A stretch of DNA of 64,000 nt. Source: Thermoanaerobaculia bacterium (GTDB lineage: Bacteria; Acidobacteriota; Thermoanaerobaculia; UBA5066). The position numbers and the translations under genes are program-made. The notes under the pieces were generated by a model. That model ran no database searches and was not told where the DNA came from. It saw only the letters and a list, made by a program, of their open reading frames with translations. This document shows positions 1 through 64,000 of this stretch, one piece after another. The stretch is taken from positions 62,001 through 126,000 of the forward strand of contig JAJVIN010000046.1 of the NCBI GenBank assembly GCA_022071945.1, in the 5' to 3' direction. The stretch's first letter is position 1. Every line of letters begins with the position of its first letter.

Positions 1-1
1 G

Positions 2-796
2 GACCCCGAGATCTACGAGAAGGCCCGGATGCGAATCGAGATCGACCCCCACGAGGCCAAGGAAGTGGAGACCGAGTCGTCCAAGAACGCCGGCTTCAAC
101 CTCGCGGTCTCGGGAGTCTTCTTCTTCCTCATCTACATCTCGATCTTCGTTTACGGCGCCTTCATCATGAGAGGAGTCCTCGAGGAGAAGAACAACCGGA
201 TCGTCGAGGTCCTCGTCTCCTCCGTGAAACCCGTCCACCTGATGCTCGGGAAGATCATCGGAATCGGCTTCGTGGGGCTGACGCAGTACGCGGTCTGGGG
301 CGTGCTGGCGTCCTTCATGAGTCTGCCGGCGTTTGCCGCGATGATGGGGATGGCCGACGGCGTCCCGTCGATTCCCTTCCTGACGATCGCGGCCTTCGTC
401 GTCTTCTTCCTTCTCGGCTACTTCCTCTACGCGGCCCTCTACGCCGCGGTGGCGGCGCCGTTCAATACCGAGCAAGAGGCCCAGCAGTTCGTCATGGTCC
501 CGGCGATGATCCTGATCCTCGCCTCGACCACGTGGTTTTTCGCCTTCAACACGCCAAACGGGGCCGTGGCCGTCACGCTCTCATTCTTCCCGCTGACGTC
601 TCCCCTCCTGATGTTCATGCGGATCTCCGTCCAGCCTCCCCCGTTCTGGCAGATCGGCGTCTCCATCGTGCTGCTCCTCCTGGCCATCTGGGGCATGGCC
701 TGGCTCGCCGGGCGGATCTACCGGGTCGGGATCCTGATGTACGGCAAGAAGCCGACCGTGCCGGAAATCTTCCGGTGGATCCGTGAGGCAGACTGA
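2..796 (+). CDS. ABC-2 type transporter permease, 5' truncated by window edge
   Basis: The reading frame is open from the first base, so the start lies outside the window; 264 C-terminal residues are visible. They contain about six hydrophobic helices, beginning with a helix rich in FFFLIYISIF and followed by the short loop RGVLEEKNNRIVEVLVSSVK. That loop, with its E-K-N-R-E-V-S pattern between helices, is typical of NatB/YhaP-like ABC-2 permeases, which export sodium, drugs or other small molecules together with a separate ATPase. A first visible methionine at base 29 is internal rather than a start. The ATPase partner is expected just upstream. The substrate cannot be told. The gene ends about 40 bases before the tRNA-Glu promoter. 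Confidence 0.85.
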   Translation, partial: DPEIYEKARMRIEIDPHEAKEVETESSKNAGFNLAVSGVFFFLIYISIFVYGAFIMRGVLEEKNNRIVEVLVSSVKPVHLMLGKIIGIGFVGLTQYAVWGVLASFMSLPAFAAMMGMADGVPSIPFLTIAAFVVFFLLGYFLYAALYAAVAAPFNTEQEAQQFVMVPAMILILASTTWFFAFNTPNGAVAVTLSFFPLTSPLLMFMRISVQPPPFWQIGVSIVLLLLAIWGMAWLAGRIYRVGILMYGKKPTVPEIFRWIREAD

Positions 797-834
797 GTTC
801 TCGCGAGCTTCGCCATTCCGGAGGATCGGTGCAC

Positions 835-863
835 TTGTCTGACGGCGAGAACGGTGCTATCTT
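835..863 (+). promoter_or_regulatory. Promoter of tRNA-Glu
   Basis: TTGTCT (835-840), a 17-base spacer and TATCTT (858-863). The -10 is preceded by TGC, making it an extended -10 element. The mature tRNA begins 26 bases after the -10. The 11-mer GGTGCTATCTT recurs exactly in front of tRNA-Pro. Confidence 0.55.
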
Positions 864-888
864 CCCGGTCCCTCGACACGGGGGGTCT

Positions 889-964
889 GGCGCGTTCGTC
901 TAGCGGTCCAGGACGCCGCCCTCTCACGGCGGTAACACGGGTTCGAGTCCCGTACGCGCTACCA
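889..964 (+). tRNA. tRNA-Glu (anticodon CTC)
   Basis: A complete 76-base cloverleaf. The acceptor stem GGCGCGT pairs with ACGCGCT (first pair G-U). The anticodon stem GCCGC/GCGGC encloses loop CTCTCAC with anticodon CTC. The T-arm carries GTTCGAGTC. CCA is encoded. The body closely matches the usual bacterial tRNA-Glu. Confidence 0.95.
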
Positions 965-979
965 ACTCCATCGATCCTC

Positions 980-1006
980 CAGGAGCGGCCCAACCGGCCG
1001 CTCCTG
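980..1006 (+). terminator. Hairpin terminator after tRNA-Glu
   Basis: An 11-bp perfect stem (980-990 with 996-1006) and a five-base loop start 16 bases after the tRNA CCA. The bases after it (CTGTCTTTGG) are only moderately T-rich, so termination may be partial. Confidence 0.6.
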
Positions 1007-1104
1007 CTGTCTTTGGCGCGGCGACCTCGTCTCGGGACGTCCCCTGTTCCTTCTTCTGTCAGTCCATGCAGAATCGTTCTAAACTGCACCCCCGGGATTG
1101 CAAT

Positions 1105-3159
1105 ATGACCGGTACCGGTGCCTCAGATGCCGCGGAACCAACAGGAATCCCGGTCGCGAACGCGGCCGAGGCCCGGTACAGAGGTCTCCTCGCGGCGACG
1201 TCTGACCTGATCTTCTGGACGGACAGCGACGGATTGCTCGTCGACTACCACGCCAACACCGCCGCGGACCTTGCCGTCCCGCCGGAAGCATTCCTGGGAC
1301 GGTACGTCGGAGATGTCCTTCCGGAGCCGACGGCATCGATCTGGGTCGAGGGCGTTCGCAAGGCCCGGCAGAGCGGCGGAGTCGAGCCGTTCGAATACTC
1401 GCTTCCCTTTCCGGACGAAGAGAGGCGCTACGAGGCTCGTGCCTTTCTCTGCGACTCCGGTGAGGTGGTCGTTCTCGTCAGGAACATCACGAGCCGCTGG
1501 CGAGCGCAGCAGGAGCTTCTGCGCCGTGAACAGGAGTTCGAGACCCTGGCTGACAACGCACCCGTCATCATCACGCGCCACGATTCCGCGATGCGGTACA
1601 CGTACGTGAATCGCGCCTTCTGCACTCTGATGGGCGGCCCCGGGGAGCACTTCGTTGGGAAGACGGGCCGGGAACTCGGGTTTCCCGAGTCCGCCCAGGC
1701 GCCATTCGAGGAGGCCGTGAAGTCCGCCTTCGAGATCGGGGATCTCGTGTCGGTCGGCATCTCCTCCGGCGGCGAGAACGGCCAGCCGGGAGATCGCCGG
1801 TACTACCAAGTGAACGTGGTCCCGGAGTTCTCGGAGGCGGGTGAACCGGTCTCCGTCCTATCGATCGCGCACGAGATCACCAGCCTGAGGAAGGCCCAGC
1901 AGGCGGTCGAGGAGATCAACAGGCGCCTCGAGCAACGGGTTCACGAGCGGACCGAGGAGCTGAGTGCCCTGAACCAGGAGTTGGCTCAGGCCTTGAGGCT
2001 GAAGGACGAGTTCCTCGCGAGCATGAGCCACGAGTTGCGGACACCGCTCAACGCGATCCTGGGCTTCACGCAGGCGGTCAGGGATCAGATCTACGGCCCC
2101 GCCAGCGAGCGGCTCCTCAACTCGGCGCGGGCCGCGGACACCGCCGGCCATCACCTTCTCGATCTCATCAGCGACATCCTCGACCTCTCGAAGATCCAGG
2201 CCGGGCGGTTGAAGCTCTCGCTCGACCCGGTCCCGGTCCAGTCGCTGTGCGAGGCGAGCCTGCAGATGGTGGAGAAGGCGGCGCAGAAGAAGGGAGTTCT
2301 CCTCGCCTCGACGGTCGCGCCGGGTGTGGGTCTTCTCCTGGCGGACGGGAGGCGGCTCAAGCAGATGCTCGTGAACCTCCTGAGCAATGCCGTCAAGTTC
2401 ACCCCCGAAGGCGGACGCATCGACCTGACAGTCGAGGGCGACAGGGAGAAGAAAGTGATCCGGTTCCTGGTTGCCGACACGGGGATCGGCATCGAGAAGG
2501 ACCAGATTCCACGTCTCTTTCAGCCTTTCACCCAGGTTGACAGCCAGCTCTCTCGCCCTCATTCGGGAACCGGTCTCGGACTCTCCCTTGTCCTGAGCAT
2601 GGCGGCGCTGCACGGCGGTGGCGTCTACGTCGAGAGCGAGCCGGGAAGAGGGAGTTGCTTCACCATCCTGCTCCCGTGGACGGAGGCTCAGAGCCGCAAG
2701 AGCACATCTGGCGGCGAAACGGACCGGCAGGCAGCGGTGTTCCATGCGGCCCCCCGGGGATCCCGAGGGGGGGAGCCGGGCGGAGCCCCCCTCCGGCTTC
2801 TGCTCGCCGAGGACAACGAGAGCAACGCGATTCTCATCTCGGACCTGCTCACCGCGAACGGGTACGACGTCTCCCTGGCACGAACGGGTTTCGAGGCCAT
2901 CCAGCTCGCTCGTAAATTGAAACCCGACGTCGTCCTGATGGACATCCAGATGCCCGGGATGGACGGTCTCGAGGCCATCCGCCGGCTCAGGGCGAACGAA
3001 GAGACCAAGCACCTTCCGATCCTCGCCCTGACGGCTCTCGCCATGCCGGGCGACAGGGAGCGGTGCCTCTCGGCGGGAGCGAACGGATACGTGACGAAAC
3101 CGCTCGATTTCGCGGTCCTTCTGGAGACGACACAAAACCTCCTGGGCCTGCCAGGCTAG
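1105..3159 (+). CDS. Hybrid sensor histidine kinase (PAS-PAS-HisKA-HATPase-REC)
   Basis: A 684-residue cytoplasmic hybrid kinase without transmembrane segments. Two PAS domains (about 25-140 and 145-265) are followed by a coiled linker. The HisKA dimerisation helix has the H-box SMSHELRTPLN with phospho-acceptor His309. The HATPase domain shows N-box LLSNAVKFTPEGG, G1 DTGIG and G2 GTGLGLS. The receiver domain (about 565-680) has phospho-acceptor Asp613 in VLMDIQMPGMDG and Lys665 in TKPLD. The family autophosphorylates on His and relays to its own Asp; output must go through a separate phosphotransfer or response protein not seen here. I chose the ATG at 1105; an in-frame ATG at 1066 would add 13 residues that do not look like protein. 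The gene is monocistronic. Signal and target are unknown. Confidence 0.9.
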   Translation: MTGTGASDAAEPTGIPVANAAEARYRGLLAATSDLIFWTDSDGLLVDYHANTAADLAVPPEAFLGRYVGDVLPEPTASIWVEGVRKARQSGGVEPFEYSLPFPDEERRYEARAFLCDSGEVVVLVRNITSRWRAQQELLRREQEFETLADNAPVIITRHDSAMRYTYVNRAFCTLMGGPGEHFVGKTGRELGFPESAQAPFEEAVKSAFEIGDLVSVGISSGGENGQPGDRRYYQVNVVPEFSEAGEPVSVLSIAHEITSLRKAQQAVEEINRRLEQRVHERTEELSALNQELAQALRLKDEFLASMSHELRTPLNAILGFTQAVRDQIYGPASERLLNSARAADTAGHHLLDLISDILDLSKIQAGRLKLSLDPVPVQSLCEASLQMVEKAAQKKGVLLASTVAPGVGLLLADGRRLKQMLVNLLSNAVKFTPEGGRIDLTVEGDREKKVIRFLVADTGIGIEKDQIPRLFQPFTQVDSQLSRPHSGTGLGLSLVLSMAALHGGGVYVESEPGRGSCFTILLPWTEAQSRKSTSGGETDRQAAVFHAAPRGSRGGEPGGAPLRLLLAEDNESNAILISDLLTANGYDVSLARTGFEAIQLARKLKPDVVLMDIQMPGMDGLEAIRRLRANEETKHLPILALTALAMPGDRERCLSAGANGYVTKPLDFAVLLETTQNLLGLPG

Positions 3160-3217
3160 AACCCCGCAGAGTCCCCGAGCCGCAGGATGGGAGCCCCGTC
3201 CCTCCCGGGCCGGCTCC

Positions 3218-3856
3218 TCAGCTGCCCAGCTGTCTTCTGTCCGCGGACAGGAGGCCGTTCCGGAGGATGTCGGCGATGTCCGCGACGGCATCGTCTGATT
3301 CCTTGCCGAACTGACGCGGGACGCCGAAGAGCACCTCCACCGAGAAGTAGTGGAGAAAAATGCGACTCGCGAGCATGACGGCCGAGAGGCGGCAGACCCC
3401 GGGCCGCAGCTTCTGCTCCAGAGGCACCGCGGCGGGGTGGGCGGTGAGAAAGGCGTCGAAACGCGCCGCCATCCCCGAGTAGAAGTTCCGGATGTGGTTC
3501 CCTTCGAGTTCCACGACGTCGACGTAGATCAGCGCCACGTGCCGGCGCCACGCCTCGACGCTCTCCTTCGCCGCGCGCGCGAGGGCCTCGAGATCGTCCG
3601 GGAAGGCCCCCGAGGCGAGCGCCTTGTTGAACGGGAAGTCCGGACTCCTGATGGCGTCCCAGTACTGACCCAACAGCGTCTCGAAGACTTCTTCCTTGTC
3701 CCGGAAGTGGTGGTAGACGTTCCCCGTCGAAAGGTCCGCGGCACGCGCGATGTCTCGCATGCTCGTGCCCCGGTAGCCCCGCCGCGAGAAGAGTTCGAGC
3801 GCCGCATCGAGGATCTGCCCGCGGCTCCTCTCGGACTTCGCCTCTTGCTCCACCAT
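3218..3856 (-). CDS. TetR/AcrR family transcriptional regulator
   Basis: A 212-residue repressor of the TetR family. The N-terminal helix-turn-helix (about residues 10-62) has the family pattern: ILDAALELFSRRGYRGTSM, then RDIARAADLSTGNVYHHF and KEEVF. The C-terminal two thirds is helical ligand-binding domain and cannot be matched to a specific inducer. The gene is the last of a long leftward block and starts 7 bases after the stop of an alpha/beta hydrolase, so it is probably co-transcribed. The natural operator candidate is the palindrome at 13239-13256, just downstream of the promoter at the head of the block. That would make it an autoregulated repressor relieved by a substrate or acyl-CoA intermediate. 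Family assignment is firm; target and ligand are inference. Confidence 0.92.
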   Translation of the reverse strand: MVEQEAKSERSRGQILDAALELFSRRGYRGTSMRDIARAADLSTGNVYHHFRDKEEVFETLLGQYWDAIRSPDFPFNKALASGAFPDDLEALARAAKESVEAWRRHVALIYVDVVELEGNHIRNFYSGMAARFDAFLTAHPAAVPLEQKLRPGVCRLSAVMLASRIFLHYFSVEVLFGVPRQFGKESDDAVADIADILRNGLLSADRRQLGS

Positions 3857-3863
3857 CTCGTCC

Positions 3864-4721
3864 TCAGAATACCGTGGACTTGGCTGCCGTGAACCTGAGC
3901 AGCATCGGGAAGAAGACGTCCGGCCGCTCGAGGTACACGACGTGGCCCGACTCCGCGATCGGCTCCCAGCGCGCGTCCGGGAGGATCCCGACGATCTTCT
4001 TCTGGACCCACGGCGGGATGGCCCGGTCCTCCTCGCCCGGCATGACGAGAGCCGGGGTCCGGATCTCCCGGTAGCCAGGCATGTTTTCTTCCAGAGCGGC
4101 GAAGAACGGGTCCTGGGCCTCCGTCAGCCGGATCAGGGCGTGCAGCGAGTCCTTGTAACGGTCGTGGAACTTCCGGCGCATCGTGTCGAGGTTGTCCTTC
4201 ACCTTCCTCACGAATGCCTCGCCGAAGATCTTCTCGTACATGTAGTGCGTGTAGATCTCGAAGACCTCGGGACCGCCCCGGTAGAAGCGCAGAGAGAGCG
4301 CCTCGTACATCTCGAAGAGTTCCTCGTTGGAGAGCAGGATCCCGGAGAGCGTCAGCGTGTGGAGCCGCTCCTGGTGGAGGCGCGCGAACTCGAGCGCGAC
4401 GAATCCACCGTAGGAAATCCCCATGACGTGGGTCTTCTGGACCTTCAATTCGTCCAGGATCGCAACGAGGAAGCCAGCGAGGCTGGGAATGAGGACCGGC
4501 TCATCAGGGGCCGAGGACTCCCCTTGACCGAGGTAGTCATAGAGGATCACGTCGTGCTGCGGCAAGACGAACGGGAGGAAGCCGTACCAGGCCTTGCAGT
4601 GCATGGCCAGGCCATTGAGGAGGGCGATCGGCTCCTTCTCCCCCTTGCCGAAGTACTCCCAGTGAATCAGGTTCTCGCCTGCCGGGAGCAGTCCCTGACG
4701 GTCGGGCGCGATGTCTGCCAC
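3864..4721 (-). CDS. Alpha/beta hydrolase
   Basis: A 285-residue alpha/beta-hydrolase-fold protein without signal peptide. The nucleophile elbow is GISYGG with Ser103. The acid is probably the Asp in PGEEDRAIP and the histidine is in ESGHVVYLE, giving a complete Ser-Asp-His triad. HG-type oxyanion residues are replaced by NGLAMHCKAW near residue 36. The start is GTG at 4721. It precedes the tetR gene by 7 bases and is separated from the rest of the block by a 380-base gap holding repeats. The family hydrolyses esters, thioesters or C-C bonds. Its place in an operon with a CoA ligase suggests action on an acyl or ester substrate, but the substrate is not readable. Confidence 0.88.
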   Translation of the reverse strand: MADIAPDRQGLLPAGENLIHWEYFGKGEKEPIALLNGLAMHCKAWYGFLPFVLPQHDVILYDYLGQGESSAPDEPVLIPSLAGFLVAILDELKVQKTHVMGISYGGFVALEFARLHQERLHTLTLSGILLSNEELFEMYEALSLRFYRGGPEVFEIYTHYMYEKIFGEAFVRKVKDNLDTMRRKFHDRYKDSLHALIRLTEAQDPFFAALEENMPGYREIRTPALVMPGEEDRAIPPWVQKKIVGILPDARWEPIAESGHVVYLERPDVFFPMLLRFTAAKSTVF

Positions 4722-4776
4722 GGTCGCGGCCTCAGACCGCCAAGACCGGAGCGCTGAGGCACAAGCCTAGGGCTTT

Positions 4777-4935
4777 CCCTCCTCCGCGAGGCGCGCCGGG
4801 CGGGGGAGGGGGATCTCCTTCGTGCCCGGTGTGACGGCGGAGCATGCCGGCGACGGAATTCCCTCCCCCGCAGGGCGGGGGAGGGCCAGGGAGGGGGCGC
4901 CCCCACCCTCCCCTCCCCCGCCCCGCGGGGGAGGG
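4777..4935 (-). repeat. BIME-like palindromic repeat cluster
   Basis: Two copies of an 11-bp palindromic arm CCCTCCCCCGC/GCGGGGGAGGG with 3-base loops (4861-4885 and 4911-4935) stand in inverted arrangement around a central palindrome GGGGGCGCCCCC (4893-4904). The two roughly 38-base halves are near reverse complements, so each is a REP-like unit and the pair resembles a BIME. A diverged partial copy lies at about 4777-4815. The cluster occupies the only large gap (4722-5102) within the leftward hydrolase/ligase block. Confidence 0.75.
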
Positions 4936-4985
4936 AGTCACTTCTCCGGTGAGGATGCGTCGACATCCAAGAGACCTACCAGCAA

Positions 4986-5030
4986 GGGACTCGCGCGTAA
5001 GGGACTTGCGCGTAAGGGACTCGCGCGTGA
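4986..5030. repeat. Three tandem 15-bp repeats
   Basis: Three direct copies of GGGACTCGCGCGTAA, differing at one base each (C/T at position 6, A/G at position 14). They lie downstream of the palindromic cluster in the same gap. No open frame of credible length covers them. The remaining bases up to 5102 hold nothing I recognise. Confidence 0.8.
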
Positions 5031-5102
5031 GAAACCCACTCGTAGATCCCGGCTGCACAGGGGATACCGGACGGTCCAGTCGTTCAATCGCGGTTTCTGG
5101 AT

Positions 5103-5918
5103 TCACGACGTCACTCCCTCAGCGGCGTTCTCGGCCGCCAGGCTTTCGAGAAAGCGGGTGATGATGGAAACGGATTCCGCGGGGCGCTCGGCCACGACGG
5201 CGTGACCCGCGCCCGGCACCAGGAGCGTCTCGGCCCCGGGAATCGCTGCAGCCACGGCGAGAGACCTCTCGGCAGGCATGGTGACGTCTTCCCCGGCGAG
5301 AACGACGAGAGTGCGGCAGGAAATGGATGGGAGCAGGGACCCGATGTCGAGTCCCTCGAGCGACGCGAGGAGGCCCGCGAGCCCGGCGAACCAGCTGACC
5401 GGCAGGTACGAGATCACCTTCCGGCGGCTCGCGATCTCCAGGGCATTCGCCGCGGCCCACGCCGGGGAAAAGGCCGACCGCGCGATCAAGTCGTACACGG
5501 GCCCCCGCTCCCCGCCGGCGGCAGCCTCCTCCGCGGCCGCCCGGAGCGCGCCGAGGCCCGCGAGCATCGAACCATCGAATCGGTCCACGACCGTGAAGGC
5601 CACGAGAGACCTCACGCGGGAAGGGTGGCGCGCCGCGAGAACGAGTCCGGCCTCGCCTCCGAATGAGGCGCCGGCGACATGCGCCCGCTCGACCCCGAGG
5701 TGGTCGAGGAGCCGCGCCACGTCTTCGGCATGCTCCAGAAAGTCCGCGGGCGGAGGACCCGGCGTTCGAAGCTGGCCCCTGAAGTCGCACCGGATCACCC
5801 TGAAACGCCTGGCGAGCGGTGTCGCGATCTCGTTCCAGGCCGCCCAGCTCATCATCCCGCCGTTCAGGAGGACCAGCGGCTCGCCTGAACCGTCGACCTG
5901 GTGCGCCAGCAGCGTCAC
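5103..5918 (-). CDS. Alpha/beta hydrolase
   Basis: A 271-residue alpha/beta-fold hydrolase. Nucleophile elbow GASFGG with Ser85; Asp in LAGEDVTMP; His in GAGHAVVAE. An HG motif is replaced by LNGGMMSW, and CDFRGQ lies where D-x-R-G is usual, as in many esterases and C-C hydrolases. I set the start at the GTG at 5918: it forms a GTGA overlap with the stop of the upstream acyl-CoA ligase and has GGGAGAGGGG 4-8 bases before it. Longer frames upstream are read-through of the ligase gene. Tight coupling to the ligase implies equimolar synthesis and a shared pathway. Substrate unknown. Confidence 0.88.
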   Translation of the reverse strand: MTLLAHQVDGSGEPLVLLNGGMMSWAAWNEIATPLARRFRVIRCDFRGQLRTPGPPPADFLEHAEDVARLLDHLGVERAHVAGASFGGEAGLVLAARHPSRVRSLVAFTVVDRFDGSMLAGLGALRAAAEEAAAGGERGPVYDLIARSAFSPAWAAANALEIASRRKVISYLPVSWFAGLAGLLASLEGLDIGSLLPSISCRTLVVLAGEDVTMPAERSLAVAAAIPGAETLLVPGAGHAVVAERPAESVSIITRFLESLAAENAAEGVTS

Positions 5919-7456
5919 GGCGTCCCCCTCTCCCGGATCCATCGGTCGCGCAGTTCGCCCTTGACGACCTTCCCGTAGGCCGTCCGAGGGAGCGCCTCGA
6001 CGAAGGCGACCTCTTTGGGGAGCTTGTACTTCGCGAGCTTCTCGGCGGCGAAGGCGAGGAGCGCTTCCCCCGCGACTTCCTGGCCGGGTCTCTTCACGAC
6101 AAATGCCACGCCCATTTCGCCCCACACCTGATGGGGAACTCCCACCACGGCGGCATCCTGTACGGCCGGGTGAAGGAGCAGTTCCCCCTCGATCTCGGCC
6201 GGGTAGATGTTGACGCCTCCCGAGATCAGCATGTCCTTGCGGCGGCCGGCGATCGTGAAGAACCCCTCGTCGTCGCGCCGGGCGAGGTCACCCGTGTGGA
6301 AGAACCCTTCGGAGTCGAGAGCCGCCGCTGTCGCCTCCGGATTCCGCCAGTAGCCTTTCGACACGTGCTCTCCACGCAGGAGCAACTCCCCCACCTCTCC
6401 CACCGGGACCTCACGCCCCGTCTCGTCGACGAGCCGTGCCTCGGTGAACATCAGCGGCTTGCCGATGGACCCCTTCTTTCGCGCCGACTCCTCGACCGTC
6501 ATCGCGAAGCAGTTGACGCCCACCTCGGTCAGGCCGTAGCCCTGCTTGAAGACGATCCCGCGCTCCTGATAGGCCTCGATGAGGTAGAGCGGCAGGGGCG
6601 CCCCCCCGCTGATGAGCCATCGAACGGATTCGAGGTTGGCGGCCGAAAAGCAAGGCGCCTCCAGGAGCAGCTTCCAGATCGTCGGAACTCCGAGAACGAC
6701 GGTGCAGCGCTCGGCCTCGACCGTTCTCCAGATCTCGTCGGGGTCGAACCCGGCGTGAAGGACGACCGTGCCGCCGATGGCGATGATGGGCATGAGGAAC
6801 GCCCCCAGCCCTCCCGCGTGGTACAGCGGCGTGAAGACCGGGCTGACATCGTCTTCCCTCAGCTGCCAAGACACGGCCGTGTTGTAGGCGTTCCAGGCCA
6901 CCATCCGGTGCGGGACCATGACGCCCTTCGGCTTGCCCGTCGTGCCGCTCGTGTAGAGGAGCGCGTAGACGTCCTCTGGCGCGCACGGCGTCCGCGAAAA
7001 GCCAGGGGCCGGGGACTCGGCGATCGCGGCGTGGTAGCGAACATGACTCTCCACCACCGGAGAGTCGAGGCAGATCCAGTGCGGGATGTCGACGACGGAC
7101 CGGAGCGCGCTCACCGTGTCCGCGAAGGCGCCGTCGTAGACGAGAGCGGAGAGGCCGGCATCCTTGACGATGAAGGCGATCTCGTGAGGCGTCAGGCGGG
7201 TCCCGAGCGGGACGAGGATATGGCCCGTCTTGGCGCACGAAAAGAAGACGTCCAGAAACTCGACCCGGTTGTGCGAGAGGAGGCCCACTCGCTCCCCCTT
7301 CGCGATCCCGAGCCGGTCGCGGAGAAGGCTCGCACAGCCCTTCGCTCTGTCGTCCATCTGGCGGTAGGTGAGCCTCTCGGTCGTGGCAATCGAGACCAGG
7401 CCGATCTTCTCGGGGGTGAGGCGGGCCCGCTCGCCAAGGACATCGCCGTGGATCAC
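5915..7456 (-). CDS. AMP-forming acyl-CoA ligase (ANL superfamily)
   Basis: A 513-residue ATP-dependent carboxylate-CoA ligase. The ATP/phosphate loop YTSGTTGKPKG is at 168-178. Further core motifs are QGYGLTE, HTGDLARRDDEGFF and GRRKDMLISGGVNIYPAEIE, followed by the catalytic C-terminal lysine near residue 496 in AYGKVVKGEL. All residues needed for adenylation and thioester formation are visible. Length fits medium/long-chain acyl-CoA or aryl-CoA ligases. The start is GTG at 7456, overlapping the TGA of the preceding hydrolase as GTGA and preceded by AAGGAG. It lies between two hydrolases, downstream of a KASIII-like protein and an SDR. It probably activates the acid released by a hydrolase, or the product of the KASIII/SDR pair. 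Confidence 0.92.
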   Translation of the reverse strand: MIHGDVLGERARLTPEKIGLVSIATTERLTYRQMDDRAKGCASLLRDRLGIAKGERVGLLSHNRVEFLDVFFSCAKTGHILVPLGTRLTPHEIAFIVKDAGLSALVYDGAFADTVSALRSVVDIPHWICLDSPVVESHVRYHAAIAESPAPGFSRTPCAPEDVYALLYTSGTTGKPKGVMVPHRMVAWNAYNTAVSWQLREDDVSPVFTPLYHAGGLGAFLMPIIAIGGTVVLHAGFDPDEIWRTVEAERCTVVLGVPTIWKLLLEAPCFSAANLESVRWLISGGAPLPLYLIEAYQERGIVFKQGYGLTEVGVNCFAMTVEESARKKGSIGKPLMFTEARLVDETGREVPVGEVGELLLRGEHVSKGYWRNPEATAAALDSEGFFHTGDLARRDDEGFFTIAGRRKDMLISGGVNIYPAEIEGELLLHPAVQDAAVVGVPHQVWGEMGVAFVVKRPGQEVAGEALLAFAAEKLAKYKLPKEVAFVEALPRTAYGKVVKGELRDRWIRERGTP

Positions 7457-8388
7457 GGGGCAGGCTCCTTCCGGGCCGGCGGCGGCTGCGACAGGACACC
7501 GTCGAGGGCAGCGAGGAGCCGCTGGGGGCACTCCTGCTGCGGCACGTGCCCGCACTTCTCGACCCTCGTCAGGCGGGCTGCGGGCAACTCGGCGAGCATC
7601 TTCTCCGCGTAGGAGAGCGGCATGAGCCGGTCCGAGGCCCCCCAGACGATCTCGACAGGGACCGCGAGCGTCCCGAGCTTCCCGTCGAGAACGAGGCTCT
7701 CCATGCTCGAGGCTTTCTGCGCCATCCGGGCGATCGGGCCTTTCGACGCCGCGCGGATCACGTCCTTCATCACGAACTCGGGCGGGTGGAGGCTCTCCGG
7801 ATCGATCAGCGCGTCCATGAGCTTCGCGACCTCCGGAAGGGTTTTCGGCTGAAGCGTGAGACCGGAGGCGACGTGCGTGAGGGGTCCGCCGTTGACGAAG
7901 ACGACCCGCTCCACGCGTTCTGGATGCTTCTGGGCCCAGAGGGCCGCCATCCAGGCGCCGAGCGAGTTGCCGACGATCGTGACCTTGCCGTCAGGGGCCT
8001 CGGCCGCGAGGACGGCGTCGAGCGCGGCGAAGATCGTCTCGACGGCAAGGGGCCCGCTCGCGGGTTCGCTCTGGCCGTGTCCCGCCAGGTCGGGGATGAC
8101 GAGGCGGTGGCCGGCAAGAAGGTGCGGGACCACCTTCGAGAAGGCGCCGGCCTGGTCCCCGGCACCGTGGAGGAGAACGAGAACGGAACCCGAGCCGCCG
8201 TGGAACACGCTCTGCCGGCCGGCGGGGGTCTCGATGTCGACACGGACGAGTCCCGCCTTCTTCAACTCCCTGCGCCCCAGCCAGGCAAAAGCGGCGAGGG
8301 GACGCGTGAAGAAGATGACAACGGCGCCGAGGAGGAAGAGGACGGCGAGGACGCCGAGGACGAGGAGGACCTTGACCCAGGGCTTCAT
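7453..8388 (-). CDS. Membrane-anchored alpha/beta hydrolase
   Basis: A 311-residue alpha/beta hydrolase with an N-terminal hydrophobic helix (residues about 7-27, VLLVLGVLAVLFLLGAVVIF) that acts as membrane anchor or uncleaved signal. The oxyanion motif is LLHGAGDQAG, the nucleophile elbow GNSLGA (Ser142), Asp in WGASDRLMP, and His in KCGHVPQQECP. The start at 8388 has a strong GGAG site 8 bases upstream. Longer in-frame starts fall inside the KASIII gene and are not credible. Its stop overlaps the next gene's GTG. An anchored hydrolase in a block that begins with an outer-membrane receptor suggests processing of a lipophilic ester on arrival; this is inference. Confidence 0.88.
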   Translation of the reverse strand: MKPWVKVLLVLGVLAVLFLLGAVVIFFTRPLAAFAWLGRRELKKAGLVRVDIETPAGRQSVFHGGSGSVLVLLHGAGDQAGAFSKVVPHLLAGHRLVIPDLAGHGQSEPASGPLAVETIFAALDAVLAAEAPDGKVTIVGNSLGAWMAALWAQKHPERVERVVFVNGGPLTHVASGLTLQPKTLPEVAKLMDALIDPESLHPPEFVMKDVIRAASKGPIARMAQKASSMESLVLDGKLGTLAVPVEIVWGASDRLMPLSYAEKMLAELPAARLTRVEKCGHVPQQECPQRLLAALDGVLSQPPPARKEPAP

Positions 8389-8408
8389 CGCCGTTCTCCT
8401 TTCGCGCC

Positions 8409-9401
8409 TCAGGTCATCCGGAAGGCGACGCCGGCCTGGTTGTAGCCGACGCCCGAGCCGATGAGAACAACGAGGTCGCCACTCTTGATGAGCTTCTTCT
8501 CGATCGCGTCGTCGAGCGCCATCGGGATGCAGGCCGAGCCCGTGTAGCCCCACTCTCCCATGACCGTGTGGGTTCTCGACATCGGAAGGCCGAGGTCATT
8601 CATCACGAGTTCGATCGACGGCTTTCTCACCTGCGTGAAGATGATGAAGTCGATGTCCGAGAGACCGAAGCCTCCTTCCGAGGCGACGCGCCGCACGAGC
8701 CGCGGCCAGCCCTCGTGGTTGATCTCCGGCGGGTACCGCTCGACCATCTTGACCTTCGTCCGCCCAGCGGCAACCGCATCGGCTGTCGCCGGCTCGGCCG
8801 TCCCGCCCGAGTAGATCCCCCAGTGCTTGGCGTAGGCCCCATCAGCCTGGGAGGCCGCGTTCAGGAAGCCGGGAACGTCGCCCGGTTCGAGAACGGCGGC
8901 GCCGGCGCCATCCCCGTAGAAGTAGATCATCGGGTCGTTCGGGTCGGCGAGCTTGTGCATCATGTAGACGCCGACGACGAGAACCGTCTTCAGCGCCGGG
9001 TTCGTGGCGATGAGACCGGAGGCGACCGCGAACCCCATCGGAAAGGAGGCACAGGCGCAGCCGATGTCGAAGGTCCCCGCGTTCTTCGCCCCGAGCTTGT
9101 GCTGCAGGACGACGGATGTCGCGGGAGTGATGTAGTCGGGTGAGTCGGTGCCCAGGATGATGAGGTCGACGTCCTCGGGCTTCCTTCCGGCCTTCTCGAG
9201 CGCCTGCCGAGCGGCCGGGAGGGCCACGTCGGATGCGGCCCAGTCTTCCGGCGCGTACCAGCGGGTCCTGATGCCGCTCGAGGCTTCCATCTTGTCGACG
9301 AACTCGGGCAGGTGGGCAAAGCGGGTTCTCAGGGCGTCGTTCGAGATTTCGATCGGCGGCACATAGCGGCCGGTCGACACGAGGCGTGCGGTCGCGGGCA
9401 T
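8409..9401 (-). CDS. KASIII/FabH-like thiolase-superfamily protein lacking the catalytic His and Asn
   Basis: A 330-residue protein clearly of the beta-ketoacyl-ACP synthase III family. FDIGCACASF carries Cys117 at the acyl-accepting position, and the C-terminal GSGVGYNQAGVAF matches the family's glycine-rich end. Aligned by eye with E. coli FabH, the PHQAN histidine is replaced by Thr256 (FTQVRK) and the GNTS asparagine by Tyr286 (WGYTGSA). The usual Cys-His-Asn triad for decarboxylative Claisen condensation is therefore incomplete, though the acyl-enzyme cysteine remains. Some KASIII relatives act as acyltransferases with altered triads. The start at 9401 lies 4 bases after the SDR stop. 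It may transfer or bind acyl groups; the reaction is uncertain. Confidence 0.85.
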   Translation of the reverse strand: MPATARLVSTGRYVPPIEISNDALRTRFAHLPEFVDKMEASSGIRTRWYAPEDWAASDVALPAARQALEKAGRKPEDVDLIILGTDSPDYITPATSVVLQHKLGAKNAGTFDIGCACASFPMGFAVASGLIATNPALKTVLVVGVYMMHKLADPNDPMIYFYGDGAGAAVLEPGDVPGFLNAASQADGAYAKHWGIYSGGTAEPATADAVAAGRTKVKMVERYPPEINHEGWPRLVRRVASEGGFGLSDIDFIIFTQVRKPSIELVMNDLGLPMSRTHTVMGEWGYTGSACIPMALDDAIEKKLIKSGDLVVLIGSGVGYNQAGVAFRMT

Positions 9402-9405
9402 CGGC

Positions 9406-10191
9406 TCAGGTCCCCGGCACGAGGCCGCCGTCCACCGAGAGGACGGTGCCGTGGACGAACGAGGCGGCGTCGGATGCCAGCCAGACGTAGGCATTGGCGA
9501 TGTCGAGAGGCTCGCCCATCCGGCCGATCGGGGTGTGCGCCACCATCCCGTCGAGAACCTTCTGTGGCATCGCCTTCAGGATCTCGGTCGCCACGAAGCC
9601 CGGAGCGACGGCATTCACCCGGATCTTGTACTTTCCCAGCTCTCGTGCCCAGGTCTGCGACATGGTGATGACGCCACCCTTGGTGGCCGCGTAATTGGTC
9701 TGTCCGAAGTTGCCGTAAAGGCCCACGACCGAGGAGGCGTTGAGGATGACGCCTCCCCCCTGGGCGATCATCGCGGGAACAACGGCACGGGTACAGTTGA
9801 AGACGCCGCGCAGGTTGACGCCGATCACGGCTTCCCACTGGGCGTCCGTCATCGTCGCCGCGACGGCCCCGTCCTTCCACTTGACGAGCTGGGAGTCGCG
9901 GACGATCCCGGCGTTGTTGACCAGGACGTCGACCCGTCCCCACTTGCCAGTGACCTCGGAAAACGCCGCGTTCACCGCCTCGCTGTCGGCCACGTTGACT
10001 TTCCAGAAGGCACCCTCGCCACCGGCCCTGGCCAGCTCGGCCACGAGTGCCTCTGCATCCCGGTCGTCGACGTCCCAGGCGGCGACCTTGCAACCTTCCT
10101 GTGCGAAGCGCAGGGCGGTCGCCTTGCCAATTCCCGCCGCAGCGCCGGTCACGATGACAACTTTGCCGGAAAGACCCGTTTCAATGCTCAT
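9406..10191 (-). CDS. SDR-family oxidoreductase, FabG-like
   Basis: A 261-residue classical short-chain dehydrogenase/reductase. Cofactor motif TGAAAGIG (15-22), VNNAG after beta-4, and the catalytic set Asn126, Ser154, Tyr167 and Lys171 (YAATK). The C-terminal GxxLSVDGGL is typical. An Asp at the end of beta-2 (AAWDVDD) favours NAD(H) over NADPH by the usual rule. The family reduces 3-ketoacyl thioesters or oxidises 3-hydroxy compounds. It is 4 bases ahead of the KASIII-like gene and follows the TonB receptor by about 100 bases, so it probably handles a 3-keto/3-hydroxyacyl group in the same pathway. A FabG housekeeping role is less likely given the neighbours. Confidence 0.92.
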   Translation of the reverse strand: MSIETGLSGKVVIVTGAAAGIGKATALRFAQEGCKVAAWDVDDRDAEALVAELARAGGEGAFWKVNVADSEAVNAAFSEVTGKWGRVDVLVNNAGIVRDSQLVKWKDGAVAATMTDAQWEAVIGVNLRGVFNCTRAVVPAMIAQGGGVILNASSVVGLYGNFGQTNYAATKGGVITMSQTWARELGKYKIRVNAVAPGFVATEILKAMPQKVLDGMVAHTPIGRMGEPLDIANAYVWLASDAASFVHGTVLSVDGGLVPGT

Positions 10192-10246
10192 GTCTTCTCC
10201 AGGGACGGCAATGCCGGCCCCCTCTCTCCGCCCGTCAAGGGCGGAA

Positions 10247-10274
10247 GCCGCCGGGGGGTTCCCCTCCCGGCGGC
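10247..10274 (-). terminator. Strong hairpin between TonB receptor and SDR genes
   Basis: GCCGCCGGG (10247-10255) pairs with CCCGGCGGC (10266-10274), and the stem extends three more pairs inward around a TTCC loop. No T-run follows on either strand. It can act as a partial terminator, processing site or 3' stabiliser, lowering or separating expression of the enzymes relative to the receptor. Confidence 0.5.
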
Positions 10275-10287
10275 TGGTGCCTTCGTG

Positions 10288-13092
10288 TCAGTAGGCCAGC
10301 CGGAACCCGAGTTGAACCCTTCGGGAATCCTCCGGGATCGAGCGGGTATAGACGCCGAAGTTCGGGTTCAGATTCGCCGGGAGCGGCGCGGTCCGCGCGG
10401 TCCCGCGGAGGTACTCGGCGCTATCCACCGAGGTCACGTCGTAGTTCACGGTGTTGAAGACGTTGAAGACCTCTCCGATGACGTCGAGATTCAGGGAGGG
10501 GCCAAGGCTGAAGCTCTTGGTCAACCGGAAGTCGAAGCGGCGGTACGGCGGGCCGTCCTCGGCAAAGCGGTCGACCCCGGCCGGCCGGTCGGAGTTGAAG
10601 CCGTCACCGTTCCAGTCGTACCCGAGCCGGTGCGTCCAGGGCTGGCCCGTGCCGTACTGGAAGATCGGCGCCACCGTGAACTTCAGGGGGAGGCGGAAGA
10701 CGCCCGAGAGCACGACGCGGACTTTCTCGGTAGAGCGGGCGCGGCCCCACTCACCCTCGATGTTCGCGGGGTCGTTCGGGTAGCCGGTCGGGTACTCGGG
10801 ACTGAAGTCGTCGTTGAGGTTCTTCTTGTCCGCGAACGTCACCGACCCCGTCAGGATGTGGCCGCCCTTCATCGTTCCGTTGAGGGCGACCGTGAGCGCC
10901 TTGTACTCCGAGTGCCCCTCGTTCGTGTAGGTGTTGATGTTGGAGTAGTCCCGATTCGGGCGGACCGGAGGGTTTGCGTTCCCGGCCCAGTTGACGTCCC
11001 TGTTGATGAGCTCGTTGCGCCCCTTGGCGTAGACGCCCTCGATGTCGAGATACAGGCCCGTTGCGCCGAGCCGGGTCGTCAGACCGAGGCTCGTCTGGTT
11101 GGCCTCGGGCGCTTCCACGGTCGCGTCGAGAAGGGTGATGGCCGGAGCCGTCGGGAGCCCTGTCGCCGTCGGATTGTTCGGGTCGAGGGCGAGAGCCGGC
11201 AGGCCAAAGAGCGCTCCGTTGAGGCGCGTCACGATCTTGCGTCCCGTCACACCGTTCTGCTGGAGTTCCGTGAAGGCCGGAACGAGGAGGTAGCGGCCCG
11301 TGAAGATGCCCCAGCCGCCGCGCGCCACGAAGGCGCCGTCGTTCTTGATGTCCCACGAGAATCCGATTCGCGGCTGGATGTTGTCGGTGTCCGTCCCGCG
11401 CGGGTTGGGAACCAGCGGGTGCGTGAAGTCGGGGTTGTTCCCATCCGTGTCGAGGTCGTAGCGGAGACCGAGGCTGACGGTCAGGTTGCTCCTCGGGCGC
11501 CAGTCGTCCTGCACGAATGCGGCGATCCGGTCCGTCGTGATCGTGACGTCACTCGATCCGATGCCGTACAGGTACGCGTACGGAATGGTCTTGTTGTCGA
11601 GGAGCCAGAGGAAGAGGCCGTTCTGGTACGTGTCGATGATCGACCGGTCCTTCACGTGCTGCCAGCCCGCCCCGATCTTGAGATCGTGGGTACCCGTCTT
11701 TCCCGCCAGGTGCATGTAGAGGGTGTCCCGCAACTCGAACTGGTCGCCCTCACCGAGGAGGTCGCCCACGATGTTGCCCCCCGAGCGAAGCGTGTTCCCG
11801 AGCGAGTACCAGTCGCCCACCGCCCGGGAGTTCATCGGCTCGTAGTACTTCCGGTGCCCGGCCTGGAATCGCGCCTCGTTCGTCGTCGTGTTCCCCGCCA
11901 TCCAGCTATGGGCGGCGGTGAAGTTGTAGTTGTCGCGCTGCAGCTCCTGGCCGTAACTGACATCCTGGATGCCGCCGACGCGGAAATTGTCCATCCGGTA
12001 GCGCTCGTAGTCCCCCTTGGCGAGAAGGTTCATCTCGTCCGTGAGCTGAAACGCCACGGAGCCGAAAACGAGCAGCTGGTTGAAGGGGTTCTCCGCGTCG
12101 ACCTTGTTCGACGTCGCGAACGCACCGCCCGGACGGACGAGAGCTGCCTTGACGTTGTCGACATACTCGGCCGAGAGGAAGAAGTGGGTCTTGTCCTTGA
12201 CGATGGGTCCGCCGAGCGTCAGGCCACCTTGACCCCGGTGGGGCTCGATATCCGAGTCCAGCTCCTTGTACTCCTTGGCGCGCAGCCAGTCAGGCAGGTA
12301 GTAGGCGAAGGCAGTGCCCTTGACGTCGTTGGTCCCGGTCTTCGTGAGAACCGTGAGGGCGCCGCCCGAGGAGCCTCCGACTTCGGTATCAAAGCGGCTG
12401 TTGACGACGCGGAACTCGGAAATCGCGTCCTGCGAGACGCGCGTCTTGGCCAATCCCAGCGCGGGGTCGGTGTAATCGACTCCGTCCACCAGGATAGTGG
12501 ACTGGCTGGCGTTCCCCCCGGAACCAATCACCGGACCACCCGAGATGAAACGAAAGTCGCCGCGCTCGCGCTCGACCCCGGGCGCGATGAAGGCGAGCTT
12601 CTCGAACTCGCGGTTCGGGACCGGAAGCTCCCGGATCTGCTCCGGAACGATGTTCGTCGAGGAGTCCGTCTTGTAGACGTCCACCGTCTGAGCCTCGGCC
12701 ACGACCGTGATCGACTCGGTGACCGCCTTGGCTCGAAGGACGATCCTGAGCTTGGCGGTCTGCCCGACCCGGAGCGTTGCCGGCTGCTCGACGGGATCGA
12801 AGCCGGAGAGGCTCGCCTTGACGGTGTAGCCAGGCGCGGGCGTCACGGCCGGGAAGCGCGCGCTCCCCCTCGCCGAGGTGACGGCCACCCGGACGAAGCC
12901 CGTCTCGGCCCGCTTCAGCTCGACGGACACGCCCGGGAGCCCGATGCCCGTCTCGTCGACGACATCCACCTCGACGGTGGCGTCGGCCGACTGGGCCTGT
13001 GCCAGGCGTCCCGAAGGAACCGCCAGCCCGAAAAGCACCCCGGCGGCGAGCGCCAGGACACCGGTGAAAGAACGAATGGAGACCCTCGACAT
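10288..13092 (-). CDS. TonB-dependent receptor, Oar-like, with carboxypeptidase-regulatory domain
   Basis: A 934-residue outer-membrane receptor. A signal peptide (1-34, cleavage after AQA) is followed by a carboxypeptidase-regulatory-like beta domain (about 40-125, VDVVDETGIGLPGVSVEL), a plug domain (PVPNREFEKLAFIAPGV, then SQSTILVDGVDYTDPA), and a long beta-barrel ending in VQLGFRLAY with a terminal aromatic residue. This architecture is the Oar/SusC-like form abundant in Acidobacteriota. The start at 13092 has GGAGG eight bases upstream. It is the first gene after the promoter and TetR-type palindrome at 13239-13294. Its likely job is energised import of the compound handled by the following enzymes; substrate unknown. 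Confidence 0.93.
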   Translation of the reverse strand: MSRVSIRSFTGVLALAAGVLFGLAVPSGRLAQAQSADATVEVDVVDETGIGLPGVSVELKRAETGFVRVAVTSARGSARFPAVTPAPGYTVKASLSGFDPVEQPATLRVGQTAKLRIVLRAKAVTESITVVAEAQTVDVYKTDSSTNIVPEQIRELPVPNREFEKLAFIAPGVERERGDFRFISGGPVIGSGGNASQSTILVDGVDYTDPALGLAKTRVSQDAISEFRVVNSRFDTEVGGSSGGALTVLTKTGTNDVKGTAFAYYLPDWLRAKEYKELDSDIEPHRGQGGLTLGGPIVKDKTHFFLSAEYVDNVKAALVRPGGAFATSNKVDAENPFNQLLVFGSVAFQLTDEMNLLAKGDYERYRMDNFRVGGIQDVSYGQELQRDNYNFTAAHSWMAGNTTTNEARFQAGHRKYYEPMNSRAVGDWYSLGNTLRSGGNIVGDLLGEGDQFELRDTLYMHLAGKTGTHDLKIGAGWQHVKDRSIIDTYQNGLFLWLLDNKTIPYAYLYGIGSSDVTITTDRIAAFVQDDWRPRSNLTVSLGLRYDLDTDGNNPDFTHPLVPNPRGTDTDNIQPRIGFSWDIKNDGAFVARGGWGIFTGRYLLVPAFTELQQNGVTGRKIVTRLNGALFGLPALALDPNNPTATGLPTAPAITLLDATVEAPEANQTSLGLTTRLGATGLYLDIEGVYAKGRNELINRDVNWAGNANPPVRPNRDYSNINTYTNEGHSEYKALTVALNGTMKGGHILTGSVTFADKKNLNDDFSPEYPTGYPNDPANIEGEWGRARSTEKVRVVLSGVFRLPLKFTVAPIFQYGTGQPWTHRLGYDWNGDGFNSDRPAGVDRFAEDGPPYRRFDFRLTKSFSLGPSLNLDVIGEVFNVFNTVNYDVTSVDSAEYLRGTARTAPLPANLNPNFGVYTRSIPEDSRRVQLGFRLAY

Positions 13093-13238
13093 TGCCCCAA
13101 CCTCCTGGCGCCTGCTGCGCCCTCCTCTTGATGGCGTCCCCCGGGATCCGGGCGAGAGAGACCACCCAGGCATCGAGCACGTTCGTCCGCGCTCTCCGAC
13201 CCCTTTGCGTCCTTGCCCTCTCCCCGCTTCCATGTAAA

Positions 13239-13256
13239 ATACCGAACGCTCGGTAT
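13239..13256. promoter_or_regulatory. TetR-type operator palindrome
   Basis: ATACCGAACGCTCGGTAT: 16 of 18 bases obey dyad symmetry (7-bp arms ATACCGA/TCGGTAT and a central CG). Size and symmetry are typical of TetR-family operators. It begins about 10 bases downstream of the -10 of the minus-strand promoter, where a bound repressor would block transcription of the TonB-SDR-KASIII-ligase block. The TetR gene at 3218-3856 is the obvious candidate. Confidence 0.7.
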
Positions 13257-13265
13257 GTTTTCAGA

Positions 13266-13294
13266 AAACTACAGCTCGGATCCCACGGTGTCAA
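13266..13294 (-). promoter_or_regulatory. Promoter of the TonB receptor/hydrolase/ligase block
   Basis: On the minus strand a perfect TTGACA (13294-13289) is followed by a 17-base spacer and TAGTTT (13271-13266). The predicted transcription start is near 13259, about 165 bases before the TonB receptor start, with the TetR-type palindrome inside the first transcribed bases. A full TTGACA is rare in such GC-rich DNA. Confidence 0.6.
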
Positions 13295-13320
13295 GGGTCT
13301 CCTCGGGCTTTTTCCGCGAT

Positions 13321-13428
13321 GGTGGCCCAGATTCTCTGGGCGGCCCCGATTCTCTGGGCGGCCCCGATTCCCTGGGCGGCCCAGATTCTCTGGGTGGCCC
13401 GGATTCTCTGGGTGGCCCGGATTCTCTG
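13321..13428. repeat. Six tandem 18-bp repeats, possibly coding GGPDSL
   Basis: Six exact-length direct copies of GGYGGCCCNGATTCYCTG run from 13321 to 13428. The copies vary only at positions 3, 9 and 15. Read on the plus strand in the frame open from 13213 to 13542, every variant is synonymous and each unit encodes GGPDSL. The frame would give a protein of up to 109 residues, overlapping the next gene's start by 13 bases, but it has no clear ribosome site and covers the opposing promoter, so I do not call a CDS. The array begins 27 bases upstream of the minus-strand -35 box. Confidence 0.85.
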
Positions 13429-13529
13429 GGCGCAAAGAACCTGGGTACACGGGACCTGGGTCCGGCCCTTCGCGGTCCTTGGGCAGAACCAGACCTTTCC
13501 GCGGGAGAAGCCGCTGTCAGGGGGCATAG

Positions 13530-14405
13530 ATGGTTCATCTGACGTCCACCGCCGTTCATGGCCGCGAGATCGTGGCCGACCCGACGCCGATGGGGCTTCT
13601 GGGTCTCGCGATCGGGTGCGCCGCGCTCGTTCCGATCGCCTTTGGCGCAAGCCTTTCGCCCGCGGGCCTCGAGACGGCGGCGATGTTCTGCCTCTTGTTC
13701 GGAGCCGGATGCCAGTTCCTGGCCGGGCTCCTCAATCTCGTCAACCGCAACCTCTACGGCGGGACGCTCTTCCTCACGTTCGCCTTCAACTGGATCTTCA
13801 ACTGGTGGGCTCTTCACTCGATGGCCCGGGGATTCGTTGCGGACCGGGGGATCGTTTTTGCCACCGAGGTCGCGTTTCTCTTGATCTTCGTCTTGATCAC
13901 GTGGGGATTCGGTCACTTCTCCTCCCTCCTCTTCGTCTTCCTCCTCGACATCGACCTGATCTACGTCTTCAAGGTGGCCGGGCACGTTCTCGACAGCCGG
14001 GCGTTCCATCTGCCGGTGGCGCTTCTCACCGTCGGCCTGGGCCTGCTTTCCCTCTGGATCGCCTTCGCTCTCTTGCTGAATCCGGTGACGGGACGCCAGG
14101 TCTTTACGCTGGGGGGCCCGCTGTTTCGGACGAAGGCGCGTCCGCCCCTCGATCTCGCCGCGCGCACGGCCATCATCGGCCTCCTGTACAGGCGCTGGAG
14201 GGAGGACGAGACCTCAACGCTTCAGTTCGCCGGCCTCGTCGCACTTCTCCCAGGGTTCCCGGAGGCGCGCATCCGAAACGAGGTCGACTACCTGACCGCG
14301 CACGGCCTCATCGAGAAGCCGGGAAAGGACGACATTCGCCTCACGGCAGCAGGAATCGATCGCTGGGAACAGCAGATCCTGGGGGTTCCCGGGCTCGCGC
14401 GTTAG
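13530..14405 (+). CDS. GPR1/FUN34/YaaH (SatP)-like membrane transporter with C-terminal winged helix
   Basis: A 291-residue protein. Residues 16-29 (ADPTPMGLLGLAIG) match the N-terminal signature of the acetate/succinate transporter family GPR1/FUN34/YaaH, followed by about six transmembrane helices to residue 183. After a linker, residues about 213-285 form a soluble helical region (LYRRWREDETSTLQF, ARIRNEVDYLTAHGLIEK, DIRLTAAGIDRWEQQIL). The helix-helix-wing order and the LTAAG turn look like a winged-helix domain of the kind found at the end of small DNA-binding proteins. Ordinary SatP proteins are about 190-210 residues and lack this tail. The gene is convergent with the TldE-like gene. 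Transport of a short-chain carboxylate is the family role; the tail's function is unknown. Confidence 0.75.
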   Translation: MVHLTSTAVHGREIVADPTPMGLLGLAIGCAALVPIAFGASLSPAGLETAAMFCLLFGAGCQFLAGLLNLVNRNLYGGTLFLTFAFNWIFNWWALHSMARGFVADRGIVFATEVAFLLIFVLITWGFGHFSSLLFVFLLDIDLIYVFKVAGHVLDSRAFHLPVALLTVGLGLLSLWIAFALLLNPVTGRQVFTLGGPLFRTKARPPLDLAARTAIIGLLYRRWREDETSTLQFAGLVALLPGFPEARIRNEVDYLTAHGLIEKPGKDDIRLTAAGIDRWEQQILGVPGLAR

Positions 14406-14497
14406 CTTCTCGAGACTCACGGACGGCGGCCGAGCCCGGGGAGCCGGGGTCACGCTGCCCTGACCTCGGGGCACCGCTGCCACGCGTTGGACAGCGT

Positions 14498-16210
14498 CTA
14501 CCGGGCTGGCGGAGATTCGAAATACGGGTTCGAGAGAAGCGCGGGACGGGCTTGCGGAGATCTATCGGACTCGAGTTCCAGCTCGTCGAAGAGGACGGAC
14601 GGCGCCGCCATCGAACTCACGGGTCCCCCCGGTCGCGACCAACCGGAATCGATCCACGACTTCTTCCCGGCTGCGACGATCTCACGCAGGCTCTTGACCG
14701 AGAGGTCTCCGAAGATCAGTCCCCGGACCGGTTCCTCGCGGCCGTCGGGATAGACCCTGGAAACGAGGACCGGAGGGCTCACGCGCTGCCGGGGCAAGGG
14801 ACCGGCTTGCATCGGAGGCTGCTGCGGAGCGACGTTGGAGAGGGCCCGGATGACAACTCCAAAAGAGAGTCCGTGAGCGAGGGCACGCCGCACGAGTTCC
14901 TTCTTGAGTTCCTCCTCGCTCATACCTTGCAAGGCCTTGATGATGATGTTGCCGGCCTGGGGCTCCGGGGGACCAGCACTCCCCGCCCGTCCGTGTCCGT
15001 TCGACTGCGCGATCCCTTTGCGGGGCCGGCGTGACATGAGGAGCGTCTTTAGGACCCCTTTCTCCACGAGCGTGACCTTTTGCGCGGGGATTCCCTCGTC
15101 GTCGAAAGCGTAGCCGCCCACCAGTGCTTCCCCGTTCCATCGTCCGGAAAGCGGGTCGTCGACAACGTCGAGAAAGTCCGGAAGGACGGCCCGGCCGAGC
15201 TTCGAGGCAAGCTCACTCTCCTGCGCGAGAGCCGCGGGAAGCGGCTGCGGCGTCAGGGGAGGCCGGCTCCCCCTGAGATGGGGTTCGAGCAGGTCGCCGA
15301 AGAGAGCAGGCGCGGCCTGCTCGACGAAGAGAACGGGCCCGGCGTAGTTCTCTGCCGCCGGAGCCGACGCCAGTGCACTCATCTCCTCGGCAAACCTGCG
15401 GATCTGTCCCGCTACCTGCTCTTCTGAAGGCAGGCTGGCGAGATCGAGTTCCCAGAGTCCTTTCTCCAGGCTGAGGACGGCACCGTTCGGCGCTTGCACC
15501 GAGGCTCGAAACCAGAGGTGGCCGAGCTGATTCGTCTGCAAGATCCTGCTCCCCTCGCTCGACACGAGGAATGTGTTCGTGGCCGATGCGAAGAGGCTGA
15601 CCCAGGACTCCTGGACCGCCGGATAGGCACGAAAGAGTGCCGACAGGCGTTTGACGCGATCCACCCAGCGTGCATCGATCGGGCGGGCGTTGTGCCTGGA
15701 GTCGATCGAGACGCTGGGCTCCTCGCAAGAGAAGTCCGGGGGCCGGTCGGGCTCCACTCTGCCGGCGAGCACGCCCTTCTTCTGGGCCAGGAGTTCGGCC
15801 GCGGACTTGTACGCCTCGTCCGTGGCGAGCCAGATCTCGTGACGCAGGGCCATGACGTTGTCTTCGAGCGGAAGGAACCGTGGCGTAAACAGTGGGAACC
15901 GCCCGCCAGCAAAGCCGGAGTTGTCGAGATCATGGCTTCCAACCCGCACCTCGGTGCGCAGAGTGCGCATCCGGTCGCGGGAGTTGTTTCGTACGGCGCC
16001 GAAGGAGGCGTCGATCCGCTGGGAATCGGTGTCGTTCACCGCGTAGAGGATGAAGTATGGGCGCTCGACCCCATCCAGCTTCAGTCCATCAACCGATCTC
16101 GAAAGCTCCGCCTCGAGGGCGGCCATCAAAGGATCAACCGCTGTGGGAGTCTGCGCGCGGGCTCCCAGGGCGAGGAGGGTGACGACAACGCAGAACAGTG
16201 AATGTTTCAT
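14498..16210 (-). CDS. Secreted TldE/PmbA-like protein without zinc site
   Basis: A 570-residue exported protein. The signal peptide is MKHSLFCVVVTLLALGARA. The body is homologous to the TldD/PmbA family (DDEGIPAQKVTLVEKGVL, LLMSRRPRKGIAQSNGHGR). Where the neighbouring paralogue has HEVFGH, this protein reads EQAAPALFGDLLEPH, and the C-terminal cysteine ligand is also missing (SGWSRPGG). It should therefore be the non-catalytic partner, as TldE/PmbA is to TldD. Its ATG overlaps the stop of the TldD-like gene as ATGA, so the two are translationally coupled. In the known system TldD and TldE form a cytoplasmic heterodimer that cleaves unfolded peptides; here both carry signal peptides. Confidence 0.85.
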   Translation of the reverse strand: MKHSLFCVVVTLLALGARAQTPTAVDPLMAALEAELSRSVDGLKLDGVERPYFILYAVNDTDSQRIDASFGAVRNNSRDRMRTLRTEVRVGSHDLDNSGFAGGRFPLFTPRFLPLEDNVMALRHEIWLATDEAYKSAAELLAQKKGVLAGRVEPDRPPDFSCEEPSVSIDSRHNARPIDARWVDRVKRLSALFRAYPAVQESWVSLFASATNTFLVSSEGSRILQTNQLGHLWFRASVQAPNGAVLSLEKGLWELDLASLPSEEQVAGQIRRFAEEMSALASAPAAENYAGPVLFVEQAAPALFGDLLEPHLRGSRPPLTPQPLPAALAQESELASKLGRAVLPDFLDVVDDPLSGRWNGEALVGGYAFDDEGIPAQKVTLVEKGVLKTLLMSRRPRKGIAQSNGHGRAGSAGPPEPQAGNIIIKALQGMSEEELKKELVRRALAHGLSFGVVIRALSNVAPQQPPMQAGPLPRQRVSPPVLVSRVYPDGREEPVRGLIFGDLSVKSLREIVAAGKKSWIDSGWSRPGGPVSSMAAPSVLFDELELESDRSPQARPALLSNPYFESPPAR

Positions 16211-17907
16211 GGCTGGACCCCGGCTGCGGGCGGAGGGAGAACAGGGGGGCGGCTTCCCGTCTTGACCCGTTTCTGGATCTCGATCTGTGCGGTGAGGATG
16301 CTGGGCGCGCTTGCGGCGACAGGGACCATGCCGGATTCCGCTCCACAGTGCCCGTTGAAGACCGCGCGTTCCGAGCCCGCCGCCAGGATCTTGCTGAAAG
16401 AGACCAGAGGCGTTCCGATCAGGTCCGCGCCTCTCACGAGTTCGTCCGGCCTTCCATCCGTGTAGACGCGATACACCACCAGGGGCGTCACCTGGAAAAC
16501 CTGCGGCATGGCGCGGCCGGTGTAGGTGAATCCACCCGAGATGTCCGCCAGGTAGAGCCCGTAGGGCTTCCCTTGCTTTCGGCATTCCTCGATCAAAAGC
16601 TCGCGCAGGCGTGCCTGCGAGACCGATTCCGAGGCCTCCACGATCAGGTTCGCCTGCCGGCCCACGGGCCGGGCGCCCGCCTGCGCCCTTCCATGCCCGT
16701 TGGAGACCGGGAAACCGGAAACAGGAGAGCGTGACATCAGGAAGTTCCTCAGGATTCCCTTCTCGACGACGTTCACCCGTCGCGCCCGAACTCCCTCGTC
16801 ATCGACGGCGTAGGTGCCGTGCAAGTCGACCCCCGCACTCGAACGCACGGTCGGATCGTCGTGGACCGAGAGGAAGTCTGGCAAGACTCGCTGCCCGGTC
16901 ATCTTGGTGAAGGTCTGCCCCTCACCTTCGTCTTTCTGCCGGTGCCCCTCGATGCGGTGGCCGAAGACCTCGTGGAAGAACACGCCCGCCGCCCGGCCAG
17001 AGAGAATCGCGGGACCGGTGTACGGCTCGAGAACAGGGGCCTTCGTGAGCGCCGCGAGAGTCGACTTCATCTTCGCGATCGTGCCGGTCAGTGTCTTGTC
17101 GTCCGGAAGGCCGGTCTCGGACCGGGACGAAAACGCCTCGAAGAGATAGAGGTCCATTCCGTCCGCAGCACGGGCGGTGGCGAAGAACGAGAGCCGCCAC
17201 AAGACCGAACCCTGCTGAATGCTCGCCCCCTCGCTCGACGCGAAGTACTTCCTCTCGGTGGTCACGGTCAGCTGCGCCTCTGACTCGAGGATTCCGGGCT
17301 CGTCCCGAAAGAGAGCCGAAAGAGTCTTCAGACGCGACGTCCAAGAGGCTATTCCCGCTGGGCCGGCAGGCAGGGGAAGGACGAGCTTCTCGGCGGGCTC
17401 TTGTGAGAAGTCGGCGGACGTGTCCTCGGCCGCGGCCTTGACAGCCGCTTCCGCCTGGACTAGCGGGAAACGCTCGGCGGCGGCCCAATACCTCCGATCC
17501 GTCTCGAGCCACAAGCCTGCCTTCAGGGCATCCCGATCGTCCTCGATGGGAAGGCGCACGGACCGGAAGCGGTCCATGTCGAACCCCCTGGAGCCTCGGA
17601 AACGGCGCGTACTGTCAAACTCGTACCCTCCCACTCGCACCTCGACGTCCCCGAGACGTCTGCGGTTGTGGGAGTCCCTGCGAATCGCTCCCTGAGTCGC
17701 GGAAAGTTGGTGTTCGTCAGTCTCCGTGACGAGATATCGAAGGAAGTACGGGGGAGGATCCCCTTTCTCCTTCAGGACCTTCAGCGACCGCGCCACGGAT
17801 TCCTCGAGCACCGACAAGACGGGCGACTTGGTCACCTCGGGCTCGGCAGATCCAGCAGACCGGCCGAAGGCCAGGAGGACGGAAAGAGTCAGGGCTCTCA
17901 ATCGCAT
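16207..17907 (-). CDS. Secreted TldD-like metalloprotease
   Basis: A 566-residue TldD-family protein with an N-terminal signal sequence (residues 1-20, ending SAGSA). It has the family zinc motif HExxxH as His312-Glu313-VFG-His317 and the third ligand Cys521 in NGHCGAESGMVPV, so it should be catalytically competent. The loop DLHGTYAVDDEGVRA and SPVSGFPVSNGHGRAQ are family hallmarks. TldD normally acts in the cytoplasm with TldE on unfolded or modified peptides (microcin B17 maturation, CcdA turnover). Export to the periplasm or cell surface would make this a quality-control or peptide-scavenging protease. It heads a two-gene operon with the TldE-like partner. Confidence 0.9.
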   Translation of the reverse strand: MRLRALTLSVLLAFGRSAGSAEPEVTKSPVLSVLEESVARSLKVLKEKGDPPPYFLRYLVTETDEHQLSATQGAIRRDSHNRRRLGDVEVRVGGYEFDSTRRFRGSRGFDMDRFRSVRLPIEDDRDALKAGLWLETDRRYWAAAERFPLVQAEAAVKAAAEDTSADFSQEPAEKLVLPLPAGPAGIASWTSRLKTLSALFRDEPGILESEAQLTVTTERKYFASSEGASIQQGSVLWRLSFFATARAADGMDLYLFEAFSSRSETGLPDDKTLTGTIAKMKSTLAALTKAPVLEPYTGPAILSGRAAGVFFHEVFGHRIEGHRQKDEGEGQTFTKMTGQRVLPDFLSVHDDPTVRSSAGVDLHGTYAVDDEGVRARRVNVVEKGILRNFLMSRSPVSGFPVSNGHGRAQAGARPVGRQANLIVEASESVSQARLRELLIEECRKQGKPYGLYLADISGGFTYTGRAMPQVFQVTPLVVYRVYTDGRPDELVRGADLIGTPLVSFSKILAAGSERAVFNGHCGAESGMVPVAASAPSILTAQIEIQKRVKTGSRPPVLPPPAAGVQP

Positions 17908-17915
17908 TCTGAGTC

Positions 17916-17924
17916 AATCTAGCA
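17916..17924 (-). promoter_or_regulatory. Extended -10 promoter of the tldD/tldE-like operon
   Basis: On the minus strand GGTGCTAGATT gives an extended -10 TGC-TAGATT ending 9 bases before the tldD-like ATG; no good -35 is seen. The context GGTGCTA matches that of the tRNA-Glu and tRNA-Pro promoters. The leader would be nearly absent. Confidence 0.35.
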
Positions 17925-18126
17925 CCATCCCAGGGATCAGCCGATCCGGATGTACAGGCATCGTGGCTATCAGCCGGTCGAGAACGGCTCCTGTCTTCCG
18001 GCAAACAGCAATCGAACGCGTCACCGTTGCCCCATCCAGCCCAGGGCGCGGTTACGCGCCTGGACGTGGGATTCGACTGGCCCGAGCCTGGGATGCCGGG
18101 AGGGCTGCGGGGGCGCGGCTGCGCAT

Positions 18127-19113
18127 CTACGCGTGGAGTTCGACGACGTCGCGATCGGAGAGAACGTGGTGCCGGTCGACCTGCTGACCATCGAACTTCG
18201 CGTGCCCCCAGATCCGGGCGAAGCGGAGGCGCTCCGCTATCTCCTTGTGCACCCTCTCCGCCAAGTCGTGGATGGTGGCGCCCTCTGGCAGAACGAAGGG
18301 CGCTGAAAGATCTGCCTTGTGGCCGGGTTCCTTCGAATAGACCCGGATCCTGCGCAGTTCGGTGAAAAGGACCGGACGGAGCTCGTCCAGGCCAGCGCCG
18401 GTTTCGGCCGAGACCGGGAAGAACGGCAAGTCCCTGCCGATCGCCTCCCTGGCCAGCTCCGCGAAAGTCCCGTCATCCTGGTCGGACTTGTTGCCGAGCA
18501 CGATCACGGGCCGCAGAGCGAGAAATGGCGGCGCATCGGGCGGGAGCTGCCGGGACCGGGGCCACACCCTCCCCCTCGACAAGACGTCGAAGACGAGTTC
18601 GGCAGACTTCTCGACGTCATCCGCCGACACGTCGAAGACGAGGAGGACCCCGTCGGCGTTGTGCGAAAGGCCGGGCAGATAGGGTTCCGTGTGCCCCGGG
18701 GCGATCGCCGGCGTGTCGACGATCTGCACCTTGACGTCCTCGAACGGCATCATGCCGGGAAGCGGGACCCGAGTGGTGAACGGATAGGGCGCCACCTCGG
18801 GGTGAGCGTGGGTCAGCGCGGCCAGAAGCGCGGACTTACCCGCGTTCGGGGGCCCCAGGAGCGCCCACTGCCCCGCCCCTTCGCGCCGGACGTGGCCGGG
18901 GTCCTCGCGCTTTCCCCCCTTCGGCCCTCGCTCCGCCTCGTCCTCGAGCTTGGCCAGCCGCTTCCTGAGGTCGGCCAGCATCTTCTCCGTCCCCTTGTGC
19001 TTCGGCAGAAGCGCGATCATCTCGCGCAGGGTCTCGAGCTTTTCACTGGAGGTGACGGCGTTCTTGAAGCGCTCTTCCGCGTCCTTGTACTGGGGGGTCA
19101 GGTTTGCGGTCAC
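18127..19113 (-). CDS. Obg/DRG-like GTPase with TGS domain
   Basis: A 328-residue GTPase resembling the DRG branch of the Obg family. A charged N-terminal helical hairpin (10-65) precedes the G domain: G1 GPPNAGKS (87-94), a switch region PYPFTTRVPLPGMM, G3 DTPAI at 133, G4 LGNKSD and G5 VSAETGAG. A TGS domain closes the protein (about 255-328, ATIHDLAERVHKEI, ending DRDVVELHA). The GTG start at 19113 fits where the helical region begins; longer frames antisense to neighbouring genes are not real. Family members bind ribosomes and act in translation or assembly. It is divergent from the NmrA-like gene with 99 bases between them. Confidence 0.9.
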   Translation of the reverse strand: MTANLTPQYKDAEERFKNAVTSSEKLETLREMIALLPKHKGTEKMLADLRKRLAKLEDEAERGPKGGKREDPGHVRREGAGQWALLGPPNAGKSALLAALTHAHPEVAPYPFTTRVPLPGMMPFEDVKVQIVDTPAIAPGHTEPYLPGLSHNADGVLLVFDVSADDVEKSAELVFDVLSRGRVWPRSRQLPPDAPPFLALRPVIVLGNKSDQDDGTFAELAREAIGRDLPFFPVSAETGAGLDELRPVLFTELRRIRVYSKEPGHKADLSAPFVLPEGATIHDLAERVHKEIAERLRFARIWGHAKFDGQQVDRHHVLSDRDVVELHA

Positions 19114-19212
19114 GAACGGAATTATGATCCGCGAAACCCAGCAGTCCGAAAGCCCCGAAAACCGCCGAGCCCCGGCGATACGTACTGCCTGGACTGGAAG
19201 AAGGAGGTTCTC

Positions 19213-20163
19213 ATGTCCCAGAAGAAGATCATCGCCGTCGCCGGAGCCACGGGTGCCCAGGGGGGCGGTCTCGTGCGCGCCATCCTCGAGGACACATCTG
19301 GCGAATTCGCCGCGAGAGCCCTCACGAGAAAACCCAGCTCGGAGAAGGCGCAGGCCCTCGCCGCCCTCGGCGCCGAGGTCGTGCAAGCAGACATGGATGA
19401 CGAAGCGAGTCTCACCGCGGCCTTTACCGGGGCCCACGGAGCCTTTTGCATCACCAATTTCTGGGAACACTTCTCTCCCGAGAAGGAGCTCACCCAGGCC
19501 CGGGCGATGGCAAACGCGGCAAAGGCCGCCGGAGTCGCCCACGTCGTCTGGTCGACGCTCGAGGACACGCGCAAGTGGGTTCCGCTGACGGACTCTCGCA
19601 TGCCAACCCTCCACGGCAAGTACAAGGTCCCCCACTTCGACGCCAAGGGTGAGGCCAACCAGTTCTTCGCCGATTCCGGGGTGCCGGCGACCCAGTTCCA
19701 CACCTCGTTCTACTGGGACAACCTCATCCACTTCGGCATGGGCCCCAAGCGCGGTGAGGACGGAAAGCTCGCCTTCGTCCTGCCCATGGCGGACAAGAAG
19801 CTCCCGGGCATCGCCGCGGAGGACATCGGACGCTGCGCGTTCGGCGTCTTTGCCGCCGGCACCGCGTACGCGGGCAAGAGCATCGGCGTGGCCGGAGAGC
19901 ACCTGACCGGCAGTGAAATGGCCGCCGTGCTCGGTGAGACCCTCGGGGAAGAGGTCACCTACACCTACGTTCCGCCAGAGATCTACCGGACGTTCGGCTT
20001 CCCGGGGGCCGATGACCTCGGCAACATGTTCCAGTTCAAACGCGACTTCGAGAGCGATTTCTGCGGCTTGAGGGACCTGGGCCTCAGCCGGTCCCTCAAT
20101 ACCCGCCTGCAGACGTTCGCCTCCTGGTGTCAGGCCAACAAGGATCGAATCCCCCGCGACTGA
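19213..20163 (+). CDS. NmrA-family NAD(P)-binding protein
   Basis: A 316-residue Rossmann protein. Nucleotide-binding motif VAGATGAQGGG (9-19), an ARALTRKP segment after beta-2 compatible with NADP binding, and HVVWSTLEDT at the position of the SDR active site. The Tyr-x3-Lys pair of true reductases is not at its usual place (HGKYKVPHFDAKGE has K-Y-K-x). It therefore resembles the atypical SDRs NmrA and HSCARG, which sense the NADP/NADPH ratio rather than reduce a substrate. The start has an ideal AAGGAGG five bases upstream. It stands alone, bounded downstream by a hairpin. Confidence 0.85.
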   Translation: MSQKKIIAVAGATGAQGGGLVRAILEDTSGEFAARALTRKPSSEKAQALAALGAEVVQADMDDEASLTAAFTGAHGAFCITNFWEHFSPEKELTQARAMANAAKAAGVAHVVWSTLEDTRKWVPLTDSRMPTLHGKYKVPHFDAKGEANQFFADSGVPATQFHTSFYWDNLIHFGMGPKRGEDGKLAFVLPMADKKLPGIAAEDIGRCAFGVFAAGTAYAGKSIGVAGEHLTGSEMAAVLGETLGEEVTYTYVPPEIYRTFGFPGADDLGNMFQFKRDFESDFCGLRDLGLSRSLNTRLQTFASWCQANKDRIPRD

Positions 20164-20176
20164 CGCTGAGGATCCG

Positions 20177-20213
20177 CTCGATTCCCCTTGCCTCGACGGG
20201 AAGGGGAATCGAG
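20177..20213. terminator. Bidirectional hairpin terminator
   Basis: A 13-bp perfect stem (20177-20189 with 20201-20213) and an 11-base loop lie between the convergent NmrA-like and pseudouridine synthase genes, 14 and 4 bases from their stops. No clear T-run; the position suits a shared terminator. Confidence 0.65.
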
Positions 20214-20216
20214 GCC

Positions 20217-21101
20217 TCATTCTGTGGTCAAGGGGCCTTCCACCGGCTCCGCGTTCCCGGCCGGGGCGCTGTATTCCACCCGTTGCCGGGCCACGGGACA
20301 GACGAATCGCAGCGCCACGGCCGCGAGCCTCAAACCGGAGCGGTTCTTGTTCCCCTCCCCGTAGCGCGGGTCGCCCATGACGGGATGTCCGATCCCCTCG
20401 AAGTGCCTCCGGATCTGGTGCGTGCGCCCCGTCTTTATGAAAACCCGGACCGTGGAGGTTCCCCTTCCCTGGTCGGTCTCCAGGACCTCGTACGTGGTCC
20501 GGGCGTCTTTCCCGTCGAGGGGCAGCTCGATCGTTCCCATGGTGCCGGGAGGTCCGATGACGCCCAGGACCTCGGCGCGGTACTCCTTCTCGATCTCGTT
20601 TCCCTGAAAGAGGGCCGAGAGCCTGGCCGCGACATCTCCGGTGTGGGCGATCAGGACGAGTCCCGAGGCCTCCCGGTCGAGCCGGTGGACGAGGCGGACC
20701 TCCCGCTTGTTCTCGAATCTCTTCTCGACGAGCCGGGAAAGCGAGCAGTGATCTCCGAACACCGAGCCCTGAGTCATCAGTCCCGCTGGCTTCCACCAGA
20801 CGCTGTACCCGGTGCGGTCCGAGATCAGGACAGGAGAAGGAGGCACGCTCTCGAGGATCCCCTCGTCGTAGTGGAGCTCGAGGTTGTCCCCGGCGCGCAC
20901 GGCGTAGGTCGCGCTCCTCAGCCGTCCCGGGTGCCGGCCGTGCCGCGAGAGCCACACGGCCCCCTTCGTCATCGCCAGCTTGATGCGGGCCTTCGAAACC
21001 CCCGACTCGCGCGCCAGAAGGGACGGGGCGGTCTGCCCGGCATCGGACGGGGTCACGGTCAGCTTCAGGGTGACGCGTCGCGGTCCGGACGTCTCGCTCA
21101 C
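20217..21101 (-). CDS. RluA-family RNA pseudouridine synthase
   Basis: A 294-residue pseudouridine synthase. An S4-like N-terminal region (about 20-80, ARESGVSKARIKLAMTKGAV) is followed by the catalytic domain with motif HRLD, in which Asp142 is the nucleophile (VHRLDREASGLVL). KTGRTHQIRRH and GHPVMGDPRYG are further family motifs. These enzymes convert specific uridines in rRNA or tRNA; the exact target (RluC, RluD or TruC type) cannot be decided by eye. The ATG overlaps the stop of the upstream small exported protein as ATGA. Confidence 0.9.
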   Translation of the reverse strand: MSETSGPRRVTLKLTVTPSDAGQTAPSLLARESGVSKARIKLAMTKGAVWLSRHGRHPGRLRSATYAVRAGDNLELHYDEGILESVPPSPVLISDRTGYSVWWKPAGLMTQGSVFGDHCSLSRLVEKRFENKREVRLVHRLDREASGLVLIAHTGDVAARLSALFQGNEIEKEYRAEVLGVIGPPGTMGTIELPLDGKDARTTYEVLETDQGRGTSTVRVFIKTGRTHQIRRHFEGIGHPVMGDPRYGEGNKNRSGLRLAAVALRFVCPVARQRVEYSAPAGNAEPVEGPLTTE

Positions 21102-21511
21102 CGCTTCATCCGCTCGGAAAGAAAGTCGATCAGCCTCTCGACGACGTCACTCTTTTCCCGCTTCTCTTTCAGCGTTTCGAACTCCTCGTACCAGGCTCGA
21201 AGGGTCGAGGCCGTCTCCTTGGCGGACTCGCGCAGATCCGCGGACTCCAGCCTCTCGACGAGGACGAGGGTCTCCTCGTTCAATCGAGCCCAGCGCAAGG
21301 TGAACATGCTGGTGTCGGCCTGCCCTTCCTTGAACTCGGCGAGGACCTTCTTCCCCTCGTCGCGAAGAGCCATCGCGACAGGAGTCCAGCGGTCGAGCGC
21401 CTTCTTGTCCGCGGAGGTCGGTTTGGACGAAGAGGAGGCTCCCGGACACGGGAGAGCCGCGAGGATCCCGAATACGAACGTCCACACGAGTCGCGAGAGC
21501 CAGTTCCTCAT
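21098..21511 (-). CDS. Small exported helical protein of unknown function
   Basis: A 137-residue protein with a signal peptide (1-24, WTFVFGILAALPCPG) and a mostly helical, charged mature part with heptad-like stretches (RLNEETLVLVERLESADL, YEEFETLKEKREKSDVVERL). I recognise no family. It overlaps the pseudouridine synthase start by 4 bases, implying co-translation, although one product is exported and the other cytoplasmic. It starts 41 bases from the divergent gluQ. Confidence 0.7.
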   Translation of the reverse strand: MRNWLSRLVWTFVFGILAALPCPGASSSSKPTSADKKALDRWTPVAMALRDEGKKVLAEFKEGQADTSMFTLRWARLNEETLVLVERLESADLRESAKETASTLRAWYEEFETLKEKREKSDVVERLIDFLSERMKR

Positions 21512-21552
21512 GGCGGCCTCCCCTGTGACTTCCAGACGTTAGCACGCCGCCG

Positions 21553-22494
21553 GTGTGTGAGACTTCCGCGGTGCCAACGGGCCGATTCGCCCCCTCCCCG
21601 ACCGGATCCCTGCATCTCGGGAGCCTCGTGGCCGCCGTGGGTTCTCATCTGTTCGCCCGCTCCAACAAGGGCCGCTGGATCGTCCGGATGGAAGACCTCG
21701 ACACGCCGCGTGTCGTGCCCGGGAAAGCAGACGAGATCCTCTGGACCCTGGAGCGCTACGGGCTGACGTGGGATGGGGCGATCGAGCACCAGTCCCTCCG
21801 GATTCCCCTCTATGAAGAAGCCCTCGGGCGTCTCCTGGAAACCGGCTGGGCCTACGCCTGCGGCTGTTCACGGGCAGACCTCGCGCGAGCCGCGTCGCCC
21901 CCGCTTCCGGGAGCGGCGGGCGAGGGCGAGGGGCCTCGCTACCCGGGAACCTGCCGGTCCGGCCTGCCGGCCGGAAGACCCAGACGCGCCCTGCGATTCC
22001 GGGTTCCCGAAGGAGTGATCTCGATTGCGGACGGGATCTTCGGACTCGTGGAAGAAGAAACGTCATCAGCGGCCGGTGACTTCGTCATCAAGCGTGCCGA
22101 CGGCCCATTCGCCTATCAGCTGGCCGTCGTCGTCGACGACGCGGACCAGGGCGTCACCGAGGTCGTGCGGGGAGCCGACCTCCTCTCCTCGACCGGACGT
22201 CAGATCTGGCTCCAGAAAGCCCTCTCGCTGCCTCAGCCGTCGTACGCGCACCTTCCGCTCGTCCTCGGCCCGGACGGCCGCAAGCTCGGCAAGCGGGACG
22301 GGAGCCTCCCGCTCGCCACCCTGGACCGGGGCCGCATCGTCAAGACGCTGGCGCTCGCGCTCCGGACGCTCGGCCAGGAGCCGCTTTCGAGCGGGGACCC
22401 GGCAGAGATCCTCGCTCACGCGGTTCTGGCCTTCCGTCCGGACCGGATCCCCAGGGGACCGGTTCACCTGGCAGGCGCGGATCTCCTGCCGTGA
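21553..22494 (+). CDS. gluQ: Glutamyl-Q tRNA(Asp) synthetase
   Basis: A 313-residue truncated glutamyl-tRNA synthetase that charges Glu onto queuosine-34 of tRNA-Asp. The HIGH-type motif SPTGSLHLGSL is at 15-25 and the KMSKS-type motif KLGKRDG follows LVLGPDGR. The anticodon-binding domain of full GltX is absent, as in GluQ. A zinc site CGC ... RYPGTC (two Cys, Tyr, Cys) fits the family pattern. The start is GTG at 21553; a second GTG at 21571 would also leave all motifs. Its presence implies a queuosine pathway elsewhere in the genome. It is convergent with tyrS. Confidence 0.93.
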   Translation: MCETSAVPTGRFAPSPTGSLHLGSLVAAVGSHLFARSNKGRWIVRMEDLDTPRVVPGKADEILWTLERYGLTWDGAIEHQSLRIPLYEEALGRLLETGWAYACGCSRADLARAASPPLPGAAGEGEGPRYPGTCRSGLPAGRPRRALRFRVPEGVISIADGIFGLVEEETSSAAGDFVIKRADGPFAYQLAVVVDDADQGVTEVVRGADLLSSTGRQIWLQKALSLPQPSYAHLPLVLGPDGRKLGKRDGSLPLATLDRGRIVKTLALALRTLGQEPLSSGDPAEILAHAVLAFRPDRIPRGPVHLAGADLLP

Positions 22495-22506
22495 GACGAG
22501 TGGGAT

Positions 22507-23742
22507 CTACTCGGACAGCGCCTTCACAAACCGCTTGCCGACCTTGACGAAGACGCCTTCAGGAGTAGGGAGGAAGGCCTCGGCCGGGTTCTCGGCCTTC
22601 TTCCAGTCGATGCCGTCCGACGAGAGGGAGACGGCGCCCTCCTTCACTTTTTGTCGGGCGATGTTCTTGCTCGCGCAGAGGCCGAGCGACACGAGGGCGG
22701 CCACCAGATTCTCGGGAAGCGGCTGCGAGAGGCGGACCTCCTCGGCATGGACGGGTCCCGCCGCCTTGGCGAAGCGCCGCTCGAACTCCTCCTCCGCCCC
22801 ACGAGCCGCGTCCGCGCCGTGAAAGCTCGCGACGAGGGTTCTGGCGAGATCCATCTTGGCCCTCTTGGGGTGCAGGGACCCCGAGGCGACCTGTGCCTTC
22901 AGCTCCTCGATCTCGTGCGGACGCCGGTCGGTCAGGAGGGTGTAGTAGGTCCACATCAGGGTGTCGGAAACCGACATCGCCTTGCCAAAGATCTCATCCG
23001 GGGTTTCGGTCACGCCGATGTAGTTCCCCAGCGACTTCGACATCTTGTCGACGCCGTCGAGCCCCACGAGGAGCGGCAGCGTCATGACGACCTGGGGCTC
23101 CTGGCCCCACTCGCGCATCAGGTCCCTGCCCACGAGCAGGTTGAAGAGCTGGTCTGTCCCTCCGAGCTCGACGTCCGCCGAGAGCGCGACGGAGTCGTAG
23201 CCCTGGCAGAGCGGGTAGAGGAGCTCGTGGACCGCGATCGGCTTTCCCTCGCGAAAGCGCTTGGCGAAGTCATCGCGTTCAAGCAGGCGGGCGACGGTGT
23301 ACTTGGCCGCGAGCTTGATCATGCCGTCCGCGCCGAGCGCGGAGAGCCAGCGCGCGTTGAAGTCGATCGTGGTCTTCTCGCGGTCGAGGATCTTGAAGAC
23401 CTGGGCCTTGTAGGTCTCGGCGTTACGAAGGACGTCCTCCTCGGTCAGCTGGGGCCGCGTCGCCTTCTTTCCTGTCGGGTCCCCGATCCGGCCGGTGAAA
23501 TCGCCGATCAGGAAGATCACCTCGTGGCCGAGCTCCTGGAAGTGGCGCATCTTGCGAAAGACGACGGTGTGGCCGAGGTGGAGGTCGGGTGCGGACGGAT
23601 CGAAGCCAGCCTTGATCTTGAGGGGTTTGCCGGTCTTCTCGGCGCGGGCGAGCTTCTTCTCGAGCTCGTCGGCGGAAACGACGGCCTCGACGCCCTTGAG
23701 GATCAGGTCGAGCTGTTCTTTGAGAGGAGGGAAATTCGACAC
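22507..23742 (-). CDS. tyrS: Tyrosyl-tRNA synthetase
   Basis: A 411-residue class I synthetase that attaches tyrosine to tRNA-Tyr. The HIGH motif reads HLGH (55-58), the KMSKS motif [13 protein letters not shown] is intact, and [16 protein letters not shown] and [10 protein letters not shown] contact tyrosine and ATP. A short S4 RNA-binding domain lies at the C-terminus ([18 protein letters not shown]). The order and length fit the TyrZ-like group. The start is GTG. The gene is the last of a leftward series beginning with the TPR protein at 27785, starting 19 bases after the kinase stop. Confidence 0.96.
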
Positions 23743-23761
23743 GGGGCCGGATTCTACCGGC

Positions 23762-24934
23762 TCATCTCGCGGGCGCCGTCACCTTCGCGGGTTTGTCGAA
23801 GTCGAGAACCGGCTTTCTTTGCGCGCTCTTGACGAGAACGACGGCCAGGACGATGGACCCCAGGAGCGCGAAGATGCCAGCGATGAGAACCAGGCGGCCG
23901 ATCAGAAGCTCTCGCTTCAGCTCGTCCGGGGAGAGCTCGATGATGGCCTGCCTGACCTGTTCGCGCGCCTCGGCCGGAATCGGGAGGACCCGGGCGGGAG
24001 ACGGCGGCTCGGCGGCGGAGACAGGCTCGGCGGGCTGACCCCCCTCCAGCTGCTTTTTCACCTGGGTTTTCGAGAGGGGATTCGACTCCGCGCGGCACTG
24101 CCAGAGCTCCGCGAGGACCTCCTCCCACGAATCGGGGCGAGAGTCGCGCTTGGGCTGGCACATCCTGCCGATCAGCTCGACGAGCCTGAGGGAAGGCCCC
24201 CCCTGCTCGGGTGGGATCTCGAGGGTGAATCCGCCCTTGGTGTGGGAGTTGACGATGTCGGTCAGGTCCTCGGCCTCGACGGCGCGCTCGCCGGAGATCA
24301 CCTCGAACATGGTGAGACCGAGCGAGTAGATGTCGGTCCGAAAGTCGATCTTCTGGCCGTGCGGCAGCCCCATGATCTGTTCGATCGAGGCGTACTGGAG
24401 CTTGCCCAGAAAGGCCCCGTGCTGGGTGAGCCCCGAGGCTCCCTCTCCCGCCAGGAGGTCCTTGGCGATTCCGAAGTCGATCAACCGCGCGTGATAGCGC
24501 CCGTTTCTCTCCTCGACGAGGATGTTGTCGGGCGAGACGTCCCGGTGAATGATCCCCTCGGCCGCGATGGCCTGCAGCCCCTCGGCCACCTGGATGAAGA
24601 GCGGGAGAAGAGCCGCCACGGGACGCCGGCAGAAGGCCGACAGCGGGCGCCCTTCCACGTATTCGAGGGCGATCCAGCCGAATCCGTCGTCCGTGACGCC
24701 GTAGCCGAAGAAGCGGGGCAGGGCCGAGTGGCTGACCCGTTCGAGGAGCGCCGCCTCTCGGCGAAAACGCTCCGTGGGGTGGAATTCCTCGTCCAAGTCC
24801 TGGAGCCCCAGGATCTTCAAGGCGAGGACGAATCCGTCAGAGTCACGCTGAGCCTTGAAGACCGAGGCCATGCCGCCGGTAGCGAGGCGCCCGAGAAGAG
24901 TGAAGCCCGGAATCAGATGCCGGTCAACGATCAC
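23762..24934 (-). CDS. Membrane-anchored Ser/Thr protein kinase
   Basis: A 390-residue Hanks-type kinase. Glycine loop [10 protein letters not shown] (17-26), catalytic Lys40, HRDVSPDN (130-137) and DFG (153-155) are intact, so it should be active. The activation segment runs to LQYASIEQ in place of the usual APE. A proline-rich linker (about 290-325) leads to one transmembrane helix (about 344-368, [21 protein letters not shown]) and a short tail outside, so no extracytoplasmic sensor is present. It lies directly after the FHA-like membrane protein gene (25 bases), a common pairing of kinase with phospho-reader. Start GTG. Confidence 0.92.
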
Positions 24935-24959
24935 GAGCGCCTCGCGGGGTTCCGTCCCC

Positions 24960-26150
24960 TCAGCGGGGTTTCACCGGGGCCGGAGCCGGCGTGGCGGCCG
25001 CCGCCGCCGCGGCCGCCGCGGCGCGTTCGCGCTCGGCCGCTTCCCGGGCGGCCATCTCTTCTCTCAAACGCTTCTGCTCCGCCTCCAGCCGGGCCTTTTC
25101 CTCGGCGCGGTCCTTCTCCATCTGGTCGAGCTTCTTCTCCATCGCGCTCCGGTCCTTCTCGACGGTCGTCAGGAGCTTGACCAGCCTGTCCTCGATGGCC
25201 TTGCGCTCGGAATCCGCATCCTTGAGACGGGTCCTCAGAGCCTGGATCTCGGCCTGGGAGGCGGAGTGGTCCTTCTCGAGCTCCCCGATCTTCTTGGTGA
25301 CGGCCTCGGTCTCCTGTGCGAGCTTGTCCTTCTCGGCCTGGATGGTCTTCAGCTGCCCGGCGGTCTCGGTGCGGGCCTCCTCGACCTTCTTGGCCGCGGT
25401 ACGGGAGACCTCGTCGATGGAGGAGCGAGTCGCGGCGATGTTGTAGATGAGGGCGACGAGCAGGATCGCGAACGCCACGCCCAGGAGCACGAGTCCGGCC
25501 TTCAGGTTCCTCGTGCCGCTCTTCATGGTGTCGGTCACGAGCTCGCGGATGAACATCGTGCTCTTTTCCATGACGCCGGCCTCGGATTCCTTGGCCTTGC
25601 CGAGCGCGTCCTGGATCATCATCGAGACCGTCTTGATGCCGATCGGGCGATCCCCGCCCAGGCCCGAGCTGGTGTCGAGGAGGCTCTTTTTCTTGCGGGA
25701 GGCGGAGTCCTCGAGGCCGGGAGTGGGCACGGAGGCCGTTTTCGGCTCGACCGGCGCCATCGGAGCCGTGACGTGCGGGGCGGGCTGGGCCGGGGCCGCT
25801 GCGGGGGGAACGGCGATGGGGGCCGTCCGCTGATCGGGCGCCTGAGAGGTCCTGATGTTCAGGTTGTTGAGGATGAAGATCGGTCCCCAGGCCCCGAACC
25901 GGACCTCGTCGCCGGGCTCGACGTGCCGGTCGAGGGGCATGCCCGCCTGGGCGGACAGGTCCCGGTCGCCCATCGAGCGAATCCGGAAGCCGGTGCCCTC
26001 TCGCTGGATCTCGACGACCCGCCCGCGGGCGCCTCCGTCCTCCAGCTTGACGTCAGTGTCCGGGCCGTCCCCGATCCGGATGACGTCCGATTCGAACTTG
26101 AACTCGCGGCCTTCCAGCAAACCCGATGAGAACTTGATGACGATGGCCAT
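24960..26150 (-). CDS. FHA-like domain membrane protein with long coiled coil
   Basis: A 396-residue protein. The N-terminal 100 residues have the FHA fold pattern (IRIGDGPDTDVKLED, EIQREGTGFRI, VEPGDEVRFG), but the usual phosphothreonine-binding residues are not evident: the GR of GRxxxxD is GD, and the S-x-x-H loop reads GARGRV. A proline/alanine linker leads to a transmembrane helix (218-240), and a strong coiled coil (about 243-370) follows. The tail has a run of ten alanines from GCG/GCC codons. It sits between uridine kinase and the Ser/Thr kinase genes. It could be a kinase scaffold or an envelope-spanning coiled coil; phosphopeptide binding is doubtful. Confidence 0.75.
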   Translation of the reverse strand: MAIVIKFSSGLLEGREFKFESDVIRIGDGPDTDVKLEDGGARGRVVEIQREGTGFRIRSMGDRDLSAQAGMPLDRHVEPGDEVRFGAWGPIFILNNLNIRTSQAPDQRTAPIAVPPAAAPAQPAPHVTAPMAPVEPKTASVPTPGLEDSASRKKKSLLDTSSGLGGDRPIGIKTVSMMIQDALGKAKESEAGVMEKSTMFIRELVTDTMKSGTRNLKAGLVLLGVAFAILLVALIYNIAATRSSIDEVSRTAAKKVEEARTETAGQLKTIQAEKDKLAQETEAVTKKIGELEKDHSASQAEIQALRTRLKDADSERKAIEDRLVKLLTTVEKDRSAMEKKLDQMEKDRAEEKARLEAEQKRLREEMAAREAAERERAAAAAAAAAATPAPAPVKPR

Positions 26151-26180
26151 CCGGGCCCCTCCGCATGTGATGAGCCCGCC

Positions 26181-26795
26181 TCAGTGCGACAGCTGCTGAA
26201 GGCGGGCGAAGAGAAACTGGAGGGCGACCTGGTTTTCGCCGCCCTCGGGGATGATCAGGTCCGCGTAGCGCTTGGACGGCTCCACGAACTCGAGGTGCAT
26301 CGGCCGGACCGTCGACTCGTACTGCTCCACCACGCTCGCGAGGGTCCGGCCCCTTTCGGCGATGTCCCGCTTGATCCGGCGGATCAGGCGAACGTCCGCG
26401 TCGGTGTCGACGAAGAGCTTGATGTCGAAGAGCTTGCGGAGCTCCGGCTCCGCGAAGATCAGGATCCCATCGACCACCACGACCTTTCTGGGCTCGATTC
26501 TGACCTTCTCCGTGGAGCGGCGATGGGATTTGAAATCGTAGACCGGAGCGTCGATGGCGCCGCCCGCCTTCAGGCACTTGACGTGTTCGATGAGGAGCTC
26601 GGTCTCCAGGGAGTCGGGGTGGTCGAAATTCTTGTGGTTCAAAACGTCGGGCGGGATGTCTTCCCAGTCCCGGTAGTACGCGTCGTGGGGCAAGACGGCG
26701 AGCTTGTCCTCCCCGATCCGGGAGCTGATGGAGCGGACGACCGTGGTCTTTCCCGAACCCGTGCCGCCCGCCACACCGATGACGACGGGTGTCAT
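26181..26795 (-). CDS. udk: Uridine kinase
   Basis: A 204-residue P-loop kinase that phosphorylates uridine and cytidine in pyrimidine salvage. Walker A GGTGSGKTT (10-18), a DAYYRDWEDIPP segment and NHKNFDHPDS for nucleoside binding, PVYDFKSHRR and VVVVDGILIFAEPELR are family hallmarks. Length matches bacterial Udk. It is placed in a leftward series between the TPR protein and the FHA-like gene, 30 bases from the latter. Confidence 0.94.
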   Translation of the reverse strand: MTPVVIGVAGGTGSGKTTVVRSISSRIGEDKLAVLPHDAYYRDWEDIPPDVLNHKNFDHPDSLETELLIEHVKCLKAGGAIDAPVYDFKSHRRSTEKVRIEPRKVVVVDGILIFAEPELRKLFDIKLFVDTDADVRLIRRIKRDIAERGRTLASVVEQYESTVRPMHLEFVEPSKRYADLIIPEGGENQVALQFLFARLQQLSH

Positions 26796-26834
26796 GAGAG
26801 ACCGTCCGGTCTCTTCAGCACTCCCCGTCCGTTC

Positions 26835-27785
26835 TCACTTGAACGCATCGAGCATTTCCTTGGCGGCGGCCGCGTCCTTCCCCTTCGGCGAGAGCTTGAG
26901 GTACTCGCCGAGGTGCTTCTTCATGTCGGGAACCTTGTTCAGCGTCATGCACGCCATCCCGAGCTGGAAGTGAGCATCGGCGAAGTCTGGCTTGAGCTCG
27001 ACCGCCTTCCGAAGGAAGGGCTCGGCGGCCTTGTAATCCCCCTTGTTGATCGCCTCGACCGCCTGGTTGTACTGGACGGTCGGGTCCTCCGGGTTGGCCG
27101 CGGCGTACTTCTTCTCGTACTCCTTGACCTTCGCGTTGTTCCCCTTGGCCCGGTACGCCTCGATCAGGAGGCCGTAGAGACTCTGGTTGTCCGACTCGAG
27201 CGCCAGCGACTTCTCGCCGTACTCGATGGCGCGGTCCCACGCCTGCTGCTTGTGGGCAACCTTGGCGGCCAGATCAAACCCGACAGCCTTGTCCGGGCCG
27301 AGCGTCATCGCCTCCTGGGCCTTCGCCATGGCCCCCTCGAGGTCGTCGGCCTTCATCTTGTCGACAGCCTGGTTGTAGGCCTCGGTGAAGGGATCCACGA
27401 CAGCCTTGATCAGCCCTTTCTCGGCCGCTTGCGCCTGCGTGAACATCTGGAAGTCCCACGTCTCGGTCGATCCGATCCCGACCTTGCGGTCCTGCTCCAT
27501 CGGGATGAAGCCTTCTTTTTCGAAGCGGTAGAAGTACTTGATCGTGGCGTCGTTGAGGACCGTGCCCCACTTCCCTTCCTTGTCGGTCTTCAGCTCGACA
27601 CGGAACTTCGTGAGGGCCGGGGTGGTGATGATGATCTTCACCCCTTCGACCGGCTTGCCGGTTCCGTCGGTAATGGTCCCGACAATCCGGCCCTGGGCTC
27701 CGGCAAACGCGTGAAGAGGAAAGAGGAGGAGTGTGGCAAGCGCGATTCCCGCGCCGATCCGTTTCATGAAAGCACCGTTTTTCAT
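26835..27785 (-). CDS. Exported TPR protein with carboxypeptidase-regulatory-like domain
   Basis: A 316-residue exported protein. The signal peptide (1-29) is followed by a beta-sandwich of the carboxypeptidase-regulatory type (about 30-115, GRIVGTITDGTGKPVEGVKI), then about four tetratricopeptide repeats (140-300), for example DPTVQYNQAVEAINKGDY and PDFADAHFQLGMACM. TPR arrays mediate protein contacts; the fused beta domain is frequent in Acidobacteriota surface proteins. The ATG at 27785 has GGAGG seven bases upstream; a second ATG six codons later is possible. It heads the series TPR, udk, FHA, kinase, tyrS. Confidence 0.85.
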   Translation of the reverse strand: MKNGAFMKRIGAGIALATLLLFPLHAFAGAQGRIVGTITDGTGKPVEGVKIIITTPALTKFRVELKTDKEGKWGTVLNDATIKYFYRFEKEGFIPMEQDRKVGIGSTETWDFQMFTQAQAAEKGLIKAVVDPFTEAYNQAVDKMKADDLEGAMAKAQEAMTLGPDKAVGFDLAAKVAHKQQAWDRAIEYGEKSLALESDNQSLYGLLIEAYRAKGNNAKVKEYEKKYAAANPEDPTVQYNQAVEAINKGDYKAAEPFLRKAVELKPDFADAHFQLGMACMTLNKVPDMKKHLGEYLKLSPKGKDAAAAKEMLDAFK

Positions 27786-27891
27786 CTCTGGCCTCCAGTC
27801 GGAAAGAGGGGTTGGTCCCGACAGGGAATTCTAGCCGTCTCAAGCCGGCTGGAAGGGGTGAAGAAAGGACCGTGCCATGGAATCAAATGCA

Positions 27892-28209
27892 TCACAAGGA
27901 CGCCTTTTTTGACTCAGCCGGGGCGGACTCGGTCCGCGTAACCCCTCGCCAGAAGCCAGGAGACCCCAAATGGCGGAGAGGAAGCGTACGCCACATCTCG
28001 TCCAGGCCCGCCACCAGCCGGCTCCACACGGGGAACCGTTTGAGGTCCTCCTTGCACTTCTTGGTGCAGCACGCGTCCAGGGTCTCAGAGCTCGGGAGCC
28101 CGGCTCTTCTTGGACCTGAAGGGAGGTGGGGCGGGGGTGCCCTCGTCAGATCCGACCACTCCCCCACACAAGCCGGTTCAGCGCGGAGGGACCGGGCGAG
28201 GAGCCTCAT
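27892..28209 (-). CDS. Possible small hypothetical protein
   Basis: A 105-codon frame that begins inside the last codons of the PrsW-like gene, with AGGAA eight bases before its ATG. It contains a cysteine cluster LDACCTKKCKEDLKR and no hydrophobic helix. I know no homologue. It is the only candidate gene in the stretch 27786-28177; otherwise I see nothing there. It may be spurious. Confidence 0.25.
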   Translation of the reverse strand: MRLLARSLRAEPACVGEWSDLTRAPPPHLPSGPRRAGLPSSETLDACCTKKCKEDLKRFPVWSRLVAGLDEMWRTLPLRHLGSPGFWRGVTRTESAPAESKKASL

Positions 28210-29365
28210 CGACGGACTTCCTGGCGTTCCTCGAGTAGGCGAGAAACAACAGGAGACTCATGAGCGCACAGAGAAAGGCGAAGAACCCGAAACCCGAAGC
28301 CAGGAACGCCCTGTAGGAGCCGTGGAGCGCGATCGGGATGCTCAAACCCGCCAGCAGGATGGCCGCCGGCCGCTTGCCGGAGAGGTAAGAGAACCCCACG
28401 AAGTACCCCGTCATCCCGGTCCAGACGCCGTGCAGGAGCGGCAAGGAGATCATCCGGACGATCCCCGAAACGAACGCCGCCTGGAAGGCGAGCGCGATGG
28501 ACGTCTTGTCGCCGAGCGGGAAGACGAGAAGACCCGGAGCGGCCCAGTCCGTGAAGACCGCCGCCTCGTAAAGACCAAACCCCAGCCCGGTCATCACACC
28601 CTGGAACGTCGAGACCTCCAGATCCCGCTCGCGCGACAGGGCACGCGCCAGAAAAAGCGTGAGCGCGGCCTTGCCGAGCTCCTGGAGCGGAGCGAGAACG
28701 AGGAGGTATCCCGCGAGGTTGAGGGAGAAAGAGGCGGAAGGTCCGAGTCTGGCGGCCAGCCAGCTGACGGGGGGCAGCCCCGGCAGAAAGGTGACGAGGA
28801 GGACAGAGGCGAGGACGGCCAGAAAGAGTCCAAGAAGACCCGGGCGGATCGGGACTCGCCCTCTCCTCCAGACGGCCACGAAAAAAGTCAGCCAGAGAGC
28901 CCCGCACCCGGCGTTGAAGAGCCTTACCCGAATGCCCGGCTCTTCGAGGACCGTCCCGAGGAACAGGGGTCCGAGACCGAAGACGAGAAGGACCCAGGAG
29001 GCCGGCACGCCCAGGCTTTCCGGATCCAGGAGCCGCGACAGCGGGACGATTTCCTTCCCTGGCAGCGAGCCCAGGTCCGAAACGAAGTCCCTCACCCTGG
29101 CCAGGAAGCTCCGTGACACCGGCGGATCTGCGCTGCGCGCCTCACGCCGGGGCGGGCCCTCCGCCGGCGACGCCCGCCCGGCATACCGGATGAGGTCGAA
29201 ATCGACGACCTCGGCGGCCTTGACCCATCCAAGCGTTCCGGTCTCCCAGACCAGATCCTCCGTCCCGATCTCACTTCGCGCGGCCCGGGCCTCCAGATCC
29301 GCCCGGGTCAACGGGCCGATCTGACGCTCCCCGACATAGACGAAATAGACCGGACTGGCCGTCAC
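28178..29365 (-). CDS. PrsW-family intramembrane protease with N-terminal GYF_2 domain
   Basis: A 395-residue protein. Residues about 5-50 form a GYF_2 domain (YFVYVGERQIGPLTRADLE, then GTLGWVKAAEV). About eight transmembrane helices follow with the PrsW signatures: PLQELGKAA, GVMTGLGFGLYEA, LLHGVWTGMTGY and ALHGSYRAF. PrsW proteins are glutamate-type proteases that cleave membrane anti-sigma factors. The usual first EE pair is QE here, with the second glutamate, the Tyr-Glu and both histidines kept. The start is set at GTG 29365, right before the GYF_2 domain; it lies only 29 bases after the T-run of the upstream rng terminator, leaving little room for a promoter. Confidence 0.82.
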   Translation of the reverse strand: MTASPVYFVYVGERQIGPLTRADLEARAARSEIGTEDLVWETGTLGWVKAAEVVDFDLIRYAGRASPAEGPPRREARSADPPVSRSFLARVRDFVSDLGSLPGKEIVPLSRLLDPESLGVPASWVLLVFGLGPLFLGTVLEEPGIRVRLFNAGCGALWLTFFVAVWRRGRVPIRPGLLGLFLAVLASVLLVTFLPGLPPVSWLAARLGPSASFSLNLAGYLLVLAPLQELGKAALTLFLARALSRERDLEVSTFQGVMTGLGFGLYEAAVFTDWAAPGLLVFPLGDKTSIALAFQAAFVSGIVRMISLPLLHGVWTGMTGYFVGFSYLSGKRPAAILLAGLSIPIALHGSYRAFLASGFGFFAFLCALMSLLLFLAYSRNARKSVDEAPRPVPPR

Positions 29366-29393
29366 GTCCGAATCGTACGCGACCGCCGCCGCC

Positions 29394-29424
29394 GAAAAAA
29401 AAGAGCCGCCCGTTTCGGGCGGCT
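29394..29424 (-). terminator. Intrinsic terminator after rng
   Basis: On the minus strand a perfect 9-bp stem AGCCGCCCG/CGGGCGGCT with a 3-base loop (29424-29404) is followed by CTTTTTTTT (29402-29395 and neighbours). This is a textbook Rho-independent terminator for the mreB-to-rng operon, 84 bases after the rng stop. Confidence 0.9.
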
Positions 29425-29507
29425 GGGAGGAGAGGCTGGAGTGTGCGCCACCCAGTGAAATGCACTCTCCGTGCCAGCCCCCCCGTGCCAAACAGGCAGG
29501 TTCGCTG

Positions 29508-31064
29508 TCATGTTTCGAGGACGATGTCGAACCCCTCGTGGTGGAGGTGTTCATCGGACTGGACGCGGATCGGGATGCCGACACGTTCTTCCAGCTCCTC
29601 GATGAGGCGGCGTTCCTCGCCCTGCAGGTACCTGTAGATCTCGGGGTGGACGCGCAGCAGGAGGGAATGGCCCTCCTCGACGCCCATGACCTTTCTCAGG
29701 ATCTCGCGGCGGATCTCGAAGACGATGGTGGGCACGCTCTTGATGCGGCCGACTCCGGCACAGTAGGGGCAGGGCATGGTGAGGGCCCTCTCGAGGCTCT
29801 GCCGCTGTCTCTTACGGGTGATCTCGACGAGGCCGAACTCCGAGACGGGGAGCATCCGGTTCTTGGAGCGGTCCTTCTTCAGCTCGGTCTCCAGGACCTC
29901 GACCAGCTGGCCGCGGTGCTCTTCTTCCTCCATGTCGATGAAGTCGATGACGATGAGGCCCCCCAGGTCGCGCAGGCGGATCTGCCTCACGATCTCCTGG
30001 ACGGCCTCGAGGTTCGTCTTCATGACGGTGTCCTCGAGTCTCTTGTTGCCGACGAACTTGCCGGTGTTGACGTCGATGGCGACGAGGGCCTCGGTCTGGT
30101 TGATGACGATGTAGCCCCCGGACTTGAGCCAGACCTTTGATTTCAGCGCGTTCTCGATCTCGGCGTCGATCCCGTATTCCTCGAACAGCGGGCGGGACTT
30201 GCGGTAGAGGCGGACCTTGCTCGCCAGGTTTGGCTGAACCTGGTCGAGGAACTCGACGATCCGCTGATACTCCTCGTCATCGTCTATCAGAAGGGTCGAG
30301 AACTCCGCCCCGAAGATGTCGCGCGCCGCGCGAAGCGACAGATCGAGATCGCGGTGCAGGAGCGCGGGCGCCCCGGCTCGTTCCGCCTTCTTCCGGATCT
30401 GCTCCCAGAGCCTCGAGAGGTACCGCTTGTCGGCCGCGAACTCCTCCGGAGCCCGGCCGTCGCCCGCGGTCCTGACGATGTAGCCACCCGGACCCGTCTT
30501 CAGGCCCTCGAGGATCTCCTTGAGCCTCGTCCTCTCCTCCTCGTTCTCGATCCTTCGGGAGATGCCGAGGTGGTCGATGGTGGGCATGTAGACGAGGCTC
30601 CGGCCCGGCAGAGTGATGTGTGTCGTGATCCTCACGCCCTTGGTCGAGATCGTGTCCTTGATAACCTGGACGACGAGCTCTTGGCCCTCACGGAGGAGCT
30701 CGTCGATCGAGGGGTGGGGCCGCTGGGCGCTCTCGGGCTCGGCCGTCTCGGTTCCGTTCTCGCCGTTCGTGGTCTTCTTCTCGGCCGTCAGGGGCTCGGG
30801 ATCCTCCGCGGCGCCGAAGCGGTCGAAGTCCTCGACTTCCTCGCCGACGTCGGCGACGTAAAGAAAGGCGTCCTTTTCGAGCCCGAGATCGACGAACGCG
30901 GACTGCATCCCGGGCAGGACGCGCGTCACGCGGCCCTTGTAGATGTTCCCGACGACGCCGCGCTGCTTGCGTCTCTCGATCTGGACTTCCGCGACGCGGC
31001 CGTCCTCCAGGACGGCAACCCTGGTTTCCCGGTCGTTGGCGGAGATCAGGAGCTCTTTTTGCAA
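29508..31064 (-). CDS. rng: Ribonuclease G/E family endoribonuclease
   Basis: A 518-residue RNase G. An S1 domain (about 35-140) is interrupted by an acidic insert (85-120, EDPEPLTAEKKTTNGENGT). The RNase H-like and DNase I-like regions follow. Magnesium ligands Asp331 (ALVAIDVNTG) and Asp374 (IVIDFIDM) and the zinc-link CPYC (432-435) are all present. The C-terminal scaffold of RNase E is absent, hence RNase G rather than E. It cleaves 5'-monophosphorylated AU-rich RNA and matures 16S rRNA. It follows rodA by 9 bases, the classical position at the end of the mre/mrd cluster. Confidence 0.95.
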   Translation of the reverse strand: MQKELLISANDRETRVAVLEDGRVAEVQIERRKQRGVVGNIYKGRVTRVLPGMQSAFVDLGLEKDAFLYVADVGEEVEDFDRFGAAEDPEPLTAEKKTTNGENGTETAEPESAQRPHPSIDELLREGQELVVQVIKDTISTKGVRITTHITLPGRSLVYMPTIDHLGISRRIENEEERTRLKEILEGLKTGPGGYIVRTAGDGRAPEEFAADKRYLSRLWEQIRKKAERAGAPALLHRDLDLSLRAARDIFGAEFSTLLIDDDEEYQRIVEFLDQVQPNLASKVRLYRKSRPLFEEYGIDAEIENALKSKVWLKSGGYIVINQTEALVAIDVNTGKFVGNKRLEDTVMKTNLEAVQEIVRQIRLRDLGGLIVIDFIDMEEEEHRGQLVEVLETELKKDRSKNRMLPVSEFGLVEITRKRQRQSLERALTMPCPYCAGVGRIKSVPTIVFEIRREILRKVMGVEEGHSLLLRVHPEIYRYLQGEERRLIEELEERVGIPIRVQSDEHLHHEGFDIVLET

Positions 31065-31073
31065 GGCGGCACC

Positions 31074-32174
31074 TCAGACATTGACGAAGCGGCGGTAGGA
31101 AACAGACAGGCAAAGGCCGGCCATGGCCCAGCAGGCCAGCATCGACGATCCCCCGTAGGAGATGAACGGCAGTGTAATGCCTGTCGTGGGCAGGATGCCG
31201 ACGTTCATCGCGATGTTCACCAGGGCCTGGACAACGATGTCGATAACGATGAGAAGGACCAGGATGGAGCCGCCCCGGTCCCTGGCGTCACGGGCGATCG
31301 CAAACCCCCGGGAGAGGAAGAGACCGTAGAGCCCCACGATCCCGGCGACCCCGACGAATCCTTGCTCCTCGGCGAGGGCGGCGAAGACGAAGTCCGTGTG
31401 CCTCACGGGGAGGAATCCGAGACGGCTCTGCGTCCCCTTCTTGAAACCCTTGCCGAAGATCCGGCCCGAGCCGATGGCAATCCGGGCCTGACGGACCTGA
31501 TACCCCGCGCCCCTCGCGGCCAAGTCGGGATCCAGAAACGTCCGGATGCGGTCTTTCTGATACTCCTTGAGGAAAAACCAGGAGCTCCCCACGAAGACCA
31601 CGGCCAAAACCGCCGAGAGGACCCACCAGCGGAGCCTGAGACCTCCCAGAAACAGCCCCGTGACGGCGAGAGGGACGTAGGTCAGGGCAACTCCGAGATC
31701 CGGCTGGAGCAGGATGAGGGCGACCGGCACCCCGACCGCCGCGAGGATCAAGAGTCCCGTCTTTCGCGAGAGAAACGTCCGGTCGTCGTTTTCCAGGATC
31801 CAGGCGATCAGGAGGGCCGTCGAGATCTTCACGAACTCGGAGGGCTGCAGCGAAAAGCCTCCGGGCAGCTTGATCCAGGACTTCGCCCCCGCTATTCGTG
31901 TCCCGAAGACGGGCAGGTAGACGAGCAAGAGGAGAGAGAAGAGGAAGATGGCGGGCGACGACTTCAAGAGGAGGCGGTAGTCGACCGTGACGAGGACGAC
32001 GGCGGCCGTGATTCCCGAAAGGACGAAGATCAGCTGCTTTCCCCAGTGTCCCGCCAGGGGAGTTCCCGAGGTCGTCGAATACACCATGGCCATCCCCGCG
32101 GCGGTCAGGAGGGCAACCGAGATCAGGAACCCGGGGTCGATTCGCTTGGGCAGGACTTCCGAAAGCCTCGACAC
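31074..32174 (-). CDS. rodA: Rod-shape peptidoglycan polymerase RodA (SEDS)
   Basis: A 366-residue SEDS-family membrane protein with about ten helices. It polymerises lipid II glycan strands in the elongasome together with PBP2. The family motifs are visible: GARSW-like GAKSWIKLPGGFSLQPSEFVK, LQPDLGVALTYVP, and near the end LPTTGITLPFISYGGSSML. The conserved Asp in QPDLG required for activity is present. The gene follows mrdA by 6 bases and precedes rng by 9. Confidence 0.96.
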   Translation of the reverse strand: MSRLSEVLPKRIDPGFLISVALLTAAGMAMVYSTTSGTPLAGHWGKQLIFVLSGITAAVVLVTVDYRLLLKSSPAIFLFSLLLLVYLPVFGTRIAGAKSWIKLPGGFSLQPSEFVKISTALLIAWILENDDRTFLSRKTGLLILAAVGVPVALILLQPDLGVALTYVPLAVTGLFLGGLRLRWWVLSAVLAVVFVGSSWFFLKEYQKDRIRTFLDPDLAARGAGYQVRQARIAIGSGRIFGKGFKKGTQSRLGFLPVRHTDFVFAALAEEQGFVGVAGIVGLYGLFLSRGFAIARDARDRGGSILVLLIVIDIVVQALVNIAMNVGILPTTGITLPFISYGGSSMLACWAMAGLCLSVSYRRFVNV

Positions 32175-32180
32175 GGTGTC

Positions 32181-34073
32181 TCACTCCTCGGTCGAACCGG
32201 CAGGCGGGGCTGCTTCCTCAGTCTGGGCCGTCACGGAAACGTGCGTTTCCTCCGTCTCGGGGAACCCGCGGAGGTAGGCTTTCATGAGCTTCGCCGCCAG
32301 GGGCGCGGCCGCCTTGGAGCCGTGGCCCCCGTTCTCGACGAACACGACGACCACGACCCGGGGGTCGTCCTTGGGCGCGAACCCCGCGAACCAGGCGTGG
32401 TCCTGGAGTTTCTCGGGGAGGTGCCCCATCTTCTTGGGGTCCTTCTGTCCGACGACCTGGACGGTCCCCGTCTTTCCGCACATGTCGAGGCCCGGGACGT
32501 GAACGGCATAGGCGGTCCCGCCGGGCCTGCTCACGACCCGAAACAGGCCCTCGACGATCGCCTCTCGAACCCCGGGATCGAAGGGGACCTGTTCCTTGAC
32601 GGGCGGCCGGTACAGGAACCTCTCGCGGGTCCTCACGTTCTCGGCCATGTGGAAGACGTGAGGGGTCGGGAGGGCTCCGTCGCTGTTGGCAAGCGCGGAC
32701 AGGGCCCGGGCCACCTGCAGGGGCGAGACGAGAAGCGGCCCCTGTCCAATGGAGACGGAGATCGTTTCCCCGGGGTACCACGGGTGCTTGCGGACCGCGA
32801 GGCTCCACTTGGGCGACGGAACGAGGCCAGACTTCTCCCCGCCGGCATCGATCCCGGTCGGCCGTCCGAACCCGAAAAGGTCCGCCGTTTCGGCCAGAAC
32901 ATCGATGCCGAGCCGCCGGCCCATCTGGTAGAAGTAGGTGTCGCACGAGACCTGCAGGGCGGTCGGGAGATCGACCGTGGAGTGGTGGCTGTGGCAGCGG
33001 AAGAACCGGCCGTAAAAGGTCGCTCCCCCGCCGCAGGGGATCCGTTCCGAGGGCGAGATGCCGTGCATCAGGATCGCGTACGCGACAAAGGCCTTCCACA
33101 CCGACCCGGGCGAGTAGACGTTCTGAAGGAGCCGGTTGTTGAGGGGCTTGTCCTCGTTGTTGAGGATCGCATCCCAGTCATCCTTCGAGACACGCTGGGC
33201 GAAGAGGTTGGGATCGTAGGCGGGCGCGGAAACGAAGGCGAGGATCTCTCCCGACTTCGGGTCGAGCGCCACGGCGGAACCGACTCTCCCCTCGAAGTAC
33301 GCCTCCGCGATCTTCTGAAGACGGGAGTCGATCGTGAGGATCAGGGTATTCCCCGACAGGGGCTCCTGACGATCGAGCTCGGCCACTTCGCGGCCGAAGG
33401 AATCGATGATGAAGGTCCGGGCTCCGGAGACGCCCGCCAGGAGGTCCTGATAGACGGCCTCGACACCCTTCTGTCCGATCCATTCCCCGGGCCGGACCCG
33501 TCCGTTGCGGGCCTGCACCTGGTCCGGGTTGGCCTCGCCCAGGTGTCCGAGGAGGTGGGCCGCGATCGGCCCCCCCTTGTAGATCCGCCTTTCGCTGATC
33601 TGGATGACGAACTCCGGGTGTTCGAGAGCGTGGGCCTCTATGGCGGCTGCCTCGTCGACGCTGAGGTTCTCTTCCAGGATGACGGGCAAGTAGTCGCGGC
33701 CGTCACCGGACCGCAGGATGCGCCTCCTGAGATCCTCGAGCAGCGTGCCGGTGACGGACGAGACGAACTGGAGCGACGACTCCACGTCGCTCGCCTCGCG
33801 CCGGTACAGGAGAAGGGAGAACGACGGCTCGTTCTCGGCGAGGGGCACGCCGTTGCGGTCGACGATGAACCCGCGGGGCGCCGTGACGGGGATCGAGCGC
33901 TGCCGGTTGTTCTCGGCCTGACGATGGAACTCGTCGCCCCGGAGCACCTGGTGGACCCAGTAGACGGCGAGGATCAGGATGAAGGCGCCCCATGAGATCG
34001 CCGCGATCAGGTCGATCCGCACGAGAAGCGGCTTGCGGTCCTCCCGGGCGCTGAGGTCGATGGCGGCACCCAC
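32181..34073 (-). CDS. mrdA: Penicillin-binding protein 2 (elongation transpeptidase)
   Basis: A 630-residue class B PBP. One N-terminal transmembrane helix (about 22-42), a dimerisation domain (50-230), and a transpeptidase domain with SVWK (active Ser324, Lys327), SCD (Ser376-Asp378) and KTG (534-536). It cross-links peptidoglycan during elongation, partnered by RodA. The start is GTG at 34073, four bases after the mreD stop region. The C-terminal tail after the KTG region is Glu/Thr-rich and probably flexible. Confidence 0.96.
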   Translation of the reverse strand: MGAAIDLSAREDRKPLLVRIDLIAAISWGAFILILAVYWVHQVLRGDEFHRQAENNRQRSIPVTAPRGFIVDRNGVPLAENEPSFSLLLYRREASDVESSLQFVSSVTGTLLEDLRRRILRSGDGRDYLPVILEENLSVDEAAAIEAHALEHPEFVIQISERRIYKGGPIAAHLLGHLGEANPDQVQARNGRVRPGEWIGQKGVEAVYQDLLAGVSGARTFIIDSFGREVAELDRQEPLSGNTLILTIDSRLQKIAEAYFEGRVGSAVALDPKSGEILAFVSAPAYDPNLFAQRVSKDDWDAILNNEDKPLNNRLLQNVYSPGSVWKAFVAYAILMHGISPSERIPCGGGATFYGRFFRCHSHHSTVDLPTALQVSCDTYFYQMGRRLGIDVLAETADLFGFGRPTGIDAGGEKSGLVPSPKWSLAVRKHPWYPGETISVSIGQGPLLVSPLQVARALSALANSDGALPTPHVFHMAENVRTRERFLYRPPVKEQVPFDPGVREAIVEGLFRVVSRPGGTAYAVHVPGLDMCGKTGTVQVVGQKDPKKMGHLPEKLQDHAWFAGFAPKDDPRVVVVVFVENGGHGSKAAAPLAAKLMKAYLRGFPETEETHVSVTAQTEEAAPPAGSTEE

Positions 34074-34076
34074 GCT

Positions 34077-34592
34077 TCAGCCCTCCTTCACCAGCCGCGC
34101 CCGGCGCCGGCCCCAGAGCCGGGCGGGCCACGGGAGGCGCGATGCTCCCATCAGGAAAACGGCCAGAAGTCCGGTGGAGAGCGACCTGAGAAGGATCTCG
34201 GGAAGGGGAGGCGCGACGAGCTCACCCCGCAGGAACCAGAGAAGGCCGGCCACGAGGGCGCTCTGGAGGGCGGCGGAGCCCGCCAGGAGGGCGCCGATGG
34301 CGGCGGGGCGCTCGATGATGACGCGGGATTCGATCGTGGCGAGCAGGTACCCGATCAGGATCTTGCAAAAGGCCTGCAGCCCCAGGAGCCGGGGGGGCGT
34401 GGTGAGACTGTCTTCCAGAAGACCCGCGGCCAGCCCCGTCAGCATGGCCCGGATCGGATAGCCCCCGCGGGCGGCGAAGGCGACGGGAAGGACGAAGAGA
34501 TCCGGCGTGACCGGGACCCGGCTCCCTCCCGCGGCGATCGTGCCGAGGAGCGCGGCGAAAAGCCCCGCCACGAGCTTGAGCCAGAACGTCAT
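34077..34592 (-). CDS. mreD: Rod-shape-determining protein MreD
   Basis: A 171-residue, very hydrophobic protein with about five transmembrane helices and a basic C-terminus (RLWGRRRARLVKEG). Size, hydropathy and position between mreC and mrdA identify it; MreD sequences themselves are poorly conserved. TPDLFVLPVAFAARGG and AAGLLEDSL near residues 28-63 fit the family. It belongs to the MreBCD-RodA-PBP2 elongasome in the inner membrane. Confidence 0.92.
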   Translation of the reverse strand: MTFWLKLVAGLFAALLGTIAAGGSRVPVTPDLFVLPVAFAARGGYPIRAMLTGLAAGLLEDSLTTPPRLLGLQAFCKILIGYLLATIESRVIIERPAAIGALLAGSAALQSALVAGLLWFLRGELVAPPLPEILLRSLSTGLLAVFLMGASRLPWPARLWGRRRARLVKEG

Positions 34593-34598
34593 CTCTTC

Positions 34599-35492
34599 TC
34601 AGGGCCTCCGTGTCTTGTCCGGTGCCTTGGCCGGGGACAGCGGGACCGGGGCGGTCTCGGCCGCGCCGCTTGCGGGCAGCGGCGGCAGAACGAACACCAG
34701 GGACTCCCTCTGCGGATCGGAGTAGGGACGCACGGGGAGATCGAGGAAGATCGACGGTCCCCCGCCCCGGACCGCCTCGATCGTCCCGAGAGGGATGTCT
34801 TTGGGATAGACGCCGTCCGTTCCGGAGGTGATGACGGGCTCGCCTGGAACCACGTCCGCGATGGCCGGAACGTAAAGGACGACGATCCTGCCGGACCCGT
34901 CTCCGCGAGCGACCGCCGTCCGGCCGCTGCGCGTCAGGACGACCCCCGCCGCCGCCATCCTGTCGGAGAGAAGCTGGACGCGCGAGGTCGTCGTGCCCGT
35001 GCTCACCACGCGTCCGACAAGTCCGTTCATGCCCAAGACTATGCACCCATCGCGCAGGCCCGACGAGCTCCCCCTGTCGAGAAGGGCCGAGTGAAACGGC
35101 CCCACGTTCTCGAGCGAGAGCAGCCTCGCCGTCTGCGTTCCGGAGGGAAGAGGCGGAGTCCCCCCTAGCTTCTCGAGGACCTTGCGCTTCTCCTCCTCGG
35201 CGTCTCGCAGGCGCCAGAGCTCCGCGCTGAGACGTTCGAGCTCGGACTTCAACCGGCTGTTTTCCTGCTGCAGGCTCACGCGGGTCCGGAACCAGCCCTC
35301 GAGGTCCCGGTAGCCGTCCCGGACGCCTTCCACGATCCCGAGGCCGAGACCCGACAGGTCGAGGAGGAGCGTCTCCGCTACCGTGTGGCCGGTCGGGCGC
35401 CGGGCCTGGAACGAGAGCCCGACGACACAGGCCGCGAGCAGGGCCGCCAGGGTGATGGCGGACCGCTTCTGGGAGACCGGGACGGCACTCAT
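34599..35492 (-). CDS. mreC: Rod-shape-determining protein MreC
   Basis: A 297-residue bitopic protein: one transmembrane helix (about 13-28), a coiled coil (about 70-110, QQENSRLKSELERLSAELWR), then two beta domains. Typical segments are RDGCIVLGMNGLVGRVVST and VVPGEPVITSGTDGVYPKDIPLGTI. MreC activates PBP2 and links MreB to cell-wall enzymes. The C-terminus after about 265 is Pro/Ala-rich. It starts 24 bases after the mreB stop. Confidence 0.95.
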   Translation of the reverse strand: MSAVPVSQKRSAITLAALLAACVVGLSFQARRPTGHTVAETLLLDLSGLGLGIVEGVRDGYRDLEGWFRTRVSLQQENSRLKSELERLSAELWRLRDAEEEKRKVLEKLGGTPPLPSGTQTARLLSLENVGPFHSALLDRGSSSGLRDGCIVLGMNGLVGRVVSTGTTTSRVQLLSDRMAAAGVVLTRSGRTAVARGDGSGRIVVLYVPAIADVVPGEPVITSGTDGVYPKDIPLGTIEAVRGGGPSIFLDLPVRPYSDPQRESLVFVLPPLPASGAAETAPVPLSPAKAPDKTRRP

Positions 35493-35516
35493 CCCCTCAC
35501 CGAGACAAAGAACAGG

Positions 35517-38058
<2,542 letters not shown>

Positions 38059-38120
38059 AGAAGAGCGGTCGTCCGAGCCGGCCCTGGAAGCTCTGGAGTT
38101 TACTCCAGCGCGCGGGTCTC

Positions 38121-38149
38121 TTTACCATGAGGGATCCCTGAGCTATCTT
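38121..38149 (+). promoter_or_regulatory. Candidate promoter of the ppiD-like gene
   Basis: TTTACC (38121-38126), 17 bases, TATCTT (38144-38149). The predicted start would be near 38156, 47 bases before the ATG. The TATCTT hexamer is the same -10 variant as in front of the tRNA-Glu and tRNA-Pro genes. Confidence 0.4.
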
Positions 38150-38202
38150 TCGAGTTTCGCACGCCACTTGCGGGGCGGGTGCGGCCCGCCCGCGGAGAAT
38201 AA

Positions 38203-40146
38203 ATGCTCAAGACCTTCAGGGATAACTTCAAACGGCTCAAATGGATCCTCTGGGCTGTCATCGCCGTCTTCATCGTCTTCGTCTTCGTCGACTGGGGAAT
38301 GGGGACGACTCGGGTCGACACGAACGCCGAAACCGCGGCCGAAATCGGCGGCTACAAGATCAGCGTGGCAGAGTTCCAGAGAGAATACCGCGACACCGAG
38401 CAGCGGTACCGCCAGATGTACGGCGGGAATCTGAACGCGGACATGCTGCAAGCCCTCAACCTGCCCAGCCTCGTGGTCGGCAACATGGTCGACCGCCACA
38501 TCCTCAGGCAGGAGGCCAGCAAGCTGGGCCTCGCGGTCACCGACGACGAGCTCCAGTCCCGCATCCTCAACATGAAGGACTCGCAGGGCCGTCCGATCTT
38601 CCTGCGCGACGGAGCCTTCGTGGGCCAGGAAACCTACCGGCGCGTCCTGGCCTCGGCCCAGATGACCCCGGCGGTCTTCGAGTCCCAGACTCGCGACGAG
38701 ATCCTCATCGAGAAGCTCAACCGCTTCTACACGAATTCGGCCTTCGTCAGCGATCAGGACGTGCAGGACGACTACGCCTCCCGGATGGTGAAGGCCAAGA
38801 TCTCCTACGTCATGCTCCCCGCGGCGCCCGGAGCCGCCCCGTCCATCTCCGATGCCGAGGCGGAGACCTATTTCAAGGCCAATTCCGCCGAGTACACCCA
38901 GCCCGAGAAGCGGAAGGCGAAGTACCTCGTGGTCGAGACGGCCAAGCTCCGCGCCAACATCACGGTCACGGACGCCGAGATCGCGGCGGACTACTCCGCC
39001 AACGCGGCCCAGTACCGCACCCAGGAGGAAGTGAGCGCCCGTCACATCCTCTACAAGTCGGACGGCACGCCCCAGCAGGATGAGGCCGCCAAGGCCAAGG
39101 CCGAGGCCGCTCTGAAGAAGCTTCGGGCCGGGGCGGACTTCGCCGAGCTGGCCAAGAACGAGTCGGAGGACCCGGGATCCAAGACCCTCGGGGGCGACCT
39201 CGGATCCTTCGGCCGCGGCCGCATGGTCAAGGAGTTCGAGGAGGCGGCCTTCGGTGCCAACCCCGGCGACCTCACCGGCCCCATCAAGACTCCGTTCGGA
39301 TACCACATCATCCAGGTCAGCGCCAAAACCCCCGAGCGGGTCCAGCCGGTGTTCGAGGTGGCCCCCGCCATTCGCGCCCGCCTGCAGGAAAAGAAGGCCT
39401 CCGACGAAGCCCGCCGTCAGGCGTCGGCCCTCGTCGAGCGCGTCAAGAAACTCGGGAAGAAGCCCTCCGATGACGAGCTGCGGCGCCTGACCGACGCCGT
39501 CGTCACCTTCAACGAGACGGAGTTCATCTCCCGGGACAGCCCGGCCACGGGAGTCGGGAGCCTCAAGTTCAACGAGACCCTGTTCGGGCTCGGCGCCGGC
39601 GAGGTGTCGACGGCCCCGGTCACGACGAACAAGGGCGAGGCCATCGTGAAGCTCGCCGAGGTCAAGCCCGCCGGGATCCCGACCTTTGCCGAGGTCAAGC
39701 CGCGAGTCATCGCCGACATGGCCCGCAAGAAGCAGGAAGAGGCCGCCGTGGCGGCGCTGAAGGCCGAGATGGGCCCTGAAGCCAGCCTGGAATCGATCGC
39801 GCAGAAGCTCAACCTGAAGATCGAGACCCCCGACGCCTTCGCCAAGTCCGGCCCGATCGCCAGCCTCGGCAACCCGAAGGCCCTCGTCGACGCCGTCTTC
39901 GCCGGCAACCCCGGCGAGTTCAAGGGACCCATCTTCGTCCAGGGCCACGGCGCGGTCGCCTTCAAGATCCTCGAGAAAAACCCCCTCGACGAGAAGGCCT
40001 TCGCGACCGAGAAGGACTCGATCCGCGAACGGCTGAAGACCCAGAAGGCCATGCGCCTCCTGCAGGCCATGCTCAACCAGCGCAAGGAGCAGGAGAAGGT
40101 GAAGATCAACCCCGACGTCATTTCCCGCTTTGGCGGGCGTGCGTAA
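38203..40146 (+). CDS. PpiD/SurA-like peptidyl-prolyl isomerase chaperone
   Basis: A 647-residue membrane-anchored periplasmic chaperone. One transmembrane helix (13-30) follows a basic N-terminus. A SurA_N-like helical domain (45-250) comes next, and a parvulin domain (about 275-370) with VSARHILYKS, GGDLGSFGRGRMVKEFEEAAF and TPFGYHIIQV. A second parvulin-like remnant follows toward the C-terminus. It assists folding of outer-membrane proteins leaving the Sec translocon. The GGAG site is 5 bases before the ATG. A strong terminator follows. Confidence 0.9.
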   Translation: MLKTFRDNFKRLKWILWAVIAVFIVFVFVDWGMGTTRVDTNAETAAEIGGYKISVAEFQREYRDTEQRYRQMYGGNLNADMLQALNLPSLVVGNMVDRHILRQEASKLGLAVTDDELQSRILNMKDSQGRPIFLRDGAFVGQETYRRVLASAQMTPAVFESQTRDEILIEKLNRFYTNSAFVSDQDVQDDYASRMVKAKISYVMLPAAPGAAPSISDAEAETYFKANSAEYTQPEKRKAKYLVVETAKLRANITVTDAEIAADYSANAAQYRTQEEVSARHILYKSDGTPQQDEAAKAKAEAALKKLRAGADFAELAKNESEDPGSKTLGGDLGSFGRGRMVKEFEEAAFGANPGDLTGPIKTPFGYHIIQVSAKTPERVQPVFEVAPAIRARLQEKKASDEARRQASALVERVKKLGKKPSDDELRRLTDAVVTFNETEFISRDSPATGVGSLKFNETLFGLGAGEVSTAPVTTNKGEAIVKLAEVKPAGIPTFAEVKPRVIADMARKKQEEAAVAALKAEMGPEASLESIAQKLNLKIETPDAFAKSGPIASLGNPKALVDAVFAGNPGEFKGPIFVQGHGAVAFKILEKNPLDEKAFATEKDSIRERLKTQKAMRLLQAMLNQRKEQEKVKINPDVISRFGGRA

Positions 40147-40174
40147 GGACAACGGGAACCTCCACCCCGGAGCC

Positions 40175-40210
40175 GGGGAGACGCCTGGGGGCGTCTCCCC
40201 TTCTCCTTTT
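40175..40210 (+). terminator. Intrinsic terminator after the ppiD-like gene
   Basis: An 11-bp perfect stem GGGGAGACGCC/GGCGTCTCCCC with loop TGGG (40175-40200), followed by TTCTCCTTTT. It separates the ppiD-like gene from ruvA. Confidence 0.85.
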
Positions 40211-40230
40211 GGACCGTTGCGAGAGCAGGC

Positions 40231-40830
40231 ATGATCGGACGCCTCTCGGGACTCCTCACGGAGGTCCGGCCCGACCGCGTCATCGTCGAGACGGGCGGAA
40301 TCGGATGGGAGCTCCAGATTCCGATGAGCACGTTTTCCCTCCTGCCGCCCTCCGGCAAGCCCGTCGCCCTCCACGTCTACACCCACGTCCGGGAGGACGC
40401 CATCCAGCTCTTCGGCTTCCTGAGCGCCGAGGAACGCCGCCTCTTCGAGAAACTCCTCGCCGTCTCCGGGATCGGTCCCAAGGTTGCCCTGGGCATCCTC
40501 TCGGGCTTGCCGGTTCCAGACTTCGTGCACGCGGTCACGGTCAAGAACATCCCCCTCCTCTGCACCATCCCCGGGGTGGGCAGAAAGCTCGCGGAGCGGC
40601 TGGCGCTCGAGCTGAAGGACAGGGTGGCCGGCATGGGAACCGGGCCGGAGTCCAGGGTCTCGTCTGGACCTGTACAGGGTGAGGCAGCCAGGGACGCCAC
40701 CGATGCGCTCGTGAATCTCGGGTACAAGCCGCCCCAGGCCGAGGCGGCGGTCGCCGCGGCCCTCAAGTCGACTCCCTCGGGTGACCTCCAGTCCCTGCTC
40801 CAGGCGGCCCTCCGGTCGCTCGCGAAGTGA
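40231..40830 (+). CDS. ruvA: Holliday junction DNA helicase subunit RuvA
   Basis: A 199-residue protein: N-terminal OB fold (1-65), tandem helix-hairpin-helix (about 72-130, KLLAVSGIGPKVALGIL, IPGVGRKLAERLALEL) and C-terminal UBA-like domain III (about 150-199) that contacts RuvB. It binds four-way junctions and loads RuvB for branch migration. It is 6 bases ahead of ruvB. RuvC is not in the window. Confidence 0.96.
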   Translation: MIGRLSGLLTEVRPDRVIVETGGIGWELQIPMSTFSLLPPSGKPVALHVYTHVREDAIQLFGFLSAEERRLFEKLLAVSGIGPKVALGILSGLPVPDFVHAVTVKNIPLLCTIPGVGRKLAERLALELKDRVAGMGTGPESRVSSGPVQGEAARDATDALVNLGYKPPQAEAAVAAALKSTPSGDLQSLLQAALRSLAK

Positions 40831-40836
40831 GGCGAG

Positions 40837-41862
40837 ATGGATCCACGTATGGTCTCCGGTATCCCTTCTCCGGGCGAGGACGACTCGGAGGTGACCCTCC
40901 GGCCTCAAGTCCTCACCGAGTTCGTCGGTCAGCCAAAACTGAAGGAGACCCTGGGCGTCTTCATCGAGGCGGCCCGCAGGAGACGCGAGCCGCTCGACCA
41001 CGTTCTCCTGTTCGGACCGCCCGGCCTGGGCAAGACGACCCTCGCTCACATCATCGCCCGGGAGATGGGCGCCCAGATCCGCGTCACGGCCGGACCCGTT
41101 CTCGAGAAGGCCGGTGATCTCGCCGCGATCCTGACGAACCTCGGGCCCGGTGACGTCCTGTTCATCGACGAGATCCACAGGGTCCCGGCCTCGGTCGAGG
41201 AAATCCTCTATCCCGCGATGGAAGACGGCAAGCTCGACCTCGTCATCGGGACGGGGCCCGGGGCGAGGACGGTGGAGTTGAAGCTTTCGCCCTTCACACT
41301 GGTCGGGGCGACGACACGGGCCGGACTCCTCTCCCAGCCGTTCGCCGCCCGCTTCGGGATCTCGCACCGCCTCAACTACTACGACCTCGACGCGATCCGC
41401 AGGATCATCCTGAGGTCGGCACAGCTCCTCGGCTGCCCGATCGAACCGGAAGGCGCCGAGGAGATCGGGAGAAGATCGCGTGGAACCCCGCGCGTCGCCA
41501 ACAGGCTTCTGCGCCGCGTGAGGGACTACGCGGAGGTGGGCGGGGCGAGCTCCATCACGGCCGGGGGGGCGCGGTCCGCCCTGGACAAGCTCGAGGTCGA
41601 CAGCTTCGGTCTCGACGAAGTCGACCGCCGGATCCTCGTCACCATCATCGAGCGCTTCTCGGGCGGGCCCGTGGGCCTTTCCTCCCTCGCGCATTCCCTG
41701 GGCGAAGACAAGGGAACGCTCGAGGACCTCTACGAACCCTACTTGCTCCAGTCGGGTCTCCTCACACGGACCCCGAAGGGCCGCGTCGCCACGCCGCTTT
41801 CGTACCGCCACCTCGGCTTCACGCCCGGAACGACAGGCGGCCAGGGGACCCTGTTCGGGTGA
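40837..41862 (+). CDS. ruvB: Holliday junction branch-migration ATPase RuvB
   Basis: A 341-residue AAA+ motor. Walker [10 protein letters not shown] (60-68), Walker [10 protein letters not shown], sensor 1 LVGATTRAG, arginine-finger region FAARFG and the C-terminal winged helix ([15 protein letters not shown] at the end) are intact. It pumps DNA through RuvA-bound junctions. Co-transcribed with ruvA; its stop overlaps the next gene's GTG. Confidence 0.97.
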
Positions 41863-42764
41863 AGAGCGGCCTTCTCATCTACAACCCGAAGGCCGGGGGA
41901 CGGGACCGGACGGATGAGATCGGCCGCCTCGTCGAATGGGCGGCCCAAGAGGGCTTCGCCCTGCGGAGCGCCCCGACCGCCGGTCCGCGCGATGCGACGC
42001 GGCTCGCCCGTGAAGGTTTGGAGGATCGGCCCGACGTGATCGTCGTCGCGGGGGGAGACGGCACGATCGGGGAAGCCGCCGAGGCCGTTGCCGGAAGCGA
42101 GATCCCGCTGGCGATCTACCCGGCGGGGACCACGAACGTCCTGGGCCGCCAGTTCGGAATCAGGACCCCCGGTCTCGCCCGCGAGGCCATCCTTTCCTCG
42201 GAGCGGCGGCCGCTGGCCGTGTGGCCCACCACGGGCAGGGTGAGCCTGATCGGCGTCGGGGTCGGTTTCGATGCCCGCGTCATGATCCGGACGATCCCGC
42301 TCCTGAAGAAGTGGTTCGGCCGGACCGGGATCGGATACACCGCCACCCTGGAATGGCTGAAGTACGAGTTTCCGCCGATCGAGATCACGGGTGTCGATGC
42401 GTCCGGCTCCCCGTTCAAGAGGGAGGCCACGTTCGCCGTTTCCGCCAACGTGCCTCGCTACGGGGGCGACCCGATCCTCTCGCCCTTCGTGGACCCGGGC
42501 TCTGACCTTCTCGACCTGGTCCTCTTCTCGGGCCGGACGAAGGGCTCCCTGATTCGCTTTTATCATCTTCTGTCCCGCGGGAAGGCCGAGCATCTCTCCT
42601 TGGACGTCGTCGAGAGGCTTCCCGTCCGGCAGTTCACCGCTCGCTCCCTCGCGGGCTATGAGCTCGACTTCCAGGTGGATGGCGACGGGGCCGGCCTCAC
42701 TCCCGTGACCGTCGGGCCCTCGGCGGGCCACGTCTGGCTCCAGGTTCCCTCCCGTAAAGGGTAG
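41859..42764 (+). CDS. Diacylglycerol/sphingosine kinase-family lipid kinase
   Basis: A 301-residue YegS/DgkB-like lipid kinase. The nucleotide motif GGDGTIGEA (65-73), IYNPKAGG near the N-terminus, [14 protein letters not shown], and the C-terminal VDGDGAG are the family signatures; the catalytic acid region LDLVLFSG is present. It would phosphorylate diacylglycerol or a related lipid at the membrane. The GTG start overlaps the ruvB stop as GTGA, so the two are coupled, which is an odd partner for a DNA-repair operon. Confidence 0.9.
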
Positions 42765-42775
42765 GGACCGAGGTC

Positions 42776-43096
42776 CTACCGCCGGGAAGGCGGGAAGGGC
42801 GGAGGAGCGACCCGAGAAAGGGCCGTGGAGAGCTGGCTTGCGAAGACGGCCAGGTCCCGCTCTGCGACGCCGGGCTCGACTTCGAATTCCTTCTCGAGGA
42901 GAGCCACGAGCTCTTCGGCGCCCGTCACCCCTTCACGAAGCCTGTTGACGAGGAACATCCCGGTCTCGTTCATCGTCAGGACCTCTCCCCCGCGGAGGTT
43001 CAAGAGGACGCCGGAGCCATCCCGCAGCGTCGTCATCTTCACGTCTGGCGACAGGAGCAGCGACCTGAGGGGTTCGAGGTTCGGGAGAGCGGCCAT
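42776..43096 (-). CDS. PqqD-like small protein
   Basis: A 106-residue protein with the PqqD-superfamily pattern: a beta segment (DGSGVLLNLRGGEVLTMNETG) followed by helices (FLVNRLREGVTGAEELVALL and a final helix). PqqD-type proteins bind precursor peptides for radical SAM or other RiPP maturases. No maturase or precursor peptide lies next to it, so it is an orphan. I used the ATG at 43096; a TTG 30 bases upstream is possible. It is convergent with the lipid kinase. Confidence 0.7.
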   Translation of the reverse strand: MAALPNLEPLRSLLLSPDVKMTTLRDGSGVLLNLRGGEVLTMNETGMFLVNRLREGVTGAEELVALLEKEFEVEPGVAERDLAVFASQLSTALSRVAPPPFPPSRR

Positions 43097-43213
43097 GGCC
43101 TTTTTCGGCGCCGAGGATAGCAGCAAGTCCGGCCCCCGGGTTTCGGCTCGACATCGGCTAAAGTAGGCGCGCCGCGGCCGGGGCGGCCTCGAAAGTCACC
43201 GCGAGGAAGGCAG

Positions 43214-43777
43214 TTGAGGAGCTTTTCGCACATCGCCGGCGTCGACGACGGCCCGTTCGTGAAGGGGCGCCGAAGAGACGTTCTCGTCGTGGCCACCATC
43301 TTCTCCGGCTCCGTTCTGACCGGCGTTCTGACGACGACCGTCCGGCAGGATGGCAGGAACTCCACGGAACGGCTGGTCTCGCTGTTCATGGAGTCCAAAT
43401 GGGCCCCCCAGCTGCAGCTCGTCATGTTGCAGGGCGTCTCGCTCGGGGGCTTCAACGTCGTGGACGTCACCACGCTCGCCCTTGAAACCGGGTTGCCGGT
43501 CCTGGTCGTCTCCCGCAAGCAGCCCGACTTCTCGACGATCAGGGAAGCCCTCACGGAGAAGGTTCCTGGCGGCAAGGGCAAGTGGGCGCTCGTCGAGAAG
43601 CTGGGGAAGATGGAGAGGATCGGGCCCGTCTTCGTTCAGCGGACCGGTCTGACATCCGAGGAGGCTGCCGAGGTGATCCGCCGCACGGCCATCAACGGGA
43701 ACATCCCCGAGCCGCTGCGGACGGCTCATCTCATCGCGGGGGGCCTCGTGACGGGCCAGAGCCGCGGCCGAACCTGA
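43214..43777 (+). CDS. DUF99 family protein
   Basis: A 187-residue protein of the DUF99 family, distantly related to endonuclease V. The family opening GVDDGPF, the segment TIFSGSVLTGVLTT, and LQGVSLGGFNVVDVTTL match. DUF99 is common in archaea and scattered in bacteria; its function is not established. The start is TTG at 43214 with GAGGAAGG 4 bases ahead. It is divergent from the PqqD-like gene with 117 bases between. Confidence 0.8.
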   Translation: MRSFSHIAGVDDGPFVKGRRRDVLVVATIFSGSVLTGVLTTTVRQDGRNSTERLVSLFMESKWAPQLQLVMLQGVSLGGFNVVDVTTLALETGLPVLVVSRKQPDFSTIREALTEKVPGGKGKWALVEKLGKMERIGPVFVQRTGLTSEEAAEVIRRTAINGNIPEPLRTAHLIAGGLVTGQSRGRT

Positions 43778-43840
43778 GACTGACTCGCCAGATCATCCCC
43801 TCCCCGTAACCCGGGTCATCGACACGCCTGTCATTCGGGC

Positions 43841-43869
43841 TTGACGAGACGAACGCACTCCTCCATTAT
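43841..43869 (+). promoter_or_regulatory. Promoter of the apbE operon
   Basis: TTGACG (43841-43846), 17 bases, CATTAT (43864-43869). The predicted start is about 6 bases before the apbE ATG, and no Shine-Dalgarno is visible there, so the mRNA may be nearly leaderless. Confidence 0.45.
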
Positions 43870-43881
43870 CCTTCTCAACTT

Positions 43882-44958
43882 ATGAGACTCAGTCTCAGTC
43901 TTCTCGTACTCTTCGGTCTCCTGGCGGCCTCTCCCCTCCCGGCCTCTCCCGCCCAGGGGGCGGATCCGTGTCCCGGCGGCAGCGAGCCGGCCGTGCGCGC
44001 CCGGTACCTGATGGGGACCGTCCTCGAGGTCCGGCTGTGGGTTTCCCCGGACGAGTCCAGCGCCAGCGCCCTCGCCGAAGCCGTCTTCTCGGAGGTCTCC
44101 CGGATCGAGCGCGTGGCCTCGACCTGGAGGGACGACTCGGAACTCTTCCGCCTCCAAGAAGGGGCCTGTGGTCCGCAGCTTTCCGAGACCCTCGCGGACC
44201 TTCTCTCCGAGGCGTTCCGGTTCCACCGGGCGACCGCCGGAGCCTTCCATCCCGCGCTCGGGAGCCTCGTCGCCGCCTACGATCTCCGCGGAGAGGGCCG
44301 GTGGCCCACGGATCTCGAGCTCGCCGAGGCCCTCGAAGCGACCCGCCTCGACACGGTCCGGCTCGATCCCGTCGCGAGGCGCCTGGTCCGCAGGGACCCG
44401 AGGCTGAAATTCGATCTGGACGGCATCGCGAAAGGCTGGGCCCTGGACCGAGCGGCCGAGATCCTCAGGCGGGAGGGGGTCCGCACGGCCCTCCTGAACT
44501 TCGGGGGGCAAGTCCTGGCCATCGGTCCACCCGAGCCCTGCGCGCCGTTCTCGATCCGGATCGCTGTTCCTGGTTCCCTGACCTCTCTCCCGAAAGACCT
44601 TCCGCTCAGGGACGGCTCGATCTCGACGTCCTCCAATTCCGAACGAGCCCGGATTCTCGCCGGGAGAAAGGCGGGGCACCTTCTCGACCCTCGAACCGGA
44701 CGCTTCGCCCCGTTCGAGGGATCCGTGTCGGTGCGGGCCCGGACAGCGGCAGCGGCCGATGCGCTGTCCACCGCCCTTTTCGTCTGCGGACCGGAGCCGG
44801 TCCCTTCGTGTCTCTCTGACGAGATGAGGAGAGAAGAGGACGTCGAGGCCGTCTACCTGATTCCCGAGGGCGGGGGTTCGTCTGTCCCCAGGACGCCGGA
44901 GGGTTCACCCGCCCCAAATCCCAGCCGGGCCCTGCCCGGGTCACAAAGCCGAGGTTGA
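43882..44958 (+). CDS. apbE: FAD:protein FMN transferase (ApbE), exported
   Basis: A 358-residue ApbE-family flavin transferase with a signal peptide (1-26, ending SPAQG). It moves FMN from FAD onto a threonine of target proteins outside the cytoplasm. Motifs seen: YLMGTVLEVRLW, FDLDGIAKGWALDRAAEI, LLNFGGQVLAIG, STSSNSER and HLLDPRTGR, which contribute to FAD and magnesium binding. The C-terminal 30 residues are Pro/Ser-rich and unusual. The probable substrate is encoded two genes downstream (46255-46827), which has a TGAT flavinylation site. Starts just after the predicted promoter. Confidence 0.93.
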   Translation: MRLSLSLLVLFGLLAASPLPASPAQGADPCPGGSEPAVRARYLMGTVLEVRLWVSPDESSASALAEAVFSEVSRIERVASTWRDDSELFRLQEGACGPQLSETLADLLSEAFRFHRATAGAFHPALGSLVAAYDLRGEGRWPTDLELAEALEATRLDTVRLDPVARRLVRRDPRLKFDLDGIAKGWALDRAAEILRREGVRTALLNFGGQVLAIGPPEPCAPFSIRIAVPGSLTSLPKDLPLRDGSISTSSNSERARILAGRKAGHLLDPRTGRFAPFEGSVSVRARTAAAADALSTALFVCGPEPVPSCLSDEMRREEDVEAVYLIPEGGGSSVPRTPEGSPAPNPSRALPGSQSRG

Positions 44959-44959
44959 A

Positions 44960-46285
44960 ATGCCGCGAATGACCACAACGGCCGCTCTCCTGGCCCTCTC
45001 TTGCTCCCTGATGGCCCACTGTGCCGTCGCCCAGCCCGTCGAGGCGCAAAAGGAGCCCGCGAAGGAGAGCCCCAGCAACGAAGAACTGGCCCGCCAGATC
45101 GAGGTTCTGACGAAGGAACTCGAGTCGATGAAGCTCGGCGAGGCCGCCACCAAGGACGACGCCGGCCCTGGGAAGGGTGTCTACGGGCTCGGCCCGGCCG
45201 CCTCGAAGGTCTACACCAAGAAACAGGGCCTCTCGATAGGAGGCTACGGAGAGTCGATCTACCAGGCCTTTGAGAGCGAGAAGGAAAACGGAACGGCTGC
45301 CGGCAAGACCAACGAGTGGGACTACCTGCGCGCCGTTCTCTATGTCGGCTGGAAGTTCTCGCCGGTCTTCGTCCTGAACACCGAGATCGAGTACGAGCAC
45401 GCTTCCACGGGGAAGGGGGGCGAGGTGTCCGTCGAGTTCGCGACCCTCGATGCCCTCCTCTCCAGATACGCCAACGTCCGGGCCGGAATGGTCCTGGCTC
45501 CCATGGGTCTCGTCAACGAGATGCACGAGCCGCCGACCTTTCTCGGAGCCAGGAGGCCCGACGTCGAGACCCAGGTCATCCCCTCCACCTGGAGGATGAA
45601 CGGAGTGGGTCTCTTTGGCGAGGCAGGCCCCGTGGCCTACAAGCTGTACGTCACGGAGAGTCTGAACGGAACCGGATTCACCGCCTCCTCGGGTATCCGG
45701 GGGGGACGGCAGAGCGGCGCGCGCGCGAAAGCCGACGATCTGGCCGTGACCGGGCGGGCCGACCTCGTCTCGGTCCCGGGTCTTCTCGCCGGGGTCTCCT
45801 TCTTCACCGGCAACACCGGCCAGGGCCTCGTCGTCGACGGCCGGACCGTGGAAGCCCGCACGACGCTTCTCGACCTTCACGCGGAGTACCGCCACCGCGG
45901 GCTCCAGGTCCGCGGGGTCTTCAGCCGGGGCACCATAGACGACGCCGCCCTCCTGAACAGGGCCGCCGGTCTGACGGGGAACAAGTCGATCGGCGAGACC
46001 ATCGAGGGCTGGTACCTCCAGGGCGGCTACGACGTCTGGCCTCTCCTTTCCGAGAACGTCTCGACGGCCCTGACACCCTTCGTCCGCTATGAGGAGGTCG
46101 ACACGCAGAAGTCCGTGCCGGCCGGCTTCTCTAAGGACCCGGCCAACGACCGGACGATCCTGACGGCGGGCCTCGACTTCAAACCCCTTCCCCAGATCGC
46201 CGTGAAGCTCGACTACCAGAGTTACAAGAACGAAGCCAAGACCGGGATCTCGCAGTGGAACTTCGCCATCGGCTACCTCTTCTAA
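44960..46285 (+). CDS. Outer-membrane porin-like protein with N-terminal coiled coil
   Basis: A 441-residue exported protein. The signal peptide is 1-24 (cleavage after CAVA). A short helical, coiled segment (about 35-58, NEELARQIEVLTKELESM) precedes a beta-barrel-like region with alternating aromatic strands and a terminal aromatic residue (QWNFAIGYLF), as in phosphate-selective porins O/P. The coiled N-terminus could reach the peptidoglycan. It begins 2 bases after apbE ends and its end overlaps the FMN-binding protein gene by 31 bases. It may pass small molecules or ions needed by the flavin system. Confidence 0.8.
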   Translation: MPRMTTTAALLALSCSLMAHCAVAQPVEAQKEPAKESPSNEELARQIEVLTKELESMKLGEAATKDDAGPGKGVYGLGPAASKVYTKKQGLSIGGYGESIYQAFESEKENGTAAGKTNEWDYLRAVLYVGWKFSPVFVLNTEIEYEHASTGKGGEVSVEFATLDALLSRYANVRAGMVLAPMGLVNEMHEPPTFLGARRPDVETQVIPSTWRMNGVGLFGEAGPVAYKLYVTESLNGTGFTASSGIRGGRQSGARAKADDLAVTGRADLVSVPGLLAGVSFFTGNTGQGLVVDGRTVEARTTLLDLHAEYRHRGLQVRGVFSRGTIDDAALLNRAAGLTGNKSIGETIEGWYLQGGYDVWPLLSENVSTALTPFVRYEEVDTQKSVPAGFSKDPANDRTILTAGLDFKPLPQIAVKLDYQSYKNEAKTGISQWNFAIGYLF

Positions 46286-46827
46286 AGACCGCGGTTCTCC
46301 TGGGGCTCCTGTCGGCTCCGGGAGCACCGGCCAAGGTCTTCGAAACCCAGGCGGCGGCCCTGGCCCGCGTCTTCCCGCCACCGGCGCAGGTGACGCGGGC
46401 CACCGCATTCCTGACGGCTGAGCAGAAAGCGCGAGCGGCCAAGCTCGCCGAGGCTCCGGTCGAATCCGCCGTGGTGACCCGCTACGGCGGGTTCACCGCA
46501 TCCGGCGAGGCGATCGGCACGGCCTACTTCGACACGCACACCGTAAGGACGGCGCCGGAAGTCTTGATGATCGTCGTCGGGCCGGACCGGACGGTCCGGT
46601 CCGTGGACGTCCTCGCCTTCGCCGAGCCCGAAGACTACCTTCCGCGCGAGGGGTGGTTGAAGCGCCTCGACGGAAGAAGGCAGGAAGAAGGGCTCTTCGT
46701 TGGAAGGGCCCTGGCGCACGTCACGGGGGCGACCCTGACGACACGCGCGATTGCCGCTGCAGTTCGTAGAATCCTCGCTCTCGACTCCATCCTGGGTCCG
46801 CCAGCCGCGCCCGGGAAGAAACCCTGA
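46255..46827 (+). CDS. Exported FMN-binding-domain flavoprotein
   Basis: A 190-residue protein. The signal sequence is 1-26 (LLKTAVLLGLLSAPGAPA). The mature part has the FMN_bind fold of RnfG/NqrC (EVLMIVVGPDRTVRSVDVL, EPEDYLPREGW) and the flavinylation motif TGATLTT, where Thr160 would carry FMN by a phosphoester bond added by ApbE. The GTG start at 46255 lies inside the porin gene's last codons. Such proteins carry single electrons outside the cytoplasmic membrane. It is followed 8 bases later by the four-helix membrane protein. Confidence 0.88.
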   Translation: MELRHRLPLLKTAVLLGLLSAPGAPAKVFETQAAALARVFPPPAQVTRATAFLTAEQKARAAKLAEAPVESAVVTRYGGFTASGEAIGTAYFDTHTVRTAPEVLMIVVGPDRTVRSVDVLAFAEPEDYLPREGWLKRLDGRRQEEGLFVGRALAHVTGATLTTRAIAAAVRRILALDSILGPPAAPGKKP

Positions 46828-46835
46828 GGAGATCC

Positions 46836-47381
46836 ATGAAGTACCTCGAATCCGGCGGTCATGAAAGAAGTGGTCTGATGCGCCTCACGCTCGGTGGAGC
46901 GCTCGTCTTCCTTTTCGGCCTCTGGGTGTCGAGCTTCGGGATGTTCTTCTCGCGCTTCAGCCTGGATCCCCAGAGCGTGATCGCCTATTACAGAGGATCC
47001 GAGGAGACCTTTCAGCCCCCGCGGACGTTCGGATCCATGGTCGAGGTGACGCACGGGCACATGGCGATGATGGGTGTCGTCCTCTTGCTGCTCACCCACC
47101 TGGCCATCTTCCTTCCCGTCAAGAGAAGCGTGAAGGTTGCCGGCATCATCGGCACGTTCGCGGCGGCGTTCCTCAACGAGGCGTCGGGCTGGCTCGTGAG
47201 GTTCGCCGGCCCGGCCTTCGCGCCCCTCAAGCCGATCGCGTTTCTGGCCTCCCAGGGCTTCCAGATCGTCCTGCTGCTCAGCCTCGCCGCGGGCCTCATT
47301 CGAGCGGGCAGGCGAGCCCCGAGCCCGATGCCCGAACGCGAGGCCGCGGAGGGGCCCGCGGACGCCGAGCCGACGATCTGA
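46836..47381 (+). CDS. Four-helix membrane protein, probable redox partner
   Basis: A 181-residue membrane protein of no family I recognise. It has four helices at about 16-37, 72-93, 97-118 and 124-151, and a charged Pro/Glu-rich cytoplasmic tail. The second helix begins VTHGHMAMMG and contains a further His (LLTHLAIF); the first helix is preceded by another His. Histidines spaced on such helices are compatible with heme or quinone binding, but no CxxCH is present. GAGGAG lies before the ATG. As the last gene after apbE, porin and flavoprotein, it could pass electrons from the quinone pool to the flavoprotein. This is inference. Confidence 0.6.
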   Translation: MKYLESGGHERSGLMRLTLGGALVFLFGLWVSSFGMFFSRFSLDPQSVIAYYRGSEETFQPPRTFGSMVEVTHGHMAMMGVVLLLLTHLAIFLPVKRSVKVAGIIGTFAAAFLNEASGWLVRFAGPAFAPLKPIAFLASQGFQIVLLLSLAAGLIRAGRRAPSPMPEREAAEGPADAEPTI

Positions 47382-47451
47382 ACTCTCTTCTCTCGGTCCC
47401 TCTCGGCCTGGTCCGCCCGGAGGGGCACCGCCGACGGCGGGGTGAGAGGCC

Positions 47452-48891
47452 CTACCTCGCCCCCTTGCCTCCCAGGACGGCCGGGATCGTCTTCAGGAGG
47501 ATCTTGACGTCGAGACCGAGGCTCCAGTTGTCGATGTAGGCGAGGTCGAGCTCCATCCAGTGATCGAAGCTCGGAATGTCGTTCCTCCCCGAGACCTGCC
47601 AGAGCCCCGTCAGCCCCGGCTTCATGGAGAGGCGCCGGCGCTGCCAGCGCTCGTAGCGAACGACCTCCTCGGGAATGGGAGGCCGGGGTCCGACGAGCGA
47701 CATCTCCCCCTTCAAGACGTTCCAGAACTGCGGGGCCTCGTCGAGCGAAAAACGCCGGATGAACCGGCCGAGGCGCGTGATCCTCGGATCGGCCTTCGAC
47801 TTGAAGGCGGGTCCCTCGTGCTCGTTGAGATGGAACACGTCCTGGAGCTGTTCCTCCGCCCCCTCGATCATCGTCCGCAGCTTGAACAGGGTGAACGGAC
47901 GGCCATTCAGCCCGCAGCGGGTCTGCTTGAAGAAAGCGGGTCCACGCGAGCTGATCTTGATGAGGAGCGCGGAGAGAGCGATGGGGACCAGGTAGATGGC
48001 GCCCAAGAGAATCGCGAGGGCGACATCCATCACCCTCTTGGCCATCATGGCGAAGTCATCCGCGGGCGTCGTGGTGAAGGTGAGAAGAGGCGTGCCCTGG
48101 AATTCCTCCAGCTCGACCCTCGCGATGACGTGCGGGAAGAAGTCGAGGACGAGCCTCGTGCGCACACCCATCTCTTCGCACATCAAGAAGACATCCTCGA
48201 GACGTTCGAGGTCACCGCGATCCACCGCGAGGATCACCTCGTCGATCGGGAACGACGTCACGATGGCCGGAAAGTCCTGCACGGTCCCGAGGATCGGAAT
48301 CCCGCCGGCCGTGGTCCCCTGCGGCGACGCGGCGGGCTTTTCCCGGATGACTCCGAGGAGCCGGAGACCCCACCAGGGGTGCTGGTGGATGAGCCGGGCC
48401 ATGTTGTCCGCGCGCGGCGTGTCACCCAGCAAGACCACCGAGCGGTAATTGAAGCCGAGCGCCCGGACCCGGCGGGCCGTCATCCGGACGGTCAACCTCT
48501 CGATCGTCAGGAACAGGATGCTCAGGCCGCAGAAGATGGCCAGGAACGGACGGGAGATGAAGTCCCACCTCGCGCCGTAGACGAAGAGGGCGAGGAGAAC
48601 CGTTCCCATGGCGGAAACCTTGAGCACGACGGCGGCCTCGTCTCTGAGACCCGAGGTCCGGTGGCTCTTGTAGGCCCGGCCGAGAACCAGAAGGACGGTC
48701 CAGATGACGACGATGGGTCCCGCGAGGGTGAGATAGAGGGAAAAGGGGGCGAGCTTCGTGAGCCGGCCCGGGAAGAACGAGGTCACAAGCTCGCTGCGGA
48801 TGAAGTAGGCGGCAACGAAGGCGGCCAGTATGGAGACCAGGTCGGCCGCATAGAGAAACGCCGCCACGGTTCGGGCGCGCTGTTTCAGCAT
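47452..48891 (-). CDS. Exopolysaccharide polyprenyl-phosphate glycosylphosphotransferase
   Basis: A 479-residue polyisoprenyl-phosphate hexose-1-phosphate transferase (WcaJ/WbaP type). Four or five N-terminal helices, a CoA-binding-like central domain (VVLLGDTPRADNMARLI), then the catalytic bacterial sugar transferase domain (about 285-475) with SRGPAFFKQTRCGLNGRPF, LVGPRPPIPEEV and KPGLTGLWQVSGRND. It starts repeat-unit assembly on undecaprenyl phosphate at the inner membrane. Followed on the same strand by three glycosyltransferases upstream in the map (48914-52103). Confidence 0.93.
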   Translation of the reverse strand: MLKQRARTVAAFLYAADLVSILAAFVAAYFIRSELVTSFFPGRLTKLAPFSLYLTLAGPIVVIWTVLLVLGRAYKSHRTSGLRDEAAVVLKVSAMGTVLLALFVYGARWDFISRPFLAIFCGLSILFLTIERLTVRMTARRVRALGFNYRSVVLLGDTPRADNMARLIHQHPWWGLRLLGVIREKPAASPQGTTAGGIPILGTVQDFPAIVTSFPIDEVILAVDRGDLERLEDVFLMCEEMGVRTRLVLDFFPHVIARVELEEFQGTPLLTFTTTPADDFAMMAKRVMDVALAILLGAIYLVPIALSALLIKISSRGPAFFKQTRCGLNGRPFTLFKLRTMIEGAEEQLQDVFHLNEHEGPAFKSKADPRITRLGRFIRRFSLDEAPQFWNVLKGEMSLVGPRPPIPEEVVRYERWQRRRLSMKPGLTGLWQVSGRNDIPSFDHWMELDLAYIDNWSLGLDVKILLKTIPAVLGGKGAR

Positions 48892-48913
48892 GTCTTTTGG
48901 GTCAACTCAACTC

Positions 48914-50029
48914 TCATGGCACATCAGAGACCGCCCGAGAGAATAACTCCTCGTAGGAGGTAGTGACGTCGTCCCAGAGATAGTCACGCCGGGCTTTCAG
49001 GAAAGCAGCCTCCCCCAGGCGCCGCCGTTCGTCCTCGCTCCCAAGGAGCCGCGACAGGGCCCGGGCCAGGGTCTCGGGCCGGTGCGCGTCGTAATAGAGA
49101 ACGGTGTCGCCGGCCACCTCACGGTTTTCCGGCGTTTCGTGCAGCAGGATCGGACGCCCGTAGCCCATGGCCTCAACCAGAGCCGGGTGGGTTCCTCCGA
49201 CCTCGGTCGCGTGGACGTAGACCATGGCGTTTGCCAGGAGCTGCTGGTAGGCCTCTCCGTAGAGCGCTCCGGGCATGCGAACGCGCGGGTCCTCGGCCGC
49301 CAGTTCTCGCAGCTTGCTGATGAAGCCATGGGAGTAGGGCGCGGAACCGATGAGGGCGAGGGGGGTTTCCCCGGGGACCTGCCGGTAGCCGATGAGGACC
49401 CCGTCGGGGTTGTTCTCGGGTTCGAACCTCGAGACGTAAAGGACGTACCGCCCCGGCACCAGACCGAGGCTCGAGAGGACGCCGGTGTGATCCGGCCGGG
49501 GCAGATCCGATCCGTACGGGATGAAGACGGAATCGATCCCGTACCGGTCCCGGTAATAGCGGTGGATGGCCCGGGCGTCCGTGAGGACGACGTCCGGCAG
49601 GACGCAGGAGAGCCTCTCGGAAACCGAGTAGGCGATCCGTCCGAGTGCGTTCCACTTCCTCCGGTTTTTCTCCAGACCGTCCACGTTGATGACGACCCGG
49701 CTCCCCGAGTAGAGGACTCTCGTGAGGCGGCAGGCGAGGGCGTTGATGCCGTTGCAGAACAGGATGGCGTCGTACGGCCGGGCCGCGGCGTGAAGGGCCG
49801 AAAGAAACCCGTGGACGACCGTATCGAGGTACTTGTGGCGGAAGGTCGGCAACTCGACGACGCGGACGCCGCGATACCACGCCACCCTTTCCCGCACGGC
49901 TCCCGGACGGGAATAGACGGTGACGTCGTGACCACGGGCCGCCAGCCTCACGGACAACTCCTCGGCCAGGGTCTCGAACCCGCCGTAGGCGGCGGGAATC
50001 CCCCGGGTTCCGAGGATCGCGATCCTCAA
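48914..50029 (-). CDS. Glycosyltransferase, GT4-like with DUF1972 N-terminus
   Basis: A 371-residue GT-B enzyme. The N-terminal GTRGIPAAYGGFETLAEEL is the DUF1972 signature found in rhamnosyl- and related transferases. The C-terminal donor-binding half has YVSRFEPENNPDGVL and TEVGGTHPALVEAMGYGRP with the E-x7-E-like pattern. It would add a sugar to the lipid-linked oligosaccharide started by the neighbouring phosphotransferase. It starts 8 bases after the stop of the upstream GT2 gene. Confidence 0.9.
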   Translation of the reverse strand: MRIAILGTRGIPAAYGGFETLAEELSVRLAARGHDVTVYSRPGAVRERVAWYRGVRVVELPTFRHKYLDTVVHGFLSALHAAARPYDAILFCNGINALACRLTRVLYSGSRVVINVDGLEKNRRKWNALGRIAYSVSERLSCVLPDVVLTDARAIHRYYRDRYGIDSVFIPYGSDLPRPDHTGVLSSLGLVPGRYVLYVSRFEPENNPDGVLIGYRQVPGETPLALIGSAPYSHGFISKLRELAAEDPRVRMPGALYGEAYQQLLANAMVYVHATEVGGTHPALVEAMGYGRPILLHETPENREVAGDTVLYYDAHRPETLARALSRLLGSEDERRRLGEAAFLKARRDYLWDDVTTSYEELFSRAVSDVP

Positions 50030-50036
50030 GCCGAAA

Positions 50037-51074
50037 TCACCTGGAAAGAGGCCTCCAGGCCCCCTCCGGACTCTGGGTGAACCAGGGCAGAAGCTCCTTG
50101 TCGGAAACGGTCCGGCGGCCCTGGATGTCCCGGCGTTTTTTTCCGAGCCGGGGCCGGTTGTCGAGGAGCCACCGAAAAGCGGGGAGAGAGGTCCGTTCGG
50201 TCAAGAGACACCCCCCGGCGACGGTGAGATCGCGGAAGAGGGTGGGCCCGAGGGTCGCCCGGATCAGCTCTTGGCCGGCGTTGTTGATCCTGAGGAGGAA
50301 GCGGTTCTTGACGGAGTGCATGTTCGCGAAGGCCGGCATCGTGGACCGGTTCTGTGGAAGACCTCGCCGCCGGTGCCAGGCGAGCGCGCGGGGAATCGAG
50401 CAGGCGGACCATCCGAAGAGCCGGAGGCGCCAGGCGAGATCGACGTCTTCTCGGTAGAGGAAGAAGTCGTCGTCGAAATAGCCGGTGGCGATCTTCACTT
50501 CCGTCAGGGCGGAGACCCGGAAGAGGGCGGTGCAGCCCGAGACGCCGAAGACCTCGGCCTCGCGGTCGAACCGGCCATCGTCGGGGAGCCCCGACCCGAT
50601 GTCGAAGTGCCGGCCGTTCCTCGTCATCCAGATTCCCACGGAGTCGAGGTCCCGGGCCGGCGCGAGATCCGGACCGTGGGCCCTGAGGATCTTCCCCGTG
50701 AACGAGGCCGTTCGTTCGTGCCTCGGGGCCTCGGCCGCCTCGAGGAGCGTCTCGATGAAGTCCGGCGCCAGGACGAGATCGGTGTTGAGAACCAGGACCC
50801 AGCGCGAGCCGTTCTGGATCGCGGCCTCGATCCCGAGGTTGTGGCCGCCGGTGTAGCCGAGGTTTCGCCGGGTATCCGTCACGCGGAGAGGAAGGCGGGC
50901 CGAACGCTCCCACCCCTTCAGGAGCGACCGGGTTCCATCCTCGGAGTTGTTGTCGATCGCCTCGATCGCGAAATCGCGGTAGGTCTGCTTCTCGAGGCTC
51001 TCGAGGAGCCGCTCGGCATCACGGGACTCGTTGTGAGTCACGATCGAGACGGTCAAGAGCGGAAGGAGTGTCAT
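50037..51074 (-). CDS. Family 2 glycosyltransferase
   Basis: A 345-residue GT-A enzyme. The N-terminus VSIVTHNESRDAERLLESL and the nucleotide-binding EAIDNNSEDGT are family hallmarks; the DxD region is LVLNTDLVLAPDF and the catalytic-base region YREDVDLAWRLRLFG. It resembles rhamnosyltransferases of the RfbN/WbbL kind. C-terminal residues are basic and peripheral. Three bases separate it from the next GT2 gene. Confidence 0.9.
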   Translation of the reverse strand: MTLLPLLTVSIVTHNESRDAERLLESLEKQTYRDFAIEAIDNNSEDGTRSLLKGWERSARLPLRVTDTRRNLGYTGGHNLGIEAAIQNGSRWVLVLNTDLVLAPDFIETLLEAAEAPRHERTASFTGKILRAHGPDLAPARDLDSVGIWMTRNGRHFDIGSGLPDDGRFDREAEVFGVSGCTALFRVSALTEVKIATGYFDDDFFLYREDVDLAWRLRLFGWSACSIPRALAWHRRRGLPQNRSTMPAFANMHSVKNRFLLRINNAGQELIRATLGPTLFRDLTVAGGCLLTERTSLPAFRWLLDNRPRLGKKRRDIQGRRTVSDKELLPWFTQSPEGAWRPLSR

Positions 51075-51077
51075 CGG

Positions 51078-52103
51078 CTAGACGCGAGGGGACTCCGCCA
51101 GCGAGGTCCGCCAGCCCAGGCCGGCCAGCCCGGCCAGGACGCGGAAGTAGGCGGCCCAGGCGTCCCGGCGGGTGTGGTCCCCCCTGAATCCGAGGAGGAG
51201 CCCGATTCGAAGGACGGTTCCCAGGGCGAGGATGGCCCTGGCCACACCGGTCTTCCAGGCGGGCTCGTGTTTCCCGAGGTAGCGGAAGAGGTTGCGTGTG
51301 TAAAGAGGGAGGTAGTCGCGATAGGCGAGCGCCCTCATGGTGGATCCGCCCGTATGCCTGACGCGAACGGCCGGCACGTAGCGAATCGAGAACCCCGCCT
51401 CTTTGATCCGGGCACAGAAGTCAACGTCCTCGAACCACGCCGGGAAGAACTGGGGGTCGAACCCCCCAAGGTCCAAAAAGACGCTCGCCTTCACGAGAAG
51501 GGCGGCGGCCGCGGGTTGCTCGACCTCGAGGGCCTGGAGCGGCTCGCGGAAAAGATATCGTTCGCGGCGGAGCCAGGGGTTCTTGGGCCACAGGCGGTTG
51601 ACGAGGAAAGCCTCGCGAGCGAGCGAGCCCAGGGAAGGGAGCTTTCGGAGCTGGAATTCGGCCTGTCCGTCCCCCTCGAGGGCGGGGGCGACGGCCGCGG
51701 TTGCGCCGCCGGCAAAGAGCTCGGAGAAGAGCTTTTCGAGTCCGGCCGTCCCCGACAGCCACTCGGTGTCGGGATTCAGAAGCAGGATGGCGTCAAAAGG
51801 CGCGGATTCCTCCGTCACGGCCCGGTTGCAGGCCGGGCCGAATCCCTCGTTGCGGGACAGGCGCAGGACCGTGAAGCGGGCCTGGCGGGCGAGAGGAGCC
51901 GACCCATCGGTGGAGGCGTTGTCGACGAGGGTCACCCGGGCCCCGGGAGGCAGAGACGGGAAGAGCACGCGCAGATGGGGTTCGGAGTTCCAGGAGACCA
52001 CCACGAAGAGAGTCCTCTCGAGGGCCGCGCTCCGGAGAGGACTTGGGGCCGGGAGCGGAGAGGACGAGGGGAGATGGTTCAAAACGGCGGCCGCTGACAA
52101 CAC
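51078..52103 (-). CDS. Family 2 glycosyltransferase
   Basis: A 341-residue GT-A enzyme paralogous in layout to its neighbour: FVVVSWNSEPHLR, TLVDNASTDGS, donor-site LLLNPDTEWL and FPAWFEDVDFCARIKEAGF. The first 27 residues (Ser/Pro/Ala-rich) precede the fold and may not be translated; the GTG at 52103 is the only start I can place, so the true N-terminus is uncertain. A hydrophobic segment (GVARAILALGTVLRIGLLLG) near residue 285 may sit on the membrane. First gene of the exopolysaccharide set. Confidence 0.88.
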   Translation of the reverse strand: MLSAAAVLNHLPSSSPLPAPSPLRSAALERTLFVVVSWNSEPHLRVLFPSLPPGARVTLVDNASTDGSAPLARQARFTVLRLSRNEGFGPACNRAVTEESAPFDAILLLNPDTEWLSGTAGLEKLFSELFAGGATAAVAPALEGDGQAEFQLRKLPSLGSLAREAFLVNRLWPKNPWLRRERYLFREPLQALEVEQPAAAALLVKASVFLDLGGFDPQFFPAWFEDVDFCARIKEAGFSIRYVPAVRVRHTGGSTMRALAYRDYLPLYTRNLFRYLGKHEPAWKTGVARAILALGTVLRIGLLLGFRGDHTRRDAWAAYFRVLAGLAGLGWRTSLAESPRV

Positions 52104-52191
52104 GCGCCTCGATTATCAGGGAGTGGCGCTCCGCCCGGGAGATCTGACAACGGGGATTCTCGAAGGGGGGCTGGATTTCCGGGGATCAAGG

Positions 52192-52200
52192 TGCTATCTT
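52192..52200 (+). promoter_or_regulatory. Extended -10 promoter of tRNA-Pro
   Basis: TGCTATCTT ends 19 bases before the tRNA. The surrounding GGTGCTATCTT is identical to the tRNA-Glu promoter. No clear -35 is present. Confidence 0.5.
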
Positions 52201-52219
52201 TCGCCTCCTCGCTCGGGGT

Positions 52220-52296
<77 letters not shown>

Positions 52297-52437
52297 TTTC
52301 TCTCCCCTCCTGGGGTGACGGGCTTCTCTCGACACCGTCTCGGCTGATAACCTCGCCGAAGCCTCGGTTTCTGGAGTCGAGCCTCACCCGGCCGGGTCTT
52401 CGACCCCTGGTCACGGGTGACGAGAAAGGAGACTGCC

Positions 52438-53208
52438 GTGTCTGAGATTGGGGGAGTCACGCTCACGCTCGACGGAGCCTCGGCGATCGTGACCTTCGAG
52501 CACCCTCCGGTGAACACGCTCGACCGGCACCTCGTCATGAGCCTCGAGGAGAAGGTCCGCGAGGCCGCGCGCCGGCGCGAAACCAAGCTGATCACGCTCG
52601 CTTCGAAGGGGCACGACTTCAGCGCGGGACTCGAGGCCAACGAGCTCGTGCCGGAAAGAGCGGATCTCCTGATCAAGGCGTTCCACTCTCTCGTCCGCCT
52701 CCTCTTGACGATCGAGGTCCCGACGATGGCCCTGGTGCAGGGGCGTGCCCTCGGCGGCGGGGCCGAACTGGCTCTGGCGTGTGACTTCGTCTTCGCCGAG
52801 ACGACCGCGACTTTCGGCTTCCCGGAGATCCGGCTCGGGCTGTTTCCGCCGGTGGCCTCGGTGCTCCTGGAGCGGCGGATCGGCCGGACCAAGGTGGCGG
52901 ACCTGGTGCTGTGTGGCGCGGCCGTCAACGCGGAAGCCGCCGAAAGGCGGTGGATGATCAACGCGCTGGTGAATCCCGGTGATCTCGTGAACGCCCTGGA
53001 GCTGATGCACGAGCGGCTCCAGCCCTTCTCGGCTTCGAGTCTGAGGATGGCCAAGCGGGCTCTCGCTCTGGGGGGCAGCACGGATCCGATCGCGGGGCTA
53101 GCCCTCGTCGAGCGCGTCTACCTCAAGGAGCTGATGTCCACCCGCGATGCCGCCGAGGGCGTGGAGGCCTTCCTGGAGAAGCGGGGACCGGTCTGGAAGG
53201 ACCGCTAG
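52438..53208 (+). CDS. Crotonase-family hydratase, dienoyl-CoA hydratase-like
   Basis: A 256-residue enoyl-CoA hydratase/isomerase. Oxyanion-hole segments [11 protein letters not shown] and [16 protein letters not shown] and the acid segment [16 protein letters not shown] are intact. From memory of the family, the sequence (including [19 protein letters not shown] at the end and [11 protein letters not shown]) resembles cyclohexa-1,5-dienecarbonyl-CoA hydratase of anaerobic benzoyl-CoA breakdown more than FadB/PaaF-type hydratases. No other genes of that pathway are in the window, so the true substrate is open. The GTG start at 52438 has AAGGAG six bases upstream; a GTG 21 bases earlier is less well placed. 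Confidence 0.85.
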
Positions 53209-53212
53209 GGCA

Positions 53213-53256
53213 CAAAAAAACTGCCGCTGGTAAGGAGGAGGAGTACCGGCGGCAGT
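53213..53256 (-). terminator. Intrinsic terminator of the sigma/anti-sigma block
   Basis: A 13-bp stem (53220-53232 with 53244-53256, one G-U pair) with an 11-base AGGAGGAGGAG-type loop is followed on the minus strand by seven T (53219-53213). It lies 75 bases after the anti-sigma-like gene and also faces the end of the hydratase gene. Confidence 0.8.
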
Positions 53257-53330
53257 AAATATTGGGTCGCCCCTAACTCGTTCTGAAGTGCAGCGAGCCC
53301 GATCGACCTAACGTGCAAATCGTTCTTTTT

Positions 53331-54164
53331 TCAGGGAGAAGGGGGAGAAGGCGGGGGTTCTTCCTCGAGTCGCGCCAGGGGAACGCGGACCCGGCCAGCC
53401 GCCTGTTCGGTGACGAGCTCTATCTCGAGCGGCAGATTCGACAGAAGGGCCGAGTTCAGGGTCAGCGACAGCGACCGCCCTTCCGGCAGGACGAAAGAGG
53501 CCTCGACACGGCCGAGGCTCCTGCCGCTGGAATCGACCGCCTCCACGTAGCGCCGGCCGGCGGCGGGGGGCAGAACGCGTCCCGGGAATGTCAGCTGGAG
53601 GGGAAGATTTCTGTCTCTGGGGAGCCGGACGAGGCCCGGTCCCTCCGGAACGGCCGGGGCCACCGGGATCGACGCGGCGATATCCAGGAGGCGGGGCGCG
53701 CGGTGAACCGAGGAACTCCGCTCCTGGACCTGCCCGCGAAGGACCGCAACCTGGCCCCTCAAGTACAGGGCGGAAACGACGGCCGAGATCAGGAGGAGCC
53801 CGCCCAGTCCGGAGAGGACGATCGCCCCGGTTCGACCGGGGAACAGCCTTTCGGAGGCCGCGCGGGCCGGAGGGCTGGGAACCGCCCTCTTCGAAAGCTG
53901 AAGCTGGATCCGGCGGGTCGTCTCGACCCGTTCGCGGTAGTAGGGCGCGGCCAGAAGGGAGTCCTCGAACCTTCGCCGGTCGGGCGGCGGCATCTGGCCC
54001 ATGACGTACTCCGCGATCATCCTGTCTTCCTCGGCCTCGATCCGGTCAAAGAGCGAGTCGTCCGAGAAGTAGGCTGCCTCGATGCGGTCCAGATCCTTCT
54101 CGGGAAGCCTGCGGAGAAGGTAGTTTCGGATTTCCTCGTTCTTCAGGTTCGCCGCGCTGCTCAT
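53331..54164 (-). CDS. Candidate membrane anti-sigma factor
   Basis: A 277-residue bitopic protein. The cytoplasmic part (1-110) is helical and charged (LKNEEIRNYLLRRLPEKDLD, EDRMIAEYVMGQMPPPDRRRF) and could be an anti-sigma domain; no zinc His-x3-Cys-x2-Cys motif is seen. One transmembrane helix (about 113-134) leads to a periplasmic beta-rich domain (about 165-265). Its ATG overlaps the stop of an ECF sigma gene as ATGA, the standard arrangement of a sigma/anti-sigma pair. Function is inferred from position and topology. Confidence 0.7.
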   Translation of the reverse strand: MSSAANLKNEEIRNYLLRRLPEKDLDRIEAAYFSDDSLFDRIEAEEDRMIAEYVMGQMPPPDRRRFEDSLLAAPYYRERVETTRRIQLQLSKRAVPSPPARAASERLFPGRTGAIVLSGLGGLLLISAVVSALYLRGQVAVLRGQVQERSSSVHRAPRLLDIAASIPVAPAVPEGPGLVRLPRDRNLPLQLTFPGRVLPPAAGRRYVEAVDSSGRSLGRVEASFVLPEGRSLSLTLNSALLSNLPLEIELVTEQAAGRVRVPLARLEEEPPPSPPSP

Positions 54165-54715
54165 GGGGAAGCCGGATCTCTGGGCGGCCGGTAATCGCGC
54201 CTCTGCCTGGTCTCGTCCATCCGGCGTCTGAGCTCGCGCTTGGCACGGTAGACGCGCATGTCCACGGCGTCCGTGCTGATGCCCTCCTCGCGTGCGATCG
54301 TCCGGGACGGGATCTCGTCGATGAAGCGCCGCACGAGGAGCGACCTCATCTTCTCCGGCAAGAGCGACAGGGCCCGTCTGACGATCAGGCGGCGGCTGCT
54401 CTCGAGGGCGTCGGTGAGCGGGTTCTCGAAGGATGGAAGCTCCACGGCCCCGGAGATCCCGTCGTGCATCTCGGCCCGCGTCACCCTGCGGCAGTACTCG
54501 AAGAAGACGTTCTTGGCGATCCCGAGCGCGTAGGCCTCGGCCGACTCGACGGCTTCGCCCCGCTCGATCCGCTGGAAGACCCTCAGGACGGTTTCCTGCG
54601 CGAGCTCCCGCGCCTCGTCTTCGGTCCTCACGCCCCGGGAAAGGAAGAACCTCCGCAGCTTCTCGGGAAGCCGCCCAAACTCGCTTTCGAGGGTTTCGTC
54701 GGACTGGTGAGTCAT
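54161..54715 (-). CDS. ECF-type RNA polymerase sigma factor
   Basis: A 184-residue sigma-70-family factor. Region 2 (about 18-80) has ARELAQETVLRVFQRIERGE and AYALGIAKNVFFEYCRR; region 4 (about 125-175) ends in the helix-turn-helix IPSRTIAREEGISTDAVDMRVYRAKRELRRRM. Regions 1 and 3 are absent, as in ECF factors. I used ATG 54715; a TTG at 54748 would add 11 residues. It is coupled to the anti-sigma-like gene. Target promoters unknown. Confidence 0.88.
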   Translation of the reverse strand: MTHQSDETLESEFGRLPEKLRRFFLSRGVRTEDEARELAQETVLRVFQRIERGEAVESAEAYALGIAKNVFFEYCRRVTRAEMHDGISGAVELPSFENPLTDALESSRRLIVRRALSLLPEKMRSLLVRRFIDEIPSRTIAREEGISTDAVDMRVYRAKRELRRRMDETRQRRDYRPPRDPASP

Positions 54716-54816
54716 GATCGGGTTCAGCGGGGCCGGTGAATTCCGCAAGACTGGATCCTCATCCGTAGCCTAGACCGGCTCCATTGCGGGCTCAAGCCCG
54801 GAAAAGGTGACCGGCG

Positions 54817-55230
54817 TCACTTCCGCTCCTCTTCGACGGGTTCCCGGGCGCGTTTGACGGCATCCTGCATCATCTGGCGGCGCTTCTCGACGACAGGCGC
54901 AAACCGCGCCCTCTGCTCCGGGGTCAAGACCGCGGAGATCCGTCCCGCCGTCCGGTCGAAGATGTGCTCGACCACCGGCACGAGATCCTTTTCCAGCATC
55001 ACGAGGTCGCGGCGCCCCGCCAGGAGCGCTGCTCGGACCTGCGCCCTCTGCTGGGCGGACAGGTCGAGGTCGCGCGTCATCCGGAACAGGATGATCTCGA
55101 TGACGACGTCCTTCGACTCGAACAGCCGGGTCTCGATCCTCGTCCGGACCACGTGGTACGTGGCGGCCCCGGACACGGCACCCAGAAGGAAGATGAGAAG
55201 GACCGCCACCCACGTCTTGAGGGAGCTCAC
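54817..55230 (-). CDS. Spy/CpxP-like membrane-anchored periplasmic protein
   Basis: A 137-residue protein: an N-terminal transmembrane helix (7-25, VAVLLIFLLGAVSGAATYHVV) and an all-helical periplasmic part with two LTxxQ-like segments, LDLSAQQRAQVRAAL and LTPEQRARFAPVVEKR. This is the pattern of Spy, CpxP, ZraP and CnrX-type envelope-stress chaperones and sensors. The GTG start overlaps the preceding gene's stop as GTGA. It lies between two sigma/anti-sigma pairs, which suggests it senses or buffers envelope stress for one of them. Confidence 0.75.
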   Translation of the reverse strand: MSSLKTWVAVLLIFLLGAVSGAATYHVVRTRIETRLFESKDVVIEIILFRMTRDLDLSAQQRAQVRAALLAGRRDLVMLEKDLVPVVEHIFDRTAGRISAVLTPEQRARFAPVVEKRRQMMQDAVKRAREPVEEERK

Positions 55231-55592
55231 CTCACTCCTCCTTCTTGTTGGGCTGACGGTGTCGAGCCGCCCAGGAAGGCCGCCGCCAGGACGGCATCCG
55301 ACGGAGAGCTCTCCCGGCCCGCGAGACTCGAAAGGACGTTCTCGGTCGCCCGTTCGAGGCGGCGGGTCTCATAGGCTCCCCAGCCACACAGGGCAACCGT
55401 GAGTGCGGCCACGCCGGGAACGAGTCTCCAGGCGAGGAAACCCAGCGGACTGGCGGGACGCACGGACCGGGAGGCCGCAACGACGCGCTTGACGAAGAAC
55501 GGAGAGGGGGTGAGAGGCCCGGCGCTGGCGGCCTGAAGAAGCCTCTTCTCGGCCAGGGCGTAGCTCTCGTCATCCATTGGTTGCTTTTTCAT
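55227..55592 (-). CDS. Small bitopic protein, candidate anti-sigma factor
   Basis: A 121-residue protein: a cytoplasmic helical N-terminus (YALAEKRLLQAASAGPLTPSPFF), one transmembrane helix (about 49-69), and a short periplasmic tail. No zinc-finger motif. Its ATG overlaps the stop of an ECF sigma gene as ATGA, and its stop overlaps the next gene's GTG. Size and position suggest an anti-sigma factor that works with the adjacent Spy-like periplasmic protein; sequence similarity to known anti-sigma factors is not visible to me. Confidence 0.6.
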   Translation of the reverse strand: MKKQPMDDESYALAEKRLLQAASAGPLTPSPFFVKRVVAASRSVRPASPLGFLAWRLVPGVAALTVALCGWGAYETRRLERATENVLSSLAGRESSPSDAVLAAAFLGGSTPSAQQEGGVR

Positions 55593-56266
55593 GGTGCCGG
55601 TCTCCTGGAGTGGGACTCGAGGATCTTCCTCAGGCGATTGCGGGCGCGGAAGGCGCGGATCTTGACATTGGCGCGGGACCAGCCGGTCAGCTTCGCGACC
55701 TCCGCCACGGAAAGGTCTTCCAAGACAAGGAGGGAGAGGACGATCCGTTCCGCGGAAGAGAGCCGTGAGAGGAGCTGTTCCGCCATCAGGCGCGCGTTTT
55801 CTTTCTCCCAGTACGAATCGGACGCCGGGCTCCGGGCGCCGAGCTGGTCGAGGAACCCGGCCCGTTCGCCGTCTTCACCGAACGAAAGATCGGATTCCAG
55901 GCTTTCGGGGCGGCTCTGGCGGCGCCTGAGGGTGTCGTAGCAGGCGTTCACGGTGATCCGGCTGATCCAGTGCGAGAGGGGCATCTCGCCCCTGTAGGAA
56001 GAGATGTTGGCGAAGGCCTTGAGGAAGACATCCTGGGCGATCTCCTCGACGGTCTCTCGCTGCCGGAAGTATCGTCCCGCGATCTGGAAGACCCGCGGCG
56101 AGAGGCGGGTGACGAGCCCCTCGAAGGCGGCCTCGTTTCCGGCGCCGATTTCTCGGGCCAGGCGCCGGTCGTCTTCGAGGGTGGCTACGGGAGGTTCGGA
56201 CACGGCCATGATTCCGGCTGGGAGGGACGGACGCCATTCTCTCCCGGCCCGGATGGCGAGTGTCAT
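55589..56266 (-). CDS. ECF-type RNA polymerase sigma factor
   Basis: A 225-residue factor. Region 2 is clear: AAFEGLVTRLSPRVFQIAGR, then ETVEEIAQDVFLKAF and PLSHWISRITVNACYDTLRRR. Region 4 has LSSAERIVLSLLVLEDLSVA and the helix-turn-helix AEVAKLTGWSRANVKIRAFRARNRLRK. The ATG at 56266 overlaps the upstream gene's stop as ATGA; another ATG at 56209 would remove 19 residues. It resembles RpoE-like ECF factors and is coupled to the small bitopic protein. Confidence 0.92.
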   Translation of the reverse strand: MTLAIRAGREWRPSLPAGIMAVSEPPVATLEDDRRLAREIGAGNEAAFEGLVTRLSPRVFQIAGRYFRQRETVEEIAQDVFLKAFANISSYRGEMPLSHWISRITVNACYDTLRRRQSRPESLESDLSFGEDGERAGFLDQLGARSPASDSYWEKENARLMAEQLLSRLSSAERIVLSLLVLEDLSVAEVAKLTGWSRANVKIRAFRARNRLRKILESHSRRPAP

Positions 56267-57129
56267 GACATCAGGTCGAAGAAGAAGGTGGCGAATCCCC
56301 TGACGGCCGCGCGGACGAAGCGCTGAAGGCGCGCCCGAGCCTCTTCCACCTGCCCTCGCTGCTCGGCGGTGAGGATGTTCGAGACCCCGGTCCAGATTCG
56401 GGCGCGCTCCTGGGCGAGCTGGGCGTCCACGACGGCAACGGCGGCGGAAGCTCGGGTGACCGCGTCCGCGTCGACGGAGGGCTTCCGGATGGCGGCAACG
56501 AGGCCGGCGCGCGCCGTTCGCTCCTCCGCAAGGAGGCCGGAGACGACAGGCTGGTACTGGGTGTAGAGGGCCTTCAGGGCCTCCTTCTGGGAAGGGCTGA
56601 GGTCGAGCCGGGAGAGGAGGGGCAAGGGCGTGCCGGTCTCGATGGCCTCCTGGAGCCGATCGCGCGAGGCGAAGAGACGTGTCTCGATCAGGGCTCGGGC
56701 GGTGTCGAGGAACTCCTCGGTCCGTTCACGCTGATCTGGTGTGAGGATGGGGGACAGCTCGGCATAGATCCGTGCGCGCTCAAGGGCGAGGGCCTGATCG
56801 GCGGACGCGACGGCGGCGGAGGCGCGGGAAAGGGTGGCTGGATTGGATGGGACCTGGTGGATGGCCGTCTGTAGCGCGGTGCGGGCTTGGGCCTCCTGCT
56901 GGAGGATGATGAAGAGTCTCGTGGAGTGAGCTCGAAAGACGGCCCTGATCGCGTCGCGCTGGGCCGAAGAGAGGTCGAGGTCCTCGACGTAGTCGCGGAA
57001 GGCGACCGCGAGCGGCGGGGCTTGTGGCGGTGTTGCGGGCGGGTGGGCCTGAAGTTCGAGCGGCAAGGCAGCTGCCGCGAGGAACGTGAGGGTGGCGGCG
57101 AGGGGGCCGCGGCGTCTCGGGAAGGACAT
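56263..57129 (-). CDS. Exported Spy/CpxP-like protein with internal duplication
   Basis: A 288-residue exported protein. The signal peptide is 1-28 (ending ELQAH). Two helical halves each begin with an LTxxQ-like turn (VEDLDLSSAQRDAIRAVF near 45 and LSRLDLSPSQKEALKALY near 175), continue with parallel segments ASAAVASADQALALERARI and ASAAVAVVDAQLAQERARI, and end with PILTPDQRERTEEFLDTAR and NILTAEQRGQVEEARARL. The protein is thus a tandem duplication of a Spy/ZraP-like unit. The start at 57129 has GGAG seven bases ahead. First gene of the sigma block. Confidence 0.82.
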   Translation of the reverse strand: MSFPRRRGPLAATLTFLAAAALPLELQAHPPATPPQAPPLAVAFRDYVEDLDLSSAQRDAIRAVFRAHSTRLFIILQQEAQARTALQTAIHQVPSNPATLSRASAAVASADQALALERARIYAELSPILTPDQRERTEEFLDTARALIETRLFASRDRLQEAIETGTPLPLLSRLDLSPSQKEALKALYTQYQPVVSGLLAEERTARAGLVAAIRKPSVDADAVTRASAAVAVVDAQLAQERARIWTGVSNILTAEQRGQVEEARARLQRFVRAAVRGFATFFFDLMS

Positions 57130-57229
57130 GGTGGGGCTCCTTTCTTTCTCTTCTTGTTCAGTGGCGTGCCGGGCCCGCACGCGTGAGAAGACGTGCGCCG
57201 CAACCACCCGGTTACAGGGACTCACCGGG

Positions 57230-57258
57230 TTGCTTTTTCGATTGAAATCCCTTACCTT
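57230..57258 (+). promoter_or_regulatory. Promoter of tRNA-Arg
   Basis: TTGCTT (57230-57235), 17 bases, TACCTT (57253-57258). The mature tRNA begins 19 bases after the -10. Confidence 0.45.
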
Positions 57259-57276
57259 CTCTCTCCCTGCGTGAGC

Positions 57277-57354
57277 GCGCCCATAGCTCAACTGGATCAG
57301 AGCGTTTGACTACGGATCAAAAGGTTGGGGGTTCGAGTCCTCCTGGGCGCACCA
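57277..57354 (+). tRNA. tRNA-Arg (anticodon ACG)
   Basis: A complete 78-base cloverleaf. Acceptor GCGCCCA pairs with TGGGCGC. The anticodon loop CTACGGA has anticodon ACG, whose A34 is normally edited to inosine by TadA to read CGU/CGC/CGA. T-arm GGTTCGAGTCC; CCA encoded. A decayed integrase starts 73 bases beyond its 3' end, so it is a likely element attachment site. Confidence 0.95.
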
Positions 57355-57427
57355 AGCAAAATCTACGACTTGGCACTCACCTACCCCTCCCGTCCGGAAG
57401 CCCGAGTTCGTGTGGCTTCCGATCCAG

Positions 57428-57590
57428 TTAATAGATCGCCAGTTCGCGGACGGCGTCGTTCGAGACCCGGGAGTAGCGCTCCGTCTGGGTGACCGAGGCG
57501 GGGCCCAGCTGCCGCTGAATCAGCTGGAGGCTGCCCCCCATCGCGGCGAGGTTCGAGGCGAATGTGTGGCGTTTATTCCGCGCGCGGGAT
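57428..57590 (-). pseudogene. Tyrosine recombinase (phage integrase) C-terminal remnant
   Basis: Translating the minus strand into the TAA at 57430-57428 gives the end of a tyrosine integrase: KRHTFASNLAAMGG, LQLIQRQLG, then TERYSRVSNDAV. The Arg of H-x-x-R, the following HTFAS helix and the catalytic Tyr of TERY are present. The LGH box reads LGP, the first H of H-x-x-R is gone, and homology stops about 10 residues upstream (SRARNKRHT) with no start. About 55 codons remain of some 350-400. The stop end faces the tRNA-Arg 3' end, the usual orientation of an integrase beside its attachment site. Bases 57591-57736 hold nothing else I recognise. Confidence 0.8.
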
Positions 57591-57736
57591 AAGAGACATT
57601 CAGGGGGACCCCGGCCGAGCGGTAACCTCCTGATGGAGATCAGGAGGCTGAGGTCTCTTCCCGCCAGCCTTCGATCAGTCCGTCGGCGACCTTGTGGGAG
57701 CGGCTTCGATGAAGAACGCTGTGCGTCTCGGAAGAC

Positions 57737-58462
57737 TCAGGCCTCGGGATCCCTGTCGTTGGAAGCTCCGCCCGGGCGGCTCCGGCCCAGCACCTCCGCC
57801 GCGTAGAGGGTCAGCGCACATCCCACGGGATTGATGAGCTCGTTGAGGGCGCGTGAGATCAAGGCTCCCGGAGGCGGAGGCGTCTTGCCGGTGAACATGC
57901 TGGCCAGGATGGCGGCACCGAATACGATCCCAGTGACGAGCCCCGCGCCGGCGTACGACCCCGCGCGCGCCGACTCCCGCTTCGAGAGCCATGCGAAGAG
58001 CGCCCCCAGGCAGCCATACTCCAAGCCCTTGATCAGGACGAGGAGGATCGGGGACCCGCCTCCACCCGCGAACACCTTGATGAAAAGCGCCTCCTGTGCG
58101 CCCTCGTGGAGGCTGCGGGCAATCGTGAAGGCGAGCGGGGCGGCGATGAGGCCCGAAAGGCCCGTGACGGCCACTCCACCGGTCGCCAGGACCCGGCTCG
58201 CACCCCTTCCAAGGGCCAGCCCGATGCACACGATGACCGACCATGAGACCTTCTGCACCACGTCGGCCAGGATCGGCCTGGCGGCGAGGGGTTTCCCGGA
58301 AGCCGTGGAAACGATCAGTACGGTGACCTCGAGGATCAGACCGAGAACGATGGACATCCATGCGACGTGCATGAGTGTTCGTCCCATCGCGGGCAGGGTC
58401 TCGCTTCCGGGGCCTGCCACTGCACTCGGGGCGCTCTCGCGCCCGGCTTTTGGCTCGTCCAT
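57737..58462 (-). CDS. Integral membrane protein of unknown function
   Basis: A 241-residue protein with about six hydrophobic helices after a Pro/Ser/Gly-rich N-terminal tail (1-25). Helices include LMHVAWMSIVLGLILEVTVL and SPILLVLIKGLEYGCLGALF; glycine-rich loops separate them (KVFAGGGGSP, FTGKTPPPPGALISRALNE). I recognise no transporter or enzyme motif. The start at 58462 has GAGGAA seven bases upstream; an earlier ATG at 58510 is less likely. It is divergent from the PD40 kinase gene. Confidence 0.65.
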   Translation of the reverse strand: MDEPKAGRESAPSAVAGPGSETLPAMGRTLMHVAWMSIVLGLILEVTVLIVSTASGKPLAARPILADVVQKVSWSVIVCIGLALGRGASRVLATGGVAVTGLSGLIAAPLAFTIARSLHEGAQEALFIKVFAGGGGSPILLVLIKGLEYGCLGALFAWLSKRESARAGSYAGAGLVTGIVFGAAILASMFTGKTPPPPGALISRALNELINPVGCALTLYAAEVLGRSRPGGASNDRDPEA

Positions 58463-58564
58463 CGCTGGTTTCCTCAGAGCCAGGATATTTCCGCCGTGAT
58501 CTCCATGCAAGGAACGGGGACGCTGGCCAGCTGCTTCGGGAGTATCGTCTCTTCAAGTGTAGAG

Positions 58565-61252
58565 ATGCTCCTGTCCCCTGGAATGAAACTCGGGCCCTAC
58601 GAGGTCCTGGCGCCGATCGGCGCGGGGGGGATGGGAGAGGTGTACCGGGCTCGCGACGAGCGCCTCGCGAGGGACGTCGCCATCAAAGTGCTCCCTCGCG
58701 AGCTGGCGGCGAATCCAGAGAGCTTTCGCCGGTTCGAGCAGGAGGCACGGACGTCCGGGACCCTCAACCACCCCAACGTACTCGCGACCTACGACGTGGG
58801 GACTCACGATGGCGTGTCGTTTCTCGTCTCCGAGCTCCTCGTCGGGGAGTCTCTCCGCGAACGCCTGAACCGGGGACCCGTCCCCCTGCGAACGGCCCTG
58901 GACATCGGAGCACAGATCGCGCGCGGTCTCGGGGCTGTTCACGACAAGGGAATCATCCATAGAGACCTGAAGCCGGAGAACGTGTTCCTGACCTCGGACG
59001 GCCAGGTGAAGCTCCTCGATTTCGGCCTGGCAAAGGCCACGCGTCCCGAATCGGCGATCCAGGGACCGGGAGGAAAGACGCTCACCCGCAGCGATTGCAT
59101 CGTCGGGACGGCGGGCTACATGGCACCGGAACAGGTCCTCGGCGATGAGCTCGATTCCCGCGCCGATCTCTTCGCGCTGGGCGTGTGCCTGTACGAGATG
59201 CTCAGCGGCCAGCGTGCCTTCGCCAAGCCGAGCGCCGTCGAGACCATGTCCGCCATCCTGGTCGAGGAGCCGAGGAACATAGCCGCGGCCGTTCCGGATG
59301 TCCCGCCCGAAGTCGCCGGGATCGTTCACAGGTGCCTCGACAAGCGAAAGGAGAGCCGCTTCCAGTCGGCTCGGGATCTGGCCTTCGCGCTAGAGTCCGT
59401 CTCGCCGACGGCCTCCGTCCGGACCGTACCGCAATTCCGCTGGTCCTCCCTGCCGGTTGCGAGGTGGCCTCTGGCCCGCTCCGCCGCCGTGGCTTCTGCC
59501 TGCCTGGTGTGTCTCATCCTCGGCGTGCTTTTCGGGAGGGGCGCTACACCGCGGACAGTGCCGGCACCCGTGTCCCTGACCCAACTGACCTACAGCGGTG
59601 CCGACGCGGAGCCGGCCGCTTCGCCGGATGGTCGAATGCTCGCGTTCTCCTCGACACGCGACCGGTCGTCCCGCATCTTTGTCTCGCTCGTGAAAACGGG
59701 AGCGGAAGTGGCCGTCACCGCTGGACCACGCGACTCCGGACCCAGGTTCTTCCCTGACGGCGAGAGCGTTCTCTTCACACGCCACGAAGAGAACGGTAAG
59801 AGCTCTCTCTATCGGGTCCCGGTCCTCGGCGGAGAGCCCCGCCGTCTCGTCGGCGATGCGACCTCCGGAGACGTTTCATCCGACGGCAGCATGATCGCCT
59901 TTCTGAGGGTCGTGGACGAAAAGAAGCCGGTCCGCGCGGCCTTCGTCGCGCCAGTGAACGGAGGCCCGGAACGGGAGCTGGCCCGGTTCGAATCCTGGAT
60001 CCACGCTCCCCGCTTCTCTCCCGACGGCCGGGAGATCGCGATCGCCGAGTCGGGGAGCGAGCAGTCCGGAATCATCGGGTCCATCACCCTCGTCGGGATG
60101 AACGGGCAGCTCAGACGGCTGCCGGCCCCCATCCCGAGGCGAGCGCTCTCCGCAGTCTGCTGGCTCGGCTCCGGGCAGGACCTCCTGCTCTGTGTCCGCG
60201 ATACCGGAATCGCCCACGCCCGAAACTCGGGAGGGCTTCTCTACCGGCAGGATGCCCGCTCCGCGGAGGTTCATCCCCTCACTTGGTGGCCGAACGCCGG
60301 ATCGATTCTCGATGTCCTCGGAGAGGGGCGTGTCGTCTACGAGTCGCTCTCCACAAGGGGCAACCTGCGAGAGGCGCGCCTCTCAAACGAGTCGTCGCAC
60401 CGGTGGTTCACGCGCGGAACGGGAACGGACCGCCAGCCGGTCTACTCGCCGGACGGGAACTGGATCCTCTTCTCGTCGGACCGTTCGGGCAACCTCGACC
60501 TGTGGATGGCGTCGAGGCAAAGCGGCGCCGTAAGGAGAATCACCGACGACACCTCCGACGACTGGGATCCGGCCTTCTCTCCGGACGGGCAGCGGATTCT
60601 GTGGAGCTCGAACCGGACCGGGCACTTCGAGGTCTGGACGTCCGGACTCGACGGAACGGGCCAGCGGCAACTCTCCAGCGACGGAGTGGATGCCGAGAAT
60701 CCGGTGCTCTCCCCGGATGGCCGGACGCTGTTCTATGGCTCTCTCGCCCCCGGCCGCGAGGGGATCTGGAGGGCGAACCCGGATGGGACACAGGCCTCGC
60801 TTCTTGCCCCAGGAGCCGCGAACATGCTGCCCGAGGTTTCTCCGGATGGCAGGTTCCTTCTCTACCGGAGCGGACTCGGCGCCGGACGCCGGTTCGTGAA
60901 GGTGCTCCGGCTGGATGACGGGGTGGCGGTGTTCGAGATCGGCCTCGACATCCAGGATGCATCCGCCGGGGCCGAGGCCGGGCGGGCCCGCTGGCTGCCA
61001 GACGGTCGCGCGATCGCCTTCGTGGGTCTGGACGAGCGGGGAACGGCAGGGGTGTTTGTCCAGGACTTCGCGCCCGGCAAGGACACGGCGAAGTCTCGCC
61101 GTCCGCTTGTGAGGTTCGATCCCGGCCTCCCGGCGGAGTCGTTTGGCGTCTCGCCGGATGGTCAGGCCGTGATGCTGGCGGTGAGGGAGAGCCAGTCGAG
61201 CATCGTCCTCGCGGAGCCCGTGCCGAAGGTGTCCTCCCGGCTCCGGCGCTGA
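58565..61252 (+). CDS. Ser/Thr protein kinase with C-terminal PD40/TolB-like beta-propeller
   Basis: An 895-residue receptor kinase. The kinase domain (about 10-275) has loop IGAGGMGEVYRA, Lys41, HRDLKPEN (132-139), DFG (152-154) and GTAGYMAPEQ, all intact. A transmembrane helix follows (about 305-322, AAVASACLVCLILGVLFGRG). The extracytoplasmic part is a WD40-like propeller with repeated SPDG motifs (YSPDGNWILFSSDRSG, FSPDGQRILWSSNRTG, LSPDGRTLFYGS, VSPDGRFLLYRS). This fusion is strongly expanded in Acidobacteriota. The propeller probably senses envelope proteins or glycans. Alternative ATG at 58583. No adjacent target gene is obvious. Confidence 0.93.
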   Translation: MLLSPGMKLGPYEVLAPIGAGGMGEVYRARDERLARDVAIKVLPRELAANPESFRRFEQEARTSGTLNHPNVLATYDVGTHDGVSFLVSELLVGESLRERLNRGPVPLRTALDIGAQIARGLGAVHDKGIIHRDLKPENVFLTSDGQVKLLDFGLAKATRPESAIQGPGGKTLTRSDCIVGTAGYMAPEQVLGDELDSRADLFALGVCLYEMLSGQRAFAKPSAVETMSAILVEEPRNIAAAVPDVPPEVAGIVHRCLDKRKESRFQSARDLAFALESVSPTASVRTVPQFRWSSLPVARWPLARSAAVASACLVCLILGVLFGRGATPRTVPAPVSLTQLTYSGADAEPAASPDGRMLAFSSTRDRSSRIFVSLVKTGAEVAVTAGPRDSGPRFFPDGESVLFTRHEENGKSSLYRVPVLGGEPRRLVGDATSGDVSSDGSMIAFLRVVDEKKPVRAAFVAPVNGGPERELARFESWIHAPRFSPDGREIAIAESGSEQSGIIGSITLVGMNGQLRRLPAPIPRRALSAVCWLGSGQDLLLCVRDTGIAHARNSGGLLYRQDARSAEVHPLTWWPNAGSILDVLGEGRVVYESLSTRGNLREARLSNESSHRWFTRGTGTDRQPVYSPDGNWILFSSDRSGNLDLWMASRQSGAVRRITDDTSDDWDPAFSPDGQRILWSSNRTGHFEVWTSGLDGTGQRQLSSDGVDAENPVLSPDGRTLFYGSLAPGREGIWRANPDGTQASLLAPGAANMLPEVSPDGRFLLYRSGLGAGRRFVKVLRLDDGVAVFEIGLDIQDASAGAEAGRARWLPDGRAIAFVGLDERGTAGVFVQDFAPGKDTAKSRRPLVRFDPGLPAESFGVSPDGQAVMLAVRESQSSIVLAEPVPKVSSRLRR

Positions 61253-61390
61253 CGGGCTGGCCCAGTCCGAGGAGGCCGGCCTCGATGTCCGTGCGCTGCC
61301 CTTCCGCCGTGTTCGCGCCGTGTTCGCGCCGCGTCCCAGCCCCACCAACTACCCGGCTTGCGGCTTCGCGAAACCACTCCTCCGCGGGTC

Positions 61391-62029
61391 TCACCCGGGC
61401 GCGCGGTAGACGTCCGTTTTCGTCACCCCGAGACGGGCCGGTCCGAGTCCCCAGAACTCGAGACGCGAGAGAGCCGAGAAGATCACCGGTGCCTCCCGGT
61501 ACCGCTCCACCCACGCGTCATCGAGCACGACCATCCCGTCCCGTGACAGGCACGAAGCCGCCGTGCGCGCGCAGTCCATCCGCGTCAGCTCCGGCCCCTC
61601 CCACCCGTCGATCAGGATGACGTCCCAGGGCCCCCCCTCCTCGGCCGCGTGAACGTACCGCTCCCGGAGGACCGGATCTCCGCCCTCACACTCGATCAGG
61701 CGTGACTGGACACGTCCCGAGAGTCCGTGAGCCTTCAGCGCCGAGTCGATCCTCCGCTGCCAGCTCGCGTTGCTCTCGACGCTCGTGACCTCGCAGCCCA
61801 GAGCCGCGAAGAACACCGTCGACCCGCCGCCCCCCCACTCGAGGACCTTCATCCCGGCCTTCACGTGAGACCGGAGGTAGTCGATGCAGGGCCAGGAAAC
61901 CCACGGCACTCCCAGCTCGATCGGGCTCTTTCGCATCACGCGGTCCGTCCACCACCGCACTCCATCCCTCGGTCTTCGGACCATGAACCGCATCGCGTTG
62001 AGGCTTCGAGTCAGCGTCGTTCCGTACAT
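61391..62029 (-). CDS. Class I SAM-dependent methyltransferase-like protein
   Basis: A 212-residue Rossmann-type protein. Motif I is KVLEWGGGGSTVFFA (61-75), followed by EVTSVESNASWQRRI with the acidic residue expected to bind the SAM ribose, then WDVILIDGWEGPE and GMVVLDDAWVERY. The arrangement resembles small-molecule or sugar O-methyltransferases that act on exported glycans, but the acceptor is unknown. The start at 62029 is preceded by AAGAG; frames further upstream have no protein-like character. It is divergent from the large secreted protein gene. 62030-62254 shows no other feature. Confidence 0.75.
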   Translation of the reverse strand: MYGTTLTRSLNAMRFMVRRPRDGVRWWTDRVMRKSPIELGVPWVSWPCIDYLRSHVKAGMKVLEWGGGGSTVFFAALGCEVTSVESNASWQRRIDSALKAHGLSGRVQSRLIECEGGDPVLRERYVHAAEEGGPWDVILIDGWEGPELTRMDCARTAASCLSRDGMVVLDDAWVERYREAPVIFSALSRLEFWGLGPARLGVTKTDVYRAPG

Positions 62030-62254
62030 CTCTTGTTCTGGCCTCGGTCCGGCCGCGATCTTACAGAACCCTGTCTCCGCGAGGTTTCCCGGACAACCCG
62101 ACCTGCTGGTGACCCCCATCACGCAGGATTCAGACCCCCTAAGACACTCCCCGGCAGAAGCCCCAAACCGGCACCCACGCCCCCCTGAAAGACCCCTGAC
62201 ACGACCCCCTGGCACCGAGGAATCCGCATACAGTTCACGATGGAGGAAGAGTCC

Positions 62255-64000
62255 ATGAGAAGAGCCCCTCGCCTTCGAACCCACGGAGCCGTCCTGGCCC
62301 TGGCCCTCTTCCTCCACGCGATCCCGGCGTCAGGAGCGGTCTCGCCGGGAGGCCCTCTTCCCCATCCTCTCCCCCTCTTCCCCTCCGACAACTGGTGGAA
62401 CACCGACGTCAGCCAGGCCCCCGTCGATCCCGCCAGCGCCTCGTTCATCAGCTTCATCGGGGTCAATCGCTCCCTCCACCCTGACTTCGGCGGGAATGCT
62501 CCCGACGATCCCGAGATCTACGGGATGGTCACGATCGTCGTCCCTGGCGACACACCTCTGGAGCCGGTCGCCTTCGATTACGCGGACGAGAGCGACTACG
62601 GGGCGCCTGGACGGCCCTCCGGATACCCGATTCCCGTCGAGGCCAAGACGCAGCCACGCTGGATAGAGGGAGGGTACCCCGGCAACAGCTCCGCAAGCGG
62701 CGACAAGCACATGCTCATCGTCGACCGCGACAACGGATTCCTCTTCGAGACGTGGAACACCCGCTGCCTCCCCGCAGGTTCCCCCTCCTGCTCGTGGAGA
62801 GCTGGCTCCGGTGCTGTCTTCTCCATCGACTCGAATGCGAGGCGGCCCGATGGCTGGACCAGCGCCGATGCCGCCGGGCTCGCCATCCTCCCCGGGCTCA
62901 TCCGCTACGACGAGGCTTTCGGACCCGAGCCCATCCGCCACGCGTTCCGCGTGACGGTCCGTTCCACGAATGGATACGTCTTTCCGGCCTCGCATCGAGC
63001 CGGCTCGACGACCGGCGCGCTCCCGATGGGGGCAAGGCTCAGGCTCAAGGCCTCAAAGGACATCTCCGGCTACACCCCCCATGTCCAGAAGATCTTCCAG
63101 GCGATGAAGACCTACGGCCTCATCGTGGCCGACAACGGCTCGGACATGTACATCCAGGGCACCCATGACACCCGCTGGAACAACGACGTTCTCAACCCTG
63201 CATTCTCGAGCCTGAAGGCGAGCGACTTCGAGGTTCTCCAGCTCGGATGGCAGCCCTCCTGCCCTCCCGCGCCGTCGGGACTCACCCCCGCGAATGGCAC
63301 CCCCTCGTTCACCGGGAGCTCGCTCTCCTGGAGCACCACCGCGGGCGGTCCCGTCTCCTTCGACATCCTCTTCGACACCGTCAATCCGCCCGAGAAGCGG
63401 CTCGCGACGGTCACCGGACAGGCCGCGGGTCTGCCCCCGCTCTTCCCCGCCACTACTTATTACTGGAAGGTCATCGCTCGAAACGGATGCGGATCCGCAT
63501 CCTCACCGGTTTCCTCTTTCACGACCGGGGCCTGCTCCTTCACGGGGGCTCCGCCCCTGCTGACCTCCCCGGCGGGAGGCGCGACCGGCCTTGGCACCAC
63601 CGTTACCCTGACCTGGCAGGGAGTTCCGGGAGCCAACCGCTACGAGATCCTCTTCGGGACGGCCTCCCCGCCCCAGACCCGCTACGGGAGTGTCCCGGCC
63701 CCGGCGCTCGAAACAGCCGTCAAGGTCAATCCGGGAACTCTCTACTACTGGCAAGTCGTCGCCTACCCGGGATGCGGGACCTCGGCCGTCTCCTCCTCGA
63801 GCATCCGGTCCTTCTCGACGGCCCCGTCCTCGCCCGCGCTCACCACCCTCTCACCTTTCATCATCAACAGATGGACGGGCGGAAGCGTGGCCCTCCACGG
63901 AACGGGTTTCACGGGGTCGACGCTCCCGTTCACGGATCTCTCCGGTGATGACGCGGGGGCCTTCAGACCCACGACATCCTCGGGGACACAGATATCGGGC
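62255..64000 (+). CDS. Large secreted protein with FN3-like domains, 3' truncated by window edge
   Basis: The frame from ATG 62255 (GGAGGA eight bases upstream) is open to the window end; 582 residues are visible. A signal peptide (1-28, VLALALFLHAIPASG) is followed by a domain of about 290 residues that I cannot assign but which looks conserved and enzymatic or binding: NWWNTDV, KHMLIVDRDNGFLFETWNT, HAFRVTV, and DNGSDMYIQGTHDTRWNND. Two fibronectin-III-like domains follow (about 325-430 and 435-530; TYYWKVIARNGCG and LYYWQVVAYPGCG). An IPT/TIG-like domain (LTTLSPFIINRWTGGSVALHGTGF) begins near 528. It is probably surface-exposed or released. Confidence 0.8.
   Translation, partial: MRRAPRLRTHGAVLALALFLHAIPASGAVSPGGPLPHPLPLFPSDNWWNTDVSQAPVDPASASFISFIGVNRSLHPDFGGNAPDDPEIYGMVTIVVPGDTPLEPVAFDYADESDYGAPGRPSGYPIPVEAKTQPRWIEGGYPGNSSASGDKHMLIVDRDNGFLFETWNTRCLPAGSPSCSWRAGSGAVFSIDSNARRPDGWTSADAAGLAILPGLIRYDEAFGPEPIRHAFRVTVRSTNGYVFPASHRAGSTTGALPMGARLRLKASKDISGYTPHVQKIFQAMKTYGLIVADNGSDMYIQGTHDTRWNNDVLNPAFSSLKASDFEVLQLGWQPSCPPAPSGLTPANGTPSFTGSSLSWSTTAGGPVSFDILFDTVNPPEKRLATVTGQAAGLPPLFPATTYYWKVIARNGCGSASSPVSSFTTGACSFTGAPPLLTSPAGGATGLGTTVTLTWQGVPGANRYEILFGTASPPQTRYGSVPAPALETAVKVNPGTLYYWQVVAYPGCGTSAVSSSSIRSFSTAPSSPALTTLSPFIINRWTGGSVALHGTGFTGSTLPFTDLSGDDAGAFRPTTSSGTQISG

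Follow-up and report, generated by a model that had tools for sequence, protein, structure and literature searches.

A KASIII-fold protein family of Acidobacteriota and myxobacteria with Thr and Tyr at the positions of the catalytic His and Asn, encoded in an operon that looks catabolic

In FabH, the nucleophilic Cys and a backbone oxyanion hole are enough for acyl transfer, and the His and Asn of the Cys-His-Asn triad serve the decarboxylative condensation. In the E. coli enzyme, the CoA clamp is formed by Trp32, Arg36, and Arg151, and ACP docks at Lys214 and Arg249. The key pair of archaeal HMG-CoA synthase is Cys114 and Glu82, and this enzyme forms a complex with a thiolase and a DUF35 protein (PMC6392133). 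PhlA, the KASIII-like subunit of PhlABC, has lost both the Cys and the acidic residue and is inactive; the chemistry falls to PhlC (PMC6392133). The steroid-side-chain aldolases Ltp2 and Sal, which have a thiolase fold, break C-C bonds by means of a catalytic Tyr that stands in for standard thiolase residues (PMC12329534).

The gene considered here lies on the minus strand of the window (the 64,000-nucleotide stretch of DNA that was analysed), with its ATG at 9401 and a TGA ending at 8409, and encodes a KASIII-fold protein of 330 amino acids (Table 1); read on the plus strand, positions 8409-9401 do not encode this protein. ACP_syn_III and ACP_syn_III_C are the only Pfam domains that the protein matches. 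A preliminary description of the gene held that the Cys of the triad is kept while His and Asn are replaced by Thr256 and Tyr286, and this is confirmed by the codons (ACG and TAC) and by three alignments. Phmmer alignments to solved FabHs pair T256 with the catalytic His and Y286 with the Asn, and the same result is obtained in the family alignment with E. coli FabH and in a profile alignment with an archaeal-type HMG-CoA synthase. (In the family alignment, FabH-type sequences taken from searches give the same pairing without the E. coli FabH reference.) A substitute His or Asn hidden at the same two positions was looked for, and none aligns there. The triad is truly broken, reading Cys117-Thr256-Tyr286, and the earlier judgment that the normal decarboxylative condensation is unlikely is supported.

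Table 1. Coordinates in the window of the KASIII-fold gene, its active-site codons, and the neighbouring genes
Feature	Position	Strand	Basis
KASIII-fold protein, Cys117/Thr256/Tyr286, 330 aa	8409..9401	-	ORF, Pfam, structure model, Foldseek, VIA-align
Cys117 codon TGT, presumed nucleophile, FabH Cys112 position	9051..9053 (9053-9051)	-	family alignment and codon read-out
Asp86 codon, aligned with catalytic Glu of HMG-CoA synthase	9144..9146	-	family and profile alignments
Asn228 codon, FabH Ala216 position	8718..8720	-	family alignment
Thr256 codon ACG, FabH His244 position	8634..8636 (8636-8634)	-	family and profile alignments
Tyr286 codon TAC, FabH Asn274 position	8544..8546 (8546-8544)	-	family and profile alignments
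TonB-dependent receptor-like outer-membrane protein (TBDT), carboxypeptidase-regulatory-like domain, first gene of presumed operon	10288..13092	-	domains; conserved
FabG-like short-chain dehydrogenase (SDR), 261 aa, 4 bp upstream of KS gene	9406..10191	-	conserved beside KS gene
Alpha/beta hydrolase ABH1, N-terminal hydrophobic stretch (likely membrane anchor), GNSLG nucleophile motif	7453..8391	-	conserved
AMP-forming acyl-CoA synthetase (ACS)	5915..7459	-	conserved
Alpha/beta hydrolase ABH2, PcaD-like, below curated cut-off	5103..5999	-	profile match
Alpha/beta hydrolase ABH3	3864..4721	-	profile match
TetR-family regulator	3218..3856	-	Pfam

The Cys/Thr/Tyr combination is an old family trait, which could not have been visible to the preliminary description. 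It is present in every homologue read (about 100), down to 36% identity. All 82 close family rows in GTDB genomes (65-84% identity to the window protein) have it, so that Thr and Tyr are indeed fixed in close homologues; it also occurs in 11 of the 11 sequences read from a second Acidobacteriota group (41-47% identity), in myxobacterial members as low as 36% identity, and in a Chloroflexota plasmid member at 64% identity. Homologues in the same operon were searched for a standard triad, and none has one. More distant KASIII matches from these genomes are either Cys/His/Asn or of the PRK06840 type, with no intermediates, and the FabH paralogues of the same genomes and phyla are Cys/His/Asn. In a tree of 84 sequences, a single branch (SH-aLRT 100) parts the 62 Cys/Thr/Tyr proteins from the 22 Cys/His/Asn proteins. 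The divergence of the window gene from its nearest homologue is 0.71 at synonymous and 0.11 at nonsynonymous sites; purifying selection, together with the family-wide fixation, rules out a local mutation, a sequencing error, or a pseudogene or decaying gene. Since the window's genome holds separate Cys/His/Asn KASIII paralogues, the gene is not needed as that genome's FabH.

With matches of at least 317 bits counted, about 40 of 297 Acidobacteriota genomes have the family; in the myxobacterial phylum, at 390 bits or above, it is present in 15 genomes out of 237. In the phyla of Ectothiorhodospiraceae and Acidimicrobiia bins it is rare (2/349 and 1/246 genomes, E-value 1e-85), and isolated cases there could be binning errors. 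One locus (L017, at 8718 and 9974) has two tandem copies of a Cys/Thr/Tyr gene. Literature searches returned no described family with this triad, which is weak evidence of absence given that most subscription papers lie outside their coverage.

The preliminary description also regarded the fold as otherwise intact. This holds for the fold itself, which is KASIII over the whole chain, but it passes over two changes: the residues with which FabH clamps CoA and docks ACP are lost, and Asp86 and Asn228, two further polar positions, are fixed. The AlphaFold model (mean pLDDT 89.9, least certain around residues 190-215) finds its best structural matches among FabH structures with both Foldseek (TM 0.88 to 4ryb) and VIA-align (Z 45.1 to 4dfe, 2.0 A over 318 residues); HMG-CoA synthase is absent among the 50 VIA-align matches listed, which is not evidence against relatedness. 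The family alignment shows that Cys117 and the Gly317/Gly319 oxyanion loop are retained. FabH residues W32, R36, R151, K214, and R249 are shared by all or almost all of the FabH-type sequences, but the Cys/Thr/Tyr proteins have mostly lost them; at these positions the window protein has F34, S41, no counterpart, E226, and P261, respectively. Conversely, a column-by-column comparison brings out residues that every family member has and that FabH-type sequences rarely or never have: Asp86, Asn228, Trp232, Pro224, Tyr146, and Met281. All 62 family members in the tree have C117, D86, N228, T256, and Y286, where the 22 FabH-type sequences have C, then V, I, T, or L, then A, H, and N; the Asp86 position is never acidic in the latter. 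Two independent profile alignments agree in placing Asp86 on the catalytic Glu of HMG-CoA synthase, and the spacing from Asp86 to Cys117 is 31 residues, compared with 32 in that enzyme. By alignment and phylogeny, the proteins with Cys117, Asp86, Thr256, and Tyr286 (C-D-T-Y) are a distinct KASIII-fold family, mostly acidobacterial and myxobacterial. As far as its sequence indicates, the C-D-T-Y protein is more than a FabH altered at two residues, and it is not an HMG-CoA synthase either; the polar residues fixed around its retained nucleophile are a set of its own.

The surroundings of the gene, which the preliminary description likewise could not take into account, look catabolic. From the SDR to the acyl-CoA synthetase, the genes overlap or are separated by gaps of a few bases, and so they are likely to form one operon. 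The order TBDT-SDR-KS-ABH-ACS-ABH(-thiolase)-ABH-TetR recurs in relatives. In many of these, an SCP2-type thiolase, identified by its thiolase domains and by matches to solved SCP2-type thiolases, lies between the second and third hydrolases; it is also absent from the operons of several others. In the window, its place (4722-5105) has no thiolase. Within this gap lie a palindromic repeat rich in GC (4861-4885 and 4911-4935) and three direct repeats of 15 bases. A search of the window's own genome (96% complete) gave no match to the relatives' SCP2-type thiolase, and the same search was positive in two control genomes. In this genome, either the KASIII-like enzyme would manage the proposed cleavage by itself or another thiolase would fill in.

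Other lineages place the C-D-T-Y gene in different company. In Holophagaceae, it is found with a TetR regulator, a thiolase, an SDR, a likely porin, a branched-chain-amino-acid-type ABC importer and its binding protein, a hydrolase, and a CoA-transferase. The Holophagaceae clusters (L031 12020, L041 13605) encode a protein of about 444 amino acids without a Pfam match; it starts like a signal peptide and ends in Phe, features that suggest a porin of the outer membrane. Genes of the PRK06840/NF005308 type lie beside the Cys/Thr/Tyr gene in L183/L184 and L063, and nearby in L055, L185, L186, L187, L071, and L082; the two kinds of protein may act together. A Chloroflexota plasmid (L120, CP069395.1 44343-50341) carries an SDR, the C-D-T-Y gene, a CoA-transferase, a thiolase, a DUF35 protein, a hydrolase, and a LIV-type ABC importer, and the presence of a complete cluster on a plasmid indicates that the pathway may move horizontally. 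In two myxobacterial loci, a sodium:solute symporter adjoins the C-D-T-Y gene. Thus, the type of importer and the activating enzyme are swapped around a constant core, which points to a pathway for the uptake and breakdown of an imported organic acid or ester.

Taken together, these observations lead us to a tentative reading, to which we give somewhat less than an even chance: the C-D-T-Y protein would not act as a FabH but would use its KASIII fold to catalyse a C-C bond step by way of an acyl-enzyme, within an uptake-and-breakdown operon. The substrate would be imported and then hydrolysed by the alpha/beta hydrolases. The product would be activated to a CoA ester, by the acyl-CoA synthetase here and by the CoA-transferase in other lineages, and the SDR would oxidise this ester to a keto compound to be handled by the C-D-T-Y enzyme. 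Cys117 would attack the carbonyl to give an acyl-enzyme, using the usual backbone oxyanion hole; Asp86 would be the acid/base, and the hydrogen bonds that His and Asn make to the enolate or the substrate carbonyl would come instead from the Tyr286 and Thr256 hydroxyls. That Asp86, Tyr286, and Thr256 lie close to Cys117 is predicted from the alignment. Overall, C-C cleavage, either thiolase-like or retro-Claisen, is the most likely reaction, with an HMG-CoA-synthase-like condensation less likely; judging from gene context, cleavage is probably the direction. Against this reading, a complete SCP2-type thiolase is present in the operons of many relatives, and thus the thiolase step need not belong to the C-D-T-Y enzyme, and HMG-CoA synthase itself retains a His at the Thr256 position. 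The more specific proposal, that this is an undescribed KASIII-fold family of Acidobacteriota and Myxococcota in which Thr and Tyr stand in for His and Asn, Asp86 has been recruited, and the reaction is degradative C-C cleavage of an imported substrate, is possible and is offered with greater doubt.

The preliminary description suggested acyltransferase or thioesterase-like roles, and these are still live as rivals, although the extra invariant acid makes a simple acyl carrier a less likely role. Were the protein an acyltransferase or hydrolase of the KASIII fold, working as CerJ and ChlB3 do, it would pass an acyl group from Cys117 to a hydroxyl, a thiol, or water, and would neither make nor break a C-C bond. 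The retained Cys and oxyanion-hole glycines would be enough for such a transacylation, and KASIII-fold acyltransferases with other triads do exist, ChlB3 and CerJ having Cys-His-Asp (PMC9573744). However, these two enzymes keep an essential His (PMC9573744), whereas in the family alignment the sole His of the C-terminal catalytic region is His278, which is absent in 2 of the 62 members; moreover, three serine hydrolases are already present in the operon. On balance, we consider a role of this kind unlikely. A second alternative is that the protein is a non-catalytic, structural partner of another thiolase-fold subunit, like PhlA in PhlABC. A thiolase is adjacent in Holophagaceae and in many operons, and in the Chloroflexota plasmid cluster the thiolase, DUF35, and C-D-T-Y genes occur together, as they do in PhlABC and the archaeal complex (PMC6392133). 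This is nevertheless improbable: the Cys and the acidic residue that PhlA lacks (PMC6392133) are both invariant in the C-D-T-Y family, and the gene is kept without that thiolase in the window's genome and in some relatives. We give equally little credence to a condensing enzyme that joins an acyl-CoA to another acyl unit with Tyr, Thr, and Asp in place of His and Asn, for instance in an HMG-CoA-synthase-like step that assimilates an imported ketone or keto acid, because, for all that the fold is the same and Asp86 sits at the Glu position of HMG-CoA synthase, the import-type neighbours and hydrolases favour breakdown and the replacement of the ACP-docking Lys214 and Arg249 is contrary to a malonyl-ACP reaction.

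If the proposed acyl-enzyme mechanism holds, it would represent a new active site in the thiolase superfamily, where a Tyr, a Thr, and an acidic residue from a different loop make up for the two hydrogen-bonding residues that have been lost. The family also offers a way into a probable uptake pathway common to many uncultured soil and sediment Acidobacteriota. One annotated relative is labelled 'ketoacyl-ACP synthase III'; this automatic fatty-acid-synthesis label is probably wrong for what looks like a breakdown enzyme.

Among known systems, FabH (4dfe, 4ryb, and E. coli 1hn9) shares with the C-D-T-Y protein the full-length fold, the nucleophilic Cys, the Gly oxyanion loop, and about 30% identity. 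It differs in its His/Asn pair, its CoA-clamp and ACP-docking residues, its want of the extra Asp86 and Asn228, and the catabolic-type operon seen here; the window protein falls below the NCBIfam fabH cut-offs (TIGR00747, 165.5 versus 292.1; PRK09352, 188.3 versus 249). The bacterial and archaeal HMG-CoA synthases (TIGR01835, TIGR00748, 6esq) share the Cys and, as far as the profile alignments show, an acidic residue, located in GT(D/E)(S/T) 31-32 residues before the Cys (GTE or GSE in HMG-CoA synthase). One C-D-T-Y lineage also has thiolase and DUF35 genes as neighbours, which recalls the archaeal complex. In contrast to them, the C-D-T-Y protein has Asp rather than Glu, Thr for the catalytic His (a profile alignment places Thr256 on the His of AVFHQPNG), a shorter chain, and no mevalonate context, and its scores are far under the corresponding cut-offs (TIGR01835, 24.9 versus 360.35; TIGR00748, 30 versus 353.35).

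The PhlABC Friedel-Crafts acylase provides a precedent for reversible C-C chemistry and is similar in the loss of CoA-binding residues and, for one lineage, in the grouping of KASIII-like, thiolase, and DUF35 genes; unlike the inactive PhlA, the C-D-T-Y protein retains the Cys and the acid. Ltp2 and Sal belong to the SCP2-thiolase branch, depend on DUF35, and have no acyl-enzyme Cys at the FabH position; they are not homologous at the family level, and the thiolase Pfam domains and YDxF of such aldolases are missing from the window protein, which matches only ACP_syn_III domains. OleABCD brings together the same superfamilies (KASIII, alpha/beta hydrolase, AMP-forming ligase, and SDR). Membership in that system is rejected: OleA is Cys-His-Asn, the hydrolases here have a serine nucleophile motif, the SDR is a classical FabG-type enzyme, and the score against PRK09258, which we take to be the model covering OleA, is 92.6 (cut-off 285), with the triad broken. 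Finally, the PRK06840 (NF005308) proteins also have a KASIII fold with a rewritten triad, and they adjoin the C-D-T-Y gene in Holophagaceae; they differ in their motifs, LHxKxSA and GHxGQND, in which the His is shifted and the Asn position is also occupied by His, and they score about 75-95 bits to the window protein. The KASIII fold family is already known; the C-D-T-Y proteins, a conserved group whose active site has been rewritten, are, on present alignments, a new variant within it.

Follow-up and report, generated by a model that had tools for sequence, protein, structure and literature searches.

A compact flavinylation operon with a four-helix membrane protein in a Thermoanaerobaculia genome: a candidate ferric reductase module for iron uptake

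Gene organization of the locus

The window, a stretch of 64,000 nucleotides from the genome of a Thermoanaerobaculia bacterium (Acidobacteriota), contained a tight operon of four genes on the + strand (43882-47381, ORF calls). The genes encoded ApbE, a predicted porin, an FMN_bind protein with a TGAT motif and a four-helix membrane protein, hereafter TM4. apbE and the porin gene were separated by 1 base, the porin and FMN_bind genes overlapped by 31 bases, and an 8-base gap preceded the TM4 gene. The features, in window positions, were:

43841..43869, +, sigma-70-type promoter-like site (TTGACG, 17 nt, CATTAT), by consensus match alone
43882..44958, +, apbE, FAD:protein FMN transferase, 358 aa, PF02424, the sole ApbE of the genome
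43883..43897, no strand, Fur-box-like perfect 7-1-7 palindrome TGAGACTCAGTCTCA, 12/14 to TGAGAATnATTCTCA, overlapping the apbE ATG
44960..46285, +, predicted outer-membrane porin, 441 aa, coiled-coil-like N-terminal stretch (AlphaFold2 barrel, Foldseek, conserved with FMN_bind)
46255..46827, +, FMN_bind (RnfG/NqrC-like) flavoprotein, 190 aa, GTG start, PF04205 just above cut-off
46723..46734, +, TGAT flavinylation motif, T157-G158-A159-T160, GA[TS] in aligned rows
46836..47381, +, TM4 ('type 2' four-helix membrane protein), 181 aa, putative membrane electron donor (helices, FMN_bind linkage)
47052..47060, +, H73-x-H75 of TM4 helix 2, invariant in the alignment
47097..47099, +, H88 of TM4 helix 2, 13 residues past H75, kept in most rows

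An earlier note on this DNA had described a compact set of ApbE, porin, TGAT flavoprotein and four-helix protein at 43841-47381. The set was borne out by the ORFs, Pfam and the structural models; the start was not, as 43841 is the -35 of the promoter-like site and apbE begins at 43882.

The flavoprotein and its transferase

The window ApbE matched PF02424 with 192.8 bits (cut-off 25.6, E 1e-56). The match of the FMN_bind protein to PF04205 was marginal (22.4 bits, cut-off 22, E 1.9e-4; 23.9 bits in the genome scan). Profile scanning of the genome found one ApbE gene and one FMN_bind gene, both in the window operon, and because the genome holds one of each, the pairing of the two as enzyme and substrate, already proposed in the note, is strengthened. 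Any residue followed by GA[TS] occurred in 75/75 aligned FMN_bind rows, and the window protein carries TGAT, an [ST]GA[ST]-type motif. These features argue strongly for covalent coupling of FMN to Thr160 by the window ApbE. The best PDB relative was RnfG (E 0.01). The likeness to RnfG/NqrC subunits lies in the FMN_bind domain with its GAT motif, but the window protein stands alone and has a signal peptide (judged by eye). Since the genome-wide scan returned no second FMN_bind gene, no RnfG or NqrC was found in the genome.

The porin

The 441-aa protein matched no significant Pfam family. Its AlphaFold2 model was a barrel of 16 strands at low confidence (pLDDT 55.6), for which Foldseek returned general porins (best E 4e-9), and a distant homologue in locus L035 matched Porin_O_P (Pfam, E 1e-6). 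In size and in the company of apbE it may be compared with the DUF3570 flavinylated proteins, which the main text of PMC8238504 describes as about 420 aa long and encoded with apbE; unlike these, it had no DUF3570 match, and no [ST]GA[ST] motif was found on reading its sequence. Taken together, the low-confidence barrel, the Foldseek matches and the distant homologue suggest an outer-membrane porin.

The porin was kept with FMN_bind in 74 of 80 further flavoprotein loci (the loci counted here come from related genomes and do not represent independent events). Such joint encoding of a porin and a periplasmic redox protein, a pairing also found in porin-cytochrome conduits, would fit extracellular electron transfer, in which TM4 takes electrons from quinol and the flavoprotein, seated inside the porin or beneath it, relays them through the outer membrane to minerals or shuttles. 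We consider this unlikely. The modelled barrel has the size of general diffusion porins, and established structures show a 16-strand pore to be too narrow for a domain of 16-18 kDa, in contrast to MtrB with its 26 strands. Moreover, no surface redox protein is encoded alongside, and the iron-regulatory signs given below favour assimilation.

The four-helix membrane protein TM4

TM4 was modelled as four long helices (residues 13-41, 64-91, 97-124 and 131-159; pLDDT 65.9). It contains no Cys, and therefore no CxxCH, and its His-x-His (residues 73 and 75) lies early in helix 2, in agreement with the earlier description. It is encoded once in the genome and has no Pfam or NCBIfam family and no PDB sequence relative; judged by its sequence it belongs to an unnamed family, consistent with the note's remark that it looked new. 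A sub-threshold resemblance to chlorophyll a/b-binding proteins (PF00504, 16.3 bits, cut-off 22.3) was taken as chance. The only other Pfam hit was DUF7139, likewise under its cut-off, and no NapH-, MsrQ-, PepSY-, DsbD- or NQR/RNF-like partner domain scored above cut-off. Foldseek found nothing at E 0.001 or better with the TM4 model, and VIA-align returned common helical bundles only (Z up to 10.8, under the tool's informative level for bundles). The model is poor, and the fold search excluded no family. No plasmid match was obtained for TM4, for the FMN_bind protein or for the relative in L040.

TM4 adjoined FMN_bind in 18 of the 23 relatives examined and in 14 of the 15 close ones. One of the 23, in L012 (TM4 alone, frameshifted, from an Eisenbacteria record), stands outside the type 2 alignment. 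In the 22 aligned rows, H73 and H75 were invariant (22/22 each). H88, overlooked in the note, was kept in 17/22 rows: 17 of the 18 FMN_bind-linked rows and none of the four unlinked ones (L037-L040). Both conservation of the histidines and co-occurrence with FMN_bind, which the note had named as checks, were thus observed in homologues. The conserved histidines were confined to helix 2, on which H75 and H88 are 13 residues apart. Because no conserved His lies outside this helix, heme binding by TM4 would need a dimer; the protein may be a b-heme homodimer with quinol as its donor. Homodimerisation is also the arrangement through which, in a section of PMC11334425, the heme sites of the ferrosome-associated b cytochrome FezC are modelled. 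The same source (mSystems 2024) describes DUF4405, a flavinylation-associated b cytochrome that is a small membrane protein near apbE with six helices and four central His. TM4 differs from it: its helices number four, helix 2 is the sole one with conserved His, and PF14358 gave no match to it at E up to 1.

Alternation of two membrane proteins in the operon

Of the 80 further loci, 17 encoded a type 2 protein (TM4), 60 a type 1 protein, none both and three neither (two contig ends and one weak match). ApbE was encoded on the same strand in 51/80. Type 1 is a different four-helix, multi-His protein, with four invariant His (60/60, 59/59, 59/59 and 59/59) placed by eye on helices 2 and 4. One of six type 1 proteins scanned gave a DUF4405 hit below threshold (14.5 bits, cut-off 26.7). 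Two membrane proteins therefore interchange at one operon slot. A single family comprising both types is unsupported: comparison of their profiles (without L107 and L108, and without L037-L040 on the type 2 side) gave an hhalign probability of 2%, with E 0.008 for one comparison. The distances of TM4, FMN_bind and porin correlated with one another in a set of 15 type 2 loci (r 0.89-0.92), and label permutation, applied to the TM4 and FMN_bind pair only, gave 0/2000. L105-L111 except L108 were left out of the tree.

Four invariant His on two helices are what a di-heme b protein typically shows. Since type 1 has such a His set, the slot filled by TM4 is probably an electron-transfer slot. TM4 could instead be a non-redox partner for assembly, anchoring or metal binding, with electrons coming from elsewhere. 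The restriction of its conserved His to helix 2, the absence of H88 from five rows and the copper setting of the distant relatives in L037 and L038, where no FMN_bind or ApbE gene was recognised, are in line with such a role. We regard it as quite improbable, given the alternation with type 1 and the heme-c site (CxxCH) that the distant relatives in L039 and L040 carry in the loop joining helices 1 and 2.

Linkage to iron genes

Genes for Fur, FTR1 or FeoB were present in 14/80 loci, and the identities of these flanking proteins were confirmed with Pfam in examples. FTR1 lay beside the module in 5/80 loci and FeoB was linked in 6/80. The order Fur-FTR1-apbE-porin-FMN_bind-type 1 was co-directional in L056 and L068, and FeoB-apbE-porin-FMN_bind-type 1 occurred in L054 and L103. 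The genome of the window encoded two FeoB and four FUR proteins; one of the latter (contig C7, 162297-162647) shared 53% identity with the Fur encoded in the L056 operon. The genome had no FTR1, and no iron gene adjoined the window operon. A box (see below), an iron gene and a nearby apbE were all lacking in the 17 loci of one genus (g17, family f8) and in the type 2 loci L019 and L033. In total, 43/80 loci were without any iron sign.

Fur, FTR1 and FeoB were also the recurrent flank functions recognised, which argues against a respiratory or detoxifying module that reduces some other imported compound, for example an organic molecule or an oxyanion serving as acceptor. A porin suits the import of small solutes, and a di-heme DHOR-type gene lies beside the module in two distant loci (L035, L036); no recurrent terminal reductase was recognised among the flank gene clusters, and this reading appears improbable. 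Of the two functions considered in the earlier note, electron transfer across the outer membrane found no support, and reduction of an imported compound was supported, with the neighbourhood indicating that the compound is probably iron. Iron had not been proposed as the compound in the note.

Promoter and Fur-box-like palindrome

The site at 43841 was the only promoter-like match in 43700-47600 (shuffles averaged 0.1), and the palindrome starts 14 nt past the end of its -10. The consensus TGAGAATnATTCTCA was set after the window site had been seen and before the counts were made, so the 12/14 score of that site is not independent evidence. When up to 1 mismatch was allowed, the palindrome had no second copy in the 6.17 Mb genome. 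An identical sequence precedes the Fur-FTR1-apbE operons of L056 and L068. In the window it lies within coding sequence and encodes RLSLS of the ApbE signal peptide, so coding constraint may contribute to it.

Boxes were enriched upstream of the module. Sites of at least 11/14 occurred in 23/68 upstream regions against 15/2064 background windows (Fisher 7e-27), and sites of at least 13/14 in 5/68 against 0/2064; six loci did not enter this count, their 5' ends being truncated. Five sites of at least 11 preceded the porin in L011, four in L045 and five in L047, and a box was also present between the divergent Fur and FTR1 genes of L017 and L018. At the two feoB loci of the window's genome, no box of at least 11 was found within 1 kb of feoB; with this result and the lack of a second copy of the palindrome, the consensus may not be a general one for this organism. 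From its sequence, the putative box over the apbE start may be bound by Fur.

Proposed function

We hypothesize that the operon encodes a flavin-based ferric reductase module that is under Fur control and serves iron uptake, which we consider somewhat better than an even prospect. Iron limitation would relieve the repression exerted through the box that overlaps the apbE start. The porin would admit small ferric species to the periplasm, and ApbE would flavinylate the FMN_bind protein with FMN at Thr160. TM4, probably a b-heme homodimer in which H73/H75 sit close to the periplasmic side and H88 lies further into the membrane, would draw electrons from the quinol pool and reduce this flavin, which in turn would convert Fe(III) to Fe(II). 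The Fe(II) would then be taken in by an inner-membrane importer, FeoB in this genome and, in relatives, the FTR1 or FeoB encoded alongside.

Electrons could also run the other way, from Fe(II) oxidation in FTR1-type transport through the flavoprotein and TM4 back to quinone. The abstract of PMC11966278 predicts such coupling of FTR1-type transport to Fe(II) oxidation for FtrABCD, and FTR1 does occur beside some modules. FeoB, however, moves Fe(II) as such and is the linked importer in 6/80 loci, and the window's genome has FeoB and no FTR1; reverse flow therefore seems very unlikely. The ferric reductase module proposed here resembles FtrABCD/P19 ferrous iron transport in coupling a periplasmic redox protein to an FTR1 permease; it differs in the absence of FTR1 from this genome, and neither a P19 nor a cupredoxin was among those flank clusters that were recognised.

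The closest precedents are flavinylation clusters with iron-transport links (PepSY-like; P19/FTR1). According to the main text of an eLife 2021 study (PMC8238504), these place ApbE and a flavinylated periplasmic protein by iron transporters or under Fur and are interpreted as assimilatory iron reduction. The window shares with them ApbE, a flavoprotein and the iron link. Their membrane proteins are given there as PepSY-, NapH-, MsrQ-, DsbD- or NQR/RNF-like, and neither TM4 nor type 1 matched any of these partner types above cut-off. Neither 'Acidobacteri' nor 'porin' occurs in that main text. No ApbE-porin-FMN_bind cluster was described in the titles and abstract openings searched, a scope outside which subscription papers and supplements fell.

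More tentatively, and with some doubt on our part, TM4 might found a new class of quinol:flavoprotein reductases, four-helix homodimers with two b hemes and His from one helix per subunit. Joined by ApbE, the flavoprotein and a porin, it would make up an entire Fur-regulated route of reductive iron uptake, present in Acidobacteriota and in one or more further phyla. Either of two unrelated membrane proteins could serve one and the same flavoprotein in this route, and in relatives a fused heme c would take the place of the flavin.

The exact operon, its promoter-like site and the box are now defined. Type 1 and type 2 (TM4) are both membrane protein families without a name, and each is predicted to supply a flavinylated protein with electrons. 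Their alternation in a single operon position, together with the TM4 relatives that carry CxxCH, offers a natural comparison of membrane electron delivery to a periplasmic flavin or heme. Since the flavoprotein family was found in 69 of 196 related genomes, the module may be a common iron route for the Acidobacteriota, an abundant and little-cultured phylum.

Gene content and conservation of the operon

The operon spanned 3.5 kb and comprised four plus-strand genes; two junctions have gaps of 1 and 8 bases, and the third is a 31-base overlap. Fur-box-like palindromes were scored as matches out of 14 to a Fur-box consensus.

Features of the operon
43841-43869, promoter-like site, the only such match in the stretch
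43883-43897, Fur-box-like palindrome TGAGACTCAGTCTCA, perfect, 12/14
43882-44958, +, apbE (Pfam ApbE, E 1e-56)
44960-46285, +, porin, no significant Pfam or NCBIfam match
46255-46827, +, FMN_bind gene (Pfam FMN_bind, 22.4 bits, just above the cut-off of 22)
46836-47381, +, TM4, four-helix membrane protein, no significant Pfam or NCBIfam match

By eye, the upstream neighbours were ruvB and a lipid-kinase-like gene, and an opposite-strand sugar transferase gene lay downstream. TM4 was present as a single copy in the 6.17 Mb genome, which encoded one ApbE and one FMN_bind gene, so ApbE has one possible substrate within the FMN_bind family.

Nine of 196 related genomes had a TM4 match, as did 11 of 396 phylum-wide genomes (some matches weak; this set overlaps the 196) and five of nine genomes from the phylum of the metagenome-assembled genome carrying L011. 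The earlier note had treated TM4, FMN_bind and apbE as one set, and this association held among homologues. FMN_bind adjoined TM4 in 18 of 23 relatives, the window included (14/15 close, 4/8 distant), the single close exception being the frameshifted L012. ApbE lay within the stretch in 15 of these 18 loci; of the other three, L014 and L033 stop at contig edges and L019 had no nearby ApbE. Pairwise distances among TM4, FMN_bind and porin were correlated (105 pairs; r 0.89, 0.91 and 0.92), and label permutation of TM4 against FMN_bind distances gave 0/2000. The operon is real and conserved, not a chance arrangement.

Properties of TM4 and its relatives

The predicted helices lay at residues 13-41, 64-91, 97-124 and 131-159 in a structural model whose confidence was modest (pLDDT 65.9). 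By the positive-inside rule, both termini are probably cytoplasmic, with His73-x-His75 towards the periplasm. The histidines were conserved in homologues: H73 and H75 were invariant (22/22 aligned rows), and H88 was present in 17/22, namely 17 of 18 FMN_bind-linked rows and none of four unlinked rows. The proposal that the protein is new was upheld by the family searches and by the lack of PDB sequence relatives at E up to 10.

In L048 the third His of TM4 was displaced, and a 216-aa protein, NusG_II-like by eye, was encoded between TM4 and apbE (L048:6786-7436). Two distant relatives (L039:6041-6790, L040:4610-5353) carried CxxCH in the helix 1-2 loop and lacked the third His; they read as a form of this membrane module that carries heme c. 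Near other relatives, two proteins (L037:884-1465, L038:10168-10731) resembled FMN_bind (hhalign probability 23%, E 9e-4) with PGEP replacing TGAT, in a copper setting (P-type ATPase and multicopper oxidase, by eye), and are possibly a flavin-less FMN_bind. Two distant loci had a DHOR di-heme oxidoreductase gene close to the module (L035:5490-6734, L036:9194-10420; Pfam was run on the L036 protein).

Alternation with a second four-helix protein

At E 1e-8, 69 of 196 genomes had a match to the FMN_bind profile. Stretches fetched for FMN_bind matches without TM4 were combined with the TM4 loci into a set of 80, excluding the window (17 TM4 or type 2, 63 others; some are fragments of one gene). 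Porin was present in 74 and same-strand ApbE in 51. Sixty loci encoded a different four-helix protein (type 1, helices by eye), 17 encoded type 2, none both and three neither; of these three, L106 and L110 stop at a contig edge and L109 is a weak FMN_bind match. The type 1 profile match usually started 9-66 bases past the FMN_bind match. Four His were invariant in type 1 (60/60, 59/59, 59/59 and 59/59); with the L064 row as reference they stand at 54, 72, 121 and 135, and helices 2 and 4 carry a pair each.

Profile comparison of the two types gave no evident homology. Most type 1 rows also had H-x-H at the place of the TM4 pair (first His 44/60, second 60/60). Within the window's own family, G002, G008, G010 and G012 had type 1 and G000, G003, G004, G005, G009 and G011 type 2. 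The FMN_bind tree, built with a quick method and containing some long branches, required 3 type changes versus 16 with shuffled labels. A further, opposite-strand ApbE-like gene lay downstream of type 1 in L060, L063, L065, L070 and L086. In another phylum, a 259-aa secreted, possibly outer-membrane protein was encoded between porin and FMN_bind (L045:5550-6329, L047:2916-3695).

Iron genes and Fur-box-like palindromes

Clustering of neighbouring ORFs yielded Fur, FTR1 and FeoB (examples confirmed by Pfam), which occurred in 14/80 loci, including the type 2 loci L017 and L018.

Arrangements of iron genes with the module include
Fur-FTR1-apbE-porin-FMN_bind-type 1: L056, L068
Fur-apbE-porin-FMN_bind-type 1: L064, L094
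FeoB before apbE: L054, L063, L071, L078, L098, L103

In a 340-base region spanning the operon start, 23/68 loci (window included) had a palindrome of at least 11/14, against 15/2064 windows of equal size taken from other parts of these loci; for at least 13/14 the counts were 5/68 and 0/2064. In a wider 500-base stretch, with a leading Fur taken as operon start, 31/80 loci had a palindrome and 37/80 a palindrome or iron gene. The loci are mutually related, and these percentages are not independent trials. Iron signs occurred in more than 10 family codes, also outside the phylum; 43/80 loci had neither site nor iron gene, including all 17 of genus g17, L019 and L033. Rows of palindromes preceded porin, with five in L011 (one of them perfect), four in L045 and five in L047. 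L017 and L018 had palindromes between Fur and FTR1, and L056, L064 and L068 had them ahead of Fur. The g17 loci (among L073-L093) had no Fur-like box and no apbE nearby in any of the 17; in several, GAAGACCAACTCTCG or a close variant stood 70-103 bases upstream of porin.

The window palindrome TGAGACTCAGTCTCA starts 14 bases behind the promoter-like site, has no second occurrence in the genome when up to one mismatch is allowed and matches exactly the palindrome that precedes Fur in L056 and L068. As stand-alone evidence it is weaker because it lies inside coding sequence. The genome encodes four FUR-family genes, one of which, on the window's contig, shared 53% identity with the operonic Fur of L056; another, beside a KatG-like gene (by eye), shared 28%. 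Two FeoB genes were present, neither locus with a nearby Fur-like box, and FTR1 was absent from the genome. Contig C15 of this genome carries a locus (L121:257-8400) in which DtxR-like and FeoB genes precede an ORF of 454 aa containing a coiled-coil-like stretch, a gene for a protein with four CxxCH sites, and a FUR-family gene that adjoins a KatG-like one; this set may be a cytochrome counterpart of the module.

Comparison with published systems and putative role

Published iron-tied flavinylation clusters use PepSY-like proteins or P19/FTR1 (PMC8238504), and DUF4405 and FezC are the nearest small membrane cytochromes in the literature (PMC11334425); TM4 matched none of the families tested. 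FtrABCD (PMC11966278) was taken as a further comparison system, and a Bifidobacterium breve apbE mutant was sensitive to iron chelation, which its authors read as Fe-S repair (PMC5449479).

Linkage to FeoB as well as FTR1 favours iron reduction over iron oxidation. The earlier note had offered electron transfer across the outer membrane or reduction of an imported compound. The former is disfavoured: the porin would be an entry route for small ferric species and not an electron conduit, as suggested by 16 strands in a weak model and by known porin sizes. The latter agrees with the iron-gene linkage, iron being the putative substrate. The module reads as a flavin-based form of extracytosolic electron transfer whose membrane component has no name, most likely serving iron uptake.
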